The notes under the pieces were generated by a model. The model was not told where the DNA came from. It saw nothing but the letters and a program-made list of their open reading frames with translations, and ran no database searches. 64,000 nt of DNA, from NCBI GenBank assembly GCA_024687165.1, contig JAILEY010000037.1, positions 1 through 64,000 of the forward strand, read 5' to 3'. This DNA is from Treponema sp. GTDB lineage: Bacteria > Spirochaetota > Spirochaetia > Treponematales > Treponemataceae. Positions 1 through 64,000 of the stretch are shown piece by piece (positions within the stretch are counted from its first letter, which is position 1; each line of letters begins with the position of its first letter). The position numbers and the translations under genes are program-made.

Positions 1-620
1 AACTGATCCATGTAGTACATGACTTTGTCTGAATTGCCGGCTACTACAGCTGCGCTCATAGCAAAAAGTGCGAATACGCTGTAGGCAAAAGAGGCGCCAG
101 AGCCAAGGGCAATAAGGCTGTCCATGTTAGGCGCTCTGTGAAGCAGGCCCTTAAATCCGTTTATAAAGAACTTCTGATTGATTACCATAACAAAGGCCGA
201 AAACAAAAGCTCGTATAAGCCCATTGCGACATGATTTCCGTCGAGAAAAGCTGGCAGCGGCCAGTTCCACATCATATGCCCCATAGAAACGTACATCAGC
301 GGAAGCAAAAGTACGACAGACGCAATAAGGCGCTTTTTCATTTTTGGAGTTTCGGTGTCTTTGAGCTCTTCTTCATAATTTGCGGTACCGCCAGAAACGC
401 GTGTCCCCGCAGCCGACGCTGATTTTTTCAGACTCGCACCATATCCGGCATTTTCAACCGCCTTTATGATTGCTTCAGGCTTTGCGTCGCCCTCAATTCC
501 CATGGAATTAGTGAGCAGGCTTACTGCGCAGGATTTTACACCTTCTACAGAACCTACCGCCTTTTCAACACGGGCAACGCAGGCTGCACAGCTCATTCCT
601 GTAACGTTATATTGTTCCAT
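1..620 (-). CDS. copA: Copper-exporting P-type ATPase, N-terminal part (partial)
   Basis: This is the amino-terminal 206 codons of a P1B-type ATPase; the rest lies beyond the left edge. Residues 1-68 form a heavy-metal-associated domain with the copper-binding motif GMSCAACVARVE near residues 8-19. A linker follows, then membrane segments starting near residue 95 (LIASVVLLLPLMYVSM) and a second group including NQKFFINGFK and a hydrophobic stretch ending at the window edge. The ATG at 618-620 follows a good ribosome site (AGGAGG). It lies 51 bp downstream of csoR in the same direction, so the two are probably one copper-responsive operon. The catalytic CPC and DKTG motifs are outside the window. 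Exporting Cu(I) from the cytoplasm is known for the family; the metal assignment rests on the CxxC domain and the csoR neighbour. Confidence 0.9.
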   Translation of the reverse strand, partial: MEQYNVTGMSCAACVARVEKAVGSVEGVKSCAVSLLTNSMGIEGDAKPEAIIKAVENAGYGASLKKSASAAGTRVSGGTANYEEELKDTETPKMKKRLIASVVLLLPLMYVSMGHMMWNWPLPAFLDGNHVAMGLYELLFSAFVMVINQKFFINGFKGLLHRAPNMDSLIALGSGASFAYSVFALFAMSAAVVAGNSDKVMYYMDQ

Positions 621-671
621 ACTACCTCCTTAAAAAAAGTGGTCGCGGTTTTGCGCGAAAGTTTTGTTGAA

Positions 672-977
672 TTATTTCATCAACTTTTGTAAAGTAACGA
701 CAAACTCATCAATTACGCTGTCATCACCTTTGCGGATTCCCTCGGCTACACAGGTCTTCATATGATTTGCGAGCAGAACCTTGTTGAAGCTCTTGAGGGC
801 ACTCGAAATTGCGGACACCTGAATCAGAATATCAGTACAATAAGCGTCGCTTTCAAGCATTCCTTCAACACCCCGAACCTGTCCTTCAATTCTTTTAAGA
901 CGGTTCATTAAATCTTTTCTTTCTGCATCATCGCGCTCTTTATGCTTTCCAGAACAGTGTGGACAAGTTTCTTCCAT
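672..977 (-). CDS. csoR: Copper-sensing transcriptional repressor CsoR
   Basis: A 101-residue CsoR/DUF156 repressor. The family's copper ligand set is present as C47 (DAYC), H72 and C76 (NHMKTC), with the typical helical core RLKRIEGQVRGVEGML. An amino-terminal CPHC pair (residues 5-8) is extra to the core. I chose the ATG at 975-977 (MEETC) because GGAG sits 6 nt upstream; an in-frame ATG at 1019 would start inside the operator. In this family apo-CsoR binds the operator and Cu(I) releases it. Two near-identical palindromes upstream (1018-1034, 1054-1070) and copA downstream fit an autoregulated copper-efflux operon. Confidence 0.93.
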   Translation of the reverse strand: MEETCPHCSGKHKERDDAERKDLMNRLKRIEGQVRGVEGMLESDAYCTDILIQVSAISSALKSFNKVLLANHMKTCVAEGIRKGDDSVIDEFVVTLQKLMK

Positions 978-1017
978 GACGGACTCCTTTTGCAAGAGAT
1001 GATTACAATAATTTTGC

Positions 1018-1034
1018 ATACCCTATAGGGGTAT
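1018..1034. promoter_or_regulatory. CsoR operator, downstream copy
   Basis: ATACCCTATAGGGGTAT is a near-perfect 17-bp palindrome of the TACCCC/GGGGTA type bound by CsoR proteins. It lies just downstream of the predicted csoR start point, 36 bp centre to centre from the second copy. Confidence 0.8.
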
Positions 1035-1048
1035 GTTTGTACACTGCT

Positions 1049-1077
1049 AAGATATACCCTAGAGGGGTATTTGTCAA
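1049..1077 (-). promoter_or_regulatory. csoR-copA promoter with CsoR operator in its spacer
   Basis: On the minus strand TTGACA (1077-1072) and TATCTT (1054-1049) are separated by 17 bp. The spacer is almost entirely the second operator, ATACCCTAGAGGGGTAT (1054-1070). A repressor bound there would cover the RNA polymerase site. Confidence 0.82.
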
Positions 1078-1090
1078 GAGGGGCTGCACG

Positions 1091-1163
1091 CCAAGTATAC
1101 TATGCAATACTTGACAAGTTTACTTTGCATGTCTATAATTCATCATATACCAAGTTTACTTGG
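1091..1163 (+). promoter_or_regulatory. Promoter with three copies of a CAAGTTTACTTG-type palindrome
   Basis: A consensus promoter, TTGACA (1111-1116), 17-bp spacer, TATAAT (1134-1139), drives the polyferredoxin gene. Three 14-bp related palindromes surround it: CCAAGTATACTATG (1091-1104), ACAAGTTTACTTTG (1114-1127) and CCAAGTTTACTTGG (1150-1163). The middle copy overlaps the -35 hexamer and spacer, and the last lies just after the predicted start point, which is a repressor layout. The regulator is not identifiable in this window. Confidence 0.75.
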
Positions 1164-1176
1164 CAAGAGAGGTAAT

Positions 1177-1896
1177 ATGACTTTACAGAAAATCCGCAGG
1201 TTTACGCTTATCATCAGCATGCTGCTTTTTCCGATTACGATTTATTATTTTTCGCCATATCTGATTATCATGGGCGCAATGCAGCATGTCATCAATGGAA
1301 GCTTTATCGTCTTTTCTCTGATGTTCATTCTGGGCATGTTCTTCGGCCGTCTCTGGTGTGGCTTTTTCTGTCCCACTGGCGGCATGTGTGAATGTTTTGC
1401 CCAGTTTTCTGATAAGGCACCAAAGCAGGGGGGGCGCAATTACATCAAATATGGAATCTGGATTGTGTGGATCAGCGGAGTGATTGTCTGTCATGTTTTT
1501 GGAAAAGGTGATTATACAATTCAGCCCTTCTTTATGACAGAGCACGGTATTTCAATTTCTGATATTTACGGCTATGTGATTTATTACGGAATTGTGATTT
1601 TGTTTTTGATTCCGACTTTGATTCATGGAAAGAGGGCTAACTGTCACTACATCTGCTGGATGGCACCTTTCATGATTTTTGGCTACAAAGTTGGAAGATT
1701 TTTACATCTGCCACAGCTGAAAATCAAATCGAAAAAAGAAAACTGTATCAGCTGTAAGAAATGTGAAAAGGTTTGTCCTATGAGCCTGAATGTAACTCAG
1801 CTTCTGAAGAAGGGAGAGATTAAATCAGCCGAATGCATTTTGTGCGGCGAGTGTGTTAAGACTTGCATGCAAAATGTATTAAAATATAATGTTTAA
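1177..1896 (+). CDS. Membrane polyferredoxin, NapH/CcoG-like 4Fe-4S protein
   Basis: A 239-residue integral membrane iron-sulfur protein. Several membrane helices surround a GRLWCGFFCP motif, the CxxxCP signature of NapH/NosR/CcoG-type electron-transfer proteins. The carboxy-terminal 60 residues carry two ferredoxin clusters, CISCKKCEKVCP and CILCGECVKTC. The chosen ATG (1177) has a GAGAGG site upstream; an earlier in-frame ATG (1102) lies inside the promoter. By family it moves electrons between the membrane and a soluble partner, but no terminal oxidoreductase is adjacent, so the physiological role is open. It is divergent from csoR, and its operator repeats differ from the CsoR boxes, so it probably has its own regulator. 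Confidence 0.75.
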   Translation: MTLQKIRRFTLIISMLLFPITIYYFSPYLIIMGAMQHVINGSFIVFSLMFILGMFFGRLWCGFFCPTGGMCECFAQFSDKAPKQGGRNYIKYGIWIVWISGVIVCHVFGKGDYTIQPFFMTEHGISISDIYGYVIYYGIVILFLIPTLIHGKRANCHYICWMAPFMIFGYKVGRFLHLPQLKIKSKKENCISCKKCEKVCPMSLNVTQLLKKGEIKSAECILCGECVKTCMQNVLKYNV

Positions 1897-1901
1897 TTAA
1901 A

Positions 1902-1993
1902 TTTGATTCTCAGCGGAAATCCTGCGCCGAAAAACGGCAGACCACTTCGTGGTGGCTGAATATTTTTCGACACAGGTTCCCGCTTACATCAAA
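1902..1993. repeat. Intergenic long inverted-repeat element
   Basis: Nested pairing: TTTGAT (1902-1907) with ATCAAA (1988-1993), then AGCGGAAATCCTG (1912-1924) with CAGGTTCCCGCT (1973-1984), enclosing hairpins GCCG-AAAAA-CGGC (1926-1938) and ACCAC-TTC-GTGGT (1941-1953). The AGCGGAA arm and outer ATCAA-type stem resemble the element at 45716-45864. No T-run follows, so it is not a standard terminator. Confidence 0.65.
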
Positions 1994-2034
1994 TAAATGC
2001 TTGAGATTTTATTTTTAATAAATAGAGGTGAAAA

Positions 2035-2361
2035 ATGACTAAGGAAGAGATCCTGGAAAAAAGCCGCAGCGATAATGCGGGAAAAGATATTGAAGATCTG
2101 GAAGTGCAGAAGAGCGCAGCAAGAGTTGCGTATTTTTCTTCTTTCGGATTATGCCTTTTAGTTTCGATCTTAAACTGGATTTTCACAAAGCAGATAAAAA
2201 TAGAATGCTGGATTGTTTTTTTTGGAATGTGCTGTGTGGCATTTTTCATAAAGTTTGCCAAGCTAAAAAAACTCCACGAACTCTTTGTTGCACTAGGCTA
2301 TCTTTTGATTTTTGCAGCTCTGCTAGTTCGTTTTATTCTGCAATTATCAGGAGTAGTGTGA
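2035..2361 (+). CDS. Small membrane protein, DUF6442-like
   Basis: A 108-residue protein with a charged amino-terminal third (KEEILEKSRSDN) and three hydrophobic segments near residues 33-50, 54-73 and 83-104. It resembles the DUF6442 family of small membrane proteins usually encoded just before an XRE regulator, which is the arrangement here: its TGA overlaps the ATG of the next gene by one base. AGAGGTG precedes the ATG. Function is unknown; translational coupling suggests that membrane protein and regulator work together. Confidence 0.65.
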   Translation: MTKEEILEKSRSDNAGKDIEDLEVQKSAARVAYFSSFGLCLLVSILNWIFTKQIKIECWIVFFGMCCVAFFIKFAKLKKLHELFVALGYLLIFAALLVRFILQLSGVV

Positions 2362-2570
2362 TGAATGAAAATCTTGTTCTTCAAAATCGCTTAAAAGAAA
2401 TCCGCACAGAAAAAAAACTTTCGCAGTCAGACCTCGCGCAGATGGTCGGAGTTTCCAGAAACACAATCAGCTCCATAGAAACCCTGCAGTTCTGCCCAAC
2501 CGCAAAACTCGCCCTGATTCTCTGTGTCGCCCTGGATAAAAAGTTCGAAGACATCTTTTATTTTGAATAA
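2361..2570 (+). CDS. Short XRE-family HTH regulator
   Basis: A 69-residue protein that is essentially one helix-turn-helix domain: LKEIRTEKKLSQSDLAQMVG then VSRNTISSIET, the canonical XRE recognition helix, ending ALDKKFEDIFYFE as in compact YozG/VapI-like regulators. The start is fixed by the TGATG overlap with the upstream membrane protein. It probably controls its own operon; no operator could be singled out. Confidence 0.82.
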   Translation: MNENLVLQNRLKEIRTEKKLSQSDLAQMVGVSRNTISSIETLQFCPTAKLALILCVALDKKFEDIFYFE

Positions 2571-2634
2571 GTCTTGAAACTACTCAAATCATTAATTAGA
2601 TGATATAATTAATTTAACAAATATGTAGGTTTCT

Positions 2635-2763
2635 ATGAATGAAGAAAATGAACTTGATTCAACATGCGGCATAAGTGACGAAGAACTTACTCGTCGTTTT
2701 ATTGAAGCTGTAAGAATTGAAAATGAAAACTCAAAAATAAAAGGCGACCCTATTCAAAAATGA
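2635..2763 (+). CDS. 42-residue hypothetical protein coupled to flavodoxin
   Basis: An acidic 42-residue ORF (begins MNEENELDSTCGISDEEL, ends KGDPIQK). Its TGA overlaps the flavodoxin ATG (ATGA at 2760-2763), a classic translational-coupling junction. A GTAGGT stretch precedes the ATG, and a TATAAT (2604-2609) lies about 25 bp upstream. The DEELTRRFIEAVRIEN stretch is predicted helical. I do not recognise a family. It may be a genuine micro-protein or a leader that sets flavodoxin translation. Confidence 0.5.
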   Translation: MNEENELDSTCGISDEELTRRFIEAVRIENENSKIKGDPIQK

Positions 2764-3281
2764 AATCAATCGTAATTTATAATAGTCAGACAGGATTCAC
2801 AAAACAGTATGCTCAATGGGTTAGTGAAGATGCAGGCTGTGAGTGCGTATCGTTGAAAGAGGCCGGTAAAATAAATCTTGCTGATTATGACGCAATTGTG
2901 TTCGGCAGCTGGATTTTGGCAGGTTCAATTAAAAATATAAAATGGTTCAAAAAGCAGATGATGTCACTTTCACAATCTGGGAAAAAACTTATTGTGTTTG
3001 CAGTTGGAGCAAGCCCTGCAGAAAGTTCGGAAGTTTCAGCTGAAATGGAAAAAGTTTTTTCTGAAGAAGAAAAGAAGTTTGTAAAATTATTTTATTGTCC
3101 AGGCGGACTTAATTTTGACAAGATGAACTGGCTTTCAAGAACTATGATGAAAATGCTTGGAAAGGCACTTGCTTCAAAAAAAGATGCAACAGAAGATGAT
3201 AAAAAGAAGGCAGAAATGATTTCACATTCTTACGATCTTTCTGATAAAAAATACATCGAGCCGATTGTCGCTGAGTTATAG
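2760..3281 (+). CDS. Flavodoxin-domain protein
   Basis: A 173-residue flavodoxin-fold protein. The FMN phosphate loop is visible at the amino terminus as YNSQTGFTKQYA, followed by DYDAIVFGSWILAGSI, the usual second flavin loop, and KKLIVFAVGASP. It resembles the flavodoxin/HemG-like group seen in Firmicutes and treponemes. It would carry electrons in the cytoplasm or reduce a specific partner; no partner is adjacent apart from the 42-residue ORF with which it overlaps. The downstream diguanylate cyclase gene converges on it with a gap of only 26 bp. Confidence 0.8.
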   Translation: MKSIVIYNSQTGFTKQYAQWVSEDAGCECVSLKEAGKINLADYDAIVFGSWILAGSIKNIKWFKKQMMSLSQSGKKLIVFAVGASPAESSEVSAEMEKVFSEEEKKFVKLFYCPGGLNFDKMNWLSRTMMKMLGKALASKKDATEDDKKKAEMISHSYDLSDKKYIEPIVAEL

Positions 3282-3307
3282 AATAGAAACAATTTTTGAA
3301 GACTATC

Positions 3308-5332
3308 TTACTGCGCGATTGTTTTTTTCTTTTTAAGTTCCTTTTTGATTTTGTACATAGCCTTATCTGCGCGGTCAAAGATTTCTGATACGAGTGAATC
3401 TTTTTCCGGAGTATATTCAGCCATTCCACAAGCTACAACAGGTCCTTTTCCTGACTGAAGGTTTTTCTGAACCTGTTCATGCAATTCTTTCATCAATTTT
3501 TCTCTGTTCGAATAATCATCACCACGAATGAACACAACAAATTCGTCCCCGCCGATTCTGAATACAGGACTGTGAACAAAAGTGTCGCACAAAAGCTTTG
3601 CAGATTTTCTGATGTAATCATCTCCTGCAGCATGACCTTTTGTATCATTAATTTTTTTGAGGTCATTGGCGTCACAAACAACAAGTCCAAAAGGAAGATA
3701 ATCCATTCCGTTGTCTATATTCGTCTGAACAGATTTTTCAAGTTCAGTGTAAGCTGTCTTATTTTTTATTCCTGTCAGCTCATCACGGCGCGCAAGTTCT
3801 TTTTCTGTGTTCAATGCTTTAAGATGCTGTTTTTCTTTTTTTACTTCATCATCAATATTTTCAATTCCAAAAATAAAGTGAGTTCCGTTAGTAGATTTTT
3901 GAACTGACATTCTTGCGTAATGAGTTTGTTTTGCAGCCACAATTCTGTAATCTAAACTGCAGCTTTTCTGATTTGCGAGTGTACTGATAATGTGATCTTT
4001 GTTAATAAAATCGAGCACAAGATCGCGGTCACTTTTATGAACAAGAATCGGAATATTTTTTCTGGAATCAATAAAAAAATCATCTCCGGATTTCTGCATT
4101 TCCTTTTGTCCATAAATATTCCTGCATTCAAAAGTTGTATAACTAAAATCGTTTGCATCAACGTAATAAATAACGTCATAATTAATCGCTAAAATTTCTG
4201 CAATCTGAGTGAAAGTAATATGCTTCTTCTGATTTTCAAGCCGCAGGTTTTCAGCAGTAATTTCATCGTCGATATCTTTTTCATACAGAATAAAATGATT
4301 GTTGTCATTGGCACGTATTACTGTGAACTGAAAATATCTTGGCTGATCTTCAATCATTACTCTGTATTTATAAGAATATGATTTTTTTTCTTTAAGATTA
4401 CTAAGTACAATATCTTTATGGTAAAGATTTTTTGCAAATTGTCTGTCATCGGGATGAACATATTTTTCAATATTTTTTAATGTTTCGTTGTAAAAATCTC
4501 GGCCGCTGACAGGAAGTTTCATCGATGCGTATTTGTTACTTTTTGCAAATTCATTGAACTCAGCAGTTTCGATGTCTACGTAATAAATTACTTCATAATT
4601 TTCTGCAAGTGTTGTTGCAATGTTGTCGTATACTTCCTTTTCTTTTCTTTCTCTTTTTTCAATATAAGAGTGAACCAGACAGATTCCGATTATAAGTCCC
4701 ATTGCATAAAACGGATATCTGAAATCAAGAATCTGAAAAATCAAAAATATTTCCATCACAAGACAGGTGAGGGCAACAGCAATATATCTTGATTTTTCTC
4801 CGCCGCGTGATTTGTATGCTGCAAAAAACATATAAGTTGAAGTAACTACATAAAGTGCAATCTGCAGAATGAATGCAATATGTCTTCCCTGTTCAATAAT
4901 ATATTCATGCTTGTCATTAAATGAAAAAATAAACGGATGAAAGTGATTGATTACAAGGTACACAAGAGAAAGTGCGAACATTGCCCAGACTGAATGCAGC
5001 AGTGTTTTACTTTTTAATCCATGGCTGTCCAGATATGCAACAATGTAACGAATCCACGTCAGCATTGTCAGAAACATAAATAGAAAATACAGAATACAGT
5101 CAAAGTATAAAAATGGAAATAATTTTTCTATAAAATGGTGTTCGTATAAAAGGCCCCATGCAATATCTATGATGAAGTAGCAGTTTGTTGCAATCAGAAA
5201 TAACTTGTATCGGAAATTTAATTTTTGTTCGTTTTGAGATTCATTTAACCGGCTTTTTAAATTCCTGAGGGATTCACGGTTGATTATGAGATTGAGAATT
5301 AAAGCTAATAAACTGATGATTGAATACGACAT
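3308..5332 (-). CDS. Membrane diguanylate cyclase with two PAS-like domains
   Basis: A 674-residue sensor-cyclase. Residues 1-225 contain about six or seven hydrophobic helices. Two homologous PAS-like modules follow, recognisable by the repeated phrases LAENYEVIYYVD (near 240) and LAINYDVIYYVD (near 385). The carboxy-terminal GGDEF domain has DELTGIKNKTAY and an intact catalytic RIGGDEFVVFI near 590. No RxxD inhibitory site is visible just before GGDEF, so product inhibition may be absent. It would make cyclic di-GMP in response to a membrane or cytosolic signal. No EAL domain is attached. The gene stands alone. Confidence 0.9.
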   Translation of the reverse strand: MSYSIISLLALILNLIINRESLRNLKSRLNESQNEQKLNFRYKLFLIATNCYFIIDIAWGLLYEHHFIEKLFPFLYFDCILYFLFMFLTMLTWIRYIVAYLDSHGLKSKTLLHSVWAMFALSLVYLVINHFHPFIFSFNDKHEYIIEQGRHIAFILQIALYVVTSTYMFFAAYKSRGGEKSRYIAVALTCLVMEIFLIFQILDFRYPFYAMGLIIGICLVHSYIEKRERKEKEVYDNIATTLAENYEVIYYVDIETAEFNEFAKSNKYASMKLPVSGRDFYNETLKNIEKYVHPDDRQFAKNLYHKDIVLSNLKEKKSYSYKYRVMIEDQPRYFQFTVIRANDNNHFILYEKDIDDEITAENLRLENQKKHITFTQIAEILAINYDVIYYVDANDFSYTTFECRNIYGQKEMQKSGDDFFIDSRKNIPILVHKSDRDLVLDFINKDHIISTLANQKSCSLDYRIVAAKQTHYARMSVQKSTNGTHFIFGIENIDDEVKKEKQHLKALNTEKELARRDELTGIKNKTAYTELEKSVQTNIDNGMDYLPFGLVVCDANDLKKINDTKGHAAGDDYIRKSAKLLCDTFVHSPVFRIGGDEFVVFIRGDDYSNREKLMKELHEQVQKNLQSGKGPVVACGMAEYTPEKDSLVSEIFDRADKAMYKIKKELKKKKTIAQ

Positions 5333-5455
5333 GTAATTATCTCTACCATATATAATATAACATAAGATTTACTAAAATTTACAGAGGGGGAGAAAGTAAT
5401 TTTGATTTTGAAATTAATCTGAAAATCGAGACTTCCACCTTCTAAAGTAAATCAT

Positions 5456-5467
5456 TAAAATATGCTC
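5456..5467 (+). promoter_or_regulatory. -10 element placed 6 nt before tcdA ATG
   Basis: TAAAAT (5456-5461), weak -35 TTCCAC (5433-5438), then six bases before the ATG at 5468. The predicted start point coincides with the start codon and no ribosome site is present. Confidence 0.55.
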
Positions 5468-6244
5468 ATGAATATAAATCAATTTGCGAGAACCAGACTT
5501 ACTTTTGGAAAAGATAATATGGAAAAACTTTTTAATGCCCGTGTGATTGTTTTTGGAATCGGCGGAGTTGGAAGTTTTGTTGTTGAAGCTCTTGTGCGTT
5601 CTGGAATCGGTGCAATTGATATTGTTGATGATGATAAAATCTGTCTTTCAAATTTGAACCGCCAGCTTTATGCTCTTCATTCTACAATCGGAAAAGATAA
5701 GGTAGATGTTGCTCAAGAGCGTATTCATGATATTAATCCTGATTGTAAAGTTACAAAATGGAAAACTTTTTTTATGCCGGATACAGCTGATCAGTTTGAT
5801 TTTTCAAAGTATGATTACATTGTAGATTGCATTGATACAGTTATCGGCAAACTTGAAATTATCACGCGTGCAAAATTACTTAAAAAGCCTGTCATCAGCT
5901 GTATGGGTGCGGGAAATAAAGTTGATCCTACAAAGCTTAAGGTTGCGGATATTACACGAACTTCTGTTTGCCCGCTTGCACGTGTTATGCGTAATGAACT
6001 TAAAAAGCGCAGGATTAAAAGACTGAAGGTTGTTTTTTCCACAGAGAGTGCACTTTCTTTGCAGACTGATGATTCAGATGATTTTGCAGATACTGCCGGT
6101 ACAACGCCTGATCGTAAGGGAAAGCCAAAAAAACAGTCTCCCGGAAGTAATGCTTTTGTTCCTTCTGTTGCAGGCATGATTATTGCCGCAGAAGTAGTAA
6201 AAGATTTAACTCAGTTCCACGTAACGGATTTGTTTAAAGAATAG
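5468..6244 (+). CDS. tcdA: tRNA threonylcarbamoyladenosine dehydratase (TcdA/CsdL)
   Basis: A 258-residue E1-like ThiF/MoeB-fold enzyme. It has the ATP-binding VIVFGIGGVGSFVVEALVRSG motif split around the GxGGVGS loop, followed by DDDKICLSNLNRQ, characteristic of the YgdL/TcdA group. The family cyclises t6A37 in tRNAs to ct6A with ATP. It pairs functionally with tsaD, also in this window (22171-23208), which makes the t6A precursor. I start at 5468 rather than the in-frame ATG at 5462, because a -10 hexamer ends at 5461 and leaves the second ATG at the usual start-point distance; the difference is two residues. Confidence 0.88.
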   Translation: MNINQFARTRLTFGKDNMEKLFNARVIVFGIGGVGSFVVEALVRSGIGAIDIVDDDKICLSNLNRQLYALHSTIGKDKVDVAQERIHDINPDCKVTKWKTFFMPDTADQFDFSKYDYIVDCIDTVIGKLEIITRAKLLKKPVISCMGAGNKVDPTKLKVADITRTSVCPLARVMRNELKKRRIKRLKVVFSTESALSLQTDDSDDFADTAGTTPDRKGKPKKQSPGSNAFVPSVAGMIIAAEVVKDLTQFHVTDLFKE

Positions 6245-6379
6245 AGGGGGTGATGGGAAAATAAAAAAGCACCCGACAACTGTAATTGACAAGTAAAGTT
6301 TTTTTTAAATTACAGTTCTATTATGTTATAAATTTATAGTAAAAATTACACTGAAAATTTAAAAACTCTACTTATTTTT

Positions 6380-7885
6380 CTACGCCTTGTGTCCGCCGAT
6401 CTGGCTGTTGCGTGTTATCTGCATTGCGCCGTCCTGAAGATTCATCGCTTTTAGTACGGCATTTTTTCCAAACTTGTTTTTCATAGTGAGCACTGCGTCC
6501 TGAAGTTTTTTTTCTTTTTCTGTAAGGTCCTTAAACTTTTTGTTTATTTCTTCTTCATTTGAAAAAAGTTCCTGCTGACGGTAATGAACGCTGCCGTTAT
6601 ATTCTTTTTCATATACAACAAATCCTGCGCAGATATTTAATCTCCTCACTTCAAGTTTTTTGTCTGCAATGTTTTCAAAAATATAGGATGCGGCTTCTGC
6701 AAGTATTTTGGTGCTTGATGTCGGTTTTTTGAAATTTATTCCGGCGTGAACAGGTTTTGGTGTGAGCCGTCCGTAGCCGTCTTCAACAAGCTCAAGATGC
6801 TTGTAATCGTTGTAATCAAAATTCCGCGGTAAAGCTTCATAACCGATGAACAGCGAAATCTGAAAAGTTAAAAGTCCTTTTTTTACAAGATCAAGACTTA
6901 GGGATTCTGCCATTTCACGAACAACGATTTTTGATTTTTCAAAATTGTAAGGGCTTGTAAGAACCTGGCCTGTGCTCAGCGATGAGTTTTTCGGTTTGTA
7001 ATTTTTTATGTCCTGCATCGTGCAGTCTTCCCAGCCCCAGGCATGGTCAATCAAAAGTTCAGCATTTACACCGAATTCCTTATACAGAGTTTCTTCGTTG
7101 ATTGCGCAGTTTGGACCGGCTTGTGAAATCCGCGCAATATCTCCCATCGTGTGGATTCCGTATCTTTTCAGCCGTGCAGCAATTCCTTTTCCGATTCTCC
7201 AGAAATCAGTAAGCGGAGTATGATTCCAAAGTTTTTCTCTGTAGCTCATTTCATCAAGTTCTGCAATTCTTACACCGTCACTGTCTGCGCTCATGTGTTT
7301 TGCTTCAATGTCCATTGCGATTTTTGCAAGATAAAGATTTGTCCCGATTCCCGCAGTTGCCGTGATTCCTGTTTTTTTTAGAACTGATTTTATCATCTTG
7401 AGTGCAAGTTCATGCGCTGTCATTTTATACAGATTCAGATACGGAGTTGCATCAATAAAAACTTCATCAATTGAATAAACATGAATGTCTTCTTCGGAAA
7501 CAAAATCAAGATACGTCTTGTAAATTTCTGTGCTGATTTGTATGTACTTTGCCATCTGCGGCGGTGCGATTATGCAGTCAAGCTCAAGATTCGGATTTGA
7601 TTCAAGCTCTTTTGAAAAATGACTTTTTCCGCTGAACTTTTTCTCTTTTGTCTGCAGAAGTCTTTTTGAATTTACTTCGCGGATTTTCTGTTCTGCTTCA
7701 AACAAGCGGCATCTTCCCGGGAGTCCGTATTTTTTCATTGACGGAGAAACGGCAAGACAGATTGTTTTTGAACTTCTGCTTTTGTCTGCAACTATAAGAT
7801 TTGTTTCAAGAGGATCAAGGCCGCGTTCCATGCATTCAACGGAAGCGTAGAAAGACTTCAGGTCAATGGCGATGTAGCGGCGCAT
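6380..7885 (-). CDS. Y-family DNA polymerase (UmuC/UvrX-like)
   Basis: A 501-residue translesion polymerase. The palm motifs are intact: YIAIDLKSFYASVEC at the amino terminus and YSIDEVFIDATPY near residue 140, supplying the three catalytic acidic residues. A helix-hairpin-helix region (DFWRIGKGIAARLKRYGIHTMGDIA) and the little-finger domain follow. Its length and the SRSSKTICLAVSPSMKKYG segment match the Firmicute UvrX/UmuC-like group rather than short DinB. The start ATG lies 2 nt after the stop of the XRE-cupin gene, so it is the third gene of a leftward operon. The role is error-prone bypass of DNA damage; the LexA-type control expected in other bacteria is not visible here. Confidence 0.9.
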   Translation of the reverse strand: MRRYIAIDLKSFYASVECMERGLDPLETNLIVADKSRSSKTICLAVSPSMKKYGLPGRCRLFEAEQKIREVNSKRLLQTKEKKFSGKSHFSKELESNPNLELDCIIAPPQMAKYIQISTEIYKTYLDFVSEEDIHVYSIDEVFIDATPYLNLYKMTAHELALKMIKSVLKKTGITATAGIGTNLYLAKIAMDIEAKHMSADSDGVRIAELDEMSYREKLWNHTPLTDFWRIGKGIAARLKRYGIHTMGDIARISQAGPNCAINEETLYKEFGVNAELLIDHAWGWEDCTMQDIKNYKPKNSSLSTGQVLTSPYNFEKSKIVVREMAESLSLDLVKKGLLTFQISLFIGYEALPRNFDYNDYKHLELVEDGYGRLTPKPVHAGINFKKPTSSTKILAEAASYIFENIADKKLEVRRLNICAGFVVYEKEYNGSVHYRQQELFSNEEEINKKFKDLTEKEKKLQDAVLTMKNKFGKNAVLKAMNLQDGAMQITRNSQIGGHKA

Positions 7886-7887
7886 TT

Positions 7888-8472
7888 TTAACTTGTAAAT
7901 TTTTGGGCAGGAGTAACAATCCACATTGCACGAAGAGGAACTGAGCCTGTATTTTTTATATTATGAGGTTCGTGTGCACTGAAAGTTATGCTGTCTCCTT
8001 CGTGGAGTTCATATGTTTTGTCTGCGTAGTGAAGTGTTCCGCTTCCCTGAAGAATAAGCCCCATCTCTTTTCCGATGTGTCCGTACTTTCCGCGGTGAGT
8101 CTGGCTACCTGCTGGAATTGTAATTATGTAGCTTTCAAAATTGTGCTGCTCATCGTTAGAAAAAGAATCTGAAAGTTCTTCGTAAAGAATTTTTTCGTCG
8201 TTGAGCTTTCGCCTCTCATCTATGTGAATTACTGTCACCGGGCGCTGTCGTGAGTATTCTTCAAAAAGATATTCCAGGTTTATGTCCAGAATCGAAGCAA
8301 GGTTCAGCAATGTGTCGATTGCAGGAGAAACTTTATTGTGTTCAATCTGTGAAACAAGGCTTTCGCTTACACCCGCGAGTTTTGCAACGGCCTTAAGGGT
8401 CATGTGTTTTTTCTCTCGCGCGTCACGGAGCTTTTCACCAAAGTGATATGTCTTTTTTTCTGATTCTTCCAT
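7888..8472 (-). CDS. XRE-family regulator with cupin domain
   Basis: A 194-residue transcription factor. Residues about 10-65 are an XRE helix-turn-helix (LRDAREKKHMTLKAVAKLAG, VSESLVSQIEHNKVSP). Residues about 110-190 form a cupin barrel with GSGTLHYADKTYELHEGDSI and HEPHN, which would sense a small ligand. I start at the ATG at 8472; an in-frame TTG at 8493 overlaps the upstream gene by 11 bp. Such proteins usually control polyamine, sugar or amino-acid genes. Here it sits between a protein of unknown function and a mutagenic polymerase, so its regulon may involve the operon itself. Confidence 0.85.
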   Translation of the reverse strand: MEESEKKTYHFGEKLRDAREKKHMTLKAVAKLAGVSESLVSQIEHNKVSPAIDTLLNLASILDINLEYLFEEYSRQRPVTVIHIDERRKLNDEKILYEELSDSFSNDEQHNFESYIITIPAGSQTHRGKYGHIGKEMGLILQGSGTLHYADKTYELHEGDSITFSAHEPHNIKNTGSVPLRAMWIVTPAQKFTS

Positions 8473-8482
8473 AATTAATAAC

Positions 8483-9559
8483 TCATTTTGCAAAAGAATC
8501 GTTCTTCTGCTTTTCTTTATTTTTTTCCATTACAAAACGGATGAAGTGGTCTTCAAGTGTATTTTTAGGTCCTTCAAGATGCAGTCGGTTTCTTGTGCGC
8601 GCATTATCACGGCGGACTGTATAAAGAAGATAGAAATCCCTGTAATCAAGGTTGATGTCTGTTTTTACATGTTCACCAAGGTAAGAACTTACTTCATCAC
8701 GCCCGATTGATTTTACACCTTTGTCACGAAGAAGCGCTTTTAGTCTGAGAATCTGTTCGTGTGAAATGCCAAAAAGGAATTCTTCCATTGCCTGTGTTAC
8801 ATCAGGATCTGCAAGTTTTTCGCGGATGAAGGCATTCCACTGATCGTCCATCTGCATTGTTACCATTAAAAGCTCACTCGTTCCCATCATTGTTCCGAAT
8901 GCAGGAGCTAGTCGTCTTCTGGCAAACCATACAGTCTGCAAAACCGGTGCAATATCTGACATTGTCTGGTCGCTTCTGTGTTCCCAGAGAATAATCAGTG
9001 AGTTTGCAAGTTCGCGCCTTAAATCAAGAGAAATTGTTTTATCTTTCAAAAGATTCAGGTAAACGTCTTCTGCCATCAGCGTAAGAACCATAGAACTTGT
9101 TTCGTCTGAATACTCTTTTACCTGCTTGTCATCCATTTTGGCGTAGTTTTTTGCCAGCTTGGACATTGAAAAGAAAGTGTGAATTTTTGCAACAAGAAAT
9201 GCTTTTCCAAGAATAGCCTTTGACGGCATGTGAAGCATTGTATCACCGTCTTCCTGATAAGAAACGAGTGTTTCTACAAGAGCTTCCGGAGTGCGGGTAG
9301 AAGTTGTTGTGTTTGCCCTTTCAAGAAGTGAAGGGAATGCAGCAATTGATTCAGCAAGTTTTGTAACGTCATCAAGTCTTGTTTCCAATCTGTCCAGTCT
9401 GTCTGGAGCATTTACTGCAAGAGCCTGCCTCAGGTGATTTATGAGATGCTGCTGGTAATCTGTAAATACAACAATTCCCGTTTTGAATATTGAATCATTC
9501 TTTTCCGTATTTGAATCAAAAAATTCATCAATATTAACAGGAGTAAATTCCATACCCAT
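8483..9559 (-). CDS. Conserved hypothetical cytoplasmic protein, operon leader
   Basis: A 358-residue soluble, mainly helical protein that I cannot assign to a named family. There is no signal peptide, membrane segment or obvious catalytic motif. Features include a helical stretch RLDRLETRLDDVTKLAES and a charged tail (MEKNKEKQKNDSFAK). It is the first gene of the unit with the XRE-cupin regulator and the Y-family polymerase. The start could be the ATG at 9559 or at 9553. There is no ribosome site before either; a promoter hexamer lies 10 nt upstream of the first. Spirochaete-restricted distribution is a guess. Confidence 0.6.
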   Translation of the reverse strand: MGMEFTPVNIDEFFDSNTEKNDSIFKTGIVVFTDYQQHLINHLRQALAVNAPDRLDRLETRLDDVTKLAESIAAFPSLLERANTTTSTRTPEALVETLVSYQEDGDTMLHMPSKAILGKAFLVAKIHTFFSMSKLAKNYAKMDDKQVKEYSDETSSMVLTLMAEDVYLNLLKDKTISLDLRRELANSLIILWEHRSDQTMSDIAPVLQTVWFARRRLAPAFGTMMGTSELLMVTMQMDDQWNAFIREKLADPDVTQAMEEFLFGISHEQILRLKALLRDKGVKSIGRDEVSSYLGEHVKTDINLDYRDFYLLYTVRRDNARTRNRLHLEGPKNTLEDHFIRFVMEKNKEKQKNDSFAK

Positions 9560-9569
9560 TGTAGTTTAG

Positions 9570-9598
9570 ATTATATCATCAATAGAAAGGATTAGCAA
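9570..9598 (-). promoter_or_regulatory. Promoter of the leftward three-gene operon
   Basis: On the minus strand TTGCTA (9598-9593), 17-bp spacer, TATAAT (9575-9570). Only 10 nt separate the -10 hexamer from the ATG at 9559, so the 5' leader would be a few bases at most. Confidence 0.6.
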
Positions 9599-9630
9599 AG
9601 ACAAAAATAACCTTTTAAAGCGTTTGTGCC

Positions 9631-9642
9631 GATAATTGAAAT
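9631..9642 (+). promoter_or_regulatory. -10-like element 6 nt before the vWA gene
   Basis: GATAAT (9631-9636) is followed by six bases and the ATG at 9643, with no ribosome site. No convincing -35 is present, so this is one of the weaker examples of the short-leader layout. Confidence 0.4.
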
Positions 9643-10845
9643 ATGAAAAAGTCTTTTGCAGTATTATTAGTTTTTTTTGTAAGTTTTCCGTTTTTTTCAC
9701 AGCAGACAAGGGGAATCGTAAAAAATCCTTCGATGCAGGTTCTCAAAGAAGATCTTGTAATTGTAAATCATCGTGATTCAGCCGGTGTAAGAACTGGAAT
9801 CGATTTGTATATAAGGAAGAAATCTAACGTAAAAAGTGTAATGCTTTGTGAAACTGTTAAAGATAAAGCCGGAAAAGAAGCGAGCTATGCGTACCGTGCA
9901 AAAGAATTTAATGAAGTAAATGGAAATGAAAAACGATATCTTGACGGCAAAGAACTTAAATCAGAATATTCAAAATACAGTTTGATCTCTTCTACTGTTG
10001 TAAATCATCCTAAGCTTGGAGAATGTTTTCATATTTATATTCCAAATGAACTTGAGTACGGCTATCCCTGGTCAAGAAACGGGACAATTACGATTGGAAA
10101 AGGAACTTTCATAAACATCAGAACTTTTGAAAAACCTTACGGCGATTATGACGCAACATACATGGATAATCCGTTTATGTTCAATTTTGAAGAAAAGAAA
10201 AAAGAGCCACCAGAAAAAAAAGAAGTTGAGCTTACTGATGATTACAATGTTGAAGCAGCTTCAAAATTTGCAGAGCTTGCGACAGAAGGAAAGGGGCTTC
10301 TTTATTATTCAAAAAAAGAAAATCTTAAAAAGGATTTAATCTCTGCCGTAGATGCAATGAAAGGTGAAAAGATTGATATTGTTTTTGCAATTGATACAAC
10401 AGGCAGCATGAAGGATGATATGAAGGTTCTTCAGGAAGAATGGATAGGAGAATTTATAAATCAGATTGAAAAGAAAAATGATTACAGAATCGGGCTTTTG
10501 TTCTACAGGGATTATAACGATTCTTATTCCTACAAAGGGCTTCCTGTAAAATATTTCCCGTTTACAGAAAAAACAAAACAGTTTGTAAAAAATTTAAATT
10601 CAGTTTATATCCGCGGAAACGAAGGCGGCGATATTCCTGAAGCTGTATATGAAGCTTTGTACGCATCCCTTGAATTCTATGACTGGCGCAAAGATGCAGA
10701 AAAAAAGATTGTACTTCTTGGAGATGCAGAACCGCACTCGGATCCAAGAGGCATCAAAAAAATCAACCTTGAGAAAGTTTCAAAGCTCGCAAAAGAAAAA
10801 AATGTTACTCTTGACTGCATAATCGTCCCAGACGAGAAAGAATAA
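9643..10845 (+). CDS. Secreted von Willebrand factor A domain protein
   Basis: A 400-residue protein with a signal peptide (MKKSFAVLLVFFVSFPFFS, no lipobox cysteine). The middle region is β-rich with a Lys/Glu-rich linker (KKKEPPEKKEVE) near residue 190. The carboxy-terminal half is a vWA domain beginning DIVFAIDTTGSMKDDM near residue 245. This is a MIDAS metal site of the DxTxS form, D-T-T-G-S, in place of the usual DxSxS. It ends LDCIIVPDEKE without an anchor. vWA domains bind protein ligands through a divalent metal; the target is unknown. It lies 54 bp upstream of a hybrid kinase in the same direction. Confidence 0.8.
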   Translation: MKKSFAVLLVFFVSFPFFSQQTRGIVKNPSMQVLKEDLVIVNHRDSAGVRTGIDLYIRKKSNVKSVMLCETVKDKAGKEASYAYRAKEFNEVNGNEKRYLDGKELKSEYSKYSLISSTVVNHPKLGECFHIYIPNELEYGYPWSRNGTITIGKGTFINIRTFEKPYGDYDATYMDNPFMFNFEEKKKEPPEKKEVELTDDYNVEAASKFAELATEGKGLLYYSKKENLKKDLISAVDAMKGEKIDIVFAIDTTGSMKDDMKVLQEEWIGEFINQIEKKNDYRIGLLFYRDYNDSYSYKGLPVKYFPFTEKTKQFVKNLNSVYIRGNEGGDIPEAVYEALYASLEFYDWRKDAEKKIVLLGDAEPHSDPRGIKKINLEKVSKLAKEKNVTLDCIIVPDEKE

Positions 10846-10899
10846 ATTTCAATGCAAAGATAGACTTTATGCATTACAATTTATGGTTGAGGGCAAACC

Positions 10900-13122
10900 A
10901 TGAATTTTTTGAAAAGAATAATCAGGTACGGATTATACAACGGGCTCAATAAAGATCAGTATCTTGCAATTAATGATGAGATAAATAATCATAACCGCGC
11001 GATGCTTATTATTCTTTCCAGCATCACAATGATTCTCTCTGCCCTGATGGTAGTTGTCTCTTTTACCTTTGGCGTTATAAAGGAAAATAAATATCTGTAT
11101 GCTGTAATTTTATTAATTTTTTCCTTTCTTTTTTTTATTTCAAAATTTGCAAAGCGCAAAAAAACAAATTTTTATAAATTCCTGGCGATGATCTGGATTA
11201 TAACATTTGTCGCAATCGGACTTTTTTTTGCCGTTAAGCCTTCAAGTATCAATGATAAAACGACTCTTTTTCTTGTTTTTAATTTTATAGGTCCGATGTT
11301 TTTTTGCATTCCTGGATTTTCATTTACTTTAATAACTTTATTTCTTGAAGCAGTTTATATCGGTATTTTTTTTACGATTGGAAGATATACAGATAATTTT
11401 TTGATGAATGTTGTAAACTCCGTTGTTTATGCTCTTGGTGCTATTATGTGCGGTAATGTTGTAATGGGAAATAAAGCAAAAAGTATGTACCATGCCTTTG
11501 AAAATCTTCGCACAGAAGAGCTTGAGCATTTGAATGCTTCTTTAAGACAGCAGTACAACATCGTAAATTCTATTTCCTTTATGTTTTATGCCGTGTATTA
11601 TGGAGATCTTGAAAAAAATACCGTTACTGAAATTTCTCATTTTGAACCGATTTCTATTGCTGGAGAAGATAATAATTCACCGTCAAAAATAATGAATCTG
11701 ATCTGTGAAAAATTCATTTCTGAAAAATATGCTCCTCAGGTGCGTAAACTTGCTGATACTGAATATCTTCAGGATGAACTTAAGAATAAAGATTTTATAA
11801 GCCTTGAATTCCTTGGACTATTTGAGAACTGGGGACGAATTATCTGTATCCCTGTTGAAAAAAATAATGGTAAAACGACAAAGGTTCTATGGTGTTTTGA
11901 AAATATTGATGAGCAGAAAAAAAGAGAATTTGCATCACAGAAGCTTCTTATGGATGCACTTGATGCCGCAAAGAAAGCTGATCATGCAAAAAGTACGTTC
12001 CTTTTCAATATGTCGCATGATATCAGAACTCCGATGAATGCAATCCTTGGATATGCAAGTCTTTTAGATAAAAATAATTTAATTGATGAATCTCAGCGAA
12101 GATATGTTTCAGGAATTTTGTCTTCAGGAAATCAGCTGCTTGGATTGATAAACAGCGTTCTTGAAACTGCAAGAATTGAAAGCGGAAAAATGGAACTGAA
12201 TGAGGATATAATTTTTATAGAAAAAGTTAAGGATAATATTTTTGATGTGTTCAAACCGCTTTCAGATAACAAGAAACTTGAGCTGTCTGTTGAAGTTGAT
12301 GTGACACATAGTTATGTTTATGCAGATGCCGTAAAGATAAATGAAATCGTAATGAACATTGTAAGTAATGCAATAAAATATACTGACCACGGATCTGTAA
12401 AAGTTAAATTAACGGAAGAGCAGACTGAAGATAAGGATGTCGGAAATTATGTTCTTTCTGTTAAAGATACTGGAATTGGTATTTCTGAAAAATTTCTTCC
12501 GCATATTTTTGAATCTTTTTCGCGTGAAAAAACTGCTACAGAAAGCAATATTGCAGGAACTGGTCTTGGGCTTGATATTACAAAGAAGCTTATTGAACTG
12601 ATGGGCGGAACTATTGATGTAAAGAGTGAACTTGGAAAAGGCTCTGAATTTATCTGCAGCATTCCTTTTAAAATTTCAAATGAAGAAGATTACCGCAAAA
12701 AGCATGAGCACGGGCAGATTGATGAGTACAGTCTTAAAGATATGAGAATTCTTCTTGCTGAAGATAATATGCTGAATGCAGATATTGGAATTGAAATTCT
12801 TTCTGATTATGGTGCTGAAGTTGAATGGGTAAAAAATGGTCAGGCCTGTATCGATGCTTTGTGCTCTCATGATGGCGGATATTACAGTTTGATTTTGATG
12901 GATGTGCAGATGCCTGTGATGGACGGAATTGAAGCTACAAAGAAAATCAGGTGTTTACAGGATAAGGAAAAAGCTGATATTGCGATTGTTGCGATGACTG
13001 CAAATGCTTTTGAAGAGGACAGAAAAAACTGCCTGAGTGCCGGAATGAACGGATTTATTTCAAAGCCGATCAGAATTAATCTTGTAATGAAGACACTTTC
13101 CGACGTTCTGCAGACAGTCTGA
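10900..13122 (+). CDS. Membrane hybrid histidine kinase
   Basis: A 740-residue kinase. About six membrane helices occupy residues 30-190, then a spacer region. The HisKA motif FLFNMSHDIRTPMNAILG has the phospho-acceptor His near residue 373. The ATP-binding domain has VMNIVSNAIKYTDHG, VKDTGIGIS and GTGLGLDITKKL. A receiver domain fused at the carboxy end has LILMDVQMPVMDG with the acceptor Asp near 668, and a terminal KPI lysine. It lacks an output domain, so the signal must pass to a separate Hpt or regulator protein. GAGGG precedes the ATG. Its domain layout resembles the larger kinase at 36920-39841. Confidence 0.92.
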   Translation: MNFLKRIIRYGLYNGLNKDQYLAINDEINNHNRAMLIILSSITMILSALMVVVSFTFGVIKENKYLYAVILLIFSFLFFISKFAKRKKTNFYKFLAMIWIITFVAIGLFFAVKPSSINDKTTLFLVFNFIGPMFFCIPGFSFTLITLFLEAVYIGIFFTIGRYTDNFLMNVVNSVVYALGAIMCGNVVMGNKAKSMYHAFENLRTEELEHLNASLRQQYNIVNSISFMFYAVYYGDLEKNTVTEISHFEPISIAGEDNNSPSKIMNLICEKFISEKYAPQVRKLADTEYLQDELKNKDFISLEFLGLFENWGRIICIPVEKNNGKTTKVLWCFENIDEQKKREFASQKLLMDALDAAKKADHAKSTFLFNMSHDIRTPMNAILGYASLLDKNNLIDESQRRYVSGILSSGNQLLGLINSVLETARIESGKMELNEDIIFIEKVKDNIFDVFKPLSDNKKLELSVEVDVTHSYVYADAVKINEIVMNIVSNAIKYTDHGSVKVKLTEEQTEDKDVGNYVLSVKDTGIGISEKFLPHIFESFSREKTATESNIAGTGLGLDITKKLIELMGGTIDVKSELGKGSEFICSIPFKISNEEDYRKKHEHGQIDEYSLKDMRILLAEDNMLNADIGIEILSDYGAEVEWVKNGQACIDALCSHDGGYYSLILMDVQMPVMDGIEATKKIRCLQDKEKADIAIVAMTANAFEEDRKNCLSAGMNGFISKPIRINLVMKTLSDVLQTV

Positions 13123-13135
13123 TTTTAAAATGCTT

Positions 13136-13543
13136 TTATTTTTTTGAAGCTCTTGCTTTTTCTTCTTCAGCTTCAAGAATTTTTTTCATGTCGTTTTCTG
13201 CAAGCTTTTTGAATGCTCCAGGAAGCTGTCCAGGCTGACTCTTTGAATAGATTGTAAGGATTTCTTCGAGCATCGGTTTTGCAGTTTCATATTTCTTCTT
13301 CTTAACGTAAATGTGTGCTATTTCAAATCTTCCTTCAACATATACCGCTGTGTCAGTTCCGTAGCGCTGTATCAATTTTCCGTAATAGAAAAGTGCGTTT
13401 TTTGAATTGTTGTTGTTCTGCTCAGTCTGAGCCATCTGAATGATTTCTCTTGCTGTTGCATCTGCTTTTGGTTCTTCCGGGGCAGATCTGCATGATGATA
13501 AAATTGCGCACAAAGCAAGTGCTGTAAAAATTGTCTTTTTCAT
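13136..13543 (-). CDS. Small lipoprotein, TPR-like
   Basis: A 135-residue predicted lipoprotein: signal peptide MKKTIFTALALCAILSSC with the lipobox cysteine at residue 18. The mature part is helical with TPR-like spacing (NALFYYGKLIQRYGTD, RFEIAHIYVKKKKYETAKPMLEEIL), similar to lipoproteins that scaffold envelope complexes. It converges with the upstream hybrid kinase with a 13-bp gap. There is no ribosome site; TATATT (13555-13550 on the minus strand) ends 6 nt before the ATG, with TTGAAC as a possible -35 (13578-13573). Confidence 0.75.
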   Translation of the reverse strand: MKKTIFTALALCAILSSCRSAPEEPKADATAREIIQMAQTEQNNNNSKNALFYYGKLIQRYGTDTAVYVEGRFEIAHIYVKKKKYETAKPMLEEILTIYSKSQPGQLPGAFKKLAENDMKKILEAEEEKARASKK

Positions 13544-13578
13544 GTTTTAAATATACCTTTTTTGATTATAAAGTTCAA
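13544..13578 (-). promoter_or_regulatory. Short-leader promoter of the TPR-like lipoprotein
   Basis: TTGAAC (13578-13573), 17-bp spacer, TATATT (13555-13550), then six bases to the ATG at 13543. No Shine-Dalgarno sequence. Confidence 0.55.
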
Positions 13579-13605
13579 ATGATATGCGGAAGCAGTCTTT
13601 CTTCA

Positions 13606-13633
13606 AAAAAAAAGACCGTCATAAAAGACGGCC
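13606..13633 (-). terminator. Rho-independent terminator of rpsU
   Basis: On the minus strand GGCCGTC (13633-13627), a six-base loop, GACGGTC (13620-13614), then a T-run of eight or more. It lies about 20 bp downstream of rpsU. Confidence 0.85.
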
Positions 13634-13654
13634 TTGTTCAGCATACTGATTCAA

Positions 13655-13867
13655 TTAGTAAGATACTCTTGAATCGTGTGGTTTGCTGTTTTTCTTCATC
13701 AACTTACGCTGCAAAGACTTGTTCTTGCGGTTAAGGATTGTTGAAGGTTTTTCGTAGTATTCGCGCTTTTTGTATTCACGGATAATACCTTCTTTTTCAA
13801 CCATTCTCTTAAAGCGTTTGATTGCTTTTTCAACGTTTTCGTTGTCGTCAACGATGATTGTTGCCAT
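13655..13867 (-). CDS. rpsU: 30S ribosomal protein S21
   Basis: A 70-residue S21: amino end [20 protein letters not shown], then [13 protein letters not shown] and a basic tail. It binds the 30S platform near the anti-Shine-Dalgarno helix and helps initiation on structured or SD-bearing mRNAs. The ATG follows AAGGATGGTGA. It is monocistronic, with its own promoter upstream and terminator downstream. Because many genes here lack ribosome sites, the stoichiometry of S21 on ribosomes could matter for which mRNAs are translated; that link is inference. Confidence 0.97.
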
Positions 13868-13888
13868 TCTTTGTCACCATCCTTACCG

Positions 13889-13900
13889 GCGAAATTTCGC
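13889..13900. promoter_or_regulatory. 12-bp perfect palindrome in the rpsU leader
   Basis: GCGAAATTTCGC lies between the predicted rpsU start point and its ribosome site. It could be an operator or a short RNA hairpin. Confidence 0.4.
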
Positions 13901-13910
13901 AGGGACTTAG

Positions 13911-13940
13911 ATTATGAAGAAAATATAATCTTTTGTCAAT
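13911..13940 (-). promoter_or_regulatory. rpsU promoter
   Basis: TTGACA (13940-13935), 18-bp spacer, CATAAT (13916-13911) on the minus strand, giving a leader of about 35-40 nt that includes a real ribosome site. Confidence 0.65.
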
Positions 13941-13952
13941 AATAAAAATAAC

Positions 13953-14114
13953 TTAATAAAATTGTCTTCCGGTCGTCTTGCGTGTAACGAAACCGATGCT
14001 ATCGCATCTATATACTGTTTGTTGTAAAGTAACTATTTACTTTGTCGCTTTTCGACACCAACAAACAGAATATTTTCGCTCCACGCAATACTCCCTCGCG
14101 TCAATTTTATTAAG
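13953..14114. repeat. Dispersed three-way-junction inverted-repeat element, copy A1
   Basis: Occupies most of the 420-bp space between rpsU and potA. Outer stem CTTAATAAAATTG (13953-13965) pairs perfectly with CAATTTTATTAAG (14102-14114). An internal loop has TTCCGGTCGTC on one side and ACTCCCTCGCG on the other. Then TTGCGTG (13979-13985) pairs with CACGCAA (14083-14089), enclosing hairpin GATGC-TATC-GCATC and stem CTGTTTGTTG (14016-14025) with CAACAAACAG (14060-14069). It is closely related to 46882-47029, where the paired bases differ but still pair. The rest of this intergenic space (14115-14203) shows nothing I can name. Confidence 0.85.
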
Positions 14115-14287
14115 TTTGTTAGAATTCGAGATTAAGTCTAATACTAAATGCAGCGGGACGAATTTCGCTGAGAGCCGATTTATTTTTAAATTCATAAAAA
14201 CTATTGACAATTTTGCGTAATAAGACGAAATTAGCAGATAAGACGCTTGTTTTTAACGTCAATCAACTAGAAAGGAGTTGTACCCTA

Positions 14288-15478
14288 GTGAACGGAAGTA
14301 CAGTTTCTATTAACAACGTCTCAAAGCATTTTGGAGATTTCCATGCTCTTGATGACATCAATCTGACCATTAAGCAGGGTGAGTTTTTTTCACTGCTTGG
14401 TCCATCTGGTTGCGGAAAGACTACTCTTCTTCGCATTATTGCAGGCTTTGAATTCCCTGACGAAGGAGCTGTTCTTTTTGATGATAAGGACGTTGTGTCA
14501 CTTCCGCCAAACAAGCGTGAAAGCAACACTGTATTCCAGAGTTATGCACTTTTCCCTCATCTTTCAGTTTATGAAAATGTTGCTTTTCCTTTGAAGCTTA
14601 GAAAAGTTGATAAGGCAGTAATCGATGAAAAAGTAAAAAAATATCTCAGCCTTGTTCAGCTTGAACAACACATGTACAAGAAACCGAATCAGCTTTCCGG
14701 TGGACAAAGACAGCGTGTTGCAATTGCCCGTGCCCTCATCAACGAACCGAAAGTTCTTCTTCTTGATGAGCCTCTTTCTGCACTGGACGCAAAGCTTAGA
14801 GCTAATCTTCTTGTTGATCTTGATAATCTTCACGACAAAATCGGAATTACATTCATCTATGTTACTCATGATCAGAGTGAAGCACTTGCAGTTTCAGACA
14901 GAATTGCAGTAATGAATCAGGGAAAAGTTCTACAGGTTGGAACTCCTTTTGAAATTTACGAAAGTCCTGCCACACAGTTTGTTGCACAGTTCATCGGAGA
15001 AACAAATCTCTTTGAAGCAACAGTTGCTGAATGTGTTCCATATAAAGATCCAAAAGGACAGGATGAATATATGGTTACCTGTTCTGTTCCTGCACTTGGA
15101 AAACAGGCTGCACTTCCTACAGATTCTCCTGAGGTTGCTGCAGGTGATAAGTACATGATGGTAACTGATTATGATCATACTGAACCGGGGCAGAAGGTTG
15201 CATTTACAATCCGCCCTGAAAAAATCAGAATTACAAAAGATATTCCTGATATTCATGGAAGAAAAGATATCAATGTTTTCAAGGGCTTTGTTCAGGAACC
15301 GGTTTATACAGGCTTCCAGTCAAAGTTCTATGTTAAACTTGAAAACGGTGCTGTGATAAAAGTATTCAAGCAGCATACGAATTATCTTGATGACGGTCCA
15401 GAAATTGAATGGAAGGACGAAGTTTATGTTTCATGGTCTGCAGAAGACGGTTATGTAGTTGAGGATATTGAAAAATAA
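14288..15478 (+). CDS. potA: Spermidine/putrescine ABC transporter, ATPase PotA
   Basis: A 396-residue ABC ATPase. Walker A GPSGCGKTT, signature LSGGQRQRVAIARAL, Walker B VLLLDEPLSALD and a switch His (YVTHDQSEAL) are intact. The carboxy-terminal third is the TOBE-type regulatory domain typical of PotA. I start at GTG 14288 (protein begins with NGSTVSINNVSKHF), which has AAAGGAG about 10 nt upstream; an in-frame ATG at 14204 would add 28 unrelated residues and falls in a promoter-like TTGACA. It is the first of four tightly packed genes; its TAA overlaps potB's ATG (TAATG). It energises polyamine uptake. Confidence 0.93.
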   Translation: MNGSTVSINNVSKHFGDFHALDDINLTIKQGEFFSLLGPSGCGKTTLLRIIAGFEFPDEGAVLFDDKDVVSLPPNKRESNTVFQSYALFPHLSVYENVAFPLKLRKVDKAVIDEKVKKYLSLVQLEQHMYKKPNQLSGGQRQRVAIARALINEPKVLLLDEPLSALDAKLRANLLVDLDNLHDKIGITFIYVTHDQSEALAVSDRIAVMNQGKVLQVGTPFEIYESPATQFVAQFIGETNLFEATVAECVPYKDPKGQDEYMVTCSVPALGKQAALPTDSPEVAAGDKYMMVTDYDHTEPGQKVAFTIRPEKIRITKDIPDIHGRKDINVFKGFVQEPVYTGFQSKFYVKLENGAVIKVFKQHTNYLDDGPEIEWKDEVYVSWSAEDGYVVEDIEK

Positions 15479-16440
15479 TGGCAGAAAAAATCAGTGCAGA
15501 CTTGAAGCTTGCGTCTGCTGCATACAACCATAAGTTTAAAAAATTGAATCCGGGACCTTTTTATTCCTGGCCGATGGGATTGTGGTTTTCTTTGTTCTTC
15601 ATAGTTCCTATACTCATCATTGTTTACTATTCTTTTATGACTCGATCATTTAAGGGTGGTGTAGAGAATCATTTTACACTTGAAGCATACAAACAGATGT
15701 TAAGTCCTTCATACGTAAAAATTTTTGCAAGGACTTTTTTAATCACTGCGGTTGCAACTTTCATCACGATTGTAATTGCCCTTCCGTGTGGATATGCAAT
15801 GGCAAGAAGTAAACATCAGACTTTACTTTTGATTCTTGTAATCGTTCCGTTCCTTACAAACAGTTTGATCCGAATTTTTGCATGGAGAACTATTCTTGGA
15901 AGTGACGGCGTTTTGAATCAGGCTCTTGCTAAAATACATTTTCTGTTCAGCACAAAGCCTTTTGAACCTCATAAATTTCTTTACACAAGAGGCGCTGTAA
16001 TTCTTGTAAATATCTACATGTATCTGCCTTATGCAATTCTTCCGATTTTTACTGCTGTTGACAGATTTGATTTTACACTTCTTGAAGCAGCTCGTGATCT
16101 TGGTGCAACAAAACCTCAGTCGATGATGAAGATTCTTATTCCCGGAATCAGAAGCGGAATTTTAAGTGCAATCATTTTTACTTTCATTCCTATTTTTGGA
16201 AATTATACGGTCCCTGATCTTGTAGGAAACATGGATAGTTATATGGTAGGAAACATCATTGTTGATCAGATTAATAAAGCCAGAAATTATCCTCTTGCTT
16301 CTGCATTCAGTCTGGTAATTACACTCGTAAGTATGGGTTGTATTCTTCTTATGATTTCAAGCGGTAAAAAAGATGTTGAACTCAATAAAAAGAATTCAAG
16401 GGAAGATACTTCAGATCTTTTGACTCAGGTGGCAAAATGA
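15478..16440 (+). CDS. potB: Spermidine/putrescine ABC transporter permease PotB
   Basis: A 320-residue inner-membrane permease with six predicted helices and the permease EAA loop LLEAARDLGATKPQSMMKILIP split around the conserved EAARDLGA. It pairs with PotC as the transmembrane channel and docks on PotA through this loop. It starts within the stop codon of potA and overlaps potC by 4 bp (ATGA), so translation is coupled along the operon. The carboxy-terminal tail (KKDVELNKKNSREDTSDLL) is charged and cytoplasmic. Confidence 0.92.
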   Translation: MAEKISADLKLASAAYNHKFKKLNPGPFYSWPMGLWFSLFFIVPILIIVYYSFMTRSFKGGVENHFTLEAYKQMLSPSYVKIFARTFLITAVATFITIVIALPCGYAMARSKHQTLLLILVIVPFLTNSLIRIFAWRTILGSDGVLNQALAKIHFLFSTKPFEPHKFLYTRGAVILVNIYMYLPYAILPIFTAVDRFDFTLLEAARDLGATKPQSMMKILIPGIRSGILSAIIFTFIPIFGNYTVPDLVGNMDSYMVGNIIVDQINKARNYPLASAFSLVITLVSMGCILLMISSGKKDVELNKKNSREDTSDLLTQVAK

Positions 16441-17309
16441 AAAATCCTATTATTTTATTGGAAAAGCACAGAATCAGAATCAGCAGATCTGAATCAAACA
16501 GACACGCAAAAAGAAACTGGAAGAAATTAAATCCGTCGTTTTCTCTTTCAAAGACAACGCTTTTTCTTTCTATAGTATTTTTGTTTCTTCCGCTTGTAGT
16601 AATTACTTTTTATTCGTTCAATGCATCAAAGAGTGCAAAGTTCACTGAATTTTCTTTTAGATGGTATTACAAGCTTTTTAATAAATCTGACCGTCTCTGG
16701 GATTCTGTAATAAACAGCGGGATTGTAGCTTTGTCTTCTGCTGCGGTTGCAACTGCACTTGGAACTCTCGCTTCTGTAGGAATATGCTGGTACAAGTTCC
16801 GCGGAAAAAATTACATTCAGTCTGTAAGCTTTCTGCCTATGGTTTTACCTGAAGTAATTATGGGACTTTCACTGCTTGTATTTTTTACATTCATAAAGCT
16901 TTCACTCGGGCTTGTAACAATTTTTGTGGCACATACAACCTTCTGTCTTCCGTTTGTTTATCTTATGGTAAGTGCTAGAATTGATGAGTTCGATTATTCT
17001 ATAATTGAAGCAAGTCACGATCTTGGTGCAAATGAAATACAGACTTTATTCAAAGTGATTATTCCTGCTATAATGCCTGGTATTCTTTCTGGTTTTGTAA
17101 TGAGCGTTACAATGTCTCTTGAAGATTATGTAATTACGTCTCTTGTTTCAGGACCTGGAAGTACAACGCTGCCGATTTACGTTTACTCGCTGATTAAATT
17201 CGGAGTAAGCCCTGTAATCAATGCGCTTTCTTTTGTACTTATTTTTGCAATCTGTACGATTACAATTCTCTTGCGTAACAGACTTAAATCTTTTGCCGCA
17301 AGCAGATAA
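16437..17309 (+). CDS. potC: Spermidine/putrescine ABC transporter permease PotC
   Basis: A 290-residue permease with six predicted helices and an EAA loop, IIEASHDLGANEIQTLFKVIIP region. An unusually long basic amino-terminal tail (about 35 residues rich in Arg, Lys and Ser) precedes the first helix. ATGA overlap with potB fixes the start. It forms the heterodimeric channel with PotB; substrate is delivered by PotD, encoded 15 bp downstream. Confidence 0.92.
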   Translation: MKNPIILLEKHRIRISRSESNRHAKRNWKKLNPSFSLSKTTLFLSIVFLFLPLVVITFYSFNASKSAKFTEFSFRWYYKLFNKSDRLWDSVINSGIVALSSAAVATALGTLASVGICWYKFRGKNYIQSVSFLPMVLPEVIMGLSLLVFFTFIKLSLGLVTIFVAHTTFCLPFVYLMVSARIDEFDYSIIEASHDLGANEIQTLFKVIIPAIMPGILSGFVMSVTMSLEDYVITSLVSGPGSTTLPIYVYSLIKFGVSPVINALSFVLIFAICTITILLRNRLKSFAASR

Positions 17310-17324
17310 AATATTTTTTGGAGT

Positions 17325-18371
17325 TTGAAAATGAAAAAGATTTTGGTTTTAACAGCTGCATTAATGTTGTTCTCTCTTCCGTTTGTTTCATGCAAAAAAA
17401 AGGAAAGAACTCTTTATCTTTACAACTGGACTTATTACACACCTGATGAAGTAATAGAAGATTTCCAGGAAGAATTTAACTGTGTTGTTAATGTAGACAG
17501 TTATGCTTCAAATGAAGACATGTATGCAAAGCTTCAGGCTGGTGCAGAAGGATATGATATCGTTGTGCCTTCACAGGACTTCTGTTCAATTATGATTGCT
17601 CAGGGAATGTTCCAGCCTCTTGATCAGTCAAAGATGACAAACAAGGTTCATATTAATCCAAAGGTTTTTGAAAAAGCAACTTACGATCCTGAAATGAAAT
17701 ATTGCTGTCCGTATTATTTTGGAGCTGCAGGTATTTCTGTAAATAAGCAGAAAGTAAATTTTGAATACGACAGAACATGGAATATTTTTGCAGACAAGAG
17801 ATTTAAGAAGCATGCAACAATGATGGATGATATGCGTGAAGTAATGGGGGATGCTCTTACTTACAACGGATGTGACGTTAACAGTCTTAAGGATTCAGAT
17901 CTTGCAAATGCAAAGAACTTGATTTCAAAAAGCTGGAAGCCAAATCTTCTTAAGTTTGATGCAGAAGGATTCGGAAAGTCTTTTGCAAACGGAGACGTAT
18001 GGCTTGCTCAGGGATATGCTGAAGTAATTTACGGTGAAGTTCCTGAAGAAGACTGGGAGTCTACAATCGACTTCTTTATTCCGGAAAACGGTGGACCTGC
18101 ATATCTTGACAGCATGTGTATTCTGAAGAATGCTCCAAATCCAGAGCTTGCAAACGAATTCATCAATTACATTCATCGCCCTGAAGTTTACGCAAAGTTC
18201 CTTGATGCATTCCATTTTCCATGCTTTGTAAATAAGGATGCAGCAGCATTTGTAAAGACAAAGCCGATGTATGAAGCTTCACAGATGGACAAGTGTACAC
18301 TCAAGATTGATCTTGGAGACGGTCTTGCAAAGTATGATTCAATCTGGCAGGACATTCGCTTTAAAGAATAA
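17325..18371 (+). CDS. potD: Spermidine/putrescine-binding lipoprotein PotD
   Basis: A 348-residue substrate-binding protein anchored as a lipoprotein: signal peptide MKMKKILVLTAALMLFSLPF, then lipobox VSC with a Lys-rich start (KKKERT). The family signature LYLYNWTYYTPDEVIEDF follows, with YDIVVPSQDF and the later LDSMCILKNAPNPELANEF. It captures polyamines in the periplasm and hands them to PotBC. TTGGAG precedes the ATG. The gene ends the pot operon, 19 bp before a strong terminator. Confidence 0.94.
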   Translation: MKMKKILVLTAALMLFSLPFVSCKKKERTLYLYNWTYYTPDEVIEDFQEEFNCVVNVDSYASNEDMYAKLQAGAEGYDIVVPSQDFCSIMIAQGMFQPLDQSKMTNKVHINPKVFEKATYDPEMKYCCPYYFGAAGISVNKQKVNFEYDRTWNIFADKRFKKHATMMDDMREVMGDALTYNGCDVNSLKDSDLANAKNLISKSWKPNLLKFDAEGFGKSFANGDVWLAQGYAEVIYGEVPEEDWESTIDFFIPENGGPAYLDSMCILKNAPNPELANEFINYIHRPEVYAKFLDAFHFPCFVNKDAAAFVKTKPMYEASQMDKCTLKIDLGDGLAKYDSIWQDIRFKE

Positions 18372-18390
18372 AATTCAGTGAGTTGATTTA

Positions 18391-18424
18391 AGTCGTATCC
18401 ATATTCGGGTACGGCTTTTTTTTT
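18391..18424 (+). terminator. Rho-independent terminator of potABCD
   Basis: AGTCGTATCC (18391-18400), six-base loop, GGGTACGGCT (18407-18416), then a run of T to 18424. The stem contains two G-U pairs. Confidence 0.88.
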
Positions 18425-18438
18425 GCTTTGAATTGTGG

Positions 18439-18450
18439 TAAACTCGCCTC
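18439..18450 (+). promoter_or_regulatory. -10-like element 6 nt before aroA ATG
   Basis: TAAACT (18439-18444) followed by CGCCTC and the ATG at 18451. No ribosome site. The -35 position falls in the T-run of the pot terminator and is poor. The same TAAACT plus six-base layout occurs before purN. Confidence 0.5.
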
Positions 18451-19818
18451 ATGAAAATTAAAACTACGAAAACAAATCTTTCAGGACATATCTCAGTTCC
18501 TGGTTCAAAATCACATACAATCCGTGCGCTTCTTCTTGCTTCCCTTGCAGATGGCGTTTCAAAAATTCACAATCCGCTTCCAAGTGCAGACTGTTTAAGT
18601 ACAAGTAAGGCAATTCCTCTTATCGGTGCTGAGGTTGATCTTGAAAAAGATACCTGGACTGTTCGTGGAGCTGGAGCAAAAGTACATCTTCCCGATAATG
18701 TTGTTGATGTAGGAAACTCAGGTTCGCTTTTGTATTTCATGTCGCCTATTGCTGCAACCTTTGACGGCTGGAGCATTTTTACAGGAGACGAAAGTATAAG
18801 ACGCCGCCCTGTTGCTCATGTTGTTGATGTTTTAAAACAGATGGGGGCAGAAGCTTATATTTCAGTTCCCGGGAAATCAACTTGTCCTATGATTATAAAA
18901 GGACCTGTAAACACAAGAAACAAAATCGTTACTGAAGGCTCTGTTTCAAGTCAGTATATTTCAGGTCTTATGATGGCAGCCAGCCGTATGAAGGGAACTT
19001 TAAAAATCGAACTTACAGATCCAAAAGAAACTCCATATCTTACGATGACACAGAAGTGGCTTGAAAGTGTTGGAATCAATGCAAGAATTTCTGAGGATTT
19101 TAAGCAGATTGAAGTTGACGGTCCTGTTCAGATTAAAGCTTTTGAAAAAACAATTCCAAGTGACTGGGAAGCAGTTGCCTTTCCTTTGATTGCGGCTCTT
19201 CTTGGAGATAGTGAAATTTGCATCGACAATGTTGATTCAAGCGGAACTCAGGGAGATGATGCGATTGTAGAAGTTTTAAAATCTGTCGGCGCAGACATTG
19301 AATGGAATAAGGATTCAGACACTCTTAAAGTTAAGGGTGGAAAAAGACTTACTACAGAAAATCTTGCGAACAAGGAACTTCATGTTAAACTTTCACCGTT
19401 CCCTGATGCAATCTGTGCACTTGCAGTAATTGCCTGTTTCATTGAAGGAACAACTTATTTTGAAGACTGCAGCGTTTGCCGTAAAAAGGAAACTGACAGA
19501 ATCAAGGTTTTAAAATCAGAACTTGGAAAGCTTGGTGCAGAAGTTGAAGAAGGCGAGGACTTTATGATTATTCACGGTCACTCTCCATTAAATGCAGACG
19601 GTTCGCGCAATGAAAAATTTATTCTTCATGGCGGTGAAGTTGACAGTTATCTTGATCATCGTGTTGCAATGAGTATGGCATGTTTTGGTCTTGGACTTGA
19701 TGAAGGTGAGCATGTTGTAATTAAAGATGCCGAATGCTGCTCCGTAAGCTTCCCTGATTTTTTTGAAGCAATGAAAAAACTCGGTGCAGGATTTGAAGAA
19801 ACTGAAAATGTCTGTTAA
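18451..19818 (+). CDS. aroA: 3-phosphoshikimate 1-carboxyvinyltransferase (EPSP synthase)
   Basis: A 455-residue enzyme of the shikimate pathway, joining PEP to shikimate-3-phosphate. Present: VPGSKSHTIRALLLASLAD (substrate-binding Lys, Ser, Arg), SIRRRPV, VSSQYISGLMMAA, FPDAI with the catalytic Asp, KKETDRIKVLKSEL and SYLDHRVAMSMA. Two places differ from the classical enzyme: the segment that usually reads NAGTAxR is GNSGSLLYF, with no arginine, and the lysine before the final FPDxFE motif is replaced (CCSVSFPDFFE). Similar changes occur in other non-class-I enzymes, so I take it as active but divergent. First gene of aroA-mraY-fabF. Confidence 0.9.
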   Translation: MKIKTTKTNLSGHISVPGSKSHTIRALLLASLADGVSKIHNPLPSADCLSTSKAIPLIGAEVDLEKDTWTVRGAGAKVHLPDNVVDVGNSGSLLYFMSPIAATFDGWSIFTGDESIRRRPVAHVVDVLKQMGAEAYISVPGKSTCPMIIKGPVNTRNKIVTEGSVSSQYISGLMMAASRMKGTLKIELTDPKETPYLTMTQKWLESVGINARISEDFKQIEVDGPVQIKAFEKTIPSDWEAVAFPLIAALLGDSEICIDNVDSSGTQGDDAIVEVLKSVGADIEWNKDSDTLKVKGGKRLTTENLANKELHVKLSPFPDAICALAVIACFIEGTTYFEDCSVCRKKETDRIKVLKSELGKLGAEVEEGEDFMIIHGHSPLNADGSRNEKFILHGGEVDSYLDHRVAMSMACFGLGLDEGEHVVIKDAECCSVSFPDFFEAMKKLGAGFEETENVC

Positions 19819-19850
19819 ACTTTAAGTATTATTTTTTCTGGGGATAAAAA

Positions 19851-20921
19851 ATGATTTACTACCTTGGTGATTATCTGATGGGATCTTTTGGTCCTGCTCG
19901 TCTTTTGCAGTCGTATGGTGTTCTTGCAATACTTGTGCTTTATGTTGGATTTTTCCTTTCGAGATTTATTATTCCAAAACTTTACAAGTATCTTCCAAGT
20001 GACAGAGGCCGCGAATTTACTCTTACAAAGGAAGCTGCAAAAGGTAAGCCTACAGGTTCTGGTGTTGTATTCATTTCGCTTTTTGTAATTCTTTGTGTTC
20101 TTTTTATTCCTCTTGATTTTCTTCAAGCTGGAATTTTGATTCTTACATGGCTTATGATGCTTACAGGTTTTCTTGATGACAGAAGTGACGGCGGCTGGGG
20201 AGAATATCTTAAGGCATTCCTTGATCTTGTTGTTACAGTTGCTGCTGCCGTACTGATGGCTTATTGTCTTTCAAAAAATTCTGCAGACGGAAAACTTTAT
20301 TTCTGGATTCCGTTTATTTCAAAATTTATTGCCGTACCTTTCTGGCTTTATGTTGTAATCACTGTGATTATGCTCTGGGTTTCAGTAAATACTACAAACT
20401 GTACGGATGGTGTTGACGGCTTGAGTTCTTCTCTTGTTCTGATCGGTTTGTTTACAATGGCAATTCTTTTTTATGCAGTACTTGGACACAAAGATATTTC
20501 AGCATATCTTCTTGTTCCTCACATTGCGGACGGAGCTTCATGGGCTTTGATGACTTTCTGCCTTTCTGGTGTTTTGATGGGCTACTTGTGGCACAATGCA
20601 TTCCCGAGTTCAGTTTTGATGGGAGACGCAGGAAGTCGTGCACTTGGTTTTTATATCGGTGTGTGCGTTATGATCAGCGGAAATCCATTCTTATTTCTTG
20701 CAACCTCTTCAATAATTTTTATAAACGGTGGAGTAGGGCTTCTTAAAGTTGCACTCAAAAGATTTTTCCACATCTGCATTTTTGAAAACGTAAGGTTCCC
20801 TCTTCATGATCATATGCGTAAAAACAGAGGCTGGTCACCGACTCAGGTTCTTGTAAAATTTTTTATGATTCAGCTTATGATTACTGTTGCCCTTCTGGGT
20901 ATTTTCTTTAAGATCAGATAA
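19851..20921 (+). CDS. mraY: Phospho-N-acetylmuramoyl-pentapeptide transferase MraY
   Basis: A 356-residue, roughly ten-helix membrane enzyme that makes lipid I from UDP-MurNAc-pentapeptide and undecaprenyl phosphate. Key motifs are GKPTGSGVVFI, FLDDRSDGG (catalytic Asp pair), NTTNCTDGVDGLSS and the WHNAFPSSVLMGDAGSRALG loop. It lies 32 bp after aroA and 2 bp before fabF, with no division or other murein genes nearby, unlike the usual dcw cluster location. The insertion around GHKDISAYLLVPHIADG is longer than in E. coli MraY. Confidence 0.92.
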   Translation: MIYYLGDYLMGSFGPARLLQSYGVLAILVLYVGFFLSRFIIPKLYKYLPSDRGREFTLTKEAAKGKPTGSGVVFISLFVILCVLFIPLDFLQAGILILTWLMMLTGFLDDRSDGGWGEYLKAFLDLVVTVAAAVLMAYCLSKNSADGKLYFWIPFISKFIAVPFWLYVVITVIMLWVSVNTTNCTDGVDGLSSSLVLIGLFTMAILFYAVLGHKDISAYLLVPHIADGASWALMTFCLSGVLMGYLWHNAFPSSVLMGDAGSRALGFYIGVCVMISGNPFLFLATSSIIFINGGVGLLKVALKRFFHICIFENVRFPLHDHMRKNRGWSPTQVLVKFFMIQLMITVALLGIFFKIR

Positions 20922-20923
20922 AA

Positions 20924-22168
20924 ATGGTTCTTTCAAAAAGACGTGTTGTTGTAACTGGTATCGGCTGTGTTTCTCCACTTGGAAATTCTGCAGAAGAAAC
21001 ATGGAAGAATGTCAGGGATGGCAAAAGTGGAATCAGCAGTATTACTCTCTTTGATGCTTCAACTTGTCCTGTACAGATTGCTGCGGAAGTAAAGAATTTT
21101 GATCCGTGTGATTTTGGAATTGAAAAAACTCAGCTTAGAAAAATGGCACGCTTTTCAAAGTTTGCAGTTGCTGCAAGTATTCAGGCTGTTGAAGATGCAG
21201 GGTACACAAGAGAAAATTTCTTCGAAACAAATTCCGGAGTTATCATCGGAAATTGTGTCGGTGGAATGGATGTTGCTGAAAGAAGCCTCGTAAAATTTGT
21301 TCAGACGGATTTTGATTATTCAAGAATTCCTCCACTTACAACACCGCTTATGCTTTCATGCGAATGTTCTTCTGATGTGTGTATGCATTTTAATCTCCAT
21401 GGCTTTTCAAGAGCAGTTAATACGGCTTGTGCTTCAGGAACAGATGCAATCGGAAATGCGTTTGATAGTATACGTCTTGGCAGATGTGATGTCTGTCTTG
21501 CCGGTGGAACTGAAGCCAGTATAGATTTTTTTGATATTGCAAGTTACTATCAGCTTTCGGCTCTTACAAAAACCTGTATAAAACCTTTTGATGCTTCCAG
21601 AGATGGTTTTGTTGTTGGTGAAGGCTCGTGTATGCTTGTTCTTGAAGAATATCAGCATGCGGTAAACAGAGGTGCGAAAATCTATGCGGAAATAATCGGA
21701 TACGGCTCTTCCTGTGATGCGTATCATATTACAAGTCAGCGTACAGATGGTTCTACACAAGCTCTTGCTTTTGAAGCTGCATTAAAGGAAGCAGAAATTT
21801 CTCCTGAAGATATTCAGTATTATAATGCTCACGGAACTGCTACAATCGTTAATGATCTTGCTGAATCAAACATGCTGAAAAAAGTTTTTAAGAAGCATGC
21901 AAAAAATCTCAGTATCTCTTCTACAAAAAGTATGACGGGGCATATGCTTGGGGCTGCAGGTGCAATTGAAACAATGTTCTGTATAAAATCAATTGAAGAT
22001 AATTTTGTTCCGCCAACAATCAATCTTTCAAATCCAGATACTGAAGGCGGATGTGATTTGAACTACACTGCGAACACAGGATTTTCAAAAGAGATTTCAG
22101 TTGCTACAAACGGATCTTTCGGATTCGGTGGACACAACAGCTGTCTCATTCTCCGCAAGGCAGATTAG
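20924..22168 (+). CDS. fabF: Beta-ketoacyl-[ACP] synthase II
   Basis: A 414-residue condensing enzyme of fatty-acid elongation. The Cys-His-His triad is visible: NTACASGTDAIG (Cys near residue 169), NAHGTATIVND and KSMTGHMLGAAGA, plus the terminal GFGGHNSCLILRK. It begins 2 bp after mraY and has no promoter of its own, so it is probably cotranscribed with aroA and mraY. It converges with tsaD with a 2-bp gap. Confidence 0.94.
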   Translation: MVLSKRRVVVTGIGCVSPLGNSAEETWKNVRDGKSGISSITLFDASTCPVQIAAEVKNFDPCDFGIEKTQLRKMARFSKFAVAASIQAVEDAGYTRENFFETNSGVIIGNCVGGMDVAERSLVKFVQTDFDYSRIPPLTTPLMLSCECSSDVCMHFNLHGFSRAVNTACASGTDAIGNAFDSIRLGRCDVCLAGGTEASIDFFDIASYYQLSALTKTCIKPFDASRDGFVVGEGSCMLVLEEYQHAVNRGAKIYAEIIGYGSSCDAYHITSQRTDGSTQALAFEAALKEAEISPEDIQYYNAHGTATIVNDLAESNMLKKVFKKHAKNLSISSTKSMTGHMLGAAGAIETMFCIKSIEDNFVPPTINLSNPDTEGGCDLNYTANTGFSKEISVATNGSFGFGGHNSCLILRKAD

Positions 22169-22170
22169 TT

Positions 22171-23208
22171 TTATCTTCTTCCAAAAGCTTCAAGATTTGC
22201 AAGTCCTCTTTTAAACTGAGGAATTCTTGCGCATGCCGTTGTATTGAGCGGACTTGTCTCACCGCGTTTTAAGAAATGATATGCAACTCCTGCAATCATC
22301 GCACCGTTGTCTCCGCAGAGTTTGAGCGGCGGGAAAATGCAGTTAAGTTCTGTGTGTTCAGCGAGCATTGCACGAAGTCTTGAATTTGCTGCAACACCGC
22401 CTCCTGCAACAACAGTTGTAAGCCCTGTATCTTTTACTGCACGAAGCAGTCTTGAAACAAGAGTTTTGCATGCAGTTTCCTGGAAAGAAGCCGCAATGTT
22501 TGCTGTTGTTTTTTCGTAGCCTTCATTAAGGAAAGAATCAGATTGGTGAATTACAGCAGTTTTAAGTCCACTGAAAGAAACATCATATCTGTGCTCACCC
22601 TTATCCATTTTTGGAGTAGGGAAACTGAATGCTTTTGCGTCTCCTTCCTGTGCAAGCTTGTCTATAATCACTCCTCCCGGATACCCGAGATCATAATATT
22701 TTGCAACTTTATCAAATGCTTCTCCAACACTGTCATCGATTGTTGTGCCGAGAACTTCAAGATCATCAAAGCTGTTTACTTTTGCAATAATGCTGTGTCC
22801 TCCTGAAACTAAAAGTCCAAGATAAGGATACTGAATGTCGTTTGCAAGATGTGCTGCGTACATGTGACCGAGCATATGGTTTACTGCAAAAAAAGGTTTG
22901 TTTGCTGACCATGCGAGAGTTTTTGCAAATGTGAGTCCTACAAGAAGTGAACCCATGAGTCCTGGTCTGTTTGTTGCGGCAATTGCATCAACCTGATCTA
23001 AAGTCATGTTTGCTTCTGCAAGTGCCTGACGTACAACAGGAAGAATCCATTCGGCATGTTTGCGGCTTGCGATTTCAGGAACAACTCCCTTGTATACCTG
23101 ATGAAAAGGAATCTGTGTTGCGACAACGTTGCTTATGATGTTGTGACCGTCTTCTACGATTGCACATGCTGTTTCATCACAGCTGGATTCAATTCCCAAA
23201 ACTTTCAT
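22171..23208 (-). CDS. tsaD: tRNA N6-adenosine threonylcarbamoyltransferase TsaD
   Basis: A 345-residue Kae1/TsaD enzyme that transfers threonylcarbamoyl to A37 of ANN-decoding tRNAs. It has VLGIESSCDETACAIV, the metal-binding HMLGHMYAAHL pair of histidines, LLVSGGHSII, FSGLKTAVIH and VVAGGGVAANSRLR. The ATG follows AGAGGA, 15 bp after the deacetylase-like gene. Its product is further modified by TcdA (5468-6244), so both steps of ct6A synthesis are encoded in this window. Confidence 0.96.
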   Translation of the reverse strand: MKVLGIESSCDETACAIVEDGHNIISNVVATQIPFHQVYKGVVPEIASRKHAEWILPVVRQALAEANMTLDQVDAIAATNRPGLMGSLLVGLTFAKTLAWSANKPFFAVNHMLGHMYAAHLANDIQYPYLGLLVSGGHSIIAKVNSFDDLEVLGTTIDDSVGEAFDKVAKYYDLGYPGGVIIDKLAQEGDAKAFSFPTPKMDKGEHRYDVSFSGLKTAVIHQSDSFLNEGYEKTTANIAASFQETACKTLVSRLLRAVKDTGLTTVVAGGGVAANSRLRAMLAEHTELNCIFPPLKLCGDNGAMIAGVAYHFLKRGETSPLNTTACARIPQFKRGLANLEAFGRR

Positions 23209-23223
23209 ATTTATCCTCTTTAG

Positions 23224-24411
23224 TTACTTCTTCATTTTAGAAGGAGTTGTAAACTTATAACCTTTTTTTATCATCAGCGGGTACATTTCTTTCAAAAGTG
23301 AAGGAAGAATGTTTGCGCTTTTATCTACATGACCGATTACAATTGCACTGCCATGTTTGTTTGCATATTCAAGAGATTCAAGAATCCTCTTCAGTTCTGC
23401 TTCTCTTGTTGTTTCATTGTCTATGTAAGGACCTGCTTTTTCATAGATTGTCATGTCTCTTTCAAGAGCGGCCTGAGGTGCCATTGTCTGTGCGCTTGTT
23501 CTGCTGTCAAGAAAATATATTCCTTTTTCAAGACATACATCAAGTACCGCACCGATTCTAAATACATCTTCTGTTACTTCGCTTCCTTCGTGATTATTAA
23601 GTCCTTTTACGCCGGGACCAAGTTCATTAAGATTTTCTCTAACAATCTGATAGATCTGTTCAAAGCTCATATCAACTGTAATTTTTCCAGGCCCAGGATC
23701 CATGCTGTGATTCTTTGACTGCATCGGCTGGTGAAGTATAAGTTCCTTTCCCGAGCTTAGTACAAGCTGTGCACTTTCTTTTGTCTGTGAAAGTTTTGGA
23801 AGAACAGCGATTGTCAGCGGAATTTCAAGACTTGTGTATTTTTTCAAATTTGCAGCACTTCTTCCTGCGTCATCAATTATGATTGCAATTGTTGCATTGT
23901 TTCGTGCTTGGGGAATATTGAACTGTGGCTTAGGTTCTGGTTTTGCTACGCTGATTTTTGATTCTTTATTTTCTTTTTCAGTTTTTTGCTGAGCTGTAAC
24001 ATTCTTTTTTTCTTCTTTTGGTTTTGCTGCAGATGATGGTTTATCTTCCTTCGGCTTTGATGATGAAGTTTTTGGAGGCTCTTTTTGTTTTAAATCAGTT
24101 GTATTTTTTTTGCTGCTATTTTTATCTGTATGTTTTGAGGTGTCTTTGTTTTTTAAGCTTGAGACATTTTTTGATTTTTCCGCTTTCGGAGGTTCTTTGT
24201 AAACTGTCTGAGTTTCATTAGCCGGAGTTTGTTTTTTGGGTGTTGAAAGAACGAATGATGCTGCAAGAATCAGTGCGCAGACAAAAACAATAATACCTGT
24301 AAGAAAAATAACTTTTCCTGAATCAAGCTTTACCTTAGGCTTTCGTCTGCGAGTAGTTTTCCTTTTTTTAGTAGTCGTAGATTTACGGCTGGTTTTCCTT
24401 TTCACCGGCAT
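23224..24411 (-). CDS. Divergent polysaccharide deacetylase-like membrane protein (YibQ family)
   Basis: A 395-residue protein. Residues 1-26 are extremely basic, followed by one membrane helix (VIFLTGIIVFVCALILAASF) and a long Lys/Ser/Thr/Pro-rich low-complexity linker up to about residue 165. The rest is the DUF610/YibQ 'divergent polysaccharide deacetylase' domain: ATIAIIIDDAGRSAANL, ELILHQPMQS, GLNNHEGSEVT and FLDSRTSAQT. This points to a cell-envelope location with the domain in the periplasm. Enzymatic activity of the family is not well established. It is upstream of tsaD in one unit. Confidence 0.8.
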   Translation of the reverse strand: MPVKRKTSRKSTTTKKRKTTRRRKPKVKLDSGKVIFLTGIIVFVCALILAASFVLSTPKKQTPANETQTVYKEPPKAEKSKNVSSLKNKDTSKHTDKNSSKKNTTDLKQKEPPKTSSSKPKEDKPSSAAKPKEEKKNVTAQQKTEKENKESKISVAKPEPKPQFNIPQARNNATIAIIIDDAGRSAANLKKYTSLEIPLTIAVLPKLSQTKESAQLVLSSGKELILHQPMQSKNHSMDPGPGKITVDMSFEQIYQIVRENLNELGPGVKGLNNHEGSEVTEDVFRIGAVLDVCLEKGIYFLDSRTSAQTMAPQAALERDMTIYEKAGPYIDNETTREAELKRILESLEYANKHGSAIVIGHVDKSANILPSLLKEMYPLMIKKGYKFTTPSKMKK

Positions 24412-24492
24412 GGCTTACACATTAAACTTGAAAATAATTTTTAGAAAAAAACAAATGGAAAGTAAAACTTTACATTCGTTTTTATCCATATC

Positions 24493-24532
24493 TTTTTTAA
24501 ATTCAATGTCTTTAGACATTGAATTTAAAAAA
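24493..24532. repeat. Perfect 18-bp stem hairpin over the ychF stop codon
   Basis: TTTTTTAAATTCAATGTC (24493-24510), four-base loop TTTA, then its exact reverse complement (24515-24532). One arm is the last six sense codons of ychF (FFKFNV) and the other lies beyond the stop. No T-run follows outside the stem on the ychF strand, so it is not a textbook terminator, though it may still stop or protect the transcript. Confidence 0.75.
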
Positions 24533-25642
24533 GATCACATCTCCGTCCTGAACAACGTATTCTTTTCCTTCCTGTCTGTATTTACCTGCAGACTTGATTG
24601 CTGCTTCAGACTTCAATGCACGAAGATCATCAATTGAGTAACATTCAGCTTTAATAAATCCCTTTTCAAAATCTGTGTGGATTACACCGGCTGCCTGTGG
24701 AGCTTTGTCTCCTGCGTGAATAGTCCATGCTCGGCATTCATCAGGTCCGCCTGTAAAGAATGTGCGAAGTCCCATCAGGTGGTAAACTGTGCGTGCAAGA
24801 ACTGTGAGTCCGCTTTCTTTAAGTCCTACTGAATCCATGAATTCTTTTTTGTCTGCTTCGTCTGTGATGTCGCTCAAATCAGATTCAAACTTTCCGCAGA
24901 TTACAAGAATTTCGCTCTTCTGTTCTTCTGCAATTTTTCTTACAGTTTCAACGTAATCATTTGTTCCTGCTGCGATTGTGTCTTCATCGATGTTACATAC
25001 AAAAACCTGAGGCTTAATTGTAAGAAGGTGAAGATCATAGATTGCTGCTTTTTCTTCATCAGAAAGCTCTGCCATGCGCGCACATTTTCCTTCCATGAGC
25101 AGTGGCTTGATTTTTTCTATTGCGCTGAAATATGGAGCAAGACGTTTTTCTTCATCTTTTCCCATTGCACGAATCTGCTTTGTAATTTTTTCTGCACGCT
25201 TTTCGATTGTATCAAGATCAGCCTGTGCAAGCTCAAAGTTGATTGTAAGGATGTCGCTTAAAGGATCGATTGGAGCTTCTGTTTTTGCATCATCACGTAC
25301 ATGCTGAATATCCGGATTGTCAAAGCATCTTACAACGTGAGCAATAACTGCAGTTTCGCGGATGTTTGCAAGGAATTTATTTCCAAGACCTTCACCCTGA
25401 CTTGCACCTTTGATGAGGCCTGCAATATCAACAAAATCAACTGTTGCAGGAACTTTCTTTTTAGGTTCAAAAATGGAACACATGAAGTCAAGGCGTTCAT
25501 CAGGAAGATCAACAATTCCTACGTTTGGATCGATTGTACAGAACGGATAATTTGCTGCTTCTGCCGGTGCTTTTGTAAGTGCACTGAAGATTGTTGATTT
25601 ACCTACGTTTGGAAGTCCGACGATTCCACATGTCAATTTCAT
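24512..25642 (-). CDS. ychF: Redox-regulated ATPase YchF/Obg-like
   Basis: A 376-residue P-loop NTPase of the YchF/OLA1 family. GLPNVGKSTIFSALT is Walker A, DIAGLIKGASQGEGLGNKFL the switch region, and the carboxy-terminal TGS-like domain ends QDGDVIFFKFNV as usual. The NIDE in place of NKxD matches the ATP preference known for this family. It associates with ribosomes and responds to oxidative stress in other bacteria. AAGGAA precedes the ATG. The last codons form one arm of a perfect hairpin with the sequence after the stop. Confidence 0.95.
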   Translation of the reverse strand: MKLTCGIVGLPNVGKSTIFSALTKAPAEAANYPFCTIDPNVGIVDLPDERLDFMCSIFEPKKKVPATVDFVDIAGLIKGASQGEGLGNKFLANIRETAVIAHVVRCFDNPDIQHVRDDAKTEAPIDPLSDILTINFELAQADLDTIEKRAEKITKQIRAMGKDEEKRLAPYFSAIEKIKPLLMEGKCARMAELSDEEKAAIYDLHLLTIKPQVFVCNIDEDTIAAGTNDYVETVRKIAEEQKSEILVICGKFESDLSDITDEADKKEFMDSVGLKESGLTVLARTVYHLMGLRTFFTGGPDECRAWTIHAGDKAPQAAGVIHTDFEKGFIKAECYSIDDLRALKSEAAIKSAGKYRQEGKEYVVQDGDVIFFKFNV

Positions 25643-25740
25643 ATTTATATTCCTTATATGTATTGTTTAAAAAGATATAAAAAATATATCATTTTTTTTT
25701 TGTTTCTTCTATATAGGTAAAATGTTGAATTTATTAAAAT

Positions 25741-25780
25741 AATAATAAAATTGGCTTCCAGTCGTGTTAATTTTATTATA
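25741..25780. repeat. Minimal copy of the dispersed hairpin element (5'-loop type)
   Basis: AATAATAAAATT (25741-25752) pairs with AATTTTATTATA (25769-25780) around the loop GGCTTCCAGTCGTGTT. The loop matches the internal-loop strand of the larger element at 13953-14114, so this looks like the outer stem and one loop without the inner hairpins. Confidence 0.65.
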
Positions 25781-25815
25781 TTTATATTAATCATAAATTA
25801 AAAACTGAACCTCAG

Positions 25816-26046
25816 TTATTCCTCTGACTGAAGGATTCTACCATATTCTTTTTCGCCCTTGAAAATATCGTATACATAACATGGACTTTCAAGATATAAA
25901 CCAGTTTCCTGATCATTAAGTTTAGCAAATGTTTCTGAACCATATAAATATTGCATAGCATCAACCATAGAGAGTTTTGTATCTTCCATAATGAAAGTAA
26001 TTAAGTCACTCGTAATATATTCTATAAGTTGTTTTTGTTTAGACAT
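25816..26046 (-). CDS. DUF3791-like small protein
   Basis: A 76-residue protein (YITSDLITFIMEDTKLSMVDAMQYLYGS, then LNDQETGLYLESPCYVYDIF) resembling DUF3791. These proteins are usually encoded next to a DUF3990 protein. Here the upstream DUF3990-like reading frame is truncated and its stop (26039) overlaps this ATG by 8 bp, so the ancestral pair was translationally coupled. Function is unknown; the pairing suggests a two-component accessory or toxin-antitoxin-like module. Confidence 0.6.
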   Translation of the reverse strand: MSKQKQLIEYITSDLITFIMEDTKLSMVDAMQYLYGSETFAKLNDQETGLYLESPCYVYDIFKGEKEYGRILQSEE

Positions 26047-26341
26047 TTATAGCCTCGATTTTTTTCAAATATGACAAAGCGTTTTCGGAATGAAAAGAAT
26101 ATTGGTCTGTTAATTTTTTAAATTCCATTTCTTTTAATAGAGTCTCCACAGAAATTAATCCATCAGAAAATTGCCTGAATAATAAAGCCAGATCATCATC
26201 TGCAATTGGACCTATAACTAAATCATATTGATTATTTATATTATTATCAGATTGAAAATTTTGAATTCGTTTATAGTTTCTGTTTGTAATTACAAAAGTT
26301 GCCCATTCTTCAGATGGATTTTTAAAAAGATGAATACAAAA
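26039..26341 (-). pseudogene. Truncated DUF3990-like gene, C-terminal remnant
   Basis: An open frame without a start codon encodes about 100 residues that look like the carboxy-terminal half of a DUF3990 protein (EEWATFVITNRNYKRIQNF, YDLVIGPIADDDLALLFRQF, YSFHSENALSYLKKI). The amino-terminal half is missing. It is preceded in the same frame by a TAA (26342-26344) that ends an unrelated short ORF. It overlaps the intact DUF3791-like gene by 8 bp. Best read as a decayed gene. Confidence 0.6.
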
Positions 26342-26491
26342 TTATTCAGTACATCGGAAGATATGATGAGGAATAACCCAGACTGAAAAAACTGTGTCTG
26401 AAAACTCAGGCACAGCAGGGCATTCGGACTTTAACCGCTTCATTTCAAGCTCAGAAATTTCATCTGTATTTCCCCTGCGATTTTCATGCAT
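26342..26491 (-). pseudogene. 49-residue ORF fragment, unknown
   Basis: Encodes 49 residues beginning MHENRRGNTDEISELEM and ending WVIPHHIFRCTE, in the same frame as the DUF3990 remnant but separated by one TAA. No ribosome site is evident and I do not recognise a family. It is probably the tail of another lost gene fused by deletion, or less likely a small gene. The remaining space to purE (26492-26564) holds only the purE promoter. Confidence 0.35.
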
Positions 26492-26529
26492 TCTATATTA
26501 TTTTTGTTTTTTCTGAAAGACATGAATTA

Positions 26530-26564
26530 TAGACACTTACACTTCATTGTGATATTTTCTTCGT
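26530..26564 (+). promoter_or_regulatory. Short-leader promoter of purE
   Basis: TAGACA (26530-26535), 17-bp spacer, TATTTT (26553-26558), then six bases to the ATG at 26565. No ribosome site. No purine riboswitch or PurR-like site was evident. Confidence 0.6.
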
Positions 26565-27059
26565 ATGAAAGTTGCAATTTTTTTAGGTTCAAAGTCTGAT
26601 TTAGACACAATGAAAAAGGGTGCTGATGTTCTTAAGGAATTCGGCATTGATTATAAGTCTTATGTAATTTCGGCTCATCGTGCAGGTGACCTTCTTGTAA
26701 AGACAATCAAGCAGGTTGAAGCAGAAGGCTGCGAAGTGATTATTGCAGGTGCTGGTTTGAGTGCTGCTCTTCCTGGTGTAATTGCAAGCCGCACTGTTCT
26801 TCCGGTAATCGGTGTTCCTCTTGAATGTATCAATCCTGGAAAATCAAATGGCCTTGCCGGAATGGATGCTCTTCTTTCAATCGTAATGATGCCGCCTCAG
26901 ATTCCTGTTGCAACAGTTGGAATCGGAAATTCAAAAAATGCTGCTTATCTTGCGGCACAGATTCTTTCAATCAAGTATCCTGAAATCAGGGAAAAACTTC
27001 TTGCATTCCGTGCAAAGATGACTGCAGATGCTGAAGCCGGCTGTAATATTGAAATGTAA
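26565..27059 (+). CDS. purE: AIR carboxylase-family protein PurE
   Basis: A 164-residue PurE. GSKSDLDTMKKGADVLKEFG and VISAHRAGDLL are the nucleotide and His-bearing loops, and the end LLSIVMMPPQIPVATVGIG matches class I enzymes. However, the usual GAGGAAHLPGM loop reads GAGLSAALPGV, losing its histidine and resembling the class II loop GRSNAL. Class I PurE isomerises N5-CAIR made by PurK, while class II (known from Treponema denticola) carboxylates AIR directly with CO2. No purK is nearby. Which reaction this variant catalyses cannot be decided from sequence. It is followed 76 bp later by purM with its own promoter. Confidence 0.85.
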   Translation: MKVAIFLGSKSDLDTMKKGADVLKEFGIDYKSYVISAHRAGDLLVKTIKQVEAEGCEVIIAGAGLSAALPGVIASRTVLPVIGVPLECINPGKSNGLAGMDALLSIVMMPPQIPVATVGIGNSKNAAYLAAQILSIKYPEIREKLLAFRAKMTADAEAGCNIEM

Positions 27060-27066
27060 GTTGCAA

Positions 27067-27095
27067 TTGTAACTACTTTCTATTTATGGTATCTT
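27067..27095 (+). promoter_or_regulatory. purM promoter
   Basis: TTGTAA (27067-27072), 17-bp spacer, TATCTT (27090-27095), with a leader of about 33 nt that contains AGGAG, the conventional layout. Confidence 0.5.
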
Positions 27096-27135
27096 TTTAC
27101 CAGATATTTTTTTGCTAATTTTTTAGGAGTATTTC

Positions 27136-28245
27136 ATGGCAAAAGTTGTTGATTACAAGAATGCAGGTGTTGATGTTAACGAAGGTTACAAAGCTGTAGA
27201 CAAGTATAAGGTTCAGTCTCAGCGTGCAAAGATTCCTGGACAGCTTACAGAACTCGGAGCATTCAATGGTATGTTTGCAATTCCAAAAGGAATGAAGAAT
27301 CCTGTTATGGTTTCTGGTACAGACGGCGTTGGTACAAAACTTGACATTGCATTCCAGATGAAAAAGTATGATACAGTTGGAATTGACTGTGTTGCCATGA
27401 GTGTAAATGACATCCTTTGTTCTGGTGTTCAGACTTCATTCTTCCTTGATTACATTGCATGTGGAAAGCTTGATTCAAAAGTTGCAGGTGAACTTGTTAA
27501 GGGTGTTACAGACGGATGTATTGAAACTGGCTGTGCTCTTCTTGGTGGTGAAACTGCAGAAATGCCTGGTTTCTATGATGACGGAAAATATGATCTTGCA
27601 GGATTTGGCGTTGGCGTTGTAGATAAGGCTGATGTTATTGACGGAAAAAAGATTAAGGAAGGAGATGTTCTTATCGGCCTTTCTTCTACAGGCCCTCATT
27701 CAAACGGGTATTCACTTATCAGAAAGCTTGTTAAAAACTTTGATGAAAAAGTAAAGATTGGCGGAAAGGAAAAAAAGATTGGTGAAGTTCTTCTTACACC
27801 AACACGCATTTATGTTAAGCCTGTTATGGAAATCCTTAAAAAGTTTAAGGGCTCTGTTCATGGAATGGTTCATGTTACTGGCGGTGGATTCTATGAAAAT
27901 CTTCCACGCATGTATCAGCATGCAGCAGAAGGAAAGAAACAGCTTTGTTCTGTAATTAAAAAGGACAGCTGGAAGGTTCCGGAAATTTTTGATGTACTTG
28001 TTTCAAAGGGTGCAGATCCAAAGAATATGTTCAACACATTCAACATGGGAATCGGATTTGTTCTTGCTGTAAACAAGGCAGATGCAAAAAAGATTCTTGA
28101 TGCACTTAATAAAAATGCAAAGAAATATCACAAGGCTGGAATCGAAGATATGGTTGCTTATGAAATCGGCTATGTTGGACATACAGACAAACCAATCAAG
28201 GGTGATTTTAAAGGCTCTAAAGAAATGACAAAGTTCATTGACTGA
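27136..28245 (+). CDS. purM: Phosphoribosylformylglycinamidine cyclo-ligase PurM
   Basis: A 369-residue AIR synthetase, the fifth step of purine synthesis, producing the substrate of PurE. Recognisable segments are YKNAGVDVNEGYKAVD, SGTDGVGTKLDIAF, CVAMSVNDILCSG, LLGGETAEMPGFY, GLSSTGPHSNGYSLIRKL and HVTGGGFYENLPRM. It is longer than E. coli PurM by about 20 residues because of a carboxy-terminal extension (HTDKPIKGDFKGSKEMTKFID). AGGAG lies upstream of the ATG and a terminator follows the stop. Confidence 0.95.
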   Translation: MAKVVDYKNAGVDVNEGYKAVDKYKVQSQRAKIPGQLTELGAFNGMFAIPKGMKNPVMVSGTDGVGTKLDIAFQMKKYDTVGIDCVAMSVNDILCSGVQTSFFLDYIACGKLDSKVAGELVKGVTDGCIETGCALLGGETAEMPGFYDDGKYDLAGFGVGVVDKADVIDGKKIKEGDVLIGLSSTGPHSNGYSLIRKLVKNFDEKVKIGGKEKKIGEVLLTPTRIYVKPVMEILKKFKGSVHGMVHVTGGGFYENLPRMYQHAAEGKKQLCSVIKKDSWKVPEIFDVLVSKGADPKNMFNTFNMGIGFVLAVNKADAKKILDALNKNAKKYHKAGIEDMVAYEIGYVGHTDKPIKGDFKGSKEMTKFID

Positions 28246-28269
28246 GCTATAATTTAAATAGTATTCGAG

Positions 28270-28299
28270 GACGCTTTTCCTGGAAAGGCGTCTTTTTTT
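28270..28299 (+). terminator. Rho-independent terminator of purM
   Basis: GACGCTTTT (28270-28278) pairs with AAAGGCGTC (28284-28292), followed by seven T residues. Confidence 0.85.
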
Positions 28300-28328
28300 G
28301 TTTTATGTTTCTTTACAAGGAGAAAAGA

Positions 28329-29219
28329 ATGAAAAAGATTATTGCAACAATCATGATGATGGCTGCATTTGCAGGCGCAGCTTTTGCAAATTCAACACCA
28401 GACAAGTCAAAAATTAAAAAGGGATTTGATGATCTTGGAACATCATTTGCTTCAGCACTTCCTCAGGTAACTGGAATGCAGAATATTTATGCTGATGCAT
28501 TTATTGGAAAAATCTTCCCGACTGCAATTCCACATTTTGGTGCAGGAATCAATGCAAGTTTGATTAAGGTTGATACTTCAGCTCTTAATGATATTTTTGA
28601 TGAACTTGATTTGAGTGCAGACGGTGTAAATAATTCAATGTATCTTCCGTCGGCATCTGCTGACATTCGTGTTGGTGGAGTACTTCTTCCGTTTGATGTT
28701 GGATTTGTTTTCCTTAAGACACCAAGCATCAATATCAGTGATATTTCACTTGGATTTACAACTTTCGGTGTAGACGTAAGATATGCAATTCTTGAAGACG
28801 GACTTGTTACTCCGGGGCTTTCAGTTGGACTTGGTTACCTTTACAACGGCCTTGATTTTGACTACAACAGCCATGGTGCAAAAGTTAACTATGATATCGG
28901 CGTTCACAGCATTTATACAACAGTGCAGGTTTCAAAGAACTTTTTTGTAATTACTCCATTTGCTGGTGCAAGATTCATGGTTTCTTCACAGACTGTTGAC
29001 TGGAGTTGGGACCTTGGAACTGGAAATGCTGCAACAAGAGACAGCGGTACATGTTCTTCTGACGGATATGATTTTGGAAATATTCAGACACAGCTATATG
29101 CAGGATGTGGACTTAATCTTGTTGTGTTCCAGGCAACTGCTTCTGTAATGGCAGATCTTGCTCATGCCGGAGATTCTAAAGTTTTCAGCGGTGCACTTTC
29201 CTTCAGATTTAAGATGTAA
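28329..29219 (+). CDS. Predicted outer-membrane β-barrel protein
   Basis: A 296-residue exported protein. Signal peptide MKKIIATIMMMAAFAGAAFA with an AFA-N cleavage site. The mature sequence has alternating amphipathic strands separated by short turns (GVDVRYAILEDGLVTPGLSVGLGYLY, HSIYTTVQVSKNFFVITPFAGAR broken here into strand pairs) and ends in an aromatic-containing strand, GALSFRFKM, as barrels do. I start at 28329, which has AAGGAG upstream; an ATG 24 bp earlier would spoil the signal peptide. It resembles treponemal outer-membrane proteins of unknown function. Monocistronic between two terminators. Confidence 0.75.
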   Translation: MKKIIATIMMMAAFAGAAFANSTPDKSKIKKGFDDLGTSFASALPQVTGMQNIYADAFIGKIFPTAIPHFGAGINASLIKVDTSALNDIFDELDLSADGVNNSMYLPSASADIRVGGVLLPFDVGFVFLKTPSINISDISLGFTTFGVDVRYAILEDGLVTPGLSVGLGYLYNGLDFDYNSHGAKVNYDIGVHSIYTTVQVSKNFFVITPFAGARFMVSSQTVDWSWDLGTGNAATRDSGTCSSDGYDFGNIQTQLYAGCGLNLVVFQATASVMADLAHAGDSKVFSGALSFRFKM

Positions 29220-29242
29220 TAATTAATCTGCTGACTTTTACG

Positions 29243-29272
29243 GGCTGTTTCAAATGAGACAGCCTTTTTTTT
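29243..29272 (+). terminator. Rho-independent terminator of the β-barrel gene
   Basis: GGCTGTTTC (29243-29251), loop AAAT, GAGACAGCC (29256-29264), then eight T residues. Confidence 0.9.
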
Positions 29273-29304
29273 ACAAAAAAAAAATTCAGTGCTATAATTC
29301 AGGC
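29270..29304 (+). promoter_or_regulatory. Short-leader promoter of the GH43 gene
   Basis: TTTACA (29270-29275), overlapping the T-run of the preceding terminator, 17-bp spacer, TATAAT (29293-29298), six bases, ATG at 29305. The clearest single example of the layout: consensus -10, correct spacing and no ribosome site. Confidence 0.72.
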
Positions 29305-30912
29305 ATGAAAATTTACAATCCGATTTTAACAGGCTTTCATGCCGACCCTTCAATTCTCTGTGCACGCGGAGAATATGTAATTGCAAATTCAACTTTTGAG
29401 TGGTATCCGGGAGTTGAGCTTCACCGTTCAAAAGATCTTTCTTCCTGGGAAGTTATTCCGTCTCCTTTAAATGAAAACAGACTTTTAAATATGGCAGGAA
29501 ACAAATGCTCATGTGGAATCTGGGCGCCCTGTCTTTCATATGCGGACAACAAGTACTGGCTTATTTATACAAATACCCGAAGCTGGGATGACGGTCCGTG
29601 GAAGGATACTCCAAACTTTTTGACTACAGCAGAAAATCTTGACGGTCCGTGGAGCGATCCTGTATTTATGAATGCAAGCGGTTTTGACCCTTCTATGTTT
29701 CATGATGATGACGGGAAACACTGGTTCATCAACATGGAGTGGGATTACCGCGAAACAGGTGCAAGACAGTTTTCAGGAATTTTAATTCAGGAATACGATG
29801 ACAAGAAAAAAGAGCTTGTTGGTCCTGTAAGAAAAAATTTCCGCGGAACTGATATCGGCCTTGTTGAAGGAACTCATATTTTTAAGCATAACGGCTGGTA
29901 CTATATCTGTTCTGCAGAAGGCGGCACTGAATACGAACATGCAATAACATGTGCAAGATCTAAAAATCTTTTTGGACCGTATGAGGTTCATCCTTCTAAT
30001 CCGCTGATTTCTTCTTATGGCCATGATGAGCTTAAGATTCAGCGTGCAGGACACGGGCAGCTTTGTATGTCTGTGGATGGAACAAAAACTTATCTTGTTT
30101 ATTTGTGCGGTCGTCCTCTTGATAAAATGGGATTTAATGCTCCTGAAAAAAGATGCGTGCTTGGTCGTGAAACTTCCATTTCAGAAGTTGTCTGGAAAGA
30201 TGACTGGCCTTATGTTGTGCAGCCGAACGGTGAATTAAAAAATCATCCGAGTGAATACATTGAAATTGAAGGCGAGGGTGAAGTTGCTCCTGGTGAAGGT
30301 GTAAGGCACATCGCTGAAAAATATACTTTTGAAAATGAAGAGTTCCTTAAGGAATTTAAAAATCTTCGTGAACCTCTTGCAGGAAAATATTCTCTTTCTG
30401 AACGCCCGGGCTTCCTGCGTCTTTATGGCGGCATGACACCAACAGGAAATTTCGGACAGAGTATTTTGTGCCGCAGGCAGACTGATTTTTGTTTTGAAGC
30501 GGAAACAAAGTTAGAATTTCAGCCGGTGAATTTTCAGCAGTTTGCGGGAATGACTTACAGATATGATGAGCGACTTCAGTATCTTTGCCTTGTAACAAAT
30601 AATGAAAAACTCGGCCGTGTGCTACAGATTTTTATTGTGCTGCCTGGAGCCTTTGAGCGAAGAATTGAAACTCCGCTTGAAGATGGTCCTGTGTGGATAA
30701 GACTGAATGTAAACGGCGCTTCTGCAGTTTTCAGTTTTTCTCAGGATGGAAAATCATTCAGAAACTTAAGACCGATCCTTGATGCAAGTAAACTCTCCGA
30801 TGAATATTTTACGCAGGGATTCACTGGTGCATTTGTCGGCATGTTCTGCACCGATATGATTCAGTACAAAAATTATGCTGACTTTGAATATTTCAGATAT
30901 TCAAAAAAATAA
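29305..30912 (+). CDS. Glycoside hydrolase family 43 β-xylosidase-like
   Basis: A 535-residue GH43 enzyme, most like subfamily 11 β-xylosidases. The five-bladed propeller starts NPILTGFHADPSILCARGEY with the catalytic-base Asp in HADPS. GFDPSMFHDDDGKHWF carries the pKa-tuning Asp, and DIGLVEGTHIFK the acid Glu. A carboxy-terminal β-sandwich (from about residue 330) ends FEYFRYSKK. There is no signal peptide, so it acts in the cytoplasm on imported xylo-oligosaccharides. No xylan transporter is adjacent. I start at 29305; an upstream in-frame ATG falls within the terminator. Suits a plant-fibre habitat. Confidence 0.9.
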   Translation: MKIYNPILTGFHADPSILCARGEYVIANSTFEWYPGVELHRSKDLSSWEVIPSPLNENRLLNMAGNKCSCGIWAPCLSYADNKYWLIYTNTRSWDDGPWKDTPNFLTTAENLDGPWSDPVFMNASGFDPSMFHDDDGKHWFINMEWDYRETGARQFSGILIQEYDDKKKELVGPVRKNFRGTDIGLVEGTHIFKHNGWYYICSAEGGTEYEHAITCARSKNLFGPYEVHPSNPLISSYGHDELKIQRAGHGQLCMSVDGTKTYLVYLCGRPLDKMGFNAPEKRCVLGRETSISEVVWKDDWPYVVQPNGELKNHPSEYIEIEGEGEVAPGEGVRHIAEKYTFENEEFLKEFKNLREPLAGKYSLSERPGFLRLYGGMTPTGNFGQSILCRRQTDFCFEAETKLEFQPVNFQQFAGMTYRYDERLQYLCLVTNNEKLGRVLQIFIVLPGAFERRIETPLEDGPVWIRLNVNGASAVFSFSQDGKSFRNLRPILDASKLSDEYFTQGFTGAFVGMFCTDMIQYKNYADFEYFRYSKK

Positions 30913-30967
30913 TTTTCACCGGCGGAAAGTTAAAGTCTTTGTCTTAAGTTTCCGCCGCATTTTTCTG

Positions 30968-31002
30968 TTACAACTTTTTAATTATCCGCTATAATTGTTT
31001 CC
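30968..31002 (+). promoter_or_regulatory. Short-leader promoter of the histidine kinase gene
   Basis: TTACAA (30968-30973), 16-bp spacer, TATAAT (30990-30995), seven bases, ATG at 31003. No ribosome site. Confidence 0.55.
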
Positions 31003-32829
31003 ATGAACCGAACCTATCAATCTGCTTTTGTAATTTTTATTCTATCCATTTTCTTTTCATTTTCGCTTTCCGCAGAAATTTTTCAGAGCGTAAAAAGTCC
31101 GGACGGCGAGTGGATTTTTGTCACTGAGACTGAAGACGGCAATCCGTATGAAAACCTCTACGTTCAGAACACAACTGATCCTTCAAAGTCAAAAATGATT
31201 CTTGAGAATCCTGCAAAAGTTCCGTTCGTTTTCTCAAACCTCTGCTTCAATCCAAAAAATGAGGCTCTTTATTTTTCAATCCACAACGGCGGCGAATTTG
31301 TAAACGGAGTGCAGCTTTTCCGCGGCGAAGGAATCTACGTGCTCAAAAAAGATTCTGAAGGAAACTATTCTTCAAAGGGACTTAGGCGTTTTGCAAAGCT
31401 TGAGCCGTGGATTGTCGAAAGGGCAAAGTCTGCGTTTCTGGATAATTCACCGCATCCTGATTATAAGGAATTTCTGAAATTTCTTTTTGAGTTTGCAGAT
31501 TATGACGCAGAGCCGTGTTTTGTATATAAGGCTGATTCTGGAAAAAATCTTTTAAACGAAGAGGCCGTCCGCTGCCTGCATGAATCCAAAAAATTAGACG
31601 CTCTTGTCCTGGAAGAAAAAGATTACTATCACTCGGTTCTGGAAGATTTCTTGTTTTGCCTCGATGAAAATTCAAATCCCACTGAGAAGCATGCGGTAAC
31701 TGCAAATCACTGCAAGCTCTTTTACATCGAAGGTTCAATGCATGCAGACTGCCATTTTTTTACTGAATACAAAGGCCATGTCTTCATGCTTGAAAATCTC
31801 GGCTCGATGAAAAACGGCGGATGGTCTCTTGATTTTTCAAAGGTCTTTCTGATTTCAGATTCAGGCGATGATTTTATGTTGAAGGAACCTGAGAATTTTT
31901 CCAGAATCAAGGCAGAGGTCTTTGAGTTCCCGTTTCCAAAGCGGCTTGATTCGGCACCGATTTTTGTTCATGACGGAAAGCTTTATCTCCGCGACATAAA
32001 CCACACAGACTTTCATCTGCTTCAAAAAGATTTTTCGTTCAAAAAAGTCAGCTCAATTTCAGGCGATGATTTTTCATTCCTTGCAATTGCGTTTCTTGCC
32101 TCCACAGTTTTCCTTCTGTTTCTGAGTGCGTTTCTTTTCTTCCGGTTCAGAAAGATAAATTCACCGCGCTTTATTTTTGGCGAGCAGCAGAAAGTCCGCG
32201 CTGAGATTTCTTCGGCAATTCATGATTCGGTCGTTCAGGACATCCGCGCGATCCGCCTTGATGTGGAGCGGCTTAAAGTTGAGGATGAAAGCTCTGAGCT
32301 TCAAAAATCAGCCGTGCAGAACCTTACTGAATGCGTCAAGAAAATGCGCGACATCTGCTACGGATTGAATCCGGCTGAAATTGCAGTCGCTGAATTCAAG
32401 GGTTCTAAGGTCGACATAATTTCCGTGATTCAGACTTTGTGCGACCAGTTTTCAAGGCGGACTAAAATTCAGTTCCACCTTGATACGGACGGGAGCATCC
32501 AGAAAATCAGCGTAAAAAATGATGACGCAAAATACATCACGAGAATCTGCATGGAAATTCTCTCAAACGTGGAAAAACATTCTTACGCTACGAACCTTAC
32601 GCTTTTAATCCGCGAAAAAGATAATCCGCGTGAAGGAAAGACAGCGACACTAATTTTCATCGATGACGGAACCGGCTGTGACATAAAGTCAGTCACTGCG
32701 GGCAATAAGACGCACTTCGGAATCCGCAACATGATGCAGTACGCAAAACTTGCCGGCGTCAAAATCGATTTCCTTACGGCAAAAGATGAAGGGATGCAGG
32801 TGATGCTTTGCATAAAGGAAGCTGAATAA
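31003..32829 (+). CDS. Sensor histidine kinase, NarL/DesK class
   Basis: A 608-residue kinase. A signal peptide (residues 1-24) and a periplasmic domain of about 330 residues with propeller-like SPDGEWIFV and NLCFNPKNEALYFS phrases come first. One membrane helix lies near 358-380. The HisKA_3 motif IHDSVVQDIRAIRLD has the acceptor His near residue 407. The ATPase domain (MEILSNVEKHSYATNL, FIDDGTGCD, HFGIRNMMQYA) is typical of kinases paired with LuxR-type regulators. Its stop abuts the response regulator gene (stop TAA, then ATG directly). Codons are richer in G+C than the flanking genes, which may reflect transfer. Confidence 0.9.
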   Translation: MNRTYQSAFVIFILSIFFSFSLSAEIFQSVKSPDGEWIFVTETEDGNPYENLYVQNTTDPSKSKMILENPAKVPFVFSNLCFNPKNEALYFSIHNGGEFVNGVQLFRGEGIYVLKKDSEGNYSSKGLRRFAKLEPWIVERAKSAFLDNSPHPDYKEFLKFLFEFADYDAEPCFVYKADSGKNLLNEEAVRCLHESKKLDALVLEEKDYYHSVLEDFLFCLDENSNPTEKHAVTANHCKLFYIEGSMHADCHFFTEYKGHVFMLENLGSMKNGGWSLDFSKVFLISDSGDDFMLKEPENFSRIKAEVFEFPFPKRLDSAPIFVHDGKLYLRDINHTDFHLLQKDFSFKKVSSISGDDFSFLAIAFLASTVFLLFLSAFLFFRFRKINSPRFIFGEQQKVRAEISSAIHDSVVQDIRAIRLDVERLKVEDESSELQKSAVQNLTECVKKMRDICYGLNPAEIAVAEFKGSKVDIISVIQTLCDQFSRRTKIQFHLDTDGSIQKISVKNDDAKYITRICMEILSNVEKHSYATNLTLLIREKDNPREGKTATLIFIDDGTGCDIKSVTAGNKTHFGIRNMMQYAKLAGVKIDFLTAKDEGMQVMLCIKEAE

Positions 32830-33441
32830 ATGGCGCAGACACTTTTTATCGTTGATGACCACAAGATGCTTTTGAACGGACTCAAGAACTGGCTTGAGGA
32901 AAATTCTGAATGGAATGTGAAGAAACTTTTTACTTCTGCAAAAGACTGTCTTGAATGTCTCTCACGGATTTCAAGCCGCGATGAGCTGCCTCAGATAATC
33001 ATTGCTGACGTTCAGCTTCAGAATGAATCAGGATTTGACTTGGTTGAAAAGATTTCCAAAAACTGGCCGGAAGTAAAATGCCTGATTTACTCAATGTTCG
33101 ACACTCCGGGCTACATCCTTCAGTCAAAGGAATGCGGTGCGAAAGGTTACATCTCAAAAGTCGCAAGCGAGGAAGAACTTCTTGAGGCGCTTGAGGTCGT
33201 GAGGAACGGCGGCGAATACATTGAAAAGCGTATGGAGAATGACCAGAAAAAAGTTGACTCAGCAATTCCGCAGTTTTCGAGGCAGGAAAAAGTTATTTTT
33301 GAAAAACTCCTGCAGGGAAAAACGAACAAGGAAATCGCCGGAGAACTTTTCATTTCCCTTCATTCGGTTGAAAATTACGTCAGCTTCATCTACGACAAAT
33401 GCTGCGTCAAAAACCGCCGCGGGCTCCTGGAAAAATTTTAG
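32830..33441 (+). CDS. NarL/LuxR-type response regulator
   Basis: A 203-residue regulator. The receiver domain (TLFIVDDHKMLLNGL) has the acceptor Asp near residue 60 (IIIADVQLQ) and a KGYISK lysine. The carboxy-terminal LuxR helix-turn-helix has FSRQEKVIFEKLLQG, TNKEIAGELFISLHSVENYV. It is the cognate partner of the preceding kinase, with no gap between genes. The target genes are not evident; the next gene encodes a small lipoprotein with its own ribosome site. Confidence 0.92.
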   Translation: MAQTLFIVDDHKMLLNGLKNWLEENSEWNVKKLFTSAKDCLECLSRISSRDELPQIIIADVQLQNESGFDLVEKISKNWPEVKCLIYSMFDTPGYILQSKECGAKGYISKVASEEELLEALEVVRNGGEYIEKRMENDQKKVDSAIPQFSRQEKVIFEKLLQGKTNKEIAGELFISLHSVENYVSFIYDKCCVKNRRGLLEKF

Positions 33442-33520
33442 GAGTTTTTCTCCCAATACAAATCAGCCTTCATCTCATAAAATAGTCCTCAGATAAAAAC
33501 AAATCTTTGGAGGTTTTTTT

Positions 33521-33961
33521 ATGAGAAAATTTATAAAGGCAGCAGGTATCTTGTTTACAGTATTTGCGGTTGCTATGCTTGCAGGTTGTGAAAATGAAAC
33601 TTCAGGCAGTAATTCATGGAATATGCATTATTGTATGTCAGATTATGGTGGTAGCTCAGGCACTTTATATAGTGCAATGATACGTTTTCCTGACAATTCA
33701 GATGTTGCAATCTTGGCTACTTCAGAAAATGGTGGCGATTTATATGAAGGATATTTCGTTCAGCTTACAAAAACTAAATCTGGAACTACATATACTTTTG
33801 AAGGTACAAGAGGTTCAACACCATACAGCGTTTCTGGAACACTAAGTTCAAATGCTTTCACAATTGCATCTTCAAGCGAATCAATGCAGGCATTAGGATT
33901 CACGGTTGGTGAATCAATTCAGCACTGGACAGAAAGAACAAGCGGTTCCTTCGTATATTAA
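33521..33961 (+). CDS. Small lipoprotein of unknown function
   Basis: A 146-residue protein with a lipoprotein signal (MRKFIKAAGILFTVFAVAML, lipobox LAGC at residues 20-23). The mature part is Ser/Thr/Gly-rich and β-strand-like, short for a barrel and without a recognisable domain. GGAGG lies upstream of the ATG. Being 79 bp downstream of the two-component pair, it could be its target or a co-transcribed output, but that is inference. Confidence 0.7.
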   Translation: MRKFIKAAGILFTVFAVAMLAGCENETSGSNSWNMHYCMSDYGGSSGTLYSAMIRFPDNSDVAILATSENGGDLYEGYFVQLTKTKSGTTYTFEGTRGSTPYSVSGTLSSNAFTIASSSESMQALGFTVGESIQHWTERTSGSFVY

Positions 33962-33996
33962 AAGACTAAATATATTATTTATCTTTCCTGGCGAAG

Positions 33997-34100
33997 TCGA
34001 GAAACGTATTTCAGATGCTTTGCATCTGAAACCCCGAGTTTTTACGAGCAAAGTAAAACTCACTGTGCTAAAAAATGACATAAGACAGTAGAACTCTCGA
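33997..34100. repeat. Three-way-junction inverted-repeat element
   Basis: Outer TCGAGA (33997-34002) pairs with TCTCGA (34095-34100). It encloses a perfect hairpin, TTTCAGATGC (34009-34018), loop TTT, GCATCTGAAA (34022-34031), and a second, GAGTTTTTAC with GTAAAACTC. The layout, an outer stem with two inner hairpins, is that of the elements at 13953 and 46882, but the primary sequence is different. Confidence 0.55.
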
Positions 34101-34120
34101 TTTTGTCCGGGGTGACAGCT

Positions 34121-34978
34121 TCACCGTGCAGGATTTTCTTTCGTAACAAACCAGACATCTAGGTCCACAGATTTTTTTCTCTCTGGAATTCCTTTGATTG
34201 TTCCGGTGCAGCTGTACTGCCAGAATGTGAACTTGTATGGAGTCTGCGGAATTTTTACATAATCAGCAAACCATATAGGTTCGTCTTTAAGCTGTACAAG
34301 ATCAAAGAATTTATTTTCCCATGTCATGTTTGCATAAATCATTGTTTTGTATCCGGCCTTTTTCATTTTTGCACAGAATGCAATTGTATTTTTTGTAAAC
34401 TGCTCGCCTGTAACATCATCAGTTCTTGATTCATCCCATCTGATTGATTCAGGGTCAAAAACTACAGGAAGTTCAAGCTGCTGAGGCTTTACGTTATCAA
34501 TTATTATCTGTGCCTCTTCAAGTGCTTCCTCTTCATTTATTGCCTGTGAAAAAACATAAACTCCAACTGGAATTCCGTTTTCTAAAGCACCTTTAAGATT
34601 TGCATGAAAATTCTGATCAAGCTCAAGCTTTCCTGTTTCACCGTAACGTCTGAAGGCTATTCTTAAAAATGCAAATTCTACGCCGTCTTCTTTTACCAGT
34701 TTCCAGTCGATGTCTTTTTCGTGTGAAGAAACATCAATTCCATGTTTTATTTCGTAGCGCTCGTCATCGTAAATGAATCTCTTTTTTTTGAATTTTAATT
34801 TTGTAAAATCATAGTCGTGGCGCTCAACCTCAGGATTTATCAGCATTGTTTCCTTGTCGCCCCAGGCTGTTTTGTAATGGAGAATTTCGTTTCCTTCAGC
34901 GTCTTTTTCAATATATGTAGAATTGCATCCCGTAAAAATTGATGCGGCAATAAGCAGAATTAAAAATATTTTTTTCAT
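34121..34978 (-). CDS. GH25 lysozyme-like lipoprotein
   Basis: A 285-residue lipoprotein (MKKIFLILLIAASIFTGC, lipobox cysteine at 18) carrying a glycoside hydrolase family 25 domain. HGIDVSSHEKDIDWKLVKEDG is the start of the barrel with its catalytic Asp, LRIAFRRYGETG the next strand, and VVFDPES the Asp-x-Glu region. It would cut the β-1,4 bond of peptidoglycan or a similar glycan from the periplasmic side of the envelope. I start at the ATG at 34978; the in-frame TTG six bases upstream would sit in the space after the -10 hexamer. Confidence 0.88.
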   Translation of the reverse strand: MKKIFLILLIAASIFTGCNSTYIEKDAEGNEILHYKTAWGDKETMLINPEVERHDYDFTKLKFKKKRFIYDDERYEIKHGIDVSSHEKDIDWKLVKEDGVEFAFLRIAFRRYGETGKLELDQNFHANLKGALENGIPVGVYVFSQAINEEEALEEAQIIIDNVKPQQLELPVVFDPESIRWDESRTDDVTGEQFTKNTIAFCAKMKKAGYKTMIYANMTWENKFFDLVQLKDEPIWFADYVKIPQTPYKFTFWQYSCTGTIKGIPERKKSVDLDVWFVTKENPAR

Positions 34979-35013
34979 ATTCAAATTATAAAAGAAGATT
35001 TAATCATTGTCAT
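34979..35013 (-). promoter_or_regulatory. Short-leader promoter of the GH25 gene
   Basis: ATGACA (35013-35008), 17-bp spacer, TATAAT (34990-34985), six bases, ATG at 34978, all on the minus strand. No ribosome site. It is back-to-back with the purN promoter of the same layout. Confidence 0.7.
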
Positions 35014-35019
35014 TGCATT

Positions 35020-35054
35020 TTGACGTGAGGTGTCTTATATGCTAAACTCTTCCT
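35020..35054 (+). promoter_or_regulatory. Short-leader promoter of purN
   Basis: TTGACG (35020-35025), 17-bp spacer, TAAACT (35043-35048), six bases, ATG at 35055. No ribosome site. Confidence 0.68.
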
Positions 35055-35678
35055 ATGAAAAATATTGCTGTACTTGTTTCCGGCGGTGGTACAAACCTCC
35101 AGGCTCTTATTGATTATGAACGTTCTCACGCTGATTGTCCTTATAAAATCTGCGTTGTAATTTCAAGCACCAAAAATGCATACTCTCTTGAGCGTGCTGC
35201 AAAAGCTGAAATCCCTTCTGTTATAAAAAGTCCTTTCAGTGTAATGGGAAAAGAAAAAGCCCAGAGTTCTACACGTGAAGAAAAAAATGAAGCTGTTTCA
35301 AATGCAATTCTTGAAGAATGTAAAAATCGCGGAATTGATATCATTGTTCTTGCAGGATATTTAAGCGTTCTTCAGGGTGCAGTCATAAAAGAATACAAAA
35401 ATAAAATCATTAATCTTCATCCGGCGCTTCTTCCAAAATTCGGCGGAGTCGGAATGTGGGGACATAATGTTCATGAAGCAGTTCTTGCTGCAAAAGAAAA
35501 AGAAAGCGGCTGTACTGTTCACCTTGTTGATGACGGCTGTGATACTGGAAAAATTCTTGTTCAGAAAAAAGTTCCTGTAATGAGTGATGATGATGTTGAT
35601 TCTCTATATGCACGTATTGCTCCAGAAGAACACAAAGCTATAGTAGAGGGACTATTGCTAGTTTGCGCAGCAAACTAG
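35055..35678 (+). CDS. purN: Phosphoribosylglycinamide formyltransferase PurN
   Basis: A 207-residue GAR transformylase using 10-formyl-THF. Motifs: VLVSGGGTNLQALID, VLAGYLSVL, the catalytic INLHPALLPKFGG (Asn and His) and HLVDDGCDTGKILVQ with the catalytic Asp. The carboxy terminus reads APEEHKAIVEGLLLVCAAN and stops at a TAG that lies inside a palindrome. Just downstream, in another frame, a second copy of this tail is found (APEEHKAIVEGLLMVCKD). The last twelve or so codons of the gene use ATA, GTA, GAG, CTA and TTG, unlike the rest. It therefore appears that the original end was displaced by an insertion that also supplied a replacement tail. Confidence 0.93.
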   Translation: MKNIAVLVSGGGTNLQALIDYERSHADCPYKICVVISSTKNAYSLERAAKAEIPSVIKSPFSVMGKEKAQSSTREEKNEAVSNAILEECKNRGIDIIVLAGYLSVLQGAVIKEYKNKIINLHPALLPKFGGVGMWGHNVHEAVLAAKEKESGCTVHLVDDGCDTGKILVQKKVPVMSDDDVDSLYARIAPEEHKAIVEGLLLVCAAN

Positions 35679-35697
35679 GGGAGCATGCGAAGCATGC
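35658..35697. repeat. Tandem palindromes at the purN 3' end
   Basis: CTAGTTTGC (35658-35666), loop GCA, GCAAACTAG (35670-35678), then GCATGC (35683-35688), loop GAA, GCATGC (35692-35697). Both are perfect hairpins with three-base loops. The purN stop codon is within the first. Confidence 0.85.
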
Positions 35698-35700
35698 GGC

Positions 35701-35757
35701 GCTCCAGAAGAACATAAGGCAATTGTTGAAGGATTACTGATGGTCTGTAAAGATTAA
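35701..35757 (+). pseudogene. Displaced original 3' end of purN
   Basis: These bases encode APEEHKAIVEGLLMVCKD and a TAA, the same tail as purN with 14 of the first 16 residues identical, but out of frame with it. The first 14 nt match the in-gene copy exactly; later codons are synonymous but different. The codons here fit the host's usual preference (ATT, GTT, GAA), so this is probably the ancestral tail. Confidence 0.75.
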
Positions 35758-35799
35758 TCGATTAATCTGAATGATTTAATAAAATCAGGGGGAGAAAAA

Positions 35800-36888
35800 A
35801 TGAAAAAAAATATTGCACTGATTGGCGGCGACGGTATAGGACCTGATGTTGTTGCAGAAGCCGTAAAGGTTCTTGATGCTGTAGCAGAAAAATTCGGCCA
35901 TGAGTTTTCTTACACAAATGTGATTGCCGGTGGTTGTGCAATTGATAAATCCAATAATCCTCTCCCTGCTGAACAGCTTGAATTGTGTTTAAAAAGTGAT
36001 GCAGTTCTTCTTGGTGCAGTAGGCGGACCTAAGTGGGATAATCTTCCGTCTGACATGAGGCCTGAAAAAGCGCTTCTTGGACTTCGCGGCGGAATGAAAG
36101 TTTTTGCAAATCTTCGCCCTGCCGTGATGTTTCCTCAGTTAAAAGATGCCTGTCCATTAAAAAATGAAATTGTAAAAGACGGAATAGATGTTCTGATTGT
36201 CCGTGAGCTTATAGGCGGAATTTATTTTGGTGAACGTGGATTCTCTGAAGACGGAAAAACTGCATGGGATACTGAAAAATATTCGTGGCATGAAATTGAA
36301 CGAATTGTGCGAATGGGCTTTGAGTTTGCAAAAAAAAGACAGAACAGACTTTGCCTTGTAGATAAAGCAAACATCCTTAATTCAAGTCAGCTGTGGAGAA
36401 AAGTAACTGAATCAATAAAAGGCGAATATCCTCAAGTTCAGCTTTCGTACCTGTATGTTGATAATGCTTCGATGCAGCTTGTAAAAAATCCTGCACAGTT
36501 TGATGTAATTGTAACAAGCAATATGTTCGGCGATATTTTAAGTGATGAAGCAGGAGAGATTACAGGTTCAATCGGAATGCTGTCTTCGGCAAGTCTCGGT
36601 GAAGGCGGACCTGCTCTTTATGAACCTGTTCACGGATCTGCGCCTGATATTGCGGGAAAAAACATTGCAAATCCGCTTGCGACAATTCTTTCTGCTGCAA
36701 TGATGCTCAGATACAGCTTCAATCTTGAACAGGAAGCACTTGCAATAGAAAATGCGGTCAAAAAAGTTCTTGATGAAGGCTTTAGAACCTCAGATATCTG
36801 CTTGAATCAGGGTGAAAAAGGCGAAAAACTCCTTGGTACCGTTGAAATGGGAAATGCCGTAGTTAAAGAGATTTTGCTGAAAAATTGA
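35800..36888 (+). CDS. leuB: 3-isopropylmalate dehydrogenase
   Basis: A 362-residue β-decarboxylating dehydrogenase of leucine synthesis. [21 protein letters not shown] begins the Rossmann-like domain. [19 protein letters not shown] (the Glu-Leu-Ile-Gly-Gly-Ile pattern specific for LeuB), [20 protein letters not shown] and [16 protein letters not shown] follow. GGGGGAG precedes the ATG. No leuACD genes are adjacent, so the pathway is scattered if complete. Confidence 0.95.
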
Positions 36889-36919
36889 GAATATTGAAAA
36901 AAGTGTTATAATTTTATTT
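36885..36919 (+). promoter_or_regulatory. Short-leader promoter of the large hybrid kinase
   Basis: TTGAGA (36885-36890, overlapping the leuB stop), 16-bp spacer, TATAAT (36907-36912), seven bases, ATG at 36920. No ribosome site. Confidence 0.58.
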
Positions 36920-39841
36920 ATGGAACGCGTTGATCGTGATATTGAGAAAACTTTATCAGCATTAAAAAATCTTTATTCGACTCTAAATTCAGATTCAAGT
37001 AATTGCGTTTACGAACTGGACGTTACAAATGACAATGTTTCAGTTGTTTCCATAGAAAAAAATGAACTTGTTGTAAAGCCTTCAAAACTTAAGGGCGTAG
37101 AGCAGTGGATTCTTCAGTCTTCAAATAACATTTCATCGGATTTTTTTGAACTTCTCCGCAAAAAGTGGAAGTATCTTGTTGATAAAGCTTCTACGGAGAC
37201 TGTAGTTAATTTCGGCTCTTTCATGGTTAATAAGCTTGATAAACTCGGGAAGAATTTTTGGGTTGATGCCGCCGCTGTAAAAGTTGTTAAAGAAGAAAAT
37301 GTGTTCATATATTTTCTATTATCCAGCTCAAAAAAGAGTTTAGAGACTTTTGAAGAAAGTGAAGTTAAAGATTCTTTTGAAGATAAAATCGGATATTACA
37401 AGGATTTTGTTCATGCGGCTTCAGAAGGAATTTATACAGAGATTTTAAGAATCAACAGAAGCAATACGGAAGTTTTTAGAGTTATTGTTGGCCCGGGGTA
37501 CATCAAGGAAATTCCGCTTCATAAGAGTTGGAATCTTTATTCTAATGAAATGCTCGCTCATGTTGCCGCAAATGATTTTGAAAAGTATAAGAGAATTTGT
37601 GATATTGATAATCTGATTGCTGAGCGGGAAATTAACAGAACCGGCTTAGTTTATAGATCAAATTTTTATTCTAACAACAGCGAATACAGATGGTATTTTA
37701 CTGTGTTTAGAATTTACAAGGATTATATTTTTTCATTTACAGTTGATCAGGCATATCAGCTGGATAATGCAAAAACCATTAAAAAAGATCTTGTAAGTGC
37801 TTCTCAGTATAAAAAAGCTCTTCTTTCTGATGCAGTTTCAGTTTATGAATTTAACCTGACTAAAGATAAACTTGTCGGCACTCCTGTTCAAAAAATGGGA
37901 GACAAAATAGTTTCTTCGCGTGACTATTATAATATTTCAGAAGATTATTCATATTCAGATTTTATAGATCTTATGGCAAAAGATATTACTGATGAAAAAG
38001 GCAAGGAGATCTTTCTTAAAAATTCTGACATATATTTTCTTATGGATTCCTTTATCACTGAAAAATTTTCTACGTGGTTTGATATTATCCAGAAGGATTT
38101 TGAAGGAAGAAAATTCTGCTTCAGATATACAACTCTTTTGACGAACGATGAGTTTACAAATGATGTTCTTGGAATTACCGTTGTAAAAAATATTACGACA
38201 AGCTTTTCTCATGAAGAGGAACAGTCGTATCAGATGGAAGTTATTAATGCGCTTTCCATGGATTATTCAAATGTTTACATGGTCAATCTTTTTACAAGTA
38301 AAGTTCGTGTTGTCCGCCGTGATGATTATGTAGGCGCATTTTATTCTGATGAGTTTGGTGAGCAGCGGTATGAAGATGCCCTTGATTTTTATGTAAGCCT
38401 TTCTGTTTATGAAGGGGACCGCGACATGATGCGTATGGCACTTTCCCGCGAAAACCTCATGAAGCAGTACAATGAGCGTGACAGTTTTTTTGTTTCATTC
38501 AGATCATACATCAATTCAAAGCTTTCCTACATGAAGCTCAAGATTATCAAGCTTGGAAATGAAAGTGAATCTGGAAATATTCTTTTAGGTTTTATGAATG
38601 TTGATGAAGAAACTGAACATGAAATGAAGCAGCGAAAGACTTTACAGGATGCGCTTGTAATGGCAGAAAGTGCAACAAAGGCAAAATCAAATTTCCTTTC
38701 AAACATGAGCCATGACATTCGAACTCCAATGAATGCGATTGTAGGATTTACGGAGCTTGCCCAGCGTCATGTAAATGATGTAGAAAAAGTTAATTCATAT
38801 CTTGAAAAAATCAGAAGCAGTTCAAAACATCTTCTTGGCCTTATAAATGATGTTCTTGATATGAGCAGAATTGAAAGCGGAAAAATGAAGATTCAGACAA
38901 ACATCACATCACTTGAAAGAGTAATTCAGGATGTTGATAATGTCGTTCAGCCGCAGATTCAGGCAAAGAAAATCAATTACACTATTGAACGCCACGGTGA
39001 CCTTCAGAAGCTTGTTCACTGCGATAACCTCAGATTGAATCAGGTACTTATAAATATTCTTGGAAATGCCGTTAAGTACACACCTGAAAACGGAATGATT
39101 AAATTTACGGTTTCAGAAATGCCGCAGATTGCAGAAGGCTATGTTTCTTATCAGTTTAGAATCAAAGATAATGGAATCGGAATGAGTCAGGAATTTCAGG
39201 AAAAACTTTTTGATCCATTTGAGCGTGATGAAAATAATTCAAATTATCAGATTCAGGGAACAGGGCTTGGTCTTGCAATTACAAAAAATATCGTAGATCT
39301 TATGAACGGTTCAATTTTTGTAAAAAGTGAAATTGATCAGGGATCTGAATTTCTTGTCTGCTTTGATTTTGAATCTGCAGAAGAAGCAAAATTTGTTGAG
39401 CAGGAAAAAAAGAAGCAGGCTCCTGTGGATCTTAATAAATTTAAAGGTGTCAGAATACTCCTTGTTGAAGATAATGAACTTAACAGAGACATTGCCCGTG
39501 AACTTTTGAAGCAGGTTGGATTCGTTCTTGATGAAGCTGTAAACGGAAAACTTGGTGCAGACAGATATGCAGCTTCTGAACCAGGTTATTACAAATGTAT
39601 TCTTATGGATGTTCAGATGCCTGTTATGAACGGATATGAAGCAACAAAAACTATCCGCGAGTTTGAACAGAAAATTGATGACGGAAGAAGAGTTCCAATT
39701 GTTGCAATGACTGCCAACGCATTTAATGAAGATAAGAAGGAGGCCCTTGAATCAGGAATGAATGCATTTGTTTCAAAGCCGTTTGATATCAATGAACTTT
39801 TGCGTGTTCTGGATGAAATGATTTCTTTGAATGTAAAATAA
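36920..39841 (+). CDS. Soluble hybrid histidine kinase with PAS-like repeats
   Basis: A 973-residue kinase without membrane segments. About 560 residues of PAS-like sensory sequence come first; one module (INALSMDYSNVYMVNLFTSK near 435) resembles the PAS repeats of the GGDEF protein at 3308. A short coiled region precedes HisKA FLSNMSHDIRTPMNAIVG, with the acceptor His near residue 598. The ATPase domain has ILGNAVKYTPENG, IKDNGIGMS and GTGLGLAITKNI. The receiver domain has CILMDVQMPVMNG with Asp near 897, and KPF. There is no output domain. It shares HisKA, ATPase and receiver sequence with the membrane kinase at 10900, so the two probably arose by duplication with exchange of the sensor. 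Confidence 0.92.
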   Translation: MERVDRDIEKTLSALKNLYSTLNSDSSNCVYELDVTNDNVSVVSIEKNELVVKPSKLKGVEQWILQSSNNISSDFFELLRKKWKYLVDKASTETVVNFGSFMVNKLDKLGKNFWVDAAAVKVVKEENVFIYFLLSSSKKSLETFEESEVKDSFEDKIGYYKDFVHAASEGIYTEILRINRSNTEVFRVIVGPGYIKEIPLHKSWNLYSNEMLAHVAANDFEKYKRICDIDNLIAEREINRTGLVYRSNFYSNNSEYRWYFTVFRIYKDYIFSFTVDQAYQLDNAKTIKKDLVSASQYKKALLSDAVSVYEFNLTKDKLVGTPVQKMGDKIVSSRDYYNISEDYSYSDFIDLMAKDITDEKGKEIFLKNSDIYFLMDSFITEKFSTWFDIIQKDFEGRKFCFRYTTLLTNDEFTNDVLGITVVKNITTSFSHEEEQSYQMEVINALSMDYSNVYMVNLFTSKVRVVRRDDYVGAFYSDEFGEQRYEDALDFYVSLSVYEGDRDMMRMALSRENLMKQYNERDSFFVSFRSYINSKLSYMKLKIIKLGNESESGNILLGFMNVDEETEHEMKQRKTLQDALVMAESATKAKSNFLSNMSHDIRTPMNAIVGFTELAQRHVNDVEKVNSYLEKIRSSSKHLLGLINDVLDMSRIESGKMKIQTNITSLERVIQDVDNVVQPQIQAKKINYTIERHGDLQKLVHCDNLRLNQVLINILGNAVKYTPENGMIKFTVSEMPQIAEGYVSYQFRIKDNGIGMSQEFQEKLFDPFERDENNSNYQIQGTGLGLAITKNIVDLMNGSIFVKSEIDQGSEFLVCFDFESAEEAKFVEQEKKKQAPVDLNKFKGVRILLVEDNELNRDIARELLKQVGFVLDEAVNGKLGADRYAASEPGYYKCILMDVQMPVMNGYEATKTIREFEQKIDDGRRVPIVAMTANAFNEDKKEALESGMNAFVSKPFDINELLRVLDEMISLNVK

Positions 39842-39850
39842 AAATAATTT

Positions 39851-39879
39851 TTGCTTTTTTGATAATTCCGTATTATAAT
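39851..39879 (+). promoter_or_regulatory. hpf promoter
   Basis: TTGCTT (39851-39856), 17-bp spacer, TATAAT (39874-39879), with a leader of about 54 nt carrying AAGGAG before the ATG. Confidence 0.6.
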
Positions 39880-39939
39880 AATTATATCAGGGTTGTAGTT
39901 TGCAGCCGCAGTTAAAAATACCAATTTAAGGAGACGCCC

Positions 39940-40230
39940 ATGAATAAGTCAATTTCAGCACAGGGATTTACATTAGATAAGGATCAGACAGAATTAATCA
40001 ATAAAAAGCTTGAACGCATTAAGTATGCAGAAAACTTAATTGTTGATTTGATGATTCATGTTAAGGAAGACAAGAAATTCTTCTTTGAAACAACTGTTAA
40101 TTTCCGCTGGGGTGGAAATGCTCATGTTACAGGAGATGACTTTGACTTTGCAGCAGCCCTCAATAAGATGATGGATGTTCTTGACGTTACAGTTACAAAA
40201 GCAAAGGATAAGGTTCAGGAAAAAAAGTAG
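39940..40230 (+). CDS. hpf: Ribosome hibernation promoting factor (HPF/RaiA family, short form)
   Basis: A 96-residue short-form HPF/YfiA protein, with the βαβββα pattern starting ISAQGFTLDKDQTELINKKL and ending in a Lys-rich helix. It binds the 30S decoding region in slow growth. The carboxy-terminal dimerisation domain of long HPF is absent. In many Gram-negatives a short hpf follows rpoN in the same operon. Here it is next to rpoN but convergent, separated by 78 bp and a terminator. Confidence 0.85.
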   Translation: MNKSISAQGFTLDKDQTELINKKLERIKYAENLIVDLMIHVKEDKKFFFETTVNFRWGGNAHVTGDDFDFAAALNKMMDVLDVTVTKAKDKVQEKK

Positions 40231-40276
40231 TTTCTAAAAATCAGAATGAACTGAAGTTTGATTTTTAATACTGGAA

Positions 40277-40305
40277 GGCCGCTTAAACACAAGCGGTCTT
40301 TTTTT
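40277..40305 (+). terminator. Rho-independent terminator of hpf
   Basis: GGCCGCTT (40277-40284), loop AAACAC, AAGCGGTC (40291-40298), then seven T residues. It ends 3 bp before the rpoN stop codon on the other strand. Confidence 0.88.
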
Positions 40306-40308
40306 GTT

Positions 40309-41748
40309 TCAGCGGTTGTATGAAGAGCTTATGAACATCTGGCTTCTGTATTTTGCAACTGTCCGCCGTGAAATTTTTATTCCCTTGTTTTCAAGAAGAG
40401 ATTTTATTTTTTCATCGCTAAGTTTTTTTTCTTCTGTGTTTGCATCAATGATTTTTTTTATTTCAAAAATAACCTGATCTTTGCTGAAAGAGCCGTCGGT
40501 AACGCTTGCGGCATTTGAAAAGAATTTTTTTACCGGAAGAATTCCCCAGCGGCATTTTATGAATTTACTGTTTGCCATTCTGGAAATTGTTGTTTCGTGT
40601 ACGTTGATTATAGATGCAATATCCTGCTGCTTGAGAGGAATAAGATGACCCGGACCTTTTTCTATAAAATCAATCTGCTTTTTAATTATTTCGTAGCATG
40701 CGCTGTTGATGGTGTTTTGTCTGTATTCAATCGAATCTATAAAATCCTGAGCCTTGCGGATGTTCTCTTTTATTTTTGCAGCTTCATCTTTTGATAATTC
40801 TTTTTTTGTCTGATTTAAATCAAGATATTTTTTGTTTATTATAATCTGTGGAAGCGGGCTTAAATTTTTAATGACGTATGTTTTTCCGTTGTGAGTTACA
40901 AGCGAATCGTCATCGTCTATAATTGTTTCATTTGTAACTTCTTCAACTTCAATGTCAGGCTCTATGAAATGAGTTTCCTGCGTTGAATAATTTGCTGCAG
41001 GATTTGGATTTAATTTTCTGAAAAACAAAAGTGCTTCATCAACATCATCAAGTGTCGGATCAAGTTCACTGAATTTTTTTTCTTTATCTGTAAGCCCAAA
41101 AAGTTTTTCAAGGCTCTTAAGTTCGTTTTCAATTTTTGTGAGGATTTTTTCCGGCACAGGAGGATTTAAAATCTTTTCCCAGCCCAAATGAAGAATGTAC
41201 ATTACAAGAAGGGGAGCGTTTAATAATCTTGCTTGAACTATAAGACTTTCATCACGGTTTTTTACGCAGACTCCTTCCGGCTCAAGTTCCTGAATGAGAC
41301 TAATGCATTTTTCAAGAACCTGCGGCGTCTGTGCTTTATCTTTTTTATCAAGTAAAGAAATTGGGGACTGAATGTGGAAGCCGTTTTTATCAAGATTAAA
41401 AACAAGTTTTTCACAGATTGATTTTTCGCTGTCTGTAAGCCGCATGAGGTTAATCTGCTGCATCAAATGATCCTGCAGGCTTTCTCTTGTGTCGGCTTTT
41501 GCTTCAAGTGCAGACTGAAAATTTTCAGCGGCCTCTTCACCGCTTGCGGAGGCTGATGCTGTTCTTGTGTAGTCAGTTCGGTAAGTATTTTTTTTAAATG
41601 ATAAAACCGGATTTTCTTCAACAGCTTTAATTATTTCTTTCTTCATATCTGAGCTTGAAAGAGACAATATCTTTAGAGACATTATCTGCTTCTGGCTCAT
41701 AGTCTGAATCTGTTTTTGTAACTGCCGCTGCTGAAGATTAAAATCCAT
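40309..41748 (-). CDS. rpoN: RNA polymerase sigma-54 factor
   Basis: A 479-residue sigma-54. Region I is the Gln/Leu-rich start (LQQRQLQKQIQTMSQKQIM). The core-binding domain lies in the middle. The helix-turn-helix (DIASIINVHETTISRMANSKFI) and the RpoN box ISRRTVAKYRSQM at the carboxy end recognise -24/-12 promoters. It needs AAA+ enhancer-binding proteins, none of which is in this window. It lies 9 bp downstream of dapB on the same strand and is probably cotranscribed with it. Confidence 0.95.
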   Translation of the reverse strand: MDFNLQQRQLQKQIQTMSQKQIMSLKILSLSSSDMKKEIIKAVEENPVLSFKKNTYRTDYTRTASASASGEEAAENFQSALEAKADTRESLQDHLMQQINLMRLTDSEKSICEKLVFNLDKNGFHIQSPISLLDKKDKAQTPQVLEKCISLIQELEPEGVCVKNRDESLIVQARLLNAPLLVMYILHLGWEKILNPPVPEKILTKIENELKSLEKLFGLTDKEKKFSELDPTLDDVDEALLFFRKLNPNPAANYSTQETHFIEPDIEVEEVTNETIIDDDDSLVTHNGKTYVIKNLSPLPQIIINKKYLDLNQTKKELSKDEAAKIKENIRKAQDFIDSIEYRQNTINSACYEIIKKQIDFIEKGPGHLIPLKQQDIASIINVHETTISRMANSKFIKCRWGILPVKKFFSNAASVTDGSFSKDQVIFEIKKIIDANTEEKKLSDEKIKSLLENKGIKISRRTVAKYRSQMFISSSYNR

Positions 41749-41757
41749 ATTTTCTGC

Positions 41758-42552
41758 TTAGTTAAAAACTCCCGGGAATACGTCGTTCATTCCGTAGAGT
41801 TTTCCTGCTGTGAGTTTTCCTTCATCAAGGAGCTGTTTAAGATTAACAACAGCGTGTACTGCACCGCTTGCAAATCCCTGGCGGCTTCTTGCTGTATGAC
41901 GAAGTTCAATCTGATCTGCGAGGCTGTCGTAGAAAACAGAATGAGTTCCAGGAACACTTCCGCATCTTGTGCTTGAAATGTGAATCTGATTTTCCTTTGG
42001 ACGTTCGTGGAATGCGTCAGTAACAATTTCAGTCTTTTTAGGCATACCGGCCATTACGCGTTTTGCAATATCGATTGCTGTTCCTGAAGGACTGTCCGCT
42101 TTCTGATTGTGATGCATTTCCCATGTTGCAACATCATATTCATCAAAAGTGCTGATGAGCTTTGATGCTTCTTCAACAATCTTATAGAAAAGATTTACGC
42201 CGATAGAAAAGTTTGCACTTGTCATGATTGAACCGCCGCATTCTGCAGCAAGCTTTGCCACTTCTTCGTGTCTGTCATTCCAGCCTGTTGTTCCAACTAC
42301 AAGCGGAAGTTTTGTTGGAAGAAGAGCCTTGATGTTTGCCATAACAGAAGCGGGGTGTGTGAATTCAATGATTCCTTCAGCACCGCTTTCTTTTACTGCA
42401 TCAACAATTGCTTTTGTGTCTCCCGGTGCAACCTTGTACTTTGCATCTTCTGCAAAAGGATCGATTGTTGCAACTACAACATGTCCCTGGGCTGCTGCTG
42501 CTTGTTCGAGCATGTGACCCATTTTTCCATATCCAACTAAAGCTATCTTCAT
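41758..42552 (-). CDS. dapB: 4-hydroxy-tetrahydrodipicolinate reductase
   Basis: A 264-residue reductase of the diaminopimelate/lysine pathway. The amino end has the nucleotide loop VGYGKMGHMLEQAAAAQG. EFTHPASV, VVGTTGW, ANFSIGVNLF, the substrate motif EMHHNQKADSPSGTAIDIA and HTARSRQGFASGAVHA are present. AAGGAA precedes the ATG. It sits between the aspartate kinase gene (55 bp upstream) and rpoN, so two lysine-pathway enzymes share this leftward unit. Confidence 0.96.
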   Translation of the reverse strand: MKIALVGYGKMGHMLEQAAAAQGHVVVATIDPFAEDAKYKVAPGDTKAIVDAVKESGAEGIIEFTHPASVMANIKALLPTKLPLVVGTTGWNDRHEEVAKLAAECGGSIMTSANFSIGVNLFYKIVEEASKLISTFDEYDVATWEMHHNQKADSPSGTAIDIAKRVMAGMPKKTEIVTDAFHERPKENQIHISSTRCGSVPGTHSVFYDSLADQIELRHTARSRQGFASGAVHAVVNLKQLLDEGKLTAGKLYGMNDVFPGVFN

Positions 42553-42607
42553 AAAATATTCCTTAAAATGATAAAAATCGTTTTGTCAGATGAGACTCAT
42601 CTTTTTC

Positions 42608-43930
42608 TTAAAACAATGCGTCGTGAAGGACCTGGATTGTTTTATCCCCCTGATCCTGATCTACAAGGAAGCTGATGTTAACTTTACTTGCACCCTGGCT
42701 GATCATCTGCACATTGATTCCTTCATTTGAAAGAGCAGTAAATGCCTTTGCAAGAATGTTTGAAGAATGGCTTGCGTCACAGATTACAGTAACGATTGCT
42801 TTTCCTGCTGTTGCCTTAACTTCTGCAACACGTGCAAGATCTTCAAGAAGTCCTGAAAGATCGCCCTTTGTATTTACAGTAAGCGATACTGAAACTTCAG
42901 AAGTTGCAATTACGTCAATGCTGATGTTCCACTTGAGGAACTGATTGAAGATGTGTGCAAGGAATCCTGAAGCTCCGAGCATGCGGCTGGACTGAATATC
43001 AATGAGTGTAATGTTTTTTACTTTTGTAAGTGCAGTAACTGGAGGTACTGTGCCTGTGTGTTTTTCTACGATGAGAGTTCCTTCACTCTTTATGTTGTAA
43101 CTGTTCTTAACGCGAACTGGAGTTCCTGTCTTTCGGCATGGAATCATTGAGCGTGGATGAAGAACCTGTGCACCGAAAATTGCAAGTTCCTGTGCTTCTT
43201 CATAAGTTACTTCAGGAACAGGCTTTGCATTTTTTACAAGACGTGGATCTGTAGTCATAATTCCGTCAACATCTTTCCATGTCTGAATTTCTTTTGCGCC
43301 CATTGCAGAACCGATCATTGTAGCACTTAAATCAGAACCGCCGCGTCCAAGAGTTGTGATTGTTCCGTTTTTATCTTTTGCGATGAAGCCTGTAATAATC
43401 GGGATTTCCTTCTGCTTGCCGTTCTTGTAGTCGCTTAAATGTTTTGGAATGTTGTCCCATACTTCATCAAGAAGTTCTGCGCTCATGTAGTTGCTGTCAG
43501 AAACAATACCGATGTCCCATGCGTCATAGAATTTTGCAGGAGTTCCAAGCTTTGTAAGATATGCTGCCATCATGCGTACAGACATTCTTTCACCAAATGA
43601 AACAAGATAGTCGCGTGAACGTTTTGAAAGTTCCTTCAGCATGCTGATACCAGTAAGAAGAGTCTTAAGTTCATCAAGAAGTTCTTTGATTGCAGGCACT
43701 TCAATTTCAAGTTCCTTTGCTGTATCAAAGTGAAGCTTTTCAATTTTTTCAATATCAACTTTTCCCTCAACTGCCATGTCTGCAGCTTCAAGAAGATGGT
43801 CTGTTGTGTCTCCCATTGCAGAAAGTACAACTGCAGGAAGTTCATCCTTGTAAGTCTGAATAATTTCAGCAACGTGTCTGATGCGGTCAGCGTTTGCAAC
43901 TGAAGAACCGCCAAATTTCATTACGATCAT
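42608..43930 (-). CDS. lysC: Aspartate kinase
   Basis: A 440-residue monofunctional aspartokinase. VMKFGGSSVANADRI is the phosphate loop, and ITGFIAKDKNGTITTLGRGGSDLSATMIG the substrate region. Two ACT domains at the carboxy end (LIDIQSSRMLGASGFLAHIF and VQMISQGASKVNISFLVDQ segments) would allow feedback control by lysine or threonine. AAGGAA precedes the ATG. It feeds DapB, encoded next. No leader riboswitch is evident; the upstream space is filled by a repeat element instead. Confidence 0.94.
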   Translation of the reverse strand: MIVMKFGGSSVANADRIRHVAEIIQTYKDELPAVVLSAMGDTTDHLLEAADMAVEGKVDIEKIEKLHFDTAKELEIEVPAIKELLDELKTLLTGISMLKELSKRSRDYLVSFGERMSVRMMAAYLTKLGTPAKFYDAWDIGIVSDSNYMSAELLDEVWDNIPKHLSDYKNGKQKEIPIITGFIAKDKNGTITTLGRGGSDLSATMIGSAMGAKEIQTWKDVDGIMTTDPRLVKNAKPVPEVTYEEAQELAIFGAQVLHPRSMIPCRKTGTPVRVKNSYNIKSEGTLIVEKHTGTVPPVTALTKVKNITLIDIQSSRMLGASGFLAHIFNQFLKWNISIDVIATSEVSVSLTVNTKGDLSGLLEDLARVAEVKATAGKAIVTVICDASHSSNILAKAFTALSNEGINVQMISQGASKVNISFLVDQDQGDKTIQVLHDALF

Positions 43931-43946
43931 ATTTTGTTCCTTATAT

Positions 43947-44083
43947 ATAAATTAAAAACTTCCGGGCAAATGTTCAGGTTCAAAAACGCGATTAGCATCG
44001 CTTGATGCGTACCATTGCAAAGAAACTATCGCTCAATGGCACGAATCATTTTGCCCCTGCTCATTTGCCCTCGCGTTATTTAT
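43947..44083. repeat. Dispersed three-way-junction element, copy A2
   Basis: Outer ATAAAT (43947-43952) with ATTTAT (44078-44083); internal loop TTCCGG on one side and TCGCG on the other; GGGCAAATG (43964-43972) pairs perfectly with CATTTGCCC (44062-44070). Inside are hairpins GCGAT-TAGC-ATCGC (43988-44001) and CCATTG (44012-44017) with CAATGG (44034-44039). The five-base stem, four-base loop hairpin is in the same place as in the copies at 13953 and 46882, with different but paired bases. Confidence 0.78.
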
Positions 44084-44092
44084 TTTATGTGA

Positions 44093-44187
44093 ATAAAAAT
44101 CTTCCGGGATTTGGGTGTTTTCGGTCTTTCTCATCTCGCTTCAGATTTTTATATCAAACTTTATATAAACTTCCGGGCAAATGTTCA
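44093..44187. repeat. Short hairpin copy and a duplicated arm of the element
   Basis: ATAAAAATC (44093-44101) pairs perfectly with GATTTTTAT (44144-44152) around a loop that begins TTCCGGG and contains TCTCGC, the two loop signatures of the larger element. Downstream, AACTTCCGGGCAAATGTTCA (44168-44187) is an exact 20-bp direct repeat of 43957-43976, so an arm of copy A2 is present again without its partner. Confidence 0.65.
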
Positions 44188-44191
44188 ATCT

Positions 44192-45487
44192 CTAACTGAA
44201 TAATTTTCTGCATTCAAGATAGAAGCGTTTTTCGTCTGCCTCACCCATGCTGAAACTTTTGCGTGGAAGAGGACCGGAGCCGCTGATTGTTTCAAAGAAT
44301 GAATCTTTTGCAATCGGTGGAAGCATGATGCTTACTGCATTTTCTTTTTTTCCAAGACGAACAACTTCATCAGTTCCGTGAATGTAGTCAATTTCAATTC
44401 CGCTGTTTTCTGCAATGAATGAATCAAGTACAGGCTGAAGACGGCTTACTGCAAGTTCTGTAATTGGAGTTTCAACAACTTTGTTTACAGTAGTACCGTT
44501 TTTTGTAAACATGAAACCAAAGTTTGCTTTTGATGCTTCTACGTTCTTGCTCATTGCATCTGCAGAATCAGCATCAACAATTTTACCGCCGAGTTTTTCT
44601 GCAACATAATTCATCAGTTTTTCTGCATCAGTATTGAACATTACGCGGTGAATCGGTTCGAATGTAAGACCTGTGTCGTAGATGTTTACGATTTCAACAA
44701 GTGCGTAGCGGACATTCTGATTTGGAGAAGCTTTTGTTTTTTCTTCATCCCATACAGCCTTTGCAGTTGCAAGAGAATGATTTCCGTCTCCTACTGCAAA
44801 AAGGAAAGAGCTTCCGTCTGAAGCAGTATTTGCCTTTTTCAAATTTTCAAGAGCCTTGTGAACTTTTTCAAGATCTTCATCAGATTTAACAGCCCAGCCT
44901 GTGATGTGACCCGAGTTAAGCATAAGGTCTCCGTCATAAACAGGAGAATTCTTTTTTGCATTTTCACCGGCTGCTTCAACAAGAGTGCGGTTTGGATCAT
45001 TTACAAGAAGCATGATGTGCGGAAGTTCAAGAGGTGCACCGCTGCGAATTTCTTTTCTTGGAGGAATTCTGTCAACGATTGTAGCTTCTGTTGCGCGGAT
45101 CAAAGCTTTGCTGAAAGGTTTCCATTCGTAAGTTTCAAGATCCACAGCAACAATAAGACCGTGGCGACATCTTCCGTAAGCAGTAGTGCGTTCAAGATAA
45201 ATAAACTCTTCTGTTTCCGCGTCAAAAATATCACCGCTCATATATGAAGTCATAGATTCTTTAATTTTTGAAATGCGTTCTTTTTTATCCGGAGAGTTTA
45301 AATAAACTTCTGGCAGAATAAGATTCAACGTTGATGGATTTGTACCTGCTGCCTTTTCTGCATTTTTCCAGTATTCAGCATCCTGCGTGTACTGATCACA
45401 TGCAACAACACTCCATGATTTCAAATCCTTTTTTTTCGGCAAAAGAATGCCTGGAACTTTAATTCCAAATTCTTCAAAGTTTTTCAT
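44192..45487 (-). CDS. DUF1015 family protein
   Basis: A 431-residue cytoplasmic protein of the DUF1015 family (amino end VPGILLPKKKDLKSWSVVACDQYTQD; FLFAVGDGNHSLATAKAVWD; FEPIHRVMF). The family is widespread in anaerobes and its biochemical role is not established. The GDGNHS motif is its most conserved feature. It is monocistronic, without a ribosome site; TAAAAT (45501-45496 on the minus strand) ends 8 nt before the ATG. Confidence 0.85.
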   Translation of the reverse strand: MKNFEEFGIKVPGILLPKKKDLKSWSVVACDQYTQDAEYWKNAEKAAGTNPSTLNLILPEVYLNSPDKKERISKIKESMTSYMSGDIFDAETEEFIYLERTTAYGRCRHGLIVAVDLETYEWKPFSKALIRATEATIVDRIPPRKEIRSGAPLELPHIMLLVNDPNRTLVEAAGENAKKNSPVYDGDLMLNSGHITGWAVKSDEDLEKVHKALENLKKANTASDGSSFLFAVGDGNHSLATAKAVWDEEKTKASPNQNVRYALVEIVNIYDTGLTFEPIHRVMFNTDAEKLMNYVAEKLGGKIVDADSADAMSKNVEASKANFGFMFTKNGTTVNKVVETPITELAVSRLQPVLDSFIAENSGIEIDYIHGTDEVVRLGKKENAVSIMLPPIAKDSFFETISGSGPLPRKSFSMGEADEKRFYLECRKLFS

Positions 45488-45495
45488 AATGGCTT

Positions 45496-45525
45496 ATTTT
45501 AGCAAAATTTGTGCCAATTTGTCAT
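45496..45525 (-). promoter_or_regulatory. Short-leader promoter of the DUF1015 gene
   Basis: ATGACA (45525-45520), 18-bp spacer, TAAAAT (45501-45496), eight bases, ATG at 45487. Confidence 0.5.
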
Positions 45526-45561
45526 TCATTAATTTGATAAATTTTCTGTGGTAAATTTTCT

Positions 45562-45722
45562 AGCTTTAAATAGAAGATATAGAAATCAACGGATTATTGT
45601 TTTAAAACTGATTTTAGAAGCTATTTAATTTAGAATTATAAATAGAATAAAAAAAATTGGCGCGAAGGAATATTGAGAGAATAATTTTTTGAGCTTTAAT
45701 ATAGAATTTATAGAAATCAACG
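45562..45722. repeat. Pair of ~31-bp direct repeats and a solo element arm
   Basis: AGCTTTAAATAGAAG followed by ATATAGAAATCAACG (45562-45591) recurs with small changes at 45692-45722. Between them, AATTGGCGCGAAGGAATATT and GAGAG (45655-45679) match the reverse complement of the 3' loop arm of the element at 46882-47029 with two differences, flanked by A-run and T-run that can pair. This fills the 393-bp gap between the DUF1015 gene and galE together with the next element; no gene is seen there. Confidence 0.55.
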
Positions 45723-45864
45723 TAAGCGGAAGATCAGACTGAAAAAAAAATCTGCACACACGGCGTAGCAAGTGCGTACGGCGTGCCGAAGGGCGTAGCG
45801 CGGAACTAGCAGTGAAACTTCAAGCTAGCCTTTTTTTCGGGCTGGTCTTCCGCTGGGAGTTGAT
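45716..45864. repeat. GC-rich intergenic inverted-repeat element
   Basis: ATCAAC (45716-45721) with GTTGAT (45859-45864) and AGCGGAAGA (45725-45733) with TCTTCCGCT (45846-45854) are perfect pairs. Inside lie an A-run/T-run pair, a CTAGC/GCTAG hairpin and a GC-rich core with four GCGTA/GCGTG units, in strong contrast to the AT-rich surroundings. Arms resemble those of the element at 1902-1993. Confidence 0.65.
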
Positions 45865-45880
45865 TTTTAAGTATTAATTT

Positions 45881-46858
45881 TTACAGCTTAAAAAATTTCC
45901 TGTAGGCATTCCATGTTGAACTTACAAGAGTGTCTACATCAGAAAATTTTGCGCTCCAGTTAAGAACCTTTTGTGCAAGATCTGATTTTGCAGTAAGCTG
46001 TGCAGGATCTCCAGGGCGGCGTCCAACATAATCAGCCTTGATTTCTTTTCCTGTGATACGGCGTGCAGCTTCAAGCATTTCCGTAACAGTAATTCCGTTT
46101 CCTGTTCCAAGATTCAGCGTGATGCTTTCGTTCTTTGAAGAAATATATTCAAGTGCTTTCACATGTGCTGATGCAAGATCTGAAACATGAATGTAGTCGC
46201 GGATACAGGTGCCGTCGCGGGTAGGGTAGTCGCTTCCAAAGACACTCATCTTTTCTCTTTTGCCGCATGCAGTTTCCATGATTACAGGAAGAAGGTTTGC
46301 AGGATTCTGTTCAAGACCGTAAAGAACACCCTCCGGATCGTAACCTGCTGCATTAAAATATCTGAGTGCTGCAAATTTAAGTCCCTTAAGCTGATCGTAC
46401 CACTTCATGAATTCTTCTATTTTAAGCTTTGTAAATCCGTAGTAATTTTCAGGATTTTTTGGATGCTCTTCATCAACAGGCACATACTGAGGTTCACCAA
46501 AAACTGCGGCAGTTGAAGAGAAAACCATGTAATTGCAGTTATGCTTTACGGCTGCGTTCAAAATATTCAAAGTTCCGTTAATATTGTTTACTGAATATTT
46601 TTCAGGATAAATCATGCTTTCCCCTACAGCCTTAAATGCTGCAAGATGAATGAATGCATCAAATCCGCGCTCAAATGCTTTTTCAAGATTTTTTACATTG
46701 AGAATGTCGCCTTTTATAAAATCATTTTCTTTAAAAAGATTCTGCTTAAGTCCGCTTGAAAGGTTATCAAAAACAGTAACTTTGTGACCACAAGCCATAA
46801 GTTCCTTTACAACGTGACTTCCAATATATCCTGCACCACCAATAACTAAAACTTTCAT
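45881..46858 (-). CDS. galE: UDP-glucose 4-epimerase
   Basis: A 325-residue short-chain dehydrogenase-type epimerase. VLVIGGAGYIGSHVVKELMA is the NAD-binding loop. FSSTAAVFGEP supplies the catalytic Ser/Thr, and ENYYGFTKLKIEEF the catalytic Tyr-x-x-x-Lys. RYFNAAGYDPEG, RDGTCIRDYIHVSDLA and LNLGTGNGITV follow. It interconverts UDP-glucose and UDP-galactose for glycan synthesis. AAGGAAG precedes the ATG. It stands alone between two repeat-rich gaps. Confidence 0.95.
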   Translation of the reverse strand: MKVLVIGGAGYIGSHVVKELMACGHKVTVFDNLSSGLKQNLFKENDFIKGDILNVKNLEKAFERGFDAFIHLAAFKAVGESMIYPEKYSVNNINGTLNILNAAVKHNCNYMVFSSTAAVFGEPQYVPVDEEHPKNPENYYGFTKLKIEEFMKWYDQLKGLKFAALRYFNAAGYDPEGVLYGLEQNPANLLPVIMETACGKREKMSVFGSDYPTRDGTCIRDYIHVSDLASAHVKALEYISSKNESITLNLGTGNGITVTEMLEAARRITGKEIKADYVGRRPGDPAQLTAKSDLAQKVLNWSAKFSDVDTLVSSTWNAYRKFFKL

Positions 46859-46881
46859 AAAAACTTCCTTTTAATTTAAAA

Positions 46882-47029
46882 AATTGACTCCCAGTCGTCT
46901 TGAGAGTTCCAAAACCGATGCTGTCGCATCTACATGCTGTTTGTTGCAAAGTAACTATTTATTTTGTCGCTACCGCGACAGCAACAAACAGAATGTTTTC
47001 GGCCCTCTCAATACTCCTTCGCGTCAATT
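46882..47029. repeat. Dispersed three-way-junction inverted-repeat element, copy A3
   Basis: AATTGAC (46882-46888) with GTCAATT (47023-47029); internal loop TCCCAGTCGTC against ACTCCTTCGC; TTGAGAG (46900-46906) with CTCTCAA (47005-47011); hairpin GATGC-TGTC-GCATC; stem CTGTTTGTTG (46937-46946) with CAACAAACAG (46982-46991). Compared with copy A1, GCGTG/CACGC has become GAGAG/CTCTC, so both sides of the stem changed together. Confidence 0.85.
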
Positions 47030-47144
47030 ATGTAAATTCTCATAATGTAATTTTTAATCAGAGAACTCAAGAGTATTTTATCACATTAAAGAGTTTGTTT
47101 TCTATAGAACTATTGTGTTTTAAAAAAAAATGAGTCCTATAGAG

Positions 47145-47181
47145 TTAATAAAATTGAGCGACTGGGAGGCAATTTTGTTAA
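47145..47181. repeat. Minimal hairpin copy, inverted orientation
   Basis: TTAATAAAATTG (47145-47156) pairs with CAATTTTGTTAA (47170-47181). The loop read on the minus strand is CCTCCCAGTCGCT, the same loop sequence as in copy A3 and in 25741-25780. With copy A3 and the lipoprotein promoter it accounts for most of the 547-bp gap between galE and the first giant lipoprotein; 47030-47144 shows nothing recognisable. Confidence 0.62.
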
Positions 47182-47246
47182 TATTTAATAGAAATTATTT
47201 TAAGTTTAAATTAAAAATTTTCTTCAAAAAAAGTTTAAAAAAAAAT

Positions 47247-47276
47247 TTGACGGATAAAAAAAAACGGGTGTACAAT
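47247..47276 (+). promoter_or_regulatory. Promoter of the giant lipoprotein pair
   Basis: TTGACG (47247-47252), 18-bp spacer, TACAAT (47271-47276). It gives a leader of about 120 nt, long for this window, with an AGTGGTGA ribosome-like site before the ATG at 47406. Confidence 0.55.
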
Positions 47277-47405
47277 TAGTAAATGTCAAAAATCTCCATA
47301 TTGAGAATGCGAGATTATGCCGATAATGAGATGAGTTTTATTAGGTGGATCTGTTTAAAATAAATCAATTTTATACAGAGTGCTAGCGAAAAAAGTGGTG
47401 ATAAT

Positions 47406-50400
47406 ATGAAAAAAACTTTTAGCTCTTTTCTTGTGGCAGCATTGACTGTATTTAATTTTTTAACAATCTCTTGTGACGTTGGTATGGGAGAAGCCGTTGA
47501 CCTGGAAGCTCCTGTTCTGACTGTTGAAAGTCCTTCTAATAACGCTTTTGTTCCGCGAAATTTTACAATTAAAGGAACTGCTGAAGATAACATCGGTTGT
47601 GAAAAAATCAAGTTTGATTATAAGTATAAAATCAACGGTGTTGAATATGCAGGCAGTAAATCTTGCGGAGTTTCAGGAAATAATTTTGAATGTAATTTTA
47701 CTTTTGACAAAGATGTAGAAGTTTCCTTTGAAATTGCAGCTCTTGATAAAAATAAGAACGGTTCTGAATATTCATCTGCTTCACGAACATATATTATTGA
47801 TAGTAACGACCCTAAGGTTGGTAAAGTTGCAATCCGTCGCGGCTCATATACAGCACGTCTTTTGCCTCTTGCAGATTTTAAAACTGAATATACAGGAAAA
47901 ACAGCCCTTAGAGATAATCCTGAAAATAAAGATTACTTTCAGAATCAGAATTTTGTTTTGTATTGTACTCTAAAAGATTCTTATGGAATCGGAGGTGCAA
48001 AAATCAGGCTTTATGAGGGAGATAACCTTATAATAGAAAAAACAATGCCTGAAAGTACAGAAAATAAATTCTCTCCTGAATTTGAATTTACAGAAAGTGA
48101 ATTGATTGCAGCTCGTCCTTCACTTGCAACAGGCGTTCATTATCTTAGACCTGAGCTTATAGCCCGCGATACTGCAGGAAATATTGTAACTGAAAAAAAA
48201 GATTATTTAGCATTTGAAAGTGCCTATGATGTTCCGCATGTAAAATACAACACGATGATTGGTGACATTGATGACGGCGGAAAAATCACTGTAGGCGTAG
48301 GTGGTTCTGTTCCTGTTACAGTTTTTGATGATGACGGAATTGCTTCGATTCAGTATAAGTTTGTTGCTGATTCTGCTTTTACGAGTGCAGGAAGCGTTAC
48401 AGGATTTTCTTCTGTTTCTGTTGAGTCAGGACTTCGTGATAAGTCTTTTGATTTGACTGCTCCGAATGTTGATGGTCCTTATAAGCTTGTACTTAAAGTA
48501 ACTGATACAAATAGCCCTGCTACAGTTTATCTTAGAGCTGTTGATACAAAAGTTACAAATGGTGACGCTGCAACAATCATTATTGAAGATCCTCATGAAA
48601 ATTCTGTTCCATCGCTGAATGTAAATGATTTTACAATTTCAGGATATACAATTGATAATCAGTCTGTATCTAAAATTGCAGTTGCATGGCTTCCTGCAGG
48701 TAATTCGGACATTGCAAAAGCAGAAGCTTTCTTTGACACTTATGATTTCTCTGCGGATGCAACACCACCTGGAACTTCTGCACAAAATATAAAAGTCAGA
48801 AAACTTACAGCATCAAGCCCGGTTACTTATGAATCAACAAAAAAGAAAAATACATTCTCTGTTACTTATGATTTCTTTAATGATTTTAAGGACAGTGCAG
48901 GAAACGTAATAAACGATGCAAAAGTATTCATGTTTGCATGTAAAGATACTACAGACAACGTTACTATAAAAACATTCCGTCTTAACAAGTTTACTTCAAA
49001 GCCTTCTTTCAGCGTTTCGTATAAACAAGACGGGGACACTACCTGGACAACAAGTACAGATCCTCTTGTTATGTGTAAGCTTAAAAAGACAGATTTTAAA
49101 ATTACACCTGTAACAGAAAATAATATGCCTATAGAAAACTGTACTGTACAACTTCCTGCCTCTGAATCTACAGGATACGATCAGACTCAGGCATTTGTAA
49201 AAGGTACTTATGAATATGTTTCATTCAGATTGTCGGACGGATCTTCCGGGGCACCTCAGTCTGGTAAGCAGTTTAATCTTATTCTTTATGCAAAAGATAA
49301 GCTTGGTGGTGAAACAAAAAATAACCTTACAATCGCATTTGAAGAAGTTGGTGAGCTTGAATCTATTGAAGCTGATTATACAACTGAAAGTATTTTAACT
49401 GCATCTGATACTCTTAGACTTCAGGCAAACTTTACTCAGCGTGTTACTGTTGATACAAAGGGCGGAACAAAAGTTCCTTATATTCAGCTCTCCGGTACAA
49501 ACTTTAAATATAAAGACGGAACTGAAGTTGCAGCCGCAGACCGCCGTGCATATTTAAAAAGCGGAAATGAATCAAATACTCTTTACTTTGAATATACAAT
49601 TCCCGAAGATGTTGAACTTGAAGCAAAGGATCTTACAATTCCTGAAGATAATTCAATCACTCTTAATGGTGCAGAAGTTGAAGGTATTTTTACGGGAACA
49701 GGTGTAGGAAGTGAATTCAATTTATTAAAACTCGATCTAGACAGCATTGCGCCTTATATTGTTACATACACTCCTTCAAAAGGCGGCGTTGTTGAATCTA
49801 CAGTTGATTCTACAACTAAAGAAAGATCTGTTGAAATCAAACTTACTTTCAATGAACCTGTGGAAATTGAAAGTGGTTCTCTTGTTTTGCAGCGTACTAA
49901 AGACTGGTACATTCCTCCTGTAATCAGTGAAGATGTTTTCCTTAAATTGTTTAATAGTCCGTCAGCAACTTCTGCTGATAAAATTAATCTTTGCGGTTCA
50001 TCAACTAACGTATTTAAATATGGAAAGGATGAAAACGGTATTGATACATTAATCGCCGAAGGTCCATATATGCAGTATACAAATGGACTGGATTTCTCAG
50101 AAACGAATGCAAAACCTGATATTAGTACAAAATATGTTCTTGCATATCAATACGATATTGGTGCAAAAAGTGGAAAGGTTGCAGATATTCGTTCTACATT
50201 AGAAAAACTTGAATATCATAAGGCTGAATTTGATATTAATGATATGACGAGAAGTGACGACGGAAAGACACTTACACTTAAAGTAAAAGATTCTCATTTC
50301 ATTGGTAATCTTGTAAATGGTGTAGAATATTATCTAACATTTGATGCTGCTTGTGTACATGATGCTGCGTATAATTACAATACAGAAGCTATTGCAGCAA

Positions 50401-51176
50401 ATGAATATAAATTTAAGATTGATGCTGTAGCAACTCCAGTAATCAGAATTAATAGAACAGCTACAAATAAAAAAGAGTCTGAGCCAAGCGGAAAGGTGAA
50501 TGCAAAAATTGATTGTGAAACACCAGATGCAATAATTAAATATCAAAAGACATTTGTAACAACCAGTGGAAAAACTGTGACTACAAATACTAATAACAGC
50601 ACAGTGCATACAAATGCAGGAAATGTAACCAGTGCTACGGTAAAAGGTTTAACAGCATCTGTTTTAGTAACAGACAAAAATACTGGTTCAACTGTTGTAA
50701 CAGATATTGCGGGGGACGGAACATATTCAACGGCAGAAAAATATTTTATAAAAGCAACAGCTTCAATTGGAAGTAAGTCTGCAGATGGGTATGAAGGAGC
50801 ATTCAAAACTGTTCTTCATTATGACTTTGTAGGAAGAAATAATTGGAGTGATGCAAGATGTAGTTATAATGAAGCTGGTAATATGGGAATATATGGTGCT
50901 CAAACACCAGAAGGAGCTTCATTTACTGCAGGCTGGCCTTTAACACAAAACAGTTCAGAAAGAAAAGATTATCAGATAGCATATGAGAAAAAAGTAAATC
51001 CAAATAATAATGCTGCTTATAGCTATTACTGGTGTAGCTGGCAATTATTGACGGACTTTACACTTCAGGTTCATTGTCGAGGTAGCTGGCAAGATCCAGC
51101 AGATGCAGAATGTACTTATGGTCAATATATTTATGGAAGAAACAAGCATAGTTATGATTGGAATCCAGAGAACTAA
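47406..51176 (+). CDS. Giant Ig-like repeat surface lipoprotein 1
   Basis: A 1256-residue predicted lipoprotein (signal MKKTFSSFLVAALTVFNFLT, lipobox ending at Cys23). Successive β-sandwich, Ig-like modules follow: APVLTVESPSNNAFVP with FTIKGTAEDN near 35-60, several similar units, a cadherin-like stretch (LRLQANFTQRVTV, VPYIQLSG) near 660-700, and a Big_5-like unit (VEIKLTFNEPVEI) near 815. The final 250 residues begin ATPVIRINRTATN and contain KIDCETPDA; they end in an aromatic domain (NNWSDARCSYNE, YYWCSWQLL). It is likely tethered at the surface or in the periplasm as an adhesin or glycan-binding protein; ligand unknown. The end uses more CAA, TTA and ATA codons than the start. A paralogue follows 16 bp downstream. 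Confidence 0.8.
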   Translation: MKKTFSSFLVAALTVFNFLTISCDVGMGEAVDLEAPVLTVESPSNNAFVPRNFTIKGTAEDNIGCEKIKFDYKYKINGVEYAGSKSCGVSGNNFECNFTFDKDVEVSFEIAALDKNKNGSEYSSASRTYIIDSNDPKVGKVAIRRGSYTARLLPLADFKTEYTGKTALRDNPENKDYFQNQNFVLYCTLKDSYGIGGAKIRLYEGDNLIIEKTMPESTENKFSPEFEFTESELIAARPSLATGVHYLRPELIARDTAGNIVTEKKDYLAFESAYDVPHVKYNTMIGDIDDGGKITVGVGGSVPVTVFDDDGIASIQYKFVADSAFTSAGSVTGFSSVSVESGLRDKSFDLTAPNVDGPYKLVLKVTDTNSPATVYLRAVDTKVTNGDAATIIIEDPHENSVPSLNVNDFTISGYTIDNQSVSKIAVAWLPAGNSDIAKAEAFFDTYDFSADATPPGTSAQNIKVRKLTASSPVTYESTKKKNTFSVTYDFFNDFKDSAGNVINDAKVFMFACKDTTDNVTIKTFRLNKFTSKPSFSVSYKQDGDTTWTTSTDPLVMCKLKKTDFKITPVTENNMPIENCTVQLPASESTGYDQTQAFVKGTYEYVSFRLSDGSSGAPQSGKQFNLILYAKDKLGGETKNNLTIAFEEVGELESIEADYTTESILTASDTLRLQANFTQRVTVDTKGGTKVPYIQLSGTNFKYKDGTEVAAADRRAYLKSGNESNTLYFEYTIPEDVELEAKDLTIPEDNSITLNGAEVEGIFTGTGVGSEFNLLKLDLDSIAPYIVTYTPSKGGVVESTVDSTTKERSVEIKLTFNEPVEIESGSLVLQRTKDWYIPPVISEDVFLKLFNSPSATSADKINLCGSSTNVFKYGKDENGIDTLIAEGPYMQYTNGLDFSETNAKPDISTKYVLAYQYDIGAKSGKVADIRSTLEKLEYHKAEFDINDMTRSDDGKTLTLKVKDSHFIGNLVNGVEYYLTFDAACVHDAAYNYNTEAIAANEYKFKIDAVATPVIRINRTATNKKESEPSGKVNAKIDCETPDAIIKYQKTFVTTSGKTVTTNTNNSTVHTNAGNVTSATVKGLTASVLVTDKNTGSTVVTDIAGDGTYSTAEKYFIKATASIGSKSADGYEGAFKTVLHYDFVGRNNWSDARCSYNEAGNMGIYGAQTPEGASFTAGWPLTQNSSERKDYQIAYEKKVNPNNNAAYSYYWCSWQLLTDFTLQVHCRGSWQDPADAECTYGQYIYGRNKHSYDWNPEN

Positions 51177-51192
51177 TGGGGGAGGCAGAAAT

Positions 51193-54100
51193 ATGAAAAA
51201 GTTATTTAATAAATTATTCAGTGTTACTTTAGCAGCCTCTTTATTTGCTCTTGCTTCGTGTCAGATTGGGCTTGGTGAAAGTGTAGATATTGTCGGTCCT
51301 TCTGTTACAATTACGGATCCTTCTCCGCGTGAAAATGTTCAGGGAACTTTTAGTGTAAGGGGAACTGCAAAGGATGATACGGGAGTTGATTCACTTACAG
51401 TAACTTGTGCAAATTATACATGGAAGCACACTGCTTCTGGTTGGGTAGTTGATGACGGAACAGGAAATGGTTTTGTTTCTGATTCTGCTTCAACCTGGAC
51501 AGAAGATCTTACTTCAAAAAAAATAACCTGGGCTGTAAATAATATTGATTTTTCAACACAGGATGCAGGTGACTATGAAATTATCGCCTCTGCTGTTGAT
51601 ACTTCAGGTAATACTTCTGCAGATTCAAAAAAGACACGTACTGTTGTTGTAGATAAGGACGCACCTATAGTTTCTGTTTCAAGTCCATTAACAAAAACTG
51701 ATTCAACATATTTTACTTCCATAACGGATTACAAGGATATTACAAAGGTTTCAAATTTTGTTACCGGAGACTTTACAATTGCAGGTTCAACAACAGATGA
51801 TAATACAATTAAGTATATTGATGTTTATGTAAAGTCAACTGATGATTCAACAACATATTATGAAGTTCGTCTTGCTCAGGATCAAAATAATATTCCTGGT
51901 GATATGGCTCCTGAAAAATATAAGATTGTAGACAGTCTTAGAGCATGGGAAATAGATGTAGTAATTGCAAACTGTAATCTTAAAAATCTTGATGCAAATA
52001 AGCATGTATTAAAAATTGTAACAAAAACAGAAGATGCTTCTGGAAATGTTGGAAATAAATCTCACGGAAATTTCTGCTTGTGGAAAGAAGCTGCTAATCC
52101 ATGGATTGAAGTTAACCTTGGCTCTTCAAGTTCTTCACCGCTTTCTGTTTATGCAGGTTCAAAAATTCTTGGGAACGCTTATGACGATTCTGCTATAAAA
52201 GAAGTTTATGCAACTGTAAGACAAGGTTCAGCTTCAGGAGCAATTGTTGATGATTACGATAAAAAAATAATTTACACAGGAACTGATGAAAATAACGTAT
52301 TCTTTAATCTTGAAGTTCCATCTGACTGCGCTGTTTATTATGTAAAATTTGAAACAAAAGATATTCATGATAATGTTGCTGCTGCAAAAGACGGTTACAT
52401 AAAGGTAGAAGATAAGACCTTCCCTTCTGTAGAAATTTCTCATAAAGTTTCCGGTACAGAAAAATCAAACAGTGAAACTTTATTTGGAAACGCAGACGGA
52501 GATTTTACTTTCGTAATTAAAGCGACTGATGATACAAATGTAAGCTCACTCAAAGTTGCTTATATGACTGACGATGCTGCAATAGTTCATTATTCTGACA
52601 AAGGATATTCAGGCTGGAACAATACAAGCTCTTCAACTTCAGATTTAAAAACTGGAAAAGCACTTCCTATAACTCTTACTGCTGACGGAACTGATCCTGC
52701 TACTCAGAAAAAGAAATATAAAGCAGAGCTTCCTCTTAATATTTTTGATGATCTTGGAATCGACGGTTCTAGTGGACACAGGCTTTCAAATCAGAGTTTT
52801 GTATTCCGTGTAGAAGATGGAAACGGAAATGCTCTTACAAAGGATTACACAATTCTTGGTGATATCGAGCCTCCATCAATTCAATTTACGAATATTGTTT
52901 ATGATACAAAAACTTTTACACAGAATTCTGAAGGTAAACCTGTAAGTGGCGGAATAACTTATACCAACGGAATCCCTGCTTTTACTTCATCTTCTTCTAT
53001 TACTGTAAATGGTATGATAAGAGATGATGCAATTGATGCGTGGGGCATTGATACTGTCAGGGCTAAGTGGAATGGTGCTGGTGTAAATCTCTTTACTCTT
53101 ACCTGTAACGGAAATGAAGTTACTCCAACAATCAATACGACTTCACCGGTGACTGAAAGCGGCAAGAAGTGGTATAAATTCTCTGCAACAGTAGCAAATT
53201 CATCTGCAGGAACTAGCTTAAAAGGTTCTTCCCTTAATTATAAGGCTGTACTCAGGGATTATAATAATAATGAAGTAACACAGAGTTATGCTTTCCTTGT
53301 AGATACTCAGACTTTAAAGGTTGAATACATTTATACTTCAAAAGCAGACGGCTGTTACGGTGATACAGAAGGCTCTGAAGATACAGTTATTCCGATTAAA
53401 ATCAGATTTAATAAAACACTTAAGTTTACTCAAGGTGCAAGTGGAATGCCTCAGATCAGGTTGAATAATGATACTGATGTTGCAAAAAAATATTATAATA
53501 TGTCTTCTGTCAGTTCTTCCGGTGACCGTGAATTTGTATTTAATTATAAAGTCAAAGATGGCGGTACTGATGTTGATAAATTGAATGTAATAGAATTCAA
53601 ATTGAATGGTGGAAAAATTTATGATTCAAATGCAGAAGTTACATCTGAAGCAGTTCCATTAATTCAAAATGCTCTGAAAGCTGCATACAAAATAAATCTT
53701 AAAGATAAGAAGAGCATTACAATCATTAAGACTCTTCCTGCAATTAAAGAGAATGGAATTACAGTAACAGAATCTGCTTCAGCTACAACTGTAAAAATTC
53801 AATATACGAAAGATGTAAAAGCTGGAAGTGGTGAAGTAACCATTACACAGAAAGTGAATGGTATGAAAGTTCCTCCAGTACTAACTAAAAATGAATTTAA
53901 TTCATTGCCGGCTACATTTACAGATTATTATGAATATGGAACAAATGGTGCTTCTTCATCTTTTGTACGGGATCTTAGCCCAAAGTATATCTTAAGGTAT
54001 GAATATTCAGTTGATGATGAAGATATTGTTGATGAATATAAGAATACTGAAAGTCACATATTAAAGGCAGGAATTAAGAGTTATAAAACTAATATTACTG

Positions 54101-55122
54101 GAAAGACTGTTGAATTAACATTTGCTTCTTTGCCATGTAAGGGTGCATCATATGATATAGTGATTCCAGCGGGACTTGTTGTGGATGCCGCAGGTGGTTC
54201 AAAATTCCCAGCAGGATCAGGAAGTAAAGAATATACTGCATCTGGAATTGAAACACCTGTAATTCGCATTCAAAAAACAGATACAATCATAGAAGATGAT
54301 TTTACAGCAATTCAGCCTTTGACTGCAAAAATTAAAATCGATTGTGAAACACCTAGTGTAACATTGGGTGCAAGTTATATGCAGTATGACAGAAGAAATC
54401 AAAGCAAATGGGTTGGAGATGATAATAATAATAACACATTATCAAGAGGAACAGATGAGACTGGAGTATCAAAAACTATTACGAATGCAACTGTGGAACA
54501 AACTATAGGTGATACTTCAAATAAATATTATGGACAGACATTTAATATTACTGCTTCTGCAACAAAGAATGGTTCTACAGTATATGGCTATGAAATAGCT
54601 CAAAGAACAGTAATCAGAATTAATAATAGTTCTTCAATTTTGAAACTCCGAGATAATGCTGTAATACAAGATAAGGATTTTGGAGGTAATAAAAAATGGC
54701 CTGGCAGTACTATAACAGGAAATAATAGAAACAGTAAAAAACTTGGACTTTTCCTTAAAGGTGGAGATAATGAGGCTGGTCCAAATACTGTAGCAGGCCT
54801 TCCTACAACATGGGAGTTAAAAGAGCCTAGTAAATCTATTCTGTTTACAGAAGCAGATAATGGATTTTATATAGTGTCTTGGAAAATTACATGTGACAAC
54901 TTTTATTTCATGGTCGCTGCAGGCCTTATGGATGATGATAGTAAAACATCAAACGGGGCTCTTGGACCAATGTACTCAATAAATGCTCAGAACAGATGGG
55001 TTGGATATTATAAAAAATATCCTGCAAAGCCTGGTGAATATTTGTATATAGAAAATACAAATACTTCTGGTAATGTAACGTTTGAAATAAATGATGCCGG
55101 AAAGGCTCAGAAAGTTCGTTAG
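51193..55122 (+). CDS. Giant Ig-like repeat surface lipoprotein 2
   Basis: A 1309-residue paralogue of the preceding protein. Signal MKKLFNKLFSVTLAASLFAL, lipobox ASC at residue 23, then QIGLGESVDIVGPSVTITDP, closely matching the first protein's DVGMGEAVDLEAPVLTVESP. Ig-like modules repeat (FSVRGTAKDDTGVD, FTIAGSTTDDNTIKYI), then a TPVIRIQKTD/KIDCETP unit near 1020-1050 and a distinct carboxy-terminal domain (ILKLRDNAVIQDKDFGGNKK to the end). I start at 51193 because GGGGGAGG precedes it and it begins the signal peptide; an in-frame ATG at 51103 overlaps the upstream gene. Probably cotranscribed with it. Confidence 0.8.
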   Translation: MKKLFNKLFSVTLAASLFALASCQIGLGESVDIVGPSVTITDPSPRENVQGTFSVRGTAKDDTGVDSLTVTCANYTWKHTASGWVVDDGTGNGFVSDSASTWTEDLTSKKITWAVNNIDFSTQDAGDYEIIASAVDTSGNTSADSKKTRTVVVDKDAPIVSVSSPLTKTDSTYFTSITDYKDITKVSNFVTGDFTIAGSTTDDNTIKYIDVYVKSTDDSTTYYEVRLAQDQNNIPGDMAPEKYKIVDSLRAWEIDVVIANCNLKNLDANKHVLKIVTKTEDASGNVGNKSHGNFCLWKEAANPWIEVNLGSSSSSPLSVYAGSKILGNAYDDSAIKEVYATVRQGSASGAIVDDYDKKIIYTGTDENNVFFNLEVPSDCAVYYVKFETKDIHDNVAAAKDGYIKVEDKTFPSVEISHKVSGTEKSNSETLFGNADGDFTFVIKATDDTNVSSLKVAYMTDDAAIVHYSDKGYSGWNNTSSSTSDLKTGKALPITLTADGTDPATQKKKYKAELPLNIFDDLGIDGSSGHRLSNQSFVFRVEDGNGNALTKDYTILGDIEPPSIQFTNIVYDTKTFTQNSEGKPVSGGITYTNGIPAFTSSSSITVNGMIRDDAIDAWGIDTVRAKWNGAGVNLFTLTCNGNEVTPTINTTSPVTESGKKWYKFSATVANSSAGTSLKGSSLNYKAVLRDYNNNEVTQSYAFLVDTQTLKVEYIYTSKADGCYGDTEGSEDTVIPIKIRFNKTLKFTQGASGMPQIRLNNDTDVAKKYYNMSSVSSSGDREFVFNYKVKDGGTDVDKLNVIEFKLNGGKIYDSNAEVTSEAVPLIQNALKAAYKINLKDKKSITIIKTLPAIKENGITVTESASATTVKIQYTKDVKAGSGEVTITQKVNGMKVPPVLTKNEFNSLPATFTDYYEYGTNGASSSFVRDLSPKYILRYEYSVDDEDIVDEYKNTESHILKAGIKSYKTNITGKTVELTFASLPCKGASYDIVIPAGLVVDAAGGSKFPAGSGSKEYTASGIETPVIRIQKTDTIIEDDFTAIQPLTAKIKIDCETPSVTLGASYMQYDRRNQSKWVGDDNNNNTLSRGTDETGVSKTITNATVEQTIGDTSNKYYGQTFNITASATKNGSTVYGYEIAQRTVIRINNSSSILKLRDNAVIQDKDFGGNKKWPGSTITGNNRNSKKLGLFLKGGDNEAGPNTVAGLPTTWELKEPSKSILFTEADNGFYIVSWKITCDNFYFMVAAGLMDDDSKTSNGALGPMYSINAQNRWVGYYKKYPAKPGEYLYIENTNTSGNVTFEINDAGKAQKVR

Positions 55123-55140
55123 ATTTAATCTGATCTTAGA

Positions 55141-55300
55141 CCAAATCCGCGTAGGTCTTAGACCTAGAGAGCATTGCTCTAAGGACTACGGATCTTTGCT
55201 CTTAGAGCAACGGAGTAAAGTCCTTAGACCAACAGAGCTTTGCCCTTAGAGCAACGGAGCAAAGTCCTTAGACTAACGCAAGTTTGCTTAGTGACTGTGA
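55141..55300. repeat. Degenerate 44-bp direct repeats with short palindromes
   Basis: CTTAGAGCAACGGAGTAAAG at 55201 recurs 44 bp later at 55245 (one difference), each followed by TCCTTAGAC. A weaker third unit lies upstream. Small palindromes GGTCTTAGACC, AGAGC-ATT-GCTCT and GCTCT-T-AGAGC punctuate it. With the next repeat array it fills the 423-bp gap between the lipoprotein and permease genes; no gene is seen. Confidence 0.65.
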
Positions 55301-55397
55301 TAATTTATCTCTTATTTTTTTTACAGATCATTGACTTGTTAAAAAACATATAAAAAAAAATCAGAAATGTGACTTTTCCAAAGTTATAAGTTCCAGG

Positions 55398-55507
55398 TAA
55401 ATAAGCTATTTACCCTCAGTAAATAAGCTATTTACCCTCAGTAAATAAGCTATTTGCTCCAGGTAAATAGTCTATGCACCTGGAGTAAATAATCGTATTT
55501 TTCCCTA
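55398..55507. repeat. Five tandem 22-bp palindromic units upstream of the permease
   Basis: Units start at 55398, 55420, 55442, 55464 and 55486, exactly 22 bp apart. The first two are identical, the third diverges in its second half, the fourth and fifth are degenerate. The core GTAAATA-AGC-TATTTAC is a perfect palindrome with a three-base centre. The array ends directly at the -35 of the next gene. Confidence 0.82.
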
Positions 55508-55508
55508 C

Positions 55509-55545
55509 TTGCAAAAATCAGTGTGCATAATTAAAATCTTTTTTC
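55509..55545 (+). promoter_or_regulatory. Short-leader promoter of the permease
   Basis: TTGCAA (55509-55514), 17-bp spacer, TAAAAT (55532-55537), eight bases, ATG at 55546. No ribosome site. Confidence 0.58.
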
Positions 55546-56706
55546 ATGAACACTGAATTTTCTTTTAGATATGTTGTAGATTCAATTTTTGCAGACAGTG
55601 CAATTAATCCTGTAAAGATTCTTGTTCTTTTTATTTCAATGACGGTACTTTCTGTTTTTCTTGATGAGGTTGGATTTTTCAGATACCTTGCAAATGCAAC
55701 TTTAAAAAAATCCGGGCAGAGTCAGAAAAAACTTTTTGTATTTCTTTATGTAATTGTTTCAGTTCTTACAGTTTTTACTTCGAATGATATTATTGTTTTA
55801 ACTTTTACTCCTTTTATCTGTTATTTTGCGTCGAATGCAGGAATTAAACCTCTTCCGTATCTTGTGACTGTTTTTGTTGCGGCTAACACCTGGAGCATGG
55901 CTTTGATAATCGGGAATCCTACGAATATTTATCTTGCAACTTACGGCGGCATAAGTTTTTTTGATTATCTTGTAAAAATGATTTTGCCGACTTTTGCGGC
56001 AGGATCTGTAAGCTTTGTTCTGCTGTATTTGTGTTTTAAAAAAGATCTTGCAGTTCCGATGAAAAGACTTTCTGGAAGATCAGGTCACATTACTGATATC
56101 GTTCTTTTGTTCATTGGGCTTGGACATCTTGTATGCGCAACGGTTCTTCTTGCTGTCGGCAGCTGGATTAATATTGAAATGTGGTTTGTTGCTTTGATGA
56201 GTGTTTCAAGTTTGTTTCTGTTCAATCTTTTGTACGCACTTGTTAAAAGAAGAAAACCTTATGAGCTTGGAAGATGTTTAAAGCGTGCTCCGTGGACTTT
56301 AGTTCCTTTTCTTTTAACGATGTTTGTTTTGATTTTATTTTTGCGCTCTCTTGGTGTTCCAGGATTTATCAACGGTCTTCTTGGAAAAAAGTTTCTTGTA
56401 TTTAAATACGGTTATTCTTCATTTTTATCATGCAACGCAATCAACAATATTCCGATGAGCGTTCTCTTTTGTTCCGTTACTGAAACTTTACCGGAAGCAT
56501 TAAAGGGACCTGCATTATTTGCAACAATCATCGGTTCAAATATCGGTGCCTTTCTTACTCCGATTGGAGCACTTGCCGGCGTAATGTGGAGAAAGATACT
56601 TGGAAATCAGGGAATAAAATTCGGCTATAAAGACTTTTTAAATTACGGAATAAAAATAGGGCTGCCATCAATAACAGCCGCCCTTATTGTTTTGTATTTT
56701 ATATAG
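55546..56706 (+). CDS. ArsB/NhaD-type (SLC13-like) anion or ion permease
   Basis: A 386-residue transporter with about ten membrane helices. FTSNDIIVLTFTPFI and the later NAINNIPMSVLFCSV are the paired re-entrant-type motifs of the ion-transporter superfamily (TSNDxxxLxxTP and SNxxxxxP), and GNPTNIYLATYGGISFFDYL is a third conserved part. The family includes ArsB arsenite pumps, NhaD antiporters and dicarboxylate carriers; the sequence alone does not settle the substrate. The tandem 22-bp palindromes just upstream suggest dedicated regulation. No arsR or arsC is adjacent. Confidence 0.75.
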   Translation: MNTEFSFRYVVDSIFADSAINPVKILVLFISMTVLSVFLDEVGFFRYLANATLKKSGQSQKKLFVFLYVIVSVLTVFTSNDIIVLTFTPFICYFASNAGIKPLPYLVTVFVAANTWSMALIIGNPTNIYLATYGGISFFDYLVKMILPTFAAGSVSFVLLYLCFKKDLAVPMKRLSGRSGHITDIVLLFIGLGHLVCATVLLAVGSWINIEMWFVALMSVSSLFLFNLLYALVKRRKPYELGRCLKRAPWTLVPFLLTMFVLILFLRSLGVPGFINGLLGKKFLVFKYGYSSFLSCNAINNIPMSVLFCSVTETLPEALKGPALFATIIGSNIGAFLTPIGALAGVMWRKILGNQGIKFGYKDFLNYGIKIGLPSITAALIVLYFI

Positions 56707-56721
56707 TTGATTTAATTTAGA

Positions 56722-56819
56722 TGTACAAGCGCAGGCGAGTGTTCACAGCCAAATACACTCAGCCACCGCGTAGCGGTACTGCCGTATTTGGCTGTGAACT
56801 CCCGCCGAAAGATTGTACA
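56722..56819. repeat. Long intergenic hairpin element with 16-bp perfect stem
   Basis: TGTACAA (56722-56728) pairs with TTGTACA (56813-56819). An asymmetric internal loop follows, then GTTCACAGCCAAATAC (56741-56756) pairs perfectly with GTATTTGGCTGTGAAC (56784-56799), enclosing ACCGC-GTA-GCGGT (56765-56777). It lies between convergent genes, so it could act as a bidirectional transcript end, but there is no T-run. Confidence 0.75.
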
Positions 56820-56826
56820 CCTGGTG

Positions 56827-58764
56827 CTAAATAAGCTCAGCTGCTTTTTCCCATGCTGCATTAAGTTCATTAAGCTTTGCTGAAAGTTCATCAATTTCTT
56901 TTTGAACGGCTTTTGCTTTTTCTCCGTTGCTGTAAACTTCCGGCAATGCCATTTGATTTTCAAGAGCTTCTTTTTTCTCTTCAATTTCAAGAATCTGATT
57001 TTCAAGCTTTTCAACTTCTTTCTGCAGCTTGCGTTTTTCTGCTTCTGCTTTTTTCTGTTCTTCCCAGCTTAACTTTGTCTGGCTCTTAGTTTCTTCTGCA
57101 GGAGCTGTCTGTTTTTTTTCTGCGCTTTTATTTTCTGCTGAAGGAACAATTCCGTTTGTTTCATCTTCAAGACGCTGCATGTAATATTTGTAGTCGCCTA
57201 CGAATTCTCTGTGTTTGCCCGGAGTAAGCTCAAGAACTTTTGTTGAAAGATCTTCTATAAATCCTCGGTCGTGGCTTACGAAAATAACTGTTCCTCCAAA
57301 ATCCTTGAGTGCTTCAAGAAGAACATCCTTTGAATGCATGTCCAGGTGGTTTGTAGGTTCGTCAAGAATCAGAAGGTTTACAGGACGAAGCAAAAGTTCA
57401 AGAAGTGCAATGCGGCTTTTTTCACCACCGCTTAAAACGCTGATGCTTTTAAATACATCGTCTCCGCGGAAAAGGAATGAACCGAGCATGTCACGTATTT
57501 TTGGAACAAGTTCAAGAGGCGCAATATTTTCCATGTGCTCAAGAATTGATTCACTGCCTGTAATTTTTTCTGCACTGTCCTGACTGAAGTACCCGATTGA
57601 AACTCCGCTGCCTGTAGTTACACTTCCGGTAAAATCTTTGTCAGTTCCTGCAAGTATGCGAAGAAGTGTAGATTTACCCGCACCGTTTCGTCCTGCAACA
57701 ACAAGACGTTCGCCTTTTTCAAGAACAAAATCCAGGTTGTTTATTACGTTTGGGCCGCCGTAGTTTTTACACAAGCCTTTGATTGTAAGCACGATCTGTC
57801 CTGAATGTGGAGCAGCAGGAAATTTAAATCTTATCTTTTTAAGGTTTTCTGGAATCTCGATTTTGTTTTCAAGAATCTTGTCCAGCATTTTCTGCCGTTC
57901 CTGAGCCTGTGCTGCTTTAGTTGCCTTGTAGCCGAATCGTTTTATGAATTCTTCAAGATGCTGAATTTCATCCTGCTGTTTGTTGTATTCTGCAATAAGA
58001 GTTTCAAGTTCAACTGCACGAACTTCTTCGTAATGCGTAAAGTTTCCAGGGTAGCGTTTTAAATCTCCGCCAAAGAGTTCGTATACTTCATTGATTGTGT
58101 GATCAAGAAAATATCTGTCATGCGAAACAAGTAAAAATCCGCCTTTAAAATCCTGAAGAAATTTTTCAAGCCAGTTGCGGGCTTCAATATCAAGATAGTT
58201 TGTAGGTTCATCAAGAAGAAGAATGTCCGGTCCGCACATCAGCGCTTTTGCAAGTGCAATACGCATCTGCCATCCGCCTGAAAACTCCTGAGTCTGTTTT
58301 GTAAAATCATTGCGCTCAAACCCAAGACCGATTAAAACACTTTCTGCAAGAACATCTCTTCTGTACCATCCGCTCTGCTCAAGTTTTTCCATCAGTTCAG
58401 AATGTTCAACCGCAAGCTTTTCATTTTCCGGATTTAACTTAAGCTGTTCTCCAAGACTGTCAATTTTTTCCTGAAGTTCATAGCCCCACAAAAATGCTTT
58501 ATCTGCTTCTTCTTTTAAACTGCATCCTGAGTGAACAAGACCGCTTTGCGGAAGATATGCAATCCTTGAATCCTTTTGTGCAATACGTTCGCCGCTGTCC
58601 GGTTCAACAAGTCCAGCCATAATTTTTATCAGTGTAGATTTTCCGGCTCCGTTTGCTCCAGTGAGAGCGGCTTTTGTTCCTGTTGCTAAATTAACTGAAA
58701 CATCTTTTAAAATATCTCTGTCACCAAAAGCAAGAGAGACTTTTGAAAATTGTACAAATGCCAT
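56827..58764 (-). CDS. ABC-F family ATPase
   Basis: A 645-residue soluble protein with two ABC domains and no membrane segments. Walker A motifs GANGAGKSTLIKIMAG and AGRNGAGKSTLLRILAG, signatures FSGGWQMRIALAKAL and LSGGEKSRIALLELL, and Walker B/D-loops LLLDEPTNYLD and LILDEPTNHLD are all intact. A charged linker joins the domains near residues 240-310, and a coiled-coil carboxy tail (residues 555-645, Lys/Glu-rich) resembles Uup and YdiF. Members act on the ribosome to resolve stalling or confer antibiotic protection. It begins 13 bp after the SH3-like lipoprotein gene, on the same strand. Confidence 0.93.
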   Translation of the reverse strand: MAFVQFSKVSLAFGDRDILKDVSVNLATGTKAALTGANGAGKSTLIKIMAGLVEPDSGERIAQKDSRIAYLPQSGLVHSGCSLKEEADKAFLWGYELQEKIDSLGEQLKLNPENEKLAVEHSELMEKLEQSGWYRRDVLAESVLIGLGFERNDFTKQTQEFSGGWQMRIALAKALMCGPDILLLDEPTNYLDIEARNWLEKFLQDFKGGFLLVSHDRYFLDHTINEVYELFGGDLKRYPGNFTHYEEVRAVELETLIAEYNKQQDEIQHLEEFIKRFGYKATKAAQAQERQKMLDKILENKIEIPENLKKIRFKFPAAPHSGQIVLTIKGLCKNYGGPNVINNLDFVLEKGERLVVAGRNGAGKSTLLRILAGTDKDFTGSVTTGSGVSIGYFSQDSAEKITGSESILEHMENIAPLELVPKIRDMLGSFLFRGDDVFKSISVLSGGEKSRIALLELLLRPVNLLILDEPTNHLDMHSKDVLLEALKDFGGTVIFVSHDRGFIEDLSTKVLELTPGKHREFVGDYKYYMQRLEDETNGIVPSAENKSAEKKQTAPAEETKSQTKLSWEEQKKAEAEKRKLQKEVEKLENQILEIEEKKEALENQMALPEVYSNGEKAKAVQKEIDELSAKLNELNAAWEKAAELI

Positions 58765-58777
58765 AAATTAAATCCTG

Positions 58778-60121
58778 TTATTTCTGGAAGAACAAAACAA
58801 TTGAGTTTGCAGGCTGTGTTACCTGATAATCGTTTCTTCCAGTTTCGTCGTTTGTAGTTTTCTTTATTCCTGCAACTGCAAGACGAATTCCGTTTGCTTC
58901 AACCTTGTAAAGAAAGTTAAGCTCTTTGTCTGCACTGTCAAACTTGAGGGAGAGTACGCCGTCCCACGAAGCTTTTAAATTTGCTGGAATAAAATATTTG
59001 ATTGAAACGCTTCCGCTGTCTCCGCATTTTTTAGGAATTACGCTTGGAATAAGGTTTTTGTAGCCTTCCCATGAGAAGCGGTTATTTCCGTTGAAAGATA
59101 ATGTTCCGTAGTTTCCGCTTCTAAAGTCTGGTCCAAGATTCTGAATCACTTTGTAAAGATTGTTTCTTCTCTCGTATTCGTCCTGAATTACAGTTTCAAT
59201 TTTTGTTTCCTTGTTTAATGTTATGAAGCTGTAAGTTTTTGGTTTGCCACTCTGGTCTGTGTATTTTACGATGATTGAGCCTGCATTTTTTACGATGAGC
59301 TTTACAGGTGCGTTTTCAAATTCATATTCTTTAAAGTCAGTCTTTTTGATTCCTGAGTATGGGAAGAATGCATTTACGTTGTGAAGTCTGATTGATGTTA
59401 TTCCGCTTTCATAGCCAGTGTCGAATCCGAACTTCTGCTGTACGTAATCAAGATTGATCTGCTTTTTTGAAATCATTGTGCGGTAATAATCAGGATACCA
59501 CTTTGTTGTGAGAATCTGTTCTATTAATGTGTCCTTTTCCTGAATTTCTTCTGTCTGTGAAGATTCATAAGAACCATCTGCATTCATTTCAAATGTTCTT
59601 AAATTATAACTGAAGCACCAGCCCTGAACACCGTTTGAAGTAAGAACTCTAAGCCATTCACCTGGAAGAGGTTTGCCGCCTTTAGTTGGAGCAACACCAT
59701 TTCCTTTGTAAAGAATTTTTATAACTTCATTTTTTCTTAAGCGGTAAATCTGCTTTGAAAGATTTTCATATGAGTCTCTTATTGGAAGTCCGTCAAGAAT
59801 ACAGTTTGCGTACTTCTGTTTGTAAGCCTTGTATTTTTTTGCAGTCTTTTTTGCCTTTGATTTTGATTCAGGTTCAGAAAGTTTCCATAGCGGGATTTCA
59901 ACTTTTTCATCTGTTCCCGGAAGTCCGATTACGTATACTTTTGAAATATTTGATTTTACATATACAGGTACAATCGTTCCGTCCTGAAGATTATATTCAC
60001 TTTCATTCCAGAGCAAAACGCTGTAGCCGATGATTCCGCTGCATGAAGTAACTAAAAATATAAAAAGAGAGATTAAAATTCCTGTAATAATTTTTCTTGT
60101 ACTGATTGATTTCGTATTCAT
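58778..60121 (-). CDS. Lipoprotein with SH3-like domain
   Basis: A 447-residue predicted lipoprotein: signal peptide followed by lipobox VTSC (Cys27). A Lys-rich helical segment (SKSKAKKTAKKYKAYKQKYA) precedes an SH3b-like module near residues 110-180 (RLRKNEVIKILYKG, GEWLRVLTSNGVQGWCFSYNL), the type often used to bind peptidoglycan. The remaining 250 residues are of unknown fold. No ribosome site; TAAAAT (60136-60131 on the minus strand) ends 9 nt before the ATG. It is upstream of the ABC-F gene in the same unit. Confidence 0.78.
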   Translation of the reverse strand: MNTKSISTRKIITGILISLFIFLVTSCSGIIGYSVLLWNESEYNLQDGTIVPVYVKSNISKVYVIGLPGTDEKVEIPLWKLSEPESKSKAKKTAKKYKAYKQKYANCILDGLPIRDSYENLSKQIYRLRKNEVIKILYKGNGVAPTKGGKPLPGEWLRVLTSNGVQGWCFSYNLRTFEMNADGSYESSQTEEIQEKDTLIEQILTTKWYPDYYRTMISKKQINLDYVQQKFGFDTGYESGITSIRLHNVNAFFPYSGIKKTDFKEYEFENAPVKLIVKNAGSIIVKYTDQSGKPKTYSFITLNKETKIETVIQDEYERRNNLYKVIQNLGPDFRSGNYGTLSFNGNNRFSWEGYKNLIPSVIPKKCGDSGSVSIKYFIPANLKASWDGVLSLKFDSADKELNFLYKVEANGIRLAVAGIKKTTNDETGRNDYQVTQPANSIVLFFQK

Positions 60122-60130
60122 AATGGAACA

Positions 60131-60159
60131 ATTTTACACTAAAAAAAGACTGTAAGCAA
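60131..60159 (-). promoter_or_regulatory. Short-leader promoter of the SH3-like lipoprotein
   Basis: TTGCTT (60159-60154), 17-bp spacer, TAAAAT (60136-60131), nine bases, ATG at 60121. Confidence 0.55.
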
Positions 60160-60204
60160 TGTATGTTACTTTTTCTTGTGTTTTCTAATTAATTGAAAAT
60201 GTGA

Positions 60205-60216
60205 TATTATGGGCAC
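60205..60216 (+). promoter_or_regulatory. -10 element 6 nt before pepF
   Basis: TATTAT (60205-60210), six bases GGGCAC, ATG at 60217. A -35 is poor (TTTCTA at 60182-60187). No ribosome site. Confidence 0.5.
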
Positions 60217-62016
60217 ATGAGTAATGAAACAATTCCTTTAAGAAAAGACGTCCCTGCTGAATATAAATGGGACCTGACACAACTGTATAAAAATGAATCT
60301 GACTGGGAAGCAGACCTTGTACGTATCCCATCTCTTACTGAAAAATTCGTATCGTTCAAAGGGCGCCTTGCTGAATCAAGTGATACACTTCTTGCTGCAT
60401 TAAAGGCTGATGATGAACTTGGGCTTCTTGTTGAAAAAGTTTATCATTATGCAAGCTTGATGAATGAAGCAGACCAGAGTGAAAGTGCAAATCAGGAGCG
60501 ATACAACAAAGTGATGATGGCATACACTCAGATGGCTTCACAGTGTAGTTTTTTTACACCGGAACTTCTTTCAATTGATGACGCAAAAATCAACCAGTGG
60601 TGTGAGCTTGCAGAATTTGCAGATTATAAAATAAGCATCAAAAAAGCCCTTCATGCAAAACCTCATGTCCTCAGTGAAAAAGAAGAAAGACTGATGGCAT
60701 TGCAGAGTGAAAGCGGACAGACTGCATCAAATGTTTTCAGCCTGTTGAATGATGTTGATATGGATTACGGAACTGTTAAGGTTGATGGAAAAGAACTTCC
60801 GTTAACACACAGCACCTGGAGCGACTTTGAAGAAAATCAGGATCGCGCAGTAAGACAGGAAGCTTACACAAAGTTCTATGATGTTTTTGAAAAGCACGCA
60901 AATACTCTTGCATCTTTGTATGCGGGTTCTGTAAATAATGATATTTTTGTTGCCCGTGCACGCGGATATAAATCTTCCCTGGACAGCGCACTTTATGGAG
61001 ATAAAGTTCCGGAAAGTGTTTATAAAAATTTAATAGATACAGTTCACAAGAATCTTGGTGATCTTCACAGATATTACACTCTCAGAAAAAAAGTTCTTGG
61101 TGTTGATGAGTTGAGACACTGGGATGTTTATGTTCCTCTTGTAAAATCTGTAAAGTCAAAAATCAGCTATGAGGAATCTGTTGAAATCTGCCGTAATGCA
61201 ATGGCTGTTCTTGGAAAAGAATATACTGATACTTTGTGCGGTGGACTTATGGGCGGCTGGTGTGATCGTTTTGAAAATAAAGGAAAACATTCCGGAGCAT
61301 TTTCAAGCGGTTGTTATGAAGGCTATCCGTACATTCTTTTGAATTATAAGGATTCTTCTCTTCGTGATGTTTATACAATGGCTCATGAAGGTGGACACAG
61401 CATGCACTCATGGTACAGTGTTCACAACAATCCTTTTAGCTGTTACGACTATACAATTTTTGAAGCAGAAGTTGCATCTACATTTAATGAAGAGCTTGTG
61501 TTCAAGTATCTTCTTAAAAACGCAAAAGATGATGAGATGAAAAAATATCTTATTGCAATGCGTGTCAATGATATTCTTGCAACTCTTCACCGCCAGACAA
61601 TGTTTGCAGAATTTGAGTTTAAGTGTCATGAATCTGTTGAACAGGGTATCCCGTTGAGTACAGACAGTATCCGCAAGATTTACCGCGACCTTCTTGAACT
61701 TTATTTTGGCCCTGAAATGAAGTTTGAAAAATCAAGTGATATGGAAGGATTGAGAATTCCGCATTTCTATAATGCATTCTATGTTTATAAATATGCTACA
61801 GGAATTTCAGCTTCTCTTGCACTTGCAAAACGCGTTACTGAAGGCGGCGAAAAAGAAAGGGAAGATTATTTCAAGTTCCTTAAAAGCGGCGGAAGCAGAT
61901 ACCCGATTGAGTCTCTTCGTGTTGCAGGCGTTGATATGGAAAGCTCTGCTCCTGTTCAGGCTGCACTCGACACCTTCAAAGAACTTGTGGATCAGCTTGA
62001 AAAACTGCTTGCTTAG
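60217..62016 (+). CDS. pepF: Oligoendopeptidase F (M3 family)
   Basis: A 599-residue cytoplasmic metallopeptidase. The zinc motif HEGGHSMHS (His390, Glu391, His394) lies in YTMAHEGGHSMHSWYSV, with the third ligand Glu in FEAEVASTFNEEL. The amino end LRKDVPAEYKWDLTQLYKNESDWE is typical of PepF. It degrades short peptides. Its stop codon overlaps the stop of uvrB on the other strand. Confidence 0.95.
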   Translation: MSNETIPLRKDVPAEYKWDLTQLYKNESDWEADLVRIPSLTEKFVSFKGRLAESSDTLLAALKADDELGLLVEKVYHYASLMNEADQSESANQERYNKVMMAYTQMASQCSFFTPELLSIDDAKINQWCELAEFADYKISIKKALHAKPHVLSEKEERLMALQSESGQTASNVFSLLNDVDMDYGTVKVDGKELPLTHSTWSDFEENQDRAVRQEAYTKFYDVFEKHANTLASLYAGSVNNDIFVARARGYKSSLDSALYGDKVPESVYKNLIDTVHKNLGDLHRYYTLRKKVLGVDELRHWDVYVPLVKSVKSKISYEESVEICRNAMAVLGKEYTDTLCGGLMGGWCDRFENKGKHSGAFSSGCYEGYPYILLNYKDSSLRDVYTMAHEGGHSMHSWYSVHNNPFSCYDYTIFEAEVASTFNEELVFKYLLKNAKDDEMKKYLIAMRVNDILATLHRQTMFAEFEFKCHESVEQGIPLSTDSIRKIYRDLLELYFGPEMKFEKSSDMEGLRIPHFYNAFYVYKYATGISASLALAKRVTEGGEKEREDYFKFLKSGGSRYPIESLRVAGVDMESSAPVQAALDTFKELVDQLEKLLA

Positions 62017-64000
62017 TTTAAGCTGTCCTGCAGTTCTTTAATCTGATCTCTTAAGGCTGCGGCTGTTTCATAATCAAGACGGTCCGCAGCTTCCATCATT
62101 TCTTTCTTAAGCATTTCAATCAGCTTTTTCTTATCTTTTTTGTTGAACATGTTTGCGTTCTTTTTGAAAGCCTCAAGTTCAACTTCTGCATTTTCCTTTG
62201 CATCAATCTGCTGGTGCTCAAGAATATCTTCAATTGCTTTTTTAATTGTCTTTGGAGTGATTCCGTGTTCTTTGTTGTAGGCTTCCTGAATTGAGCGGCG
62301 TCTTTTTGTTTCATCAATGGCTTCTTTCATTGCGTCACTCATTCGGTCTGCATACATCAAAACTTTTCCTTCTGCATTTCTGGCTGCGCGTCCGATGATC
62401 TGAATCAAAGAGGTTGTGCTTCTTAAAAATCCGATTTTGTCTGCATCAAGAATTGCAATTAGTGAAACTTCAGGCAGGTCAATTCCTTCACGCAAAAGAT
62501 TGATTCCAATAAGAACATCAATTTCTCCTGTGCGAAGTGATTTAAGAATTTCAACCCGCTCAAAAGTATCAATTTCTGAATGAATGTATTTTACTTTAAG
62601 ATCAAGCTCTGTCAGATAATCCGTAAGATCTTCTGCCATTTTTTTTGTCAGCGTAAGAATCAGTGATCGTTCTTTTTTTGCAATGCGCTCTTTTACTTCA
62701 TTGTAAATATCCTGCATCTGACCTTCGCTTGGTCTTACTTCAATAATCGGATCAAGCAAACCTGTAGGACGTATGAGCTGTTCAACAACCTGAGTAGACT
62801 GTTTGATTTCCTGTTCACGCGGAGTTGCCGTAACATAAATCACCTGGTTCATCTTTGCAGTAAACTCATCTGCTTTAAGTGGTCTGTTGTCCAGCGCACT
62901 TGGAAGTCTGAAACCAAAGTCTATGAGGTTCTGCTTGCGGCATCTGTCACCTTCATACATCGCACCGATTTGTGGAACTGAAACATGAGCTTCATCTATC
63001 ATGCACAAAAAATCATCGGGAAAGTAGTGGAGTAATGTTGCAGGAGGTTCGCCTCTTTTTCTTCCGCTGATAGGAGCTGAATAATTTTCAATTCCAGGAC
63101 AGTAGCCCATCTCTTTCATCATTTCAATGTCGTAGGTTGTACGTGTTTTTATTCTCTCTGCCTCAAGAAGTTTTCCCTGACGCTGAAGTTCTTCAACACG
63201 GTCTTCCATTTCTTTTTTTATTTTTTCAGTAACTTCAAGAAGCATCTCTTTTGGAACGACGAAATGTTTTGCAGGATAAAGCATCAGTTCATCAAGCTCT
63301 TCAATTGTTTCTCCGGTAAGTGCATTTACTCTGCGGATTCTGCTTACTTCGTCAAAATCAAGTTCGATTTTATAGGACTCATCAGTTTCCATGTACGGCG
63401 GAAAAACTTCGATTGTGTCTCCCTTAATTCTGAAGGAGCCGCGTTCAAGGACAAAATCATTTCTTTCATATTGAACTGAAGAAAGTCTGAGGGCAATTTC
63501 ATGAGTGTCCAGATTTTCTCCTTTTTGAAGATGGATTTTCATTTCCTTGTAAAGCTCAGGCATGCCAAGTCCGTAGATGCAGCTTACGGTTGCAATAATA
63601 ATTACGTCGCGGCGTTCCATGAGTGCGTAAGTTGCGGCAAGTCTAAGCTTGTCTATTTCTTTGTTTACTGTTGCTTCTTTTTCAATGAAGAGGTCTCGTG
63701 CAGGAACATAAGCTTCCGGCTGATAATAGTCGTAGTAGCTTACAAAATATTCTACTGCATTGTTCGGAAAGAAAGTTTTGAATTCTCTGTAGAGCTGTGC
63801 GCTTAAAGTTTTGTTGTGGCTTATAATAAGTGTAGGGCGTTGAACTGCTTCAATTATTTTTGCCATTGTAAAAGTTTTTCCGGAGCCTGTAACGCCTTTT
63901 AAAGTCTGATATTTGTCTCCTCGCTTAAAGCCTTCTACAAGTTTTGAAATTGCCTGAGGCTGATCTCCACTCGGTTCAAAATTTGAAACTACTTTGAATT
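62013..64000 (-). CDS. uvrB: UvrABC excinuclease subunit B (N-terminus cut)
   Basis: At least 662 codons of UvrB; the first dozen or so residues lie beyond the right edge. The visible amino end reads FKVVSNFEPSGDQPQAISKL and includes Walker A GVTGSGKTFT. The β-hairpin region YYDYYQPEAYVPARDLFIEK, helicase motifs (DEAHVSVPQIG, YVTATPREQE) and the terminal UVR domain (MEAADRLDYETAAALRDQI) are present. It loads on damaged DNA with UvrA and recruits UvrC. The frame stays open to the window edge, so an ATG at 63866 is internal. Confidence 0.96.
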   Translation of the reverse strand, partial: FKVVSNFEPSGDQPQAISKLVEGFKRGDKYQTLKGVTGSGKTFTMAKIIEAVQRPTLIISHNKTLSAQLYREFKTFFPNNAVEYFVSYYDYYQPEAYVPARDLFIEKEATVNKEIDKLRLAATYALMERRDVIIIATVSCIYGLGMPELYKEMKIHLQKGENLDTHEIALRLSSVQYERNDFVLERGSFRIKGDTIEVFPPYMETDESYKIELDFDEVSRIRRVNALTGETIEELDELMLYPAKHFVVPKEMLLEVTEKIKKEMEDRVEELQRQGKLLEAERIKTRTTYDIEMMKEMGYCPGIENYSAPISGRKRGEPPATLLHYFPDDFLCMIDEAHVSVPQIGAMYEGDRCRKQNLIDFGFRLPSALDNRPLKADEFTAKMNQVIYVTATPREQEIKQSTQVVEQLIRPTGLLDPIIEVRPSEGQMQDIYNEVKERIAKKERSLILTLTKKMAEDLTDYLTELDLKVKYIHSEIDTFERVEILKSLRTGEIDVLIGINLLREGIDLPEVSLIAILDADKIGFLRSTTSLIQIIGRAARNAEGKVLMYADRMSDAMKEAIDETKRRRSIQEAYNKEHGITPKTIKKAIEDILEHQQIDAKENAEVELEAFKKNANMFNKKDKKKLIEMLKKEMMEAADRLDYETAAALRDQIKELQDSLN

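Follow-up and report, generated by a model that had tools for sequence, protein, structure and literature searches.

Double-hairpin elements accompanied by cognate gene tails at purN and other conserved genes of Treponema

We report that the last codons of purN in a gut/rumen-type Treponema were very probably supplied by an inserted segment, which consists of a foreign purN tail and a double-hairpin element, and that the original end of the gene has been pushed downstream. The locus lies in a window of 64,000 nucleotides (the whole stretch of DNA that was analysed), which belongs to an assembly of 2.38 Mb (G000). The element comes with a tail that is cognate to its target gene and maintains the end of the protein, and the native gene end stays behind as a downstream copy. 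As the best explanation we propose a non-autonomous element without any ORF, made of two hairpins, which moves between species together with a short cognate gene tail and whose GNC end is joined 3' of a YG dinucleotide by an enzyme that has not been identified; we give this reading a probability of roughly 0.6. We have high confidence in its historical part, i.e. a foreign tail and a mobile element. The joining steps are inferred and stay distinctly tentative.

Anatomy of the purN locus

The purN gene (phosphoribosylglycinamide formyltransferase; PF00551, E = 3.6e-45) is an ORF for 207 amino acids on the forward strand (positions 35055-35678 of the window), as are all features of the locus described here. 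Its C-terminus reads APEEHKAIVEGLLLVCAAN-stop, and a second copy, APEEHKAIVEGLLMVCKD-stop, begins at 35701. Both ends, from 35619 and from 35701, code for APEEHKAIVEGLL(L/M)VC and are identical over the initial 14 nt; among the 12 codons that follow, one is identical (GGA), 10 show synonymous differences and one replaces L by M. This agrees with the preliminary description, made from the sequence alone, which had noted two ends with the same protein and mainly synonymous differences.

The in-gene tail, APEEHKAIVEGLL (35619-35657), which we interpret as the foreign one, runs into hairpin 1, CTAGTTTGC-GCA-GCAAACTAG (35658-35678), which was delimited from its sequence and with a covariance model. 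Hairpin 1 codes for L-V-C-A-A-N and contains the TAG stop codon of purN, as had been pointed out for the first palindrome. It is followed by the linker GGGA (35679-35682; GTAA in the consensus of the family alignment), by hairpin 2, GCATGC-GAA-GCATGC, with a GNA loop (35683-35697; sequence and covariation), and by a terminal GGC (35698-35700; GNC in the family, mostly GAC). The latter end abuts the native purN end in its displaced position, APEEHKAIVEGLLMVCKD-stop (35701-35757), which is now outside the purN reading frame. The element itself covers 43 bases (35658-35700) and scores 64 bits with covariance model R1 (see below).

With five neighbouring genes as reference, the summed log codon frequency is -19.8 for the in-gene tail versus -12.0 for the displaced tail, which bears out the earlier remark that the former uses rarer codons and the latter host-like ones. 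Moreover, when the purN ends of 28 relatives were compared, the displaced copy was closer in 23 and the in-gene copy in 5. Among the matches listed, the tail and hairpin arrangement was absent at purN of the relatives, and a donor of the purN tail was not found. The foreign origin of this particular tail is hence a supported inference, which rests on codon usage, on the relatives and on analogy, without a donor. The earlier suggestion of an 82-bp insertion that brought a substitute tail is supported, the inserted piece being the presumed foreign cognate tail plus the double hairpin. Recombination with a foreign purN end had been offered as the alternative; the tail does appear to be foreign, but this is not separate from the insertion, since both would be one event. 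Two further perfect hairpins in the window, at 24490-24535 (21-bp stem) and 34009-34031 (10-bp stem), do not belong to the family of the purN element.

A family of double-hairpin elements

Covariance model R1 was built from six copies and comprises hairpin 1, a 4-nt linker, hairpin 2 and GNC, about 44 nt in the family. It matches in 178 of the 196 genomes of the genus Treponema and also, mostly with lower scores, in a small number of further genera from the same order. Most of the genomes compared are MAGs, and the named records with the element are almost all Treponema MAGs together with the isolate T. bryantii B25. Eight pattern matches in other taxa lacked both the second hairpin and the duplication and look like chance. 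No match to the element was obtained in the viral contigs searched, the purN locus was unmatched in the plasmids searched, and an Rfam search of five element loci returned only a tRNA and no known RNA family.

The stem pairs are 99.3% intact and 9 of the 15 pairs show double changes; 107 cells are changed on both sides, compared to 20 expected in shuffles (the alignment was fitted to the model). The purN palindromes belong to a single family of elements whose stems covary. C(GNA)G and C(GNNA)G are known to form stable DNA hairpins, and the loops of hairpin 2 fit one or the other on one strand in 104 of 124 elements and on the other strand in none (0/124). The four-base loops comprise 42 GNRA and 27 GNYA, i.e. 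the third base is a purine or a pyrimidine, and the loops therefore suit DNA hairpins better than the GNRA rule for RNA. The most frequent linker feet in the 124 elements are GTAA (52), TTAA (16), TGAA (11) and GGAA (8). At four other loci (L040, L022, L147 and L200) duplicated stretches are also separated by hairpins with the stem cores AATTGC and CTGGTTTTGC, so that the family is wider than model R1.

Target genes and junctions

A search of the G000 genome with the first palindrome gave five more copies, every one beside a duplicated gene end: one at the C-terminus of pta, two at the start of purH, one at the start of htpG, and one at the 3' end of tRNA-Asn with its terminator. Furthermore, a lower-scoring copy at an apparent mnmE repeats FCVGK-stop, and a copy after an apparent pgk has no obvious duplicate. 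A DNA search over the whole genus recovered the same element with a duplicated end in other species. The targets are ordinary conserved genes, which we take from their sequences to be pta, groEL, tkt (transketolase), ppdK, ilvD, asnB, argB, murA, queA and pflB, in addition to purN (assigned by PF00551), and presumably also mnmE and the 5' ends of purH and htpG. The preliminary description would have been refuted by the absence of other palindrome-associated duplicated tails; dozens were found. It was right that the element brings a tail, which is, however, not a generic one: each copy has the tail of its own host gene. The inserts are about 80 bp long, exact or near-exact copies occur (purH about 45 nt, htpG 33 nt, pta in G111 23 nt), and tandem arrays of tail and hairpin units exist.

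At the starts of htpG (L035) and purH (L066) the element supplies a new 5'UTR with its own ribosome-binding site, and the initial codons are nearly identical to the displaced copy. At the tRNA-Asn locus (L034, 1479-1672) the tRNA 3' end and the terminator are duplicated, and the displaced terminator hairpin is kept despite its changed sequence.

Of 119 distinct elements, 60 have a duplicated gene end directly after GNC (no more than 6 nt from hairpin 2), versus 82 of 4000 mismatched flank pairs (about 2%); given this recurrence at the same place, chance is excluded. About half of the elements have no duplicated flank. Averaged over 59 pairs, the identity between displaced and in-gene copies is about 0.25 up to GNC and 0.66-1.0 directly after it. 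Hairpin 1 is preceded by G in 97%, mostly as Y-G, and a G stands directly in front of the repeated tail in 88% (background 23%), with T following this junction G in 7%. Between the point where the repeated tail begins and hairpin 1 lie 19-76 nt (median 34.5). The element is thus preceded by YG, and the displaced native end begins exactly after GNC.

Origin of the two tails

The 50 coding tail pairs have 193 identical codons, 163 with synonymous and 49 with nonsynonymous differences. The synonymous identity between the two tails of one genome is 0.52, about that between species (0.45-0.50), so that the two tails are not a recent duplicate that has diverged in place. A simple old duplication with gradual drift, which had been named beforehand as a possible refutation, is excluded for the recoded tails. 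We also considered, and rejected, the idea that selection has recoded one tail to be as unlike the displaced copy as possible, since the identity within a genome is not below that between species.

Which of the two tails is foreign is resolved in the transketolase gene of T. bryantii B25, where both an empty site and a donor-like tail are available. The displaced tail matches the end of the uninterrupted G099 gene (38/40 coding nt, 11/12 codons), and the start of the 3'UTR that follows is also like that of G099. The in-gene tail matches the more distant G070 (36/39 nt, 10/12 codons) and shares 1-4 codons with the others of the 25 species compared. The body of the gene is like G099 (442/470) and G003 (445/470), and only 406/470 like G070. 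Hence it is the in-gene tail that is foreign, whereas the displaced one is native. On its left side the foreign stretch has no sharply resolved boundary and may reach 5-20 nt upstream of the junction in B25. In the transketolase genes of G078, G102 and G146 the in-gene tail codes for EELAKRL and the displaced one for EKLAEVLAK or EKLAEIL. Across transketolase 3' ends (L299-L328), the synonymous identity of the last 13 codons is 0.46 versus 0.70 in the body, also where the element is absent; we have for this reason not counted elevated tail divergence as evidence of insertion. Without an element, such divergence may have been left behind by elements since lost, or may be typical of gene ends in general.

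At ppdK, the unit of tail, spacer and hairpins is identical at 89 of 90 positions in G112 and G179, whereas the preceding 30 nt have only 3 of 10 third positions in common; the displaced tails differ. It follows that tail, spacer and hairpins move without the gene body. One case does not fit easily. In ilvD of the sisters G021 (L294) and G107 (L158), the stretch from the spacer through the hairpins and the displaced tail to the bases beyond it is almost the same, yet the in-gene tails differ in 7 of 12 comparable codons, including a serine codon immediately upstream of the junction that is TCA in one and AGC in the other, while in the gene body 113 of 129 synonymous codons are identical. This suggests an extra replacement step, i.e. 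repeated tail replacement, which counts against our best explanation and is not explained by it.

Proposed mechanism and search for the machinery

In the mechanism that we propose, the element would first insert in a donor species, at a site that lies downstream of a gene and 3' of a YG dinucleotide, and donor DNA would then reach the recipient through horizontal transfer. The strand with the GNNA loop would fold as single-stranded DNA, and an unidentified enzyme, acting on this hairpin-folded form, would join the GNC 3' end just after a YG of the recipient gene, about 20-75 nt upstream of the eventual position of the element. The freed 3'-OH of the YG could pair with the homologous donor gene and prime a copy of the donor tail, the spacer and the hairpins. 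The product would have the order gene body, foreign tail, stop, hairpins, GNC and native tail, with the protein intact. Joining of this kind predicts a fixed right junction and a G at both sites, and homology-primed copying would explain why in-frame hits are in the cognate gene only. Conceivably, though we rate this somewhat below an even chance, the elements represent a class of bacterial mobile elements without ORFs, which spread from species to species through a homology-primed, one-ended insertion, with the hairpin end joined enzymatically and the other end captured by pairing with the cognate gene. If so, every jump would carry a replacement gene end and essential genes would become safe targets.

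A homing endonuclease or other ORF within the insert was ruled out, as there is no room for one in 82 bp. The elements are present in 178 of the 196 Treponema genomes. Y1 transposases were detected in 61 of these 196, reverse transcriptases (RVT_1) in 55, and integron integrases (IntI) above the cut-off in 57, including G000; none of the three is general in the genus, and all were rejected as the general machinery, IntI less firmly than the other two. The 27 Y1 loci examined contained no copy of the element. Although its identity is unknown, the enzyme responsible for joining the GNC end can now be sought as a concrete target.

Alternative explanations

Ordinary homologous recombination or gene conversion between species, with the hairpins as passive passengers or hot spots rather than a mobile element, is the alternative that we take most seriously, even if we find it unlikely. 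It accommodates the foreign tails, which are real, and gut Treponema species evidently exchange DNA; nor is any enzyme known for our mechanism, and neither a Y1 transposase nor a reverse transcriptase is general in the genus. It does not, however, account for a right junction that nearly always falls at the same element base, mostly 3' of G, for a native tail that is kept instead of being replaced, for a tail identity that is too low for normal recombination, or for the ppdK unit, the shared part of which ends within about 10 nt of the junction. A tandem duplication of long standing, or an extended target-site duplication created on insertion, would, with subsequent drift of the two copies in place, explain the exact and near-exact copies at purH, htpG and pta of G111 and remains possible for these. 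For the recoded cases it is contradicted by an untranslated copy in which the encoded protein is preserved although synonymous sites have reached saturation, and by the donor-like in-gene tail and native displaced tail of B25; as a general account it is improbable. We give even less credence to the idea that both tails are functional alternatives under selection, for example through reversible excision or phase variation. The displaced copies do retain reading frame and stop, the tandem arrays could be read in this way, and the displaced pta copies differ only synonymously across species. Yet recent displacement of a native tail accounts for such conservation with no need of selection, the in-gene frame terminates ahead of the displaced tail, and in B25 the displaced tail equals the native end of a relative.

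An origin as REP-type repeats mobilised by a RAYT/IS200-like Y1 transposase is in our judgement doubtful, less so than duplication and more so than recombination. REPs are short palindromes with a conserved foot tetranucleotide, are often located at gene ends and may supply a stop codon, and CGTC-tagged REPs have no known transposase (PMC3733652, PMC6006769). In size, in the hairpin with a 5' tetranucleotide (GTAA), in the single-strand loop rule and in the location at gene ends our element is REP-like (PMC6006769, PMC3733652). For a REP the foot would be GTAG/GTGG; in Treponema the commonest foot is GTAA (52/124). The Treponema element differs from REPs in that it consists of two hairpins in a set order and ends in GNC, and a Y1 gene is neither general (61/196) nor adjacent (0 of 27 Y1 loci with an element). 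Moreover, duplicated or foreign gene tails, which the Treponema element has, are not mentioned for REPs in these two sources (PMC3733652, PMC6006769).

Relation to known systems

In outcome, the closest analogue to the foreign tail and displaced native end, as seen in the B25 transketolase and as indicated for purN by codons and relatives, is provided by the mobile C-termini of fungal mitochondria, i.e. atp6 of Allomyces macrogynus and atp6, atp9, cox2 and nad3 of Glomus, where a foreign 3' end is in frame and the displaced native end still matches a close relative, which the inserted end does not (PMC3630166). In both systems the copies differ strongly in DNA and little in protein. The fungal insert has an endonuclease ORF, whereas that of Treponema, about 80 bp long, has no ORF and only the double hairpin, and it strikes many genes in bacteria. 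Repetitive hairpin elements of sponges are likewise short, mobile-looking and located in organelle DNA. The double hairpin elements of fungal mitochondria are also short, mobile-looking and made of hairpins, and reside in organelle DNA; for both kinds the likeness is no more than a lead (PMC2800124). Rickettsia palindromic elements lie inside genes with the frame kept (as cited in PMC3733652); they add residues inside proteins and, unlike the Treponema element, neither replace a gene end nor displace a native copy. In the open-access literature, which is no proof of novelty, we found no paper on tail-carrying elements in Treponema and no description of tail-swapping mobility of this kind in bacteria.

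With this element, bacterial species would have a route for trading no more than the final 10-20 codons of conserved genes, and a mobile element could in this way use essential genes as targets without harm. Since recoded copies of a gene end lie side by side in one genome, the direction and the source of each event can be read directly.

Integrative elements that target 3' ends restore the 3' end of the target gene, are kilobases long and carry an integrase; the restoration is similar in Treponema, but the insert is short and without integrase. The attC site of integrons is a single-stranded hairpin site, which is a further likeness, and integrons cut at G|TT. Integron-type recombination at G|TT was rejected for the Treponema element, where the junction is rarely G-T (0.07) and the left and right bases differ (G versus C). 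As a separate observation, G000 has a full-length integron integrase on contig C2 (356-1291; L362; E = 9e-124), and in the genus this gene is often near contig ends.
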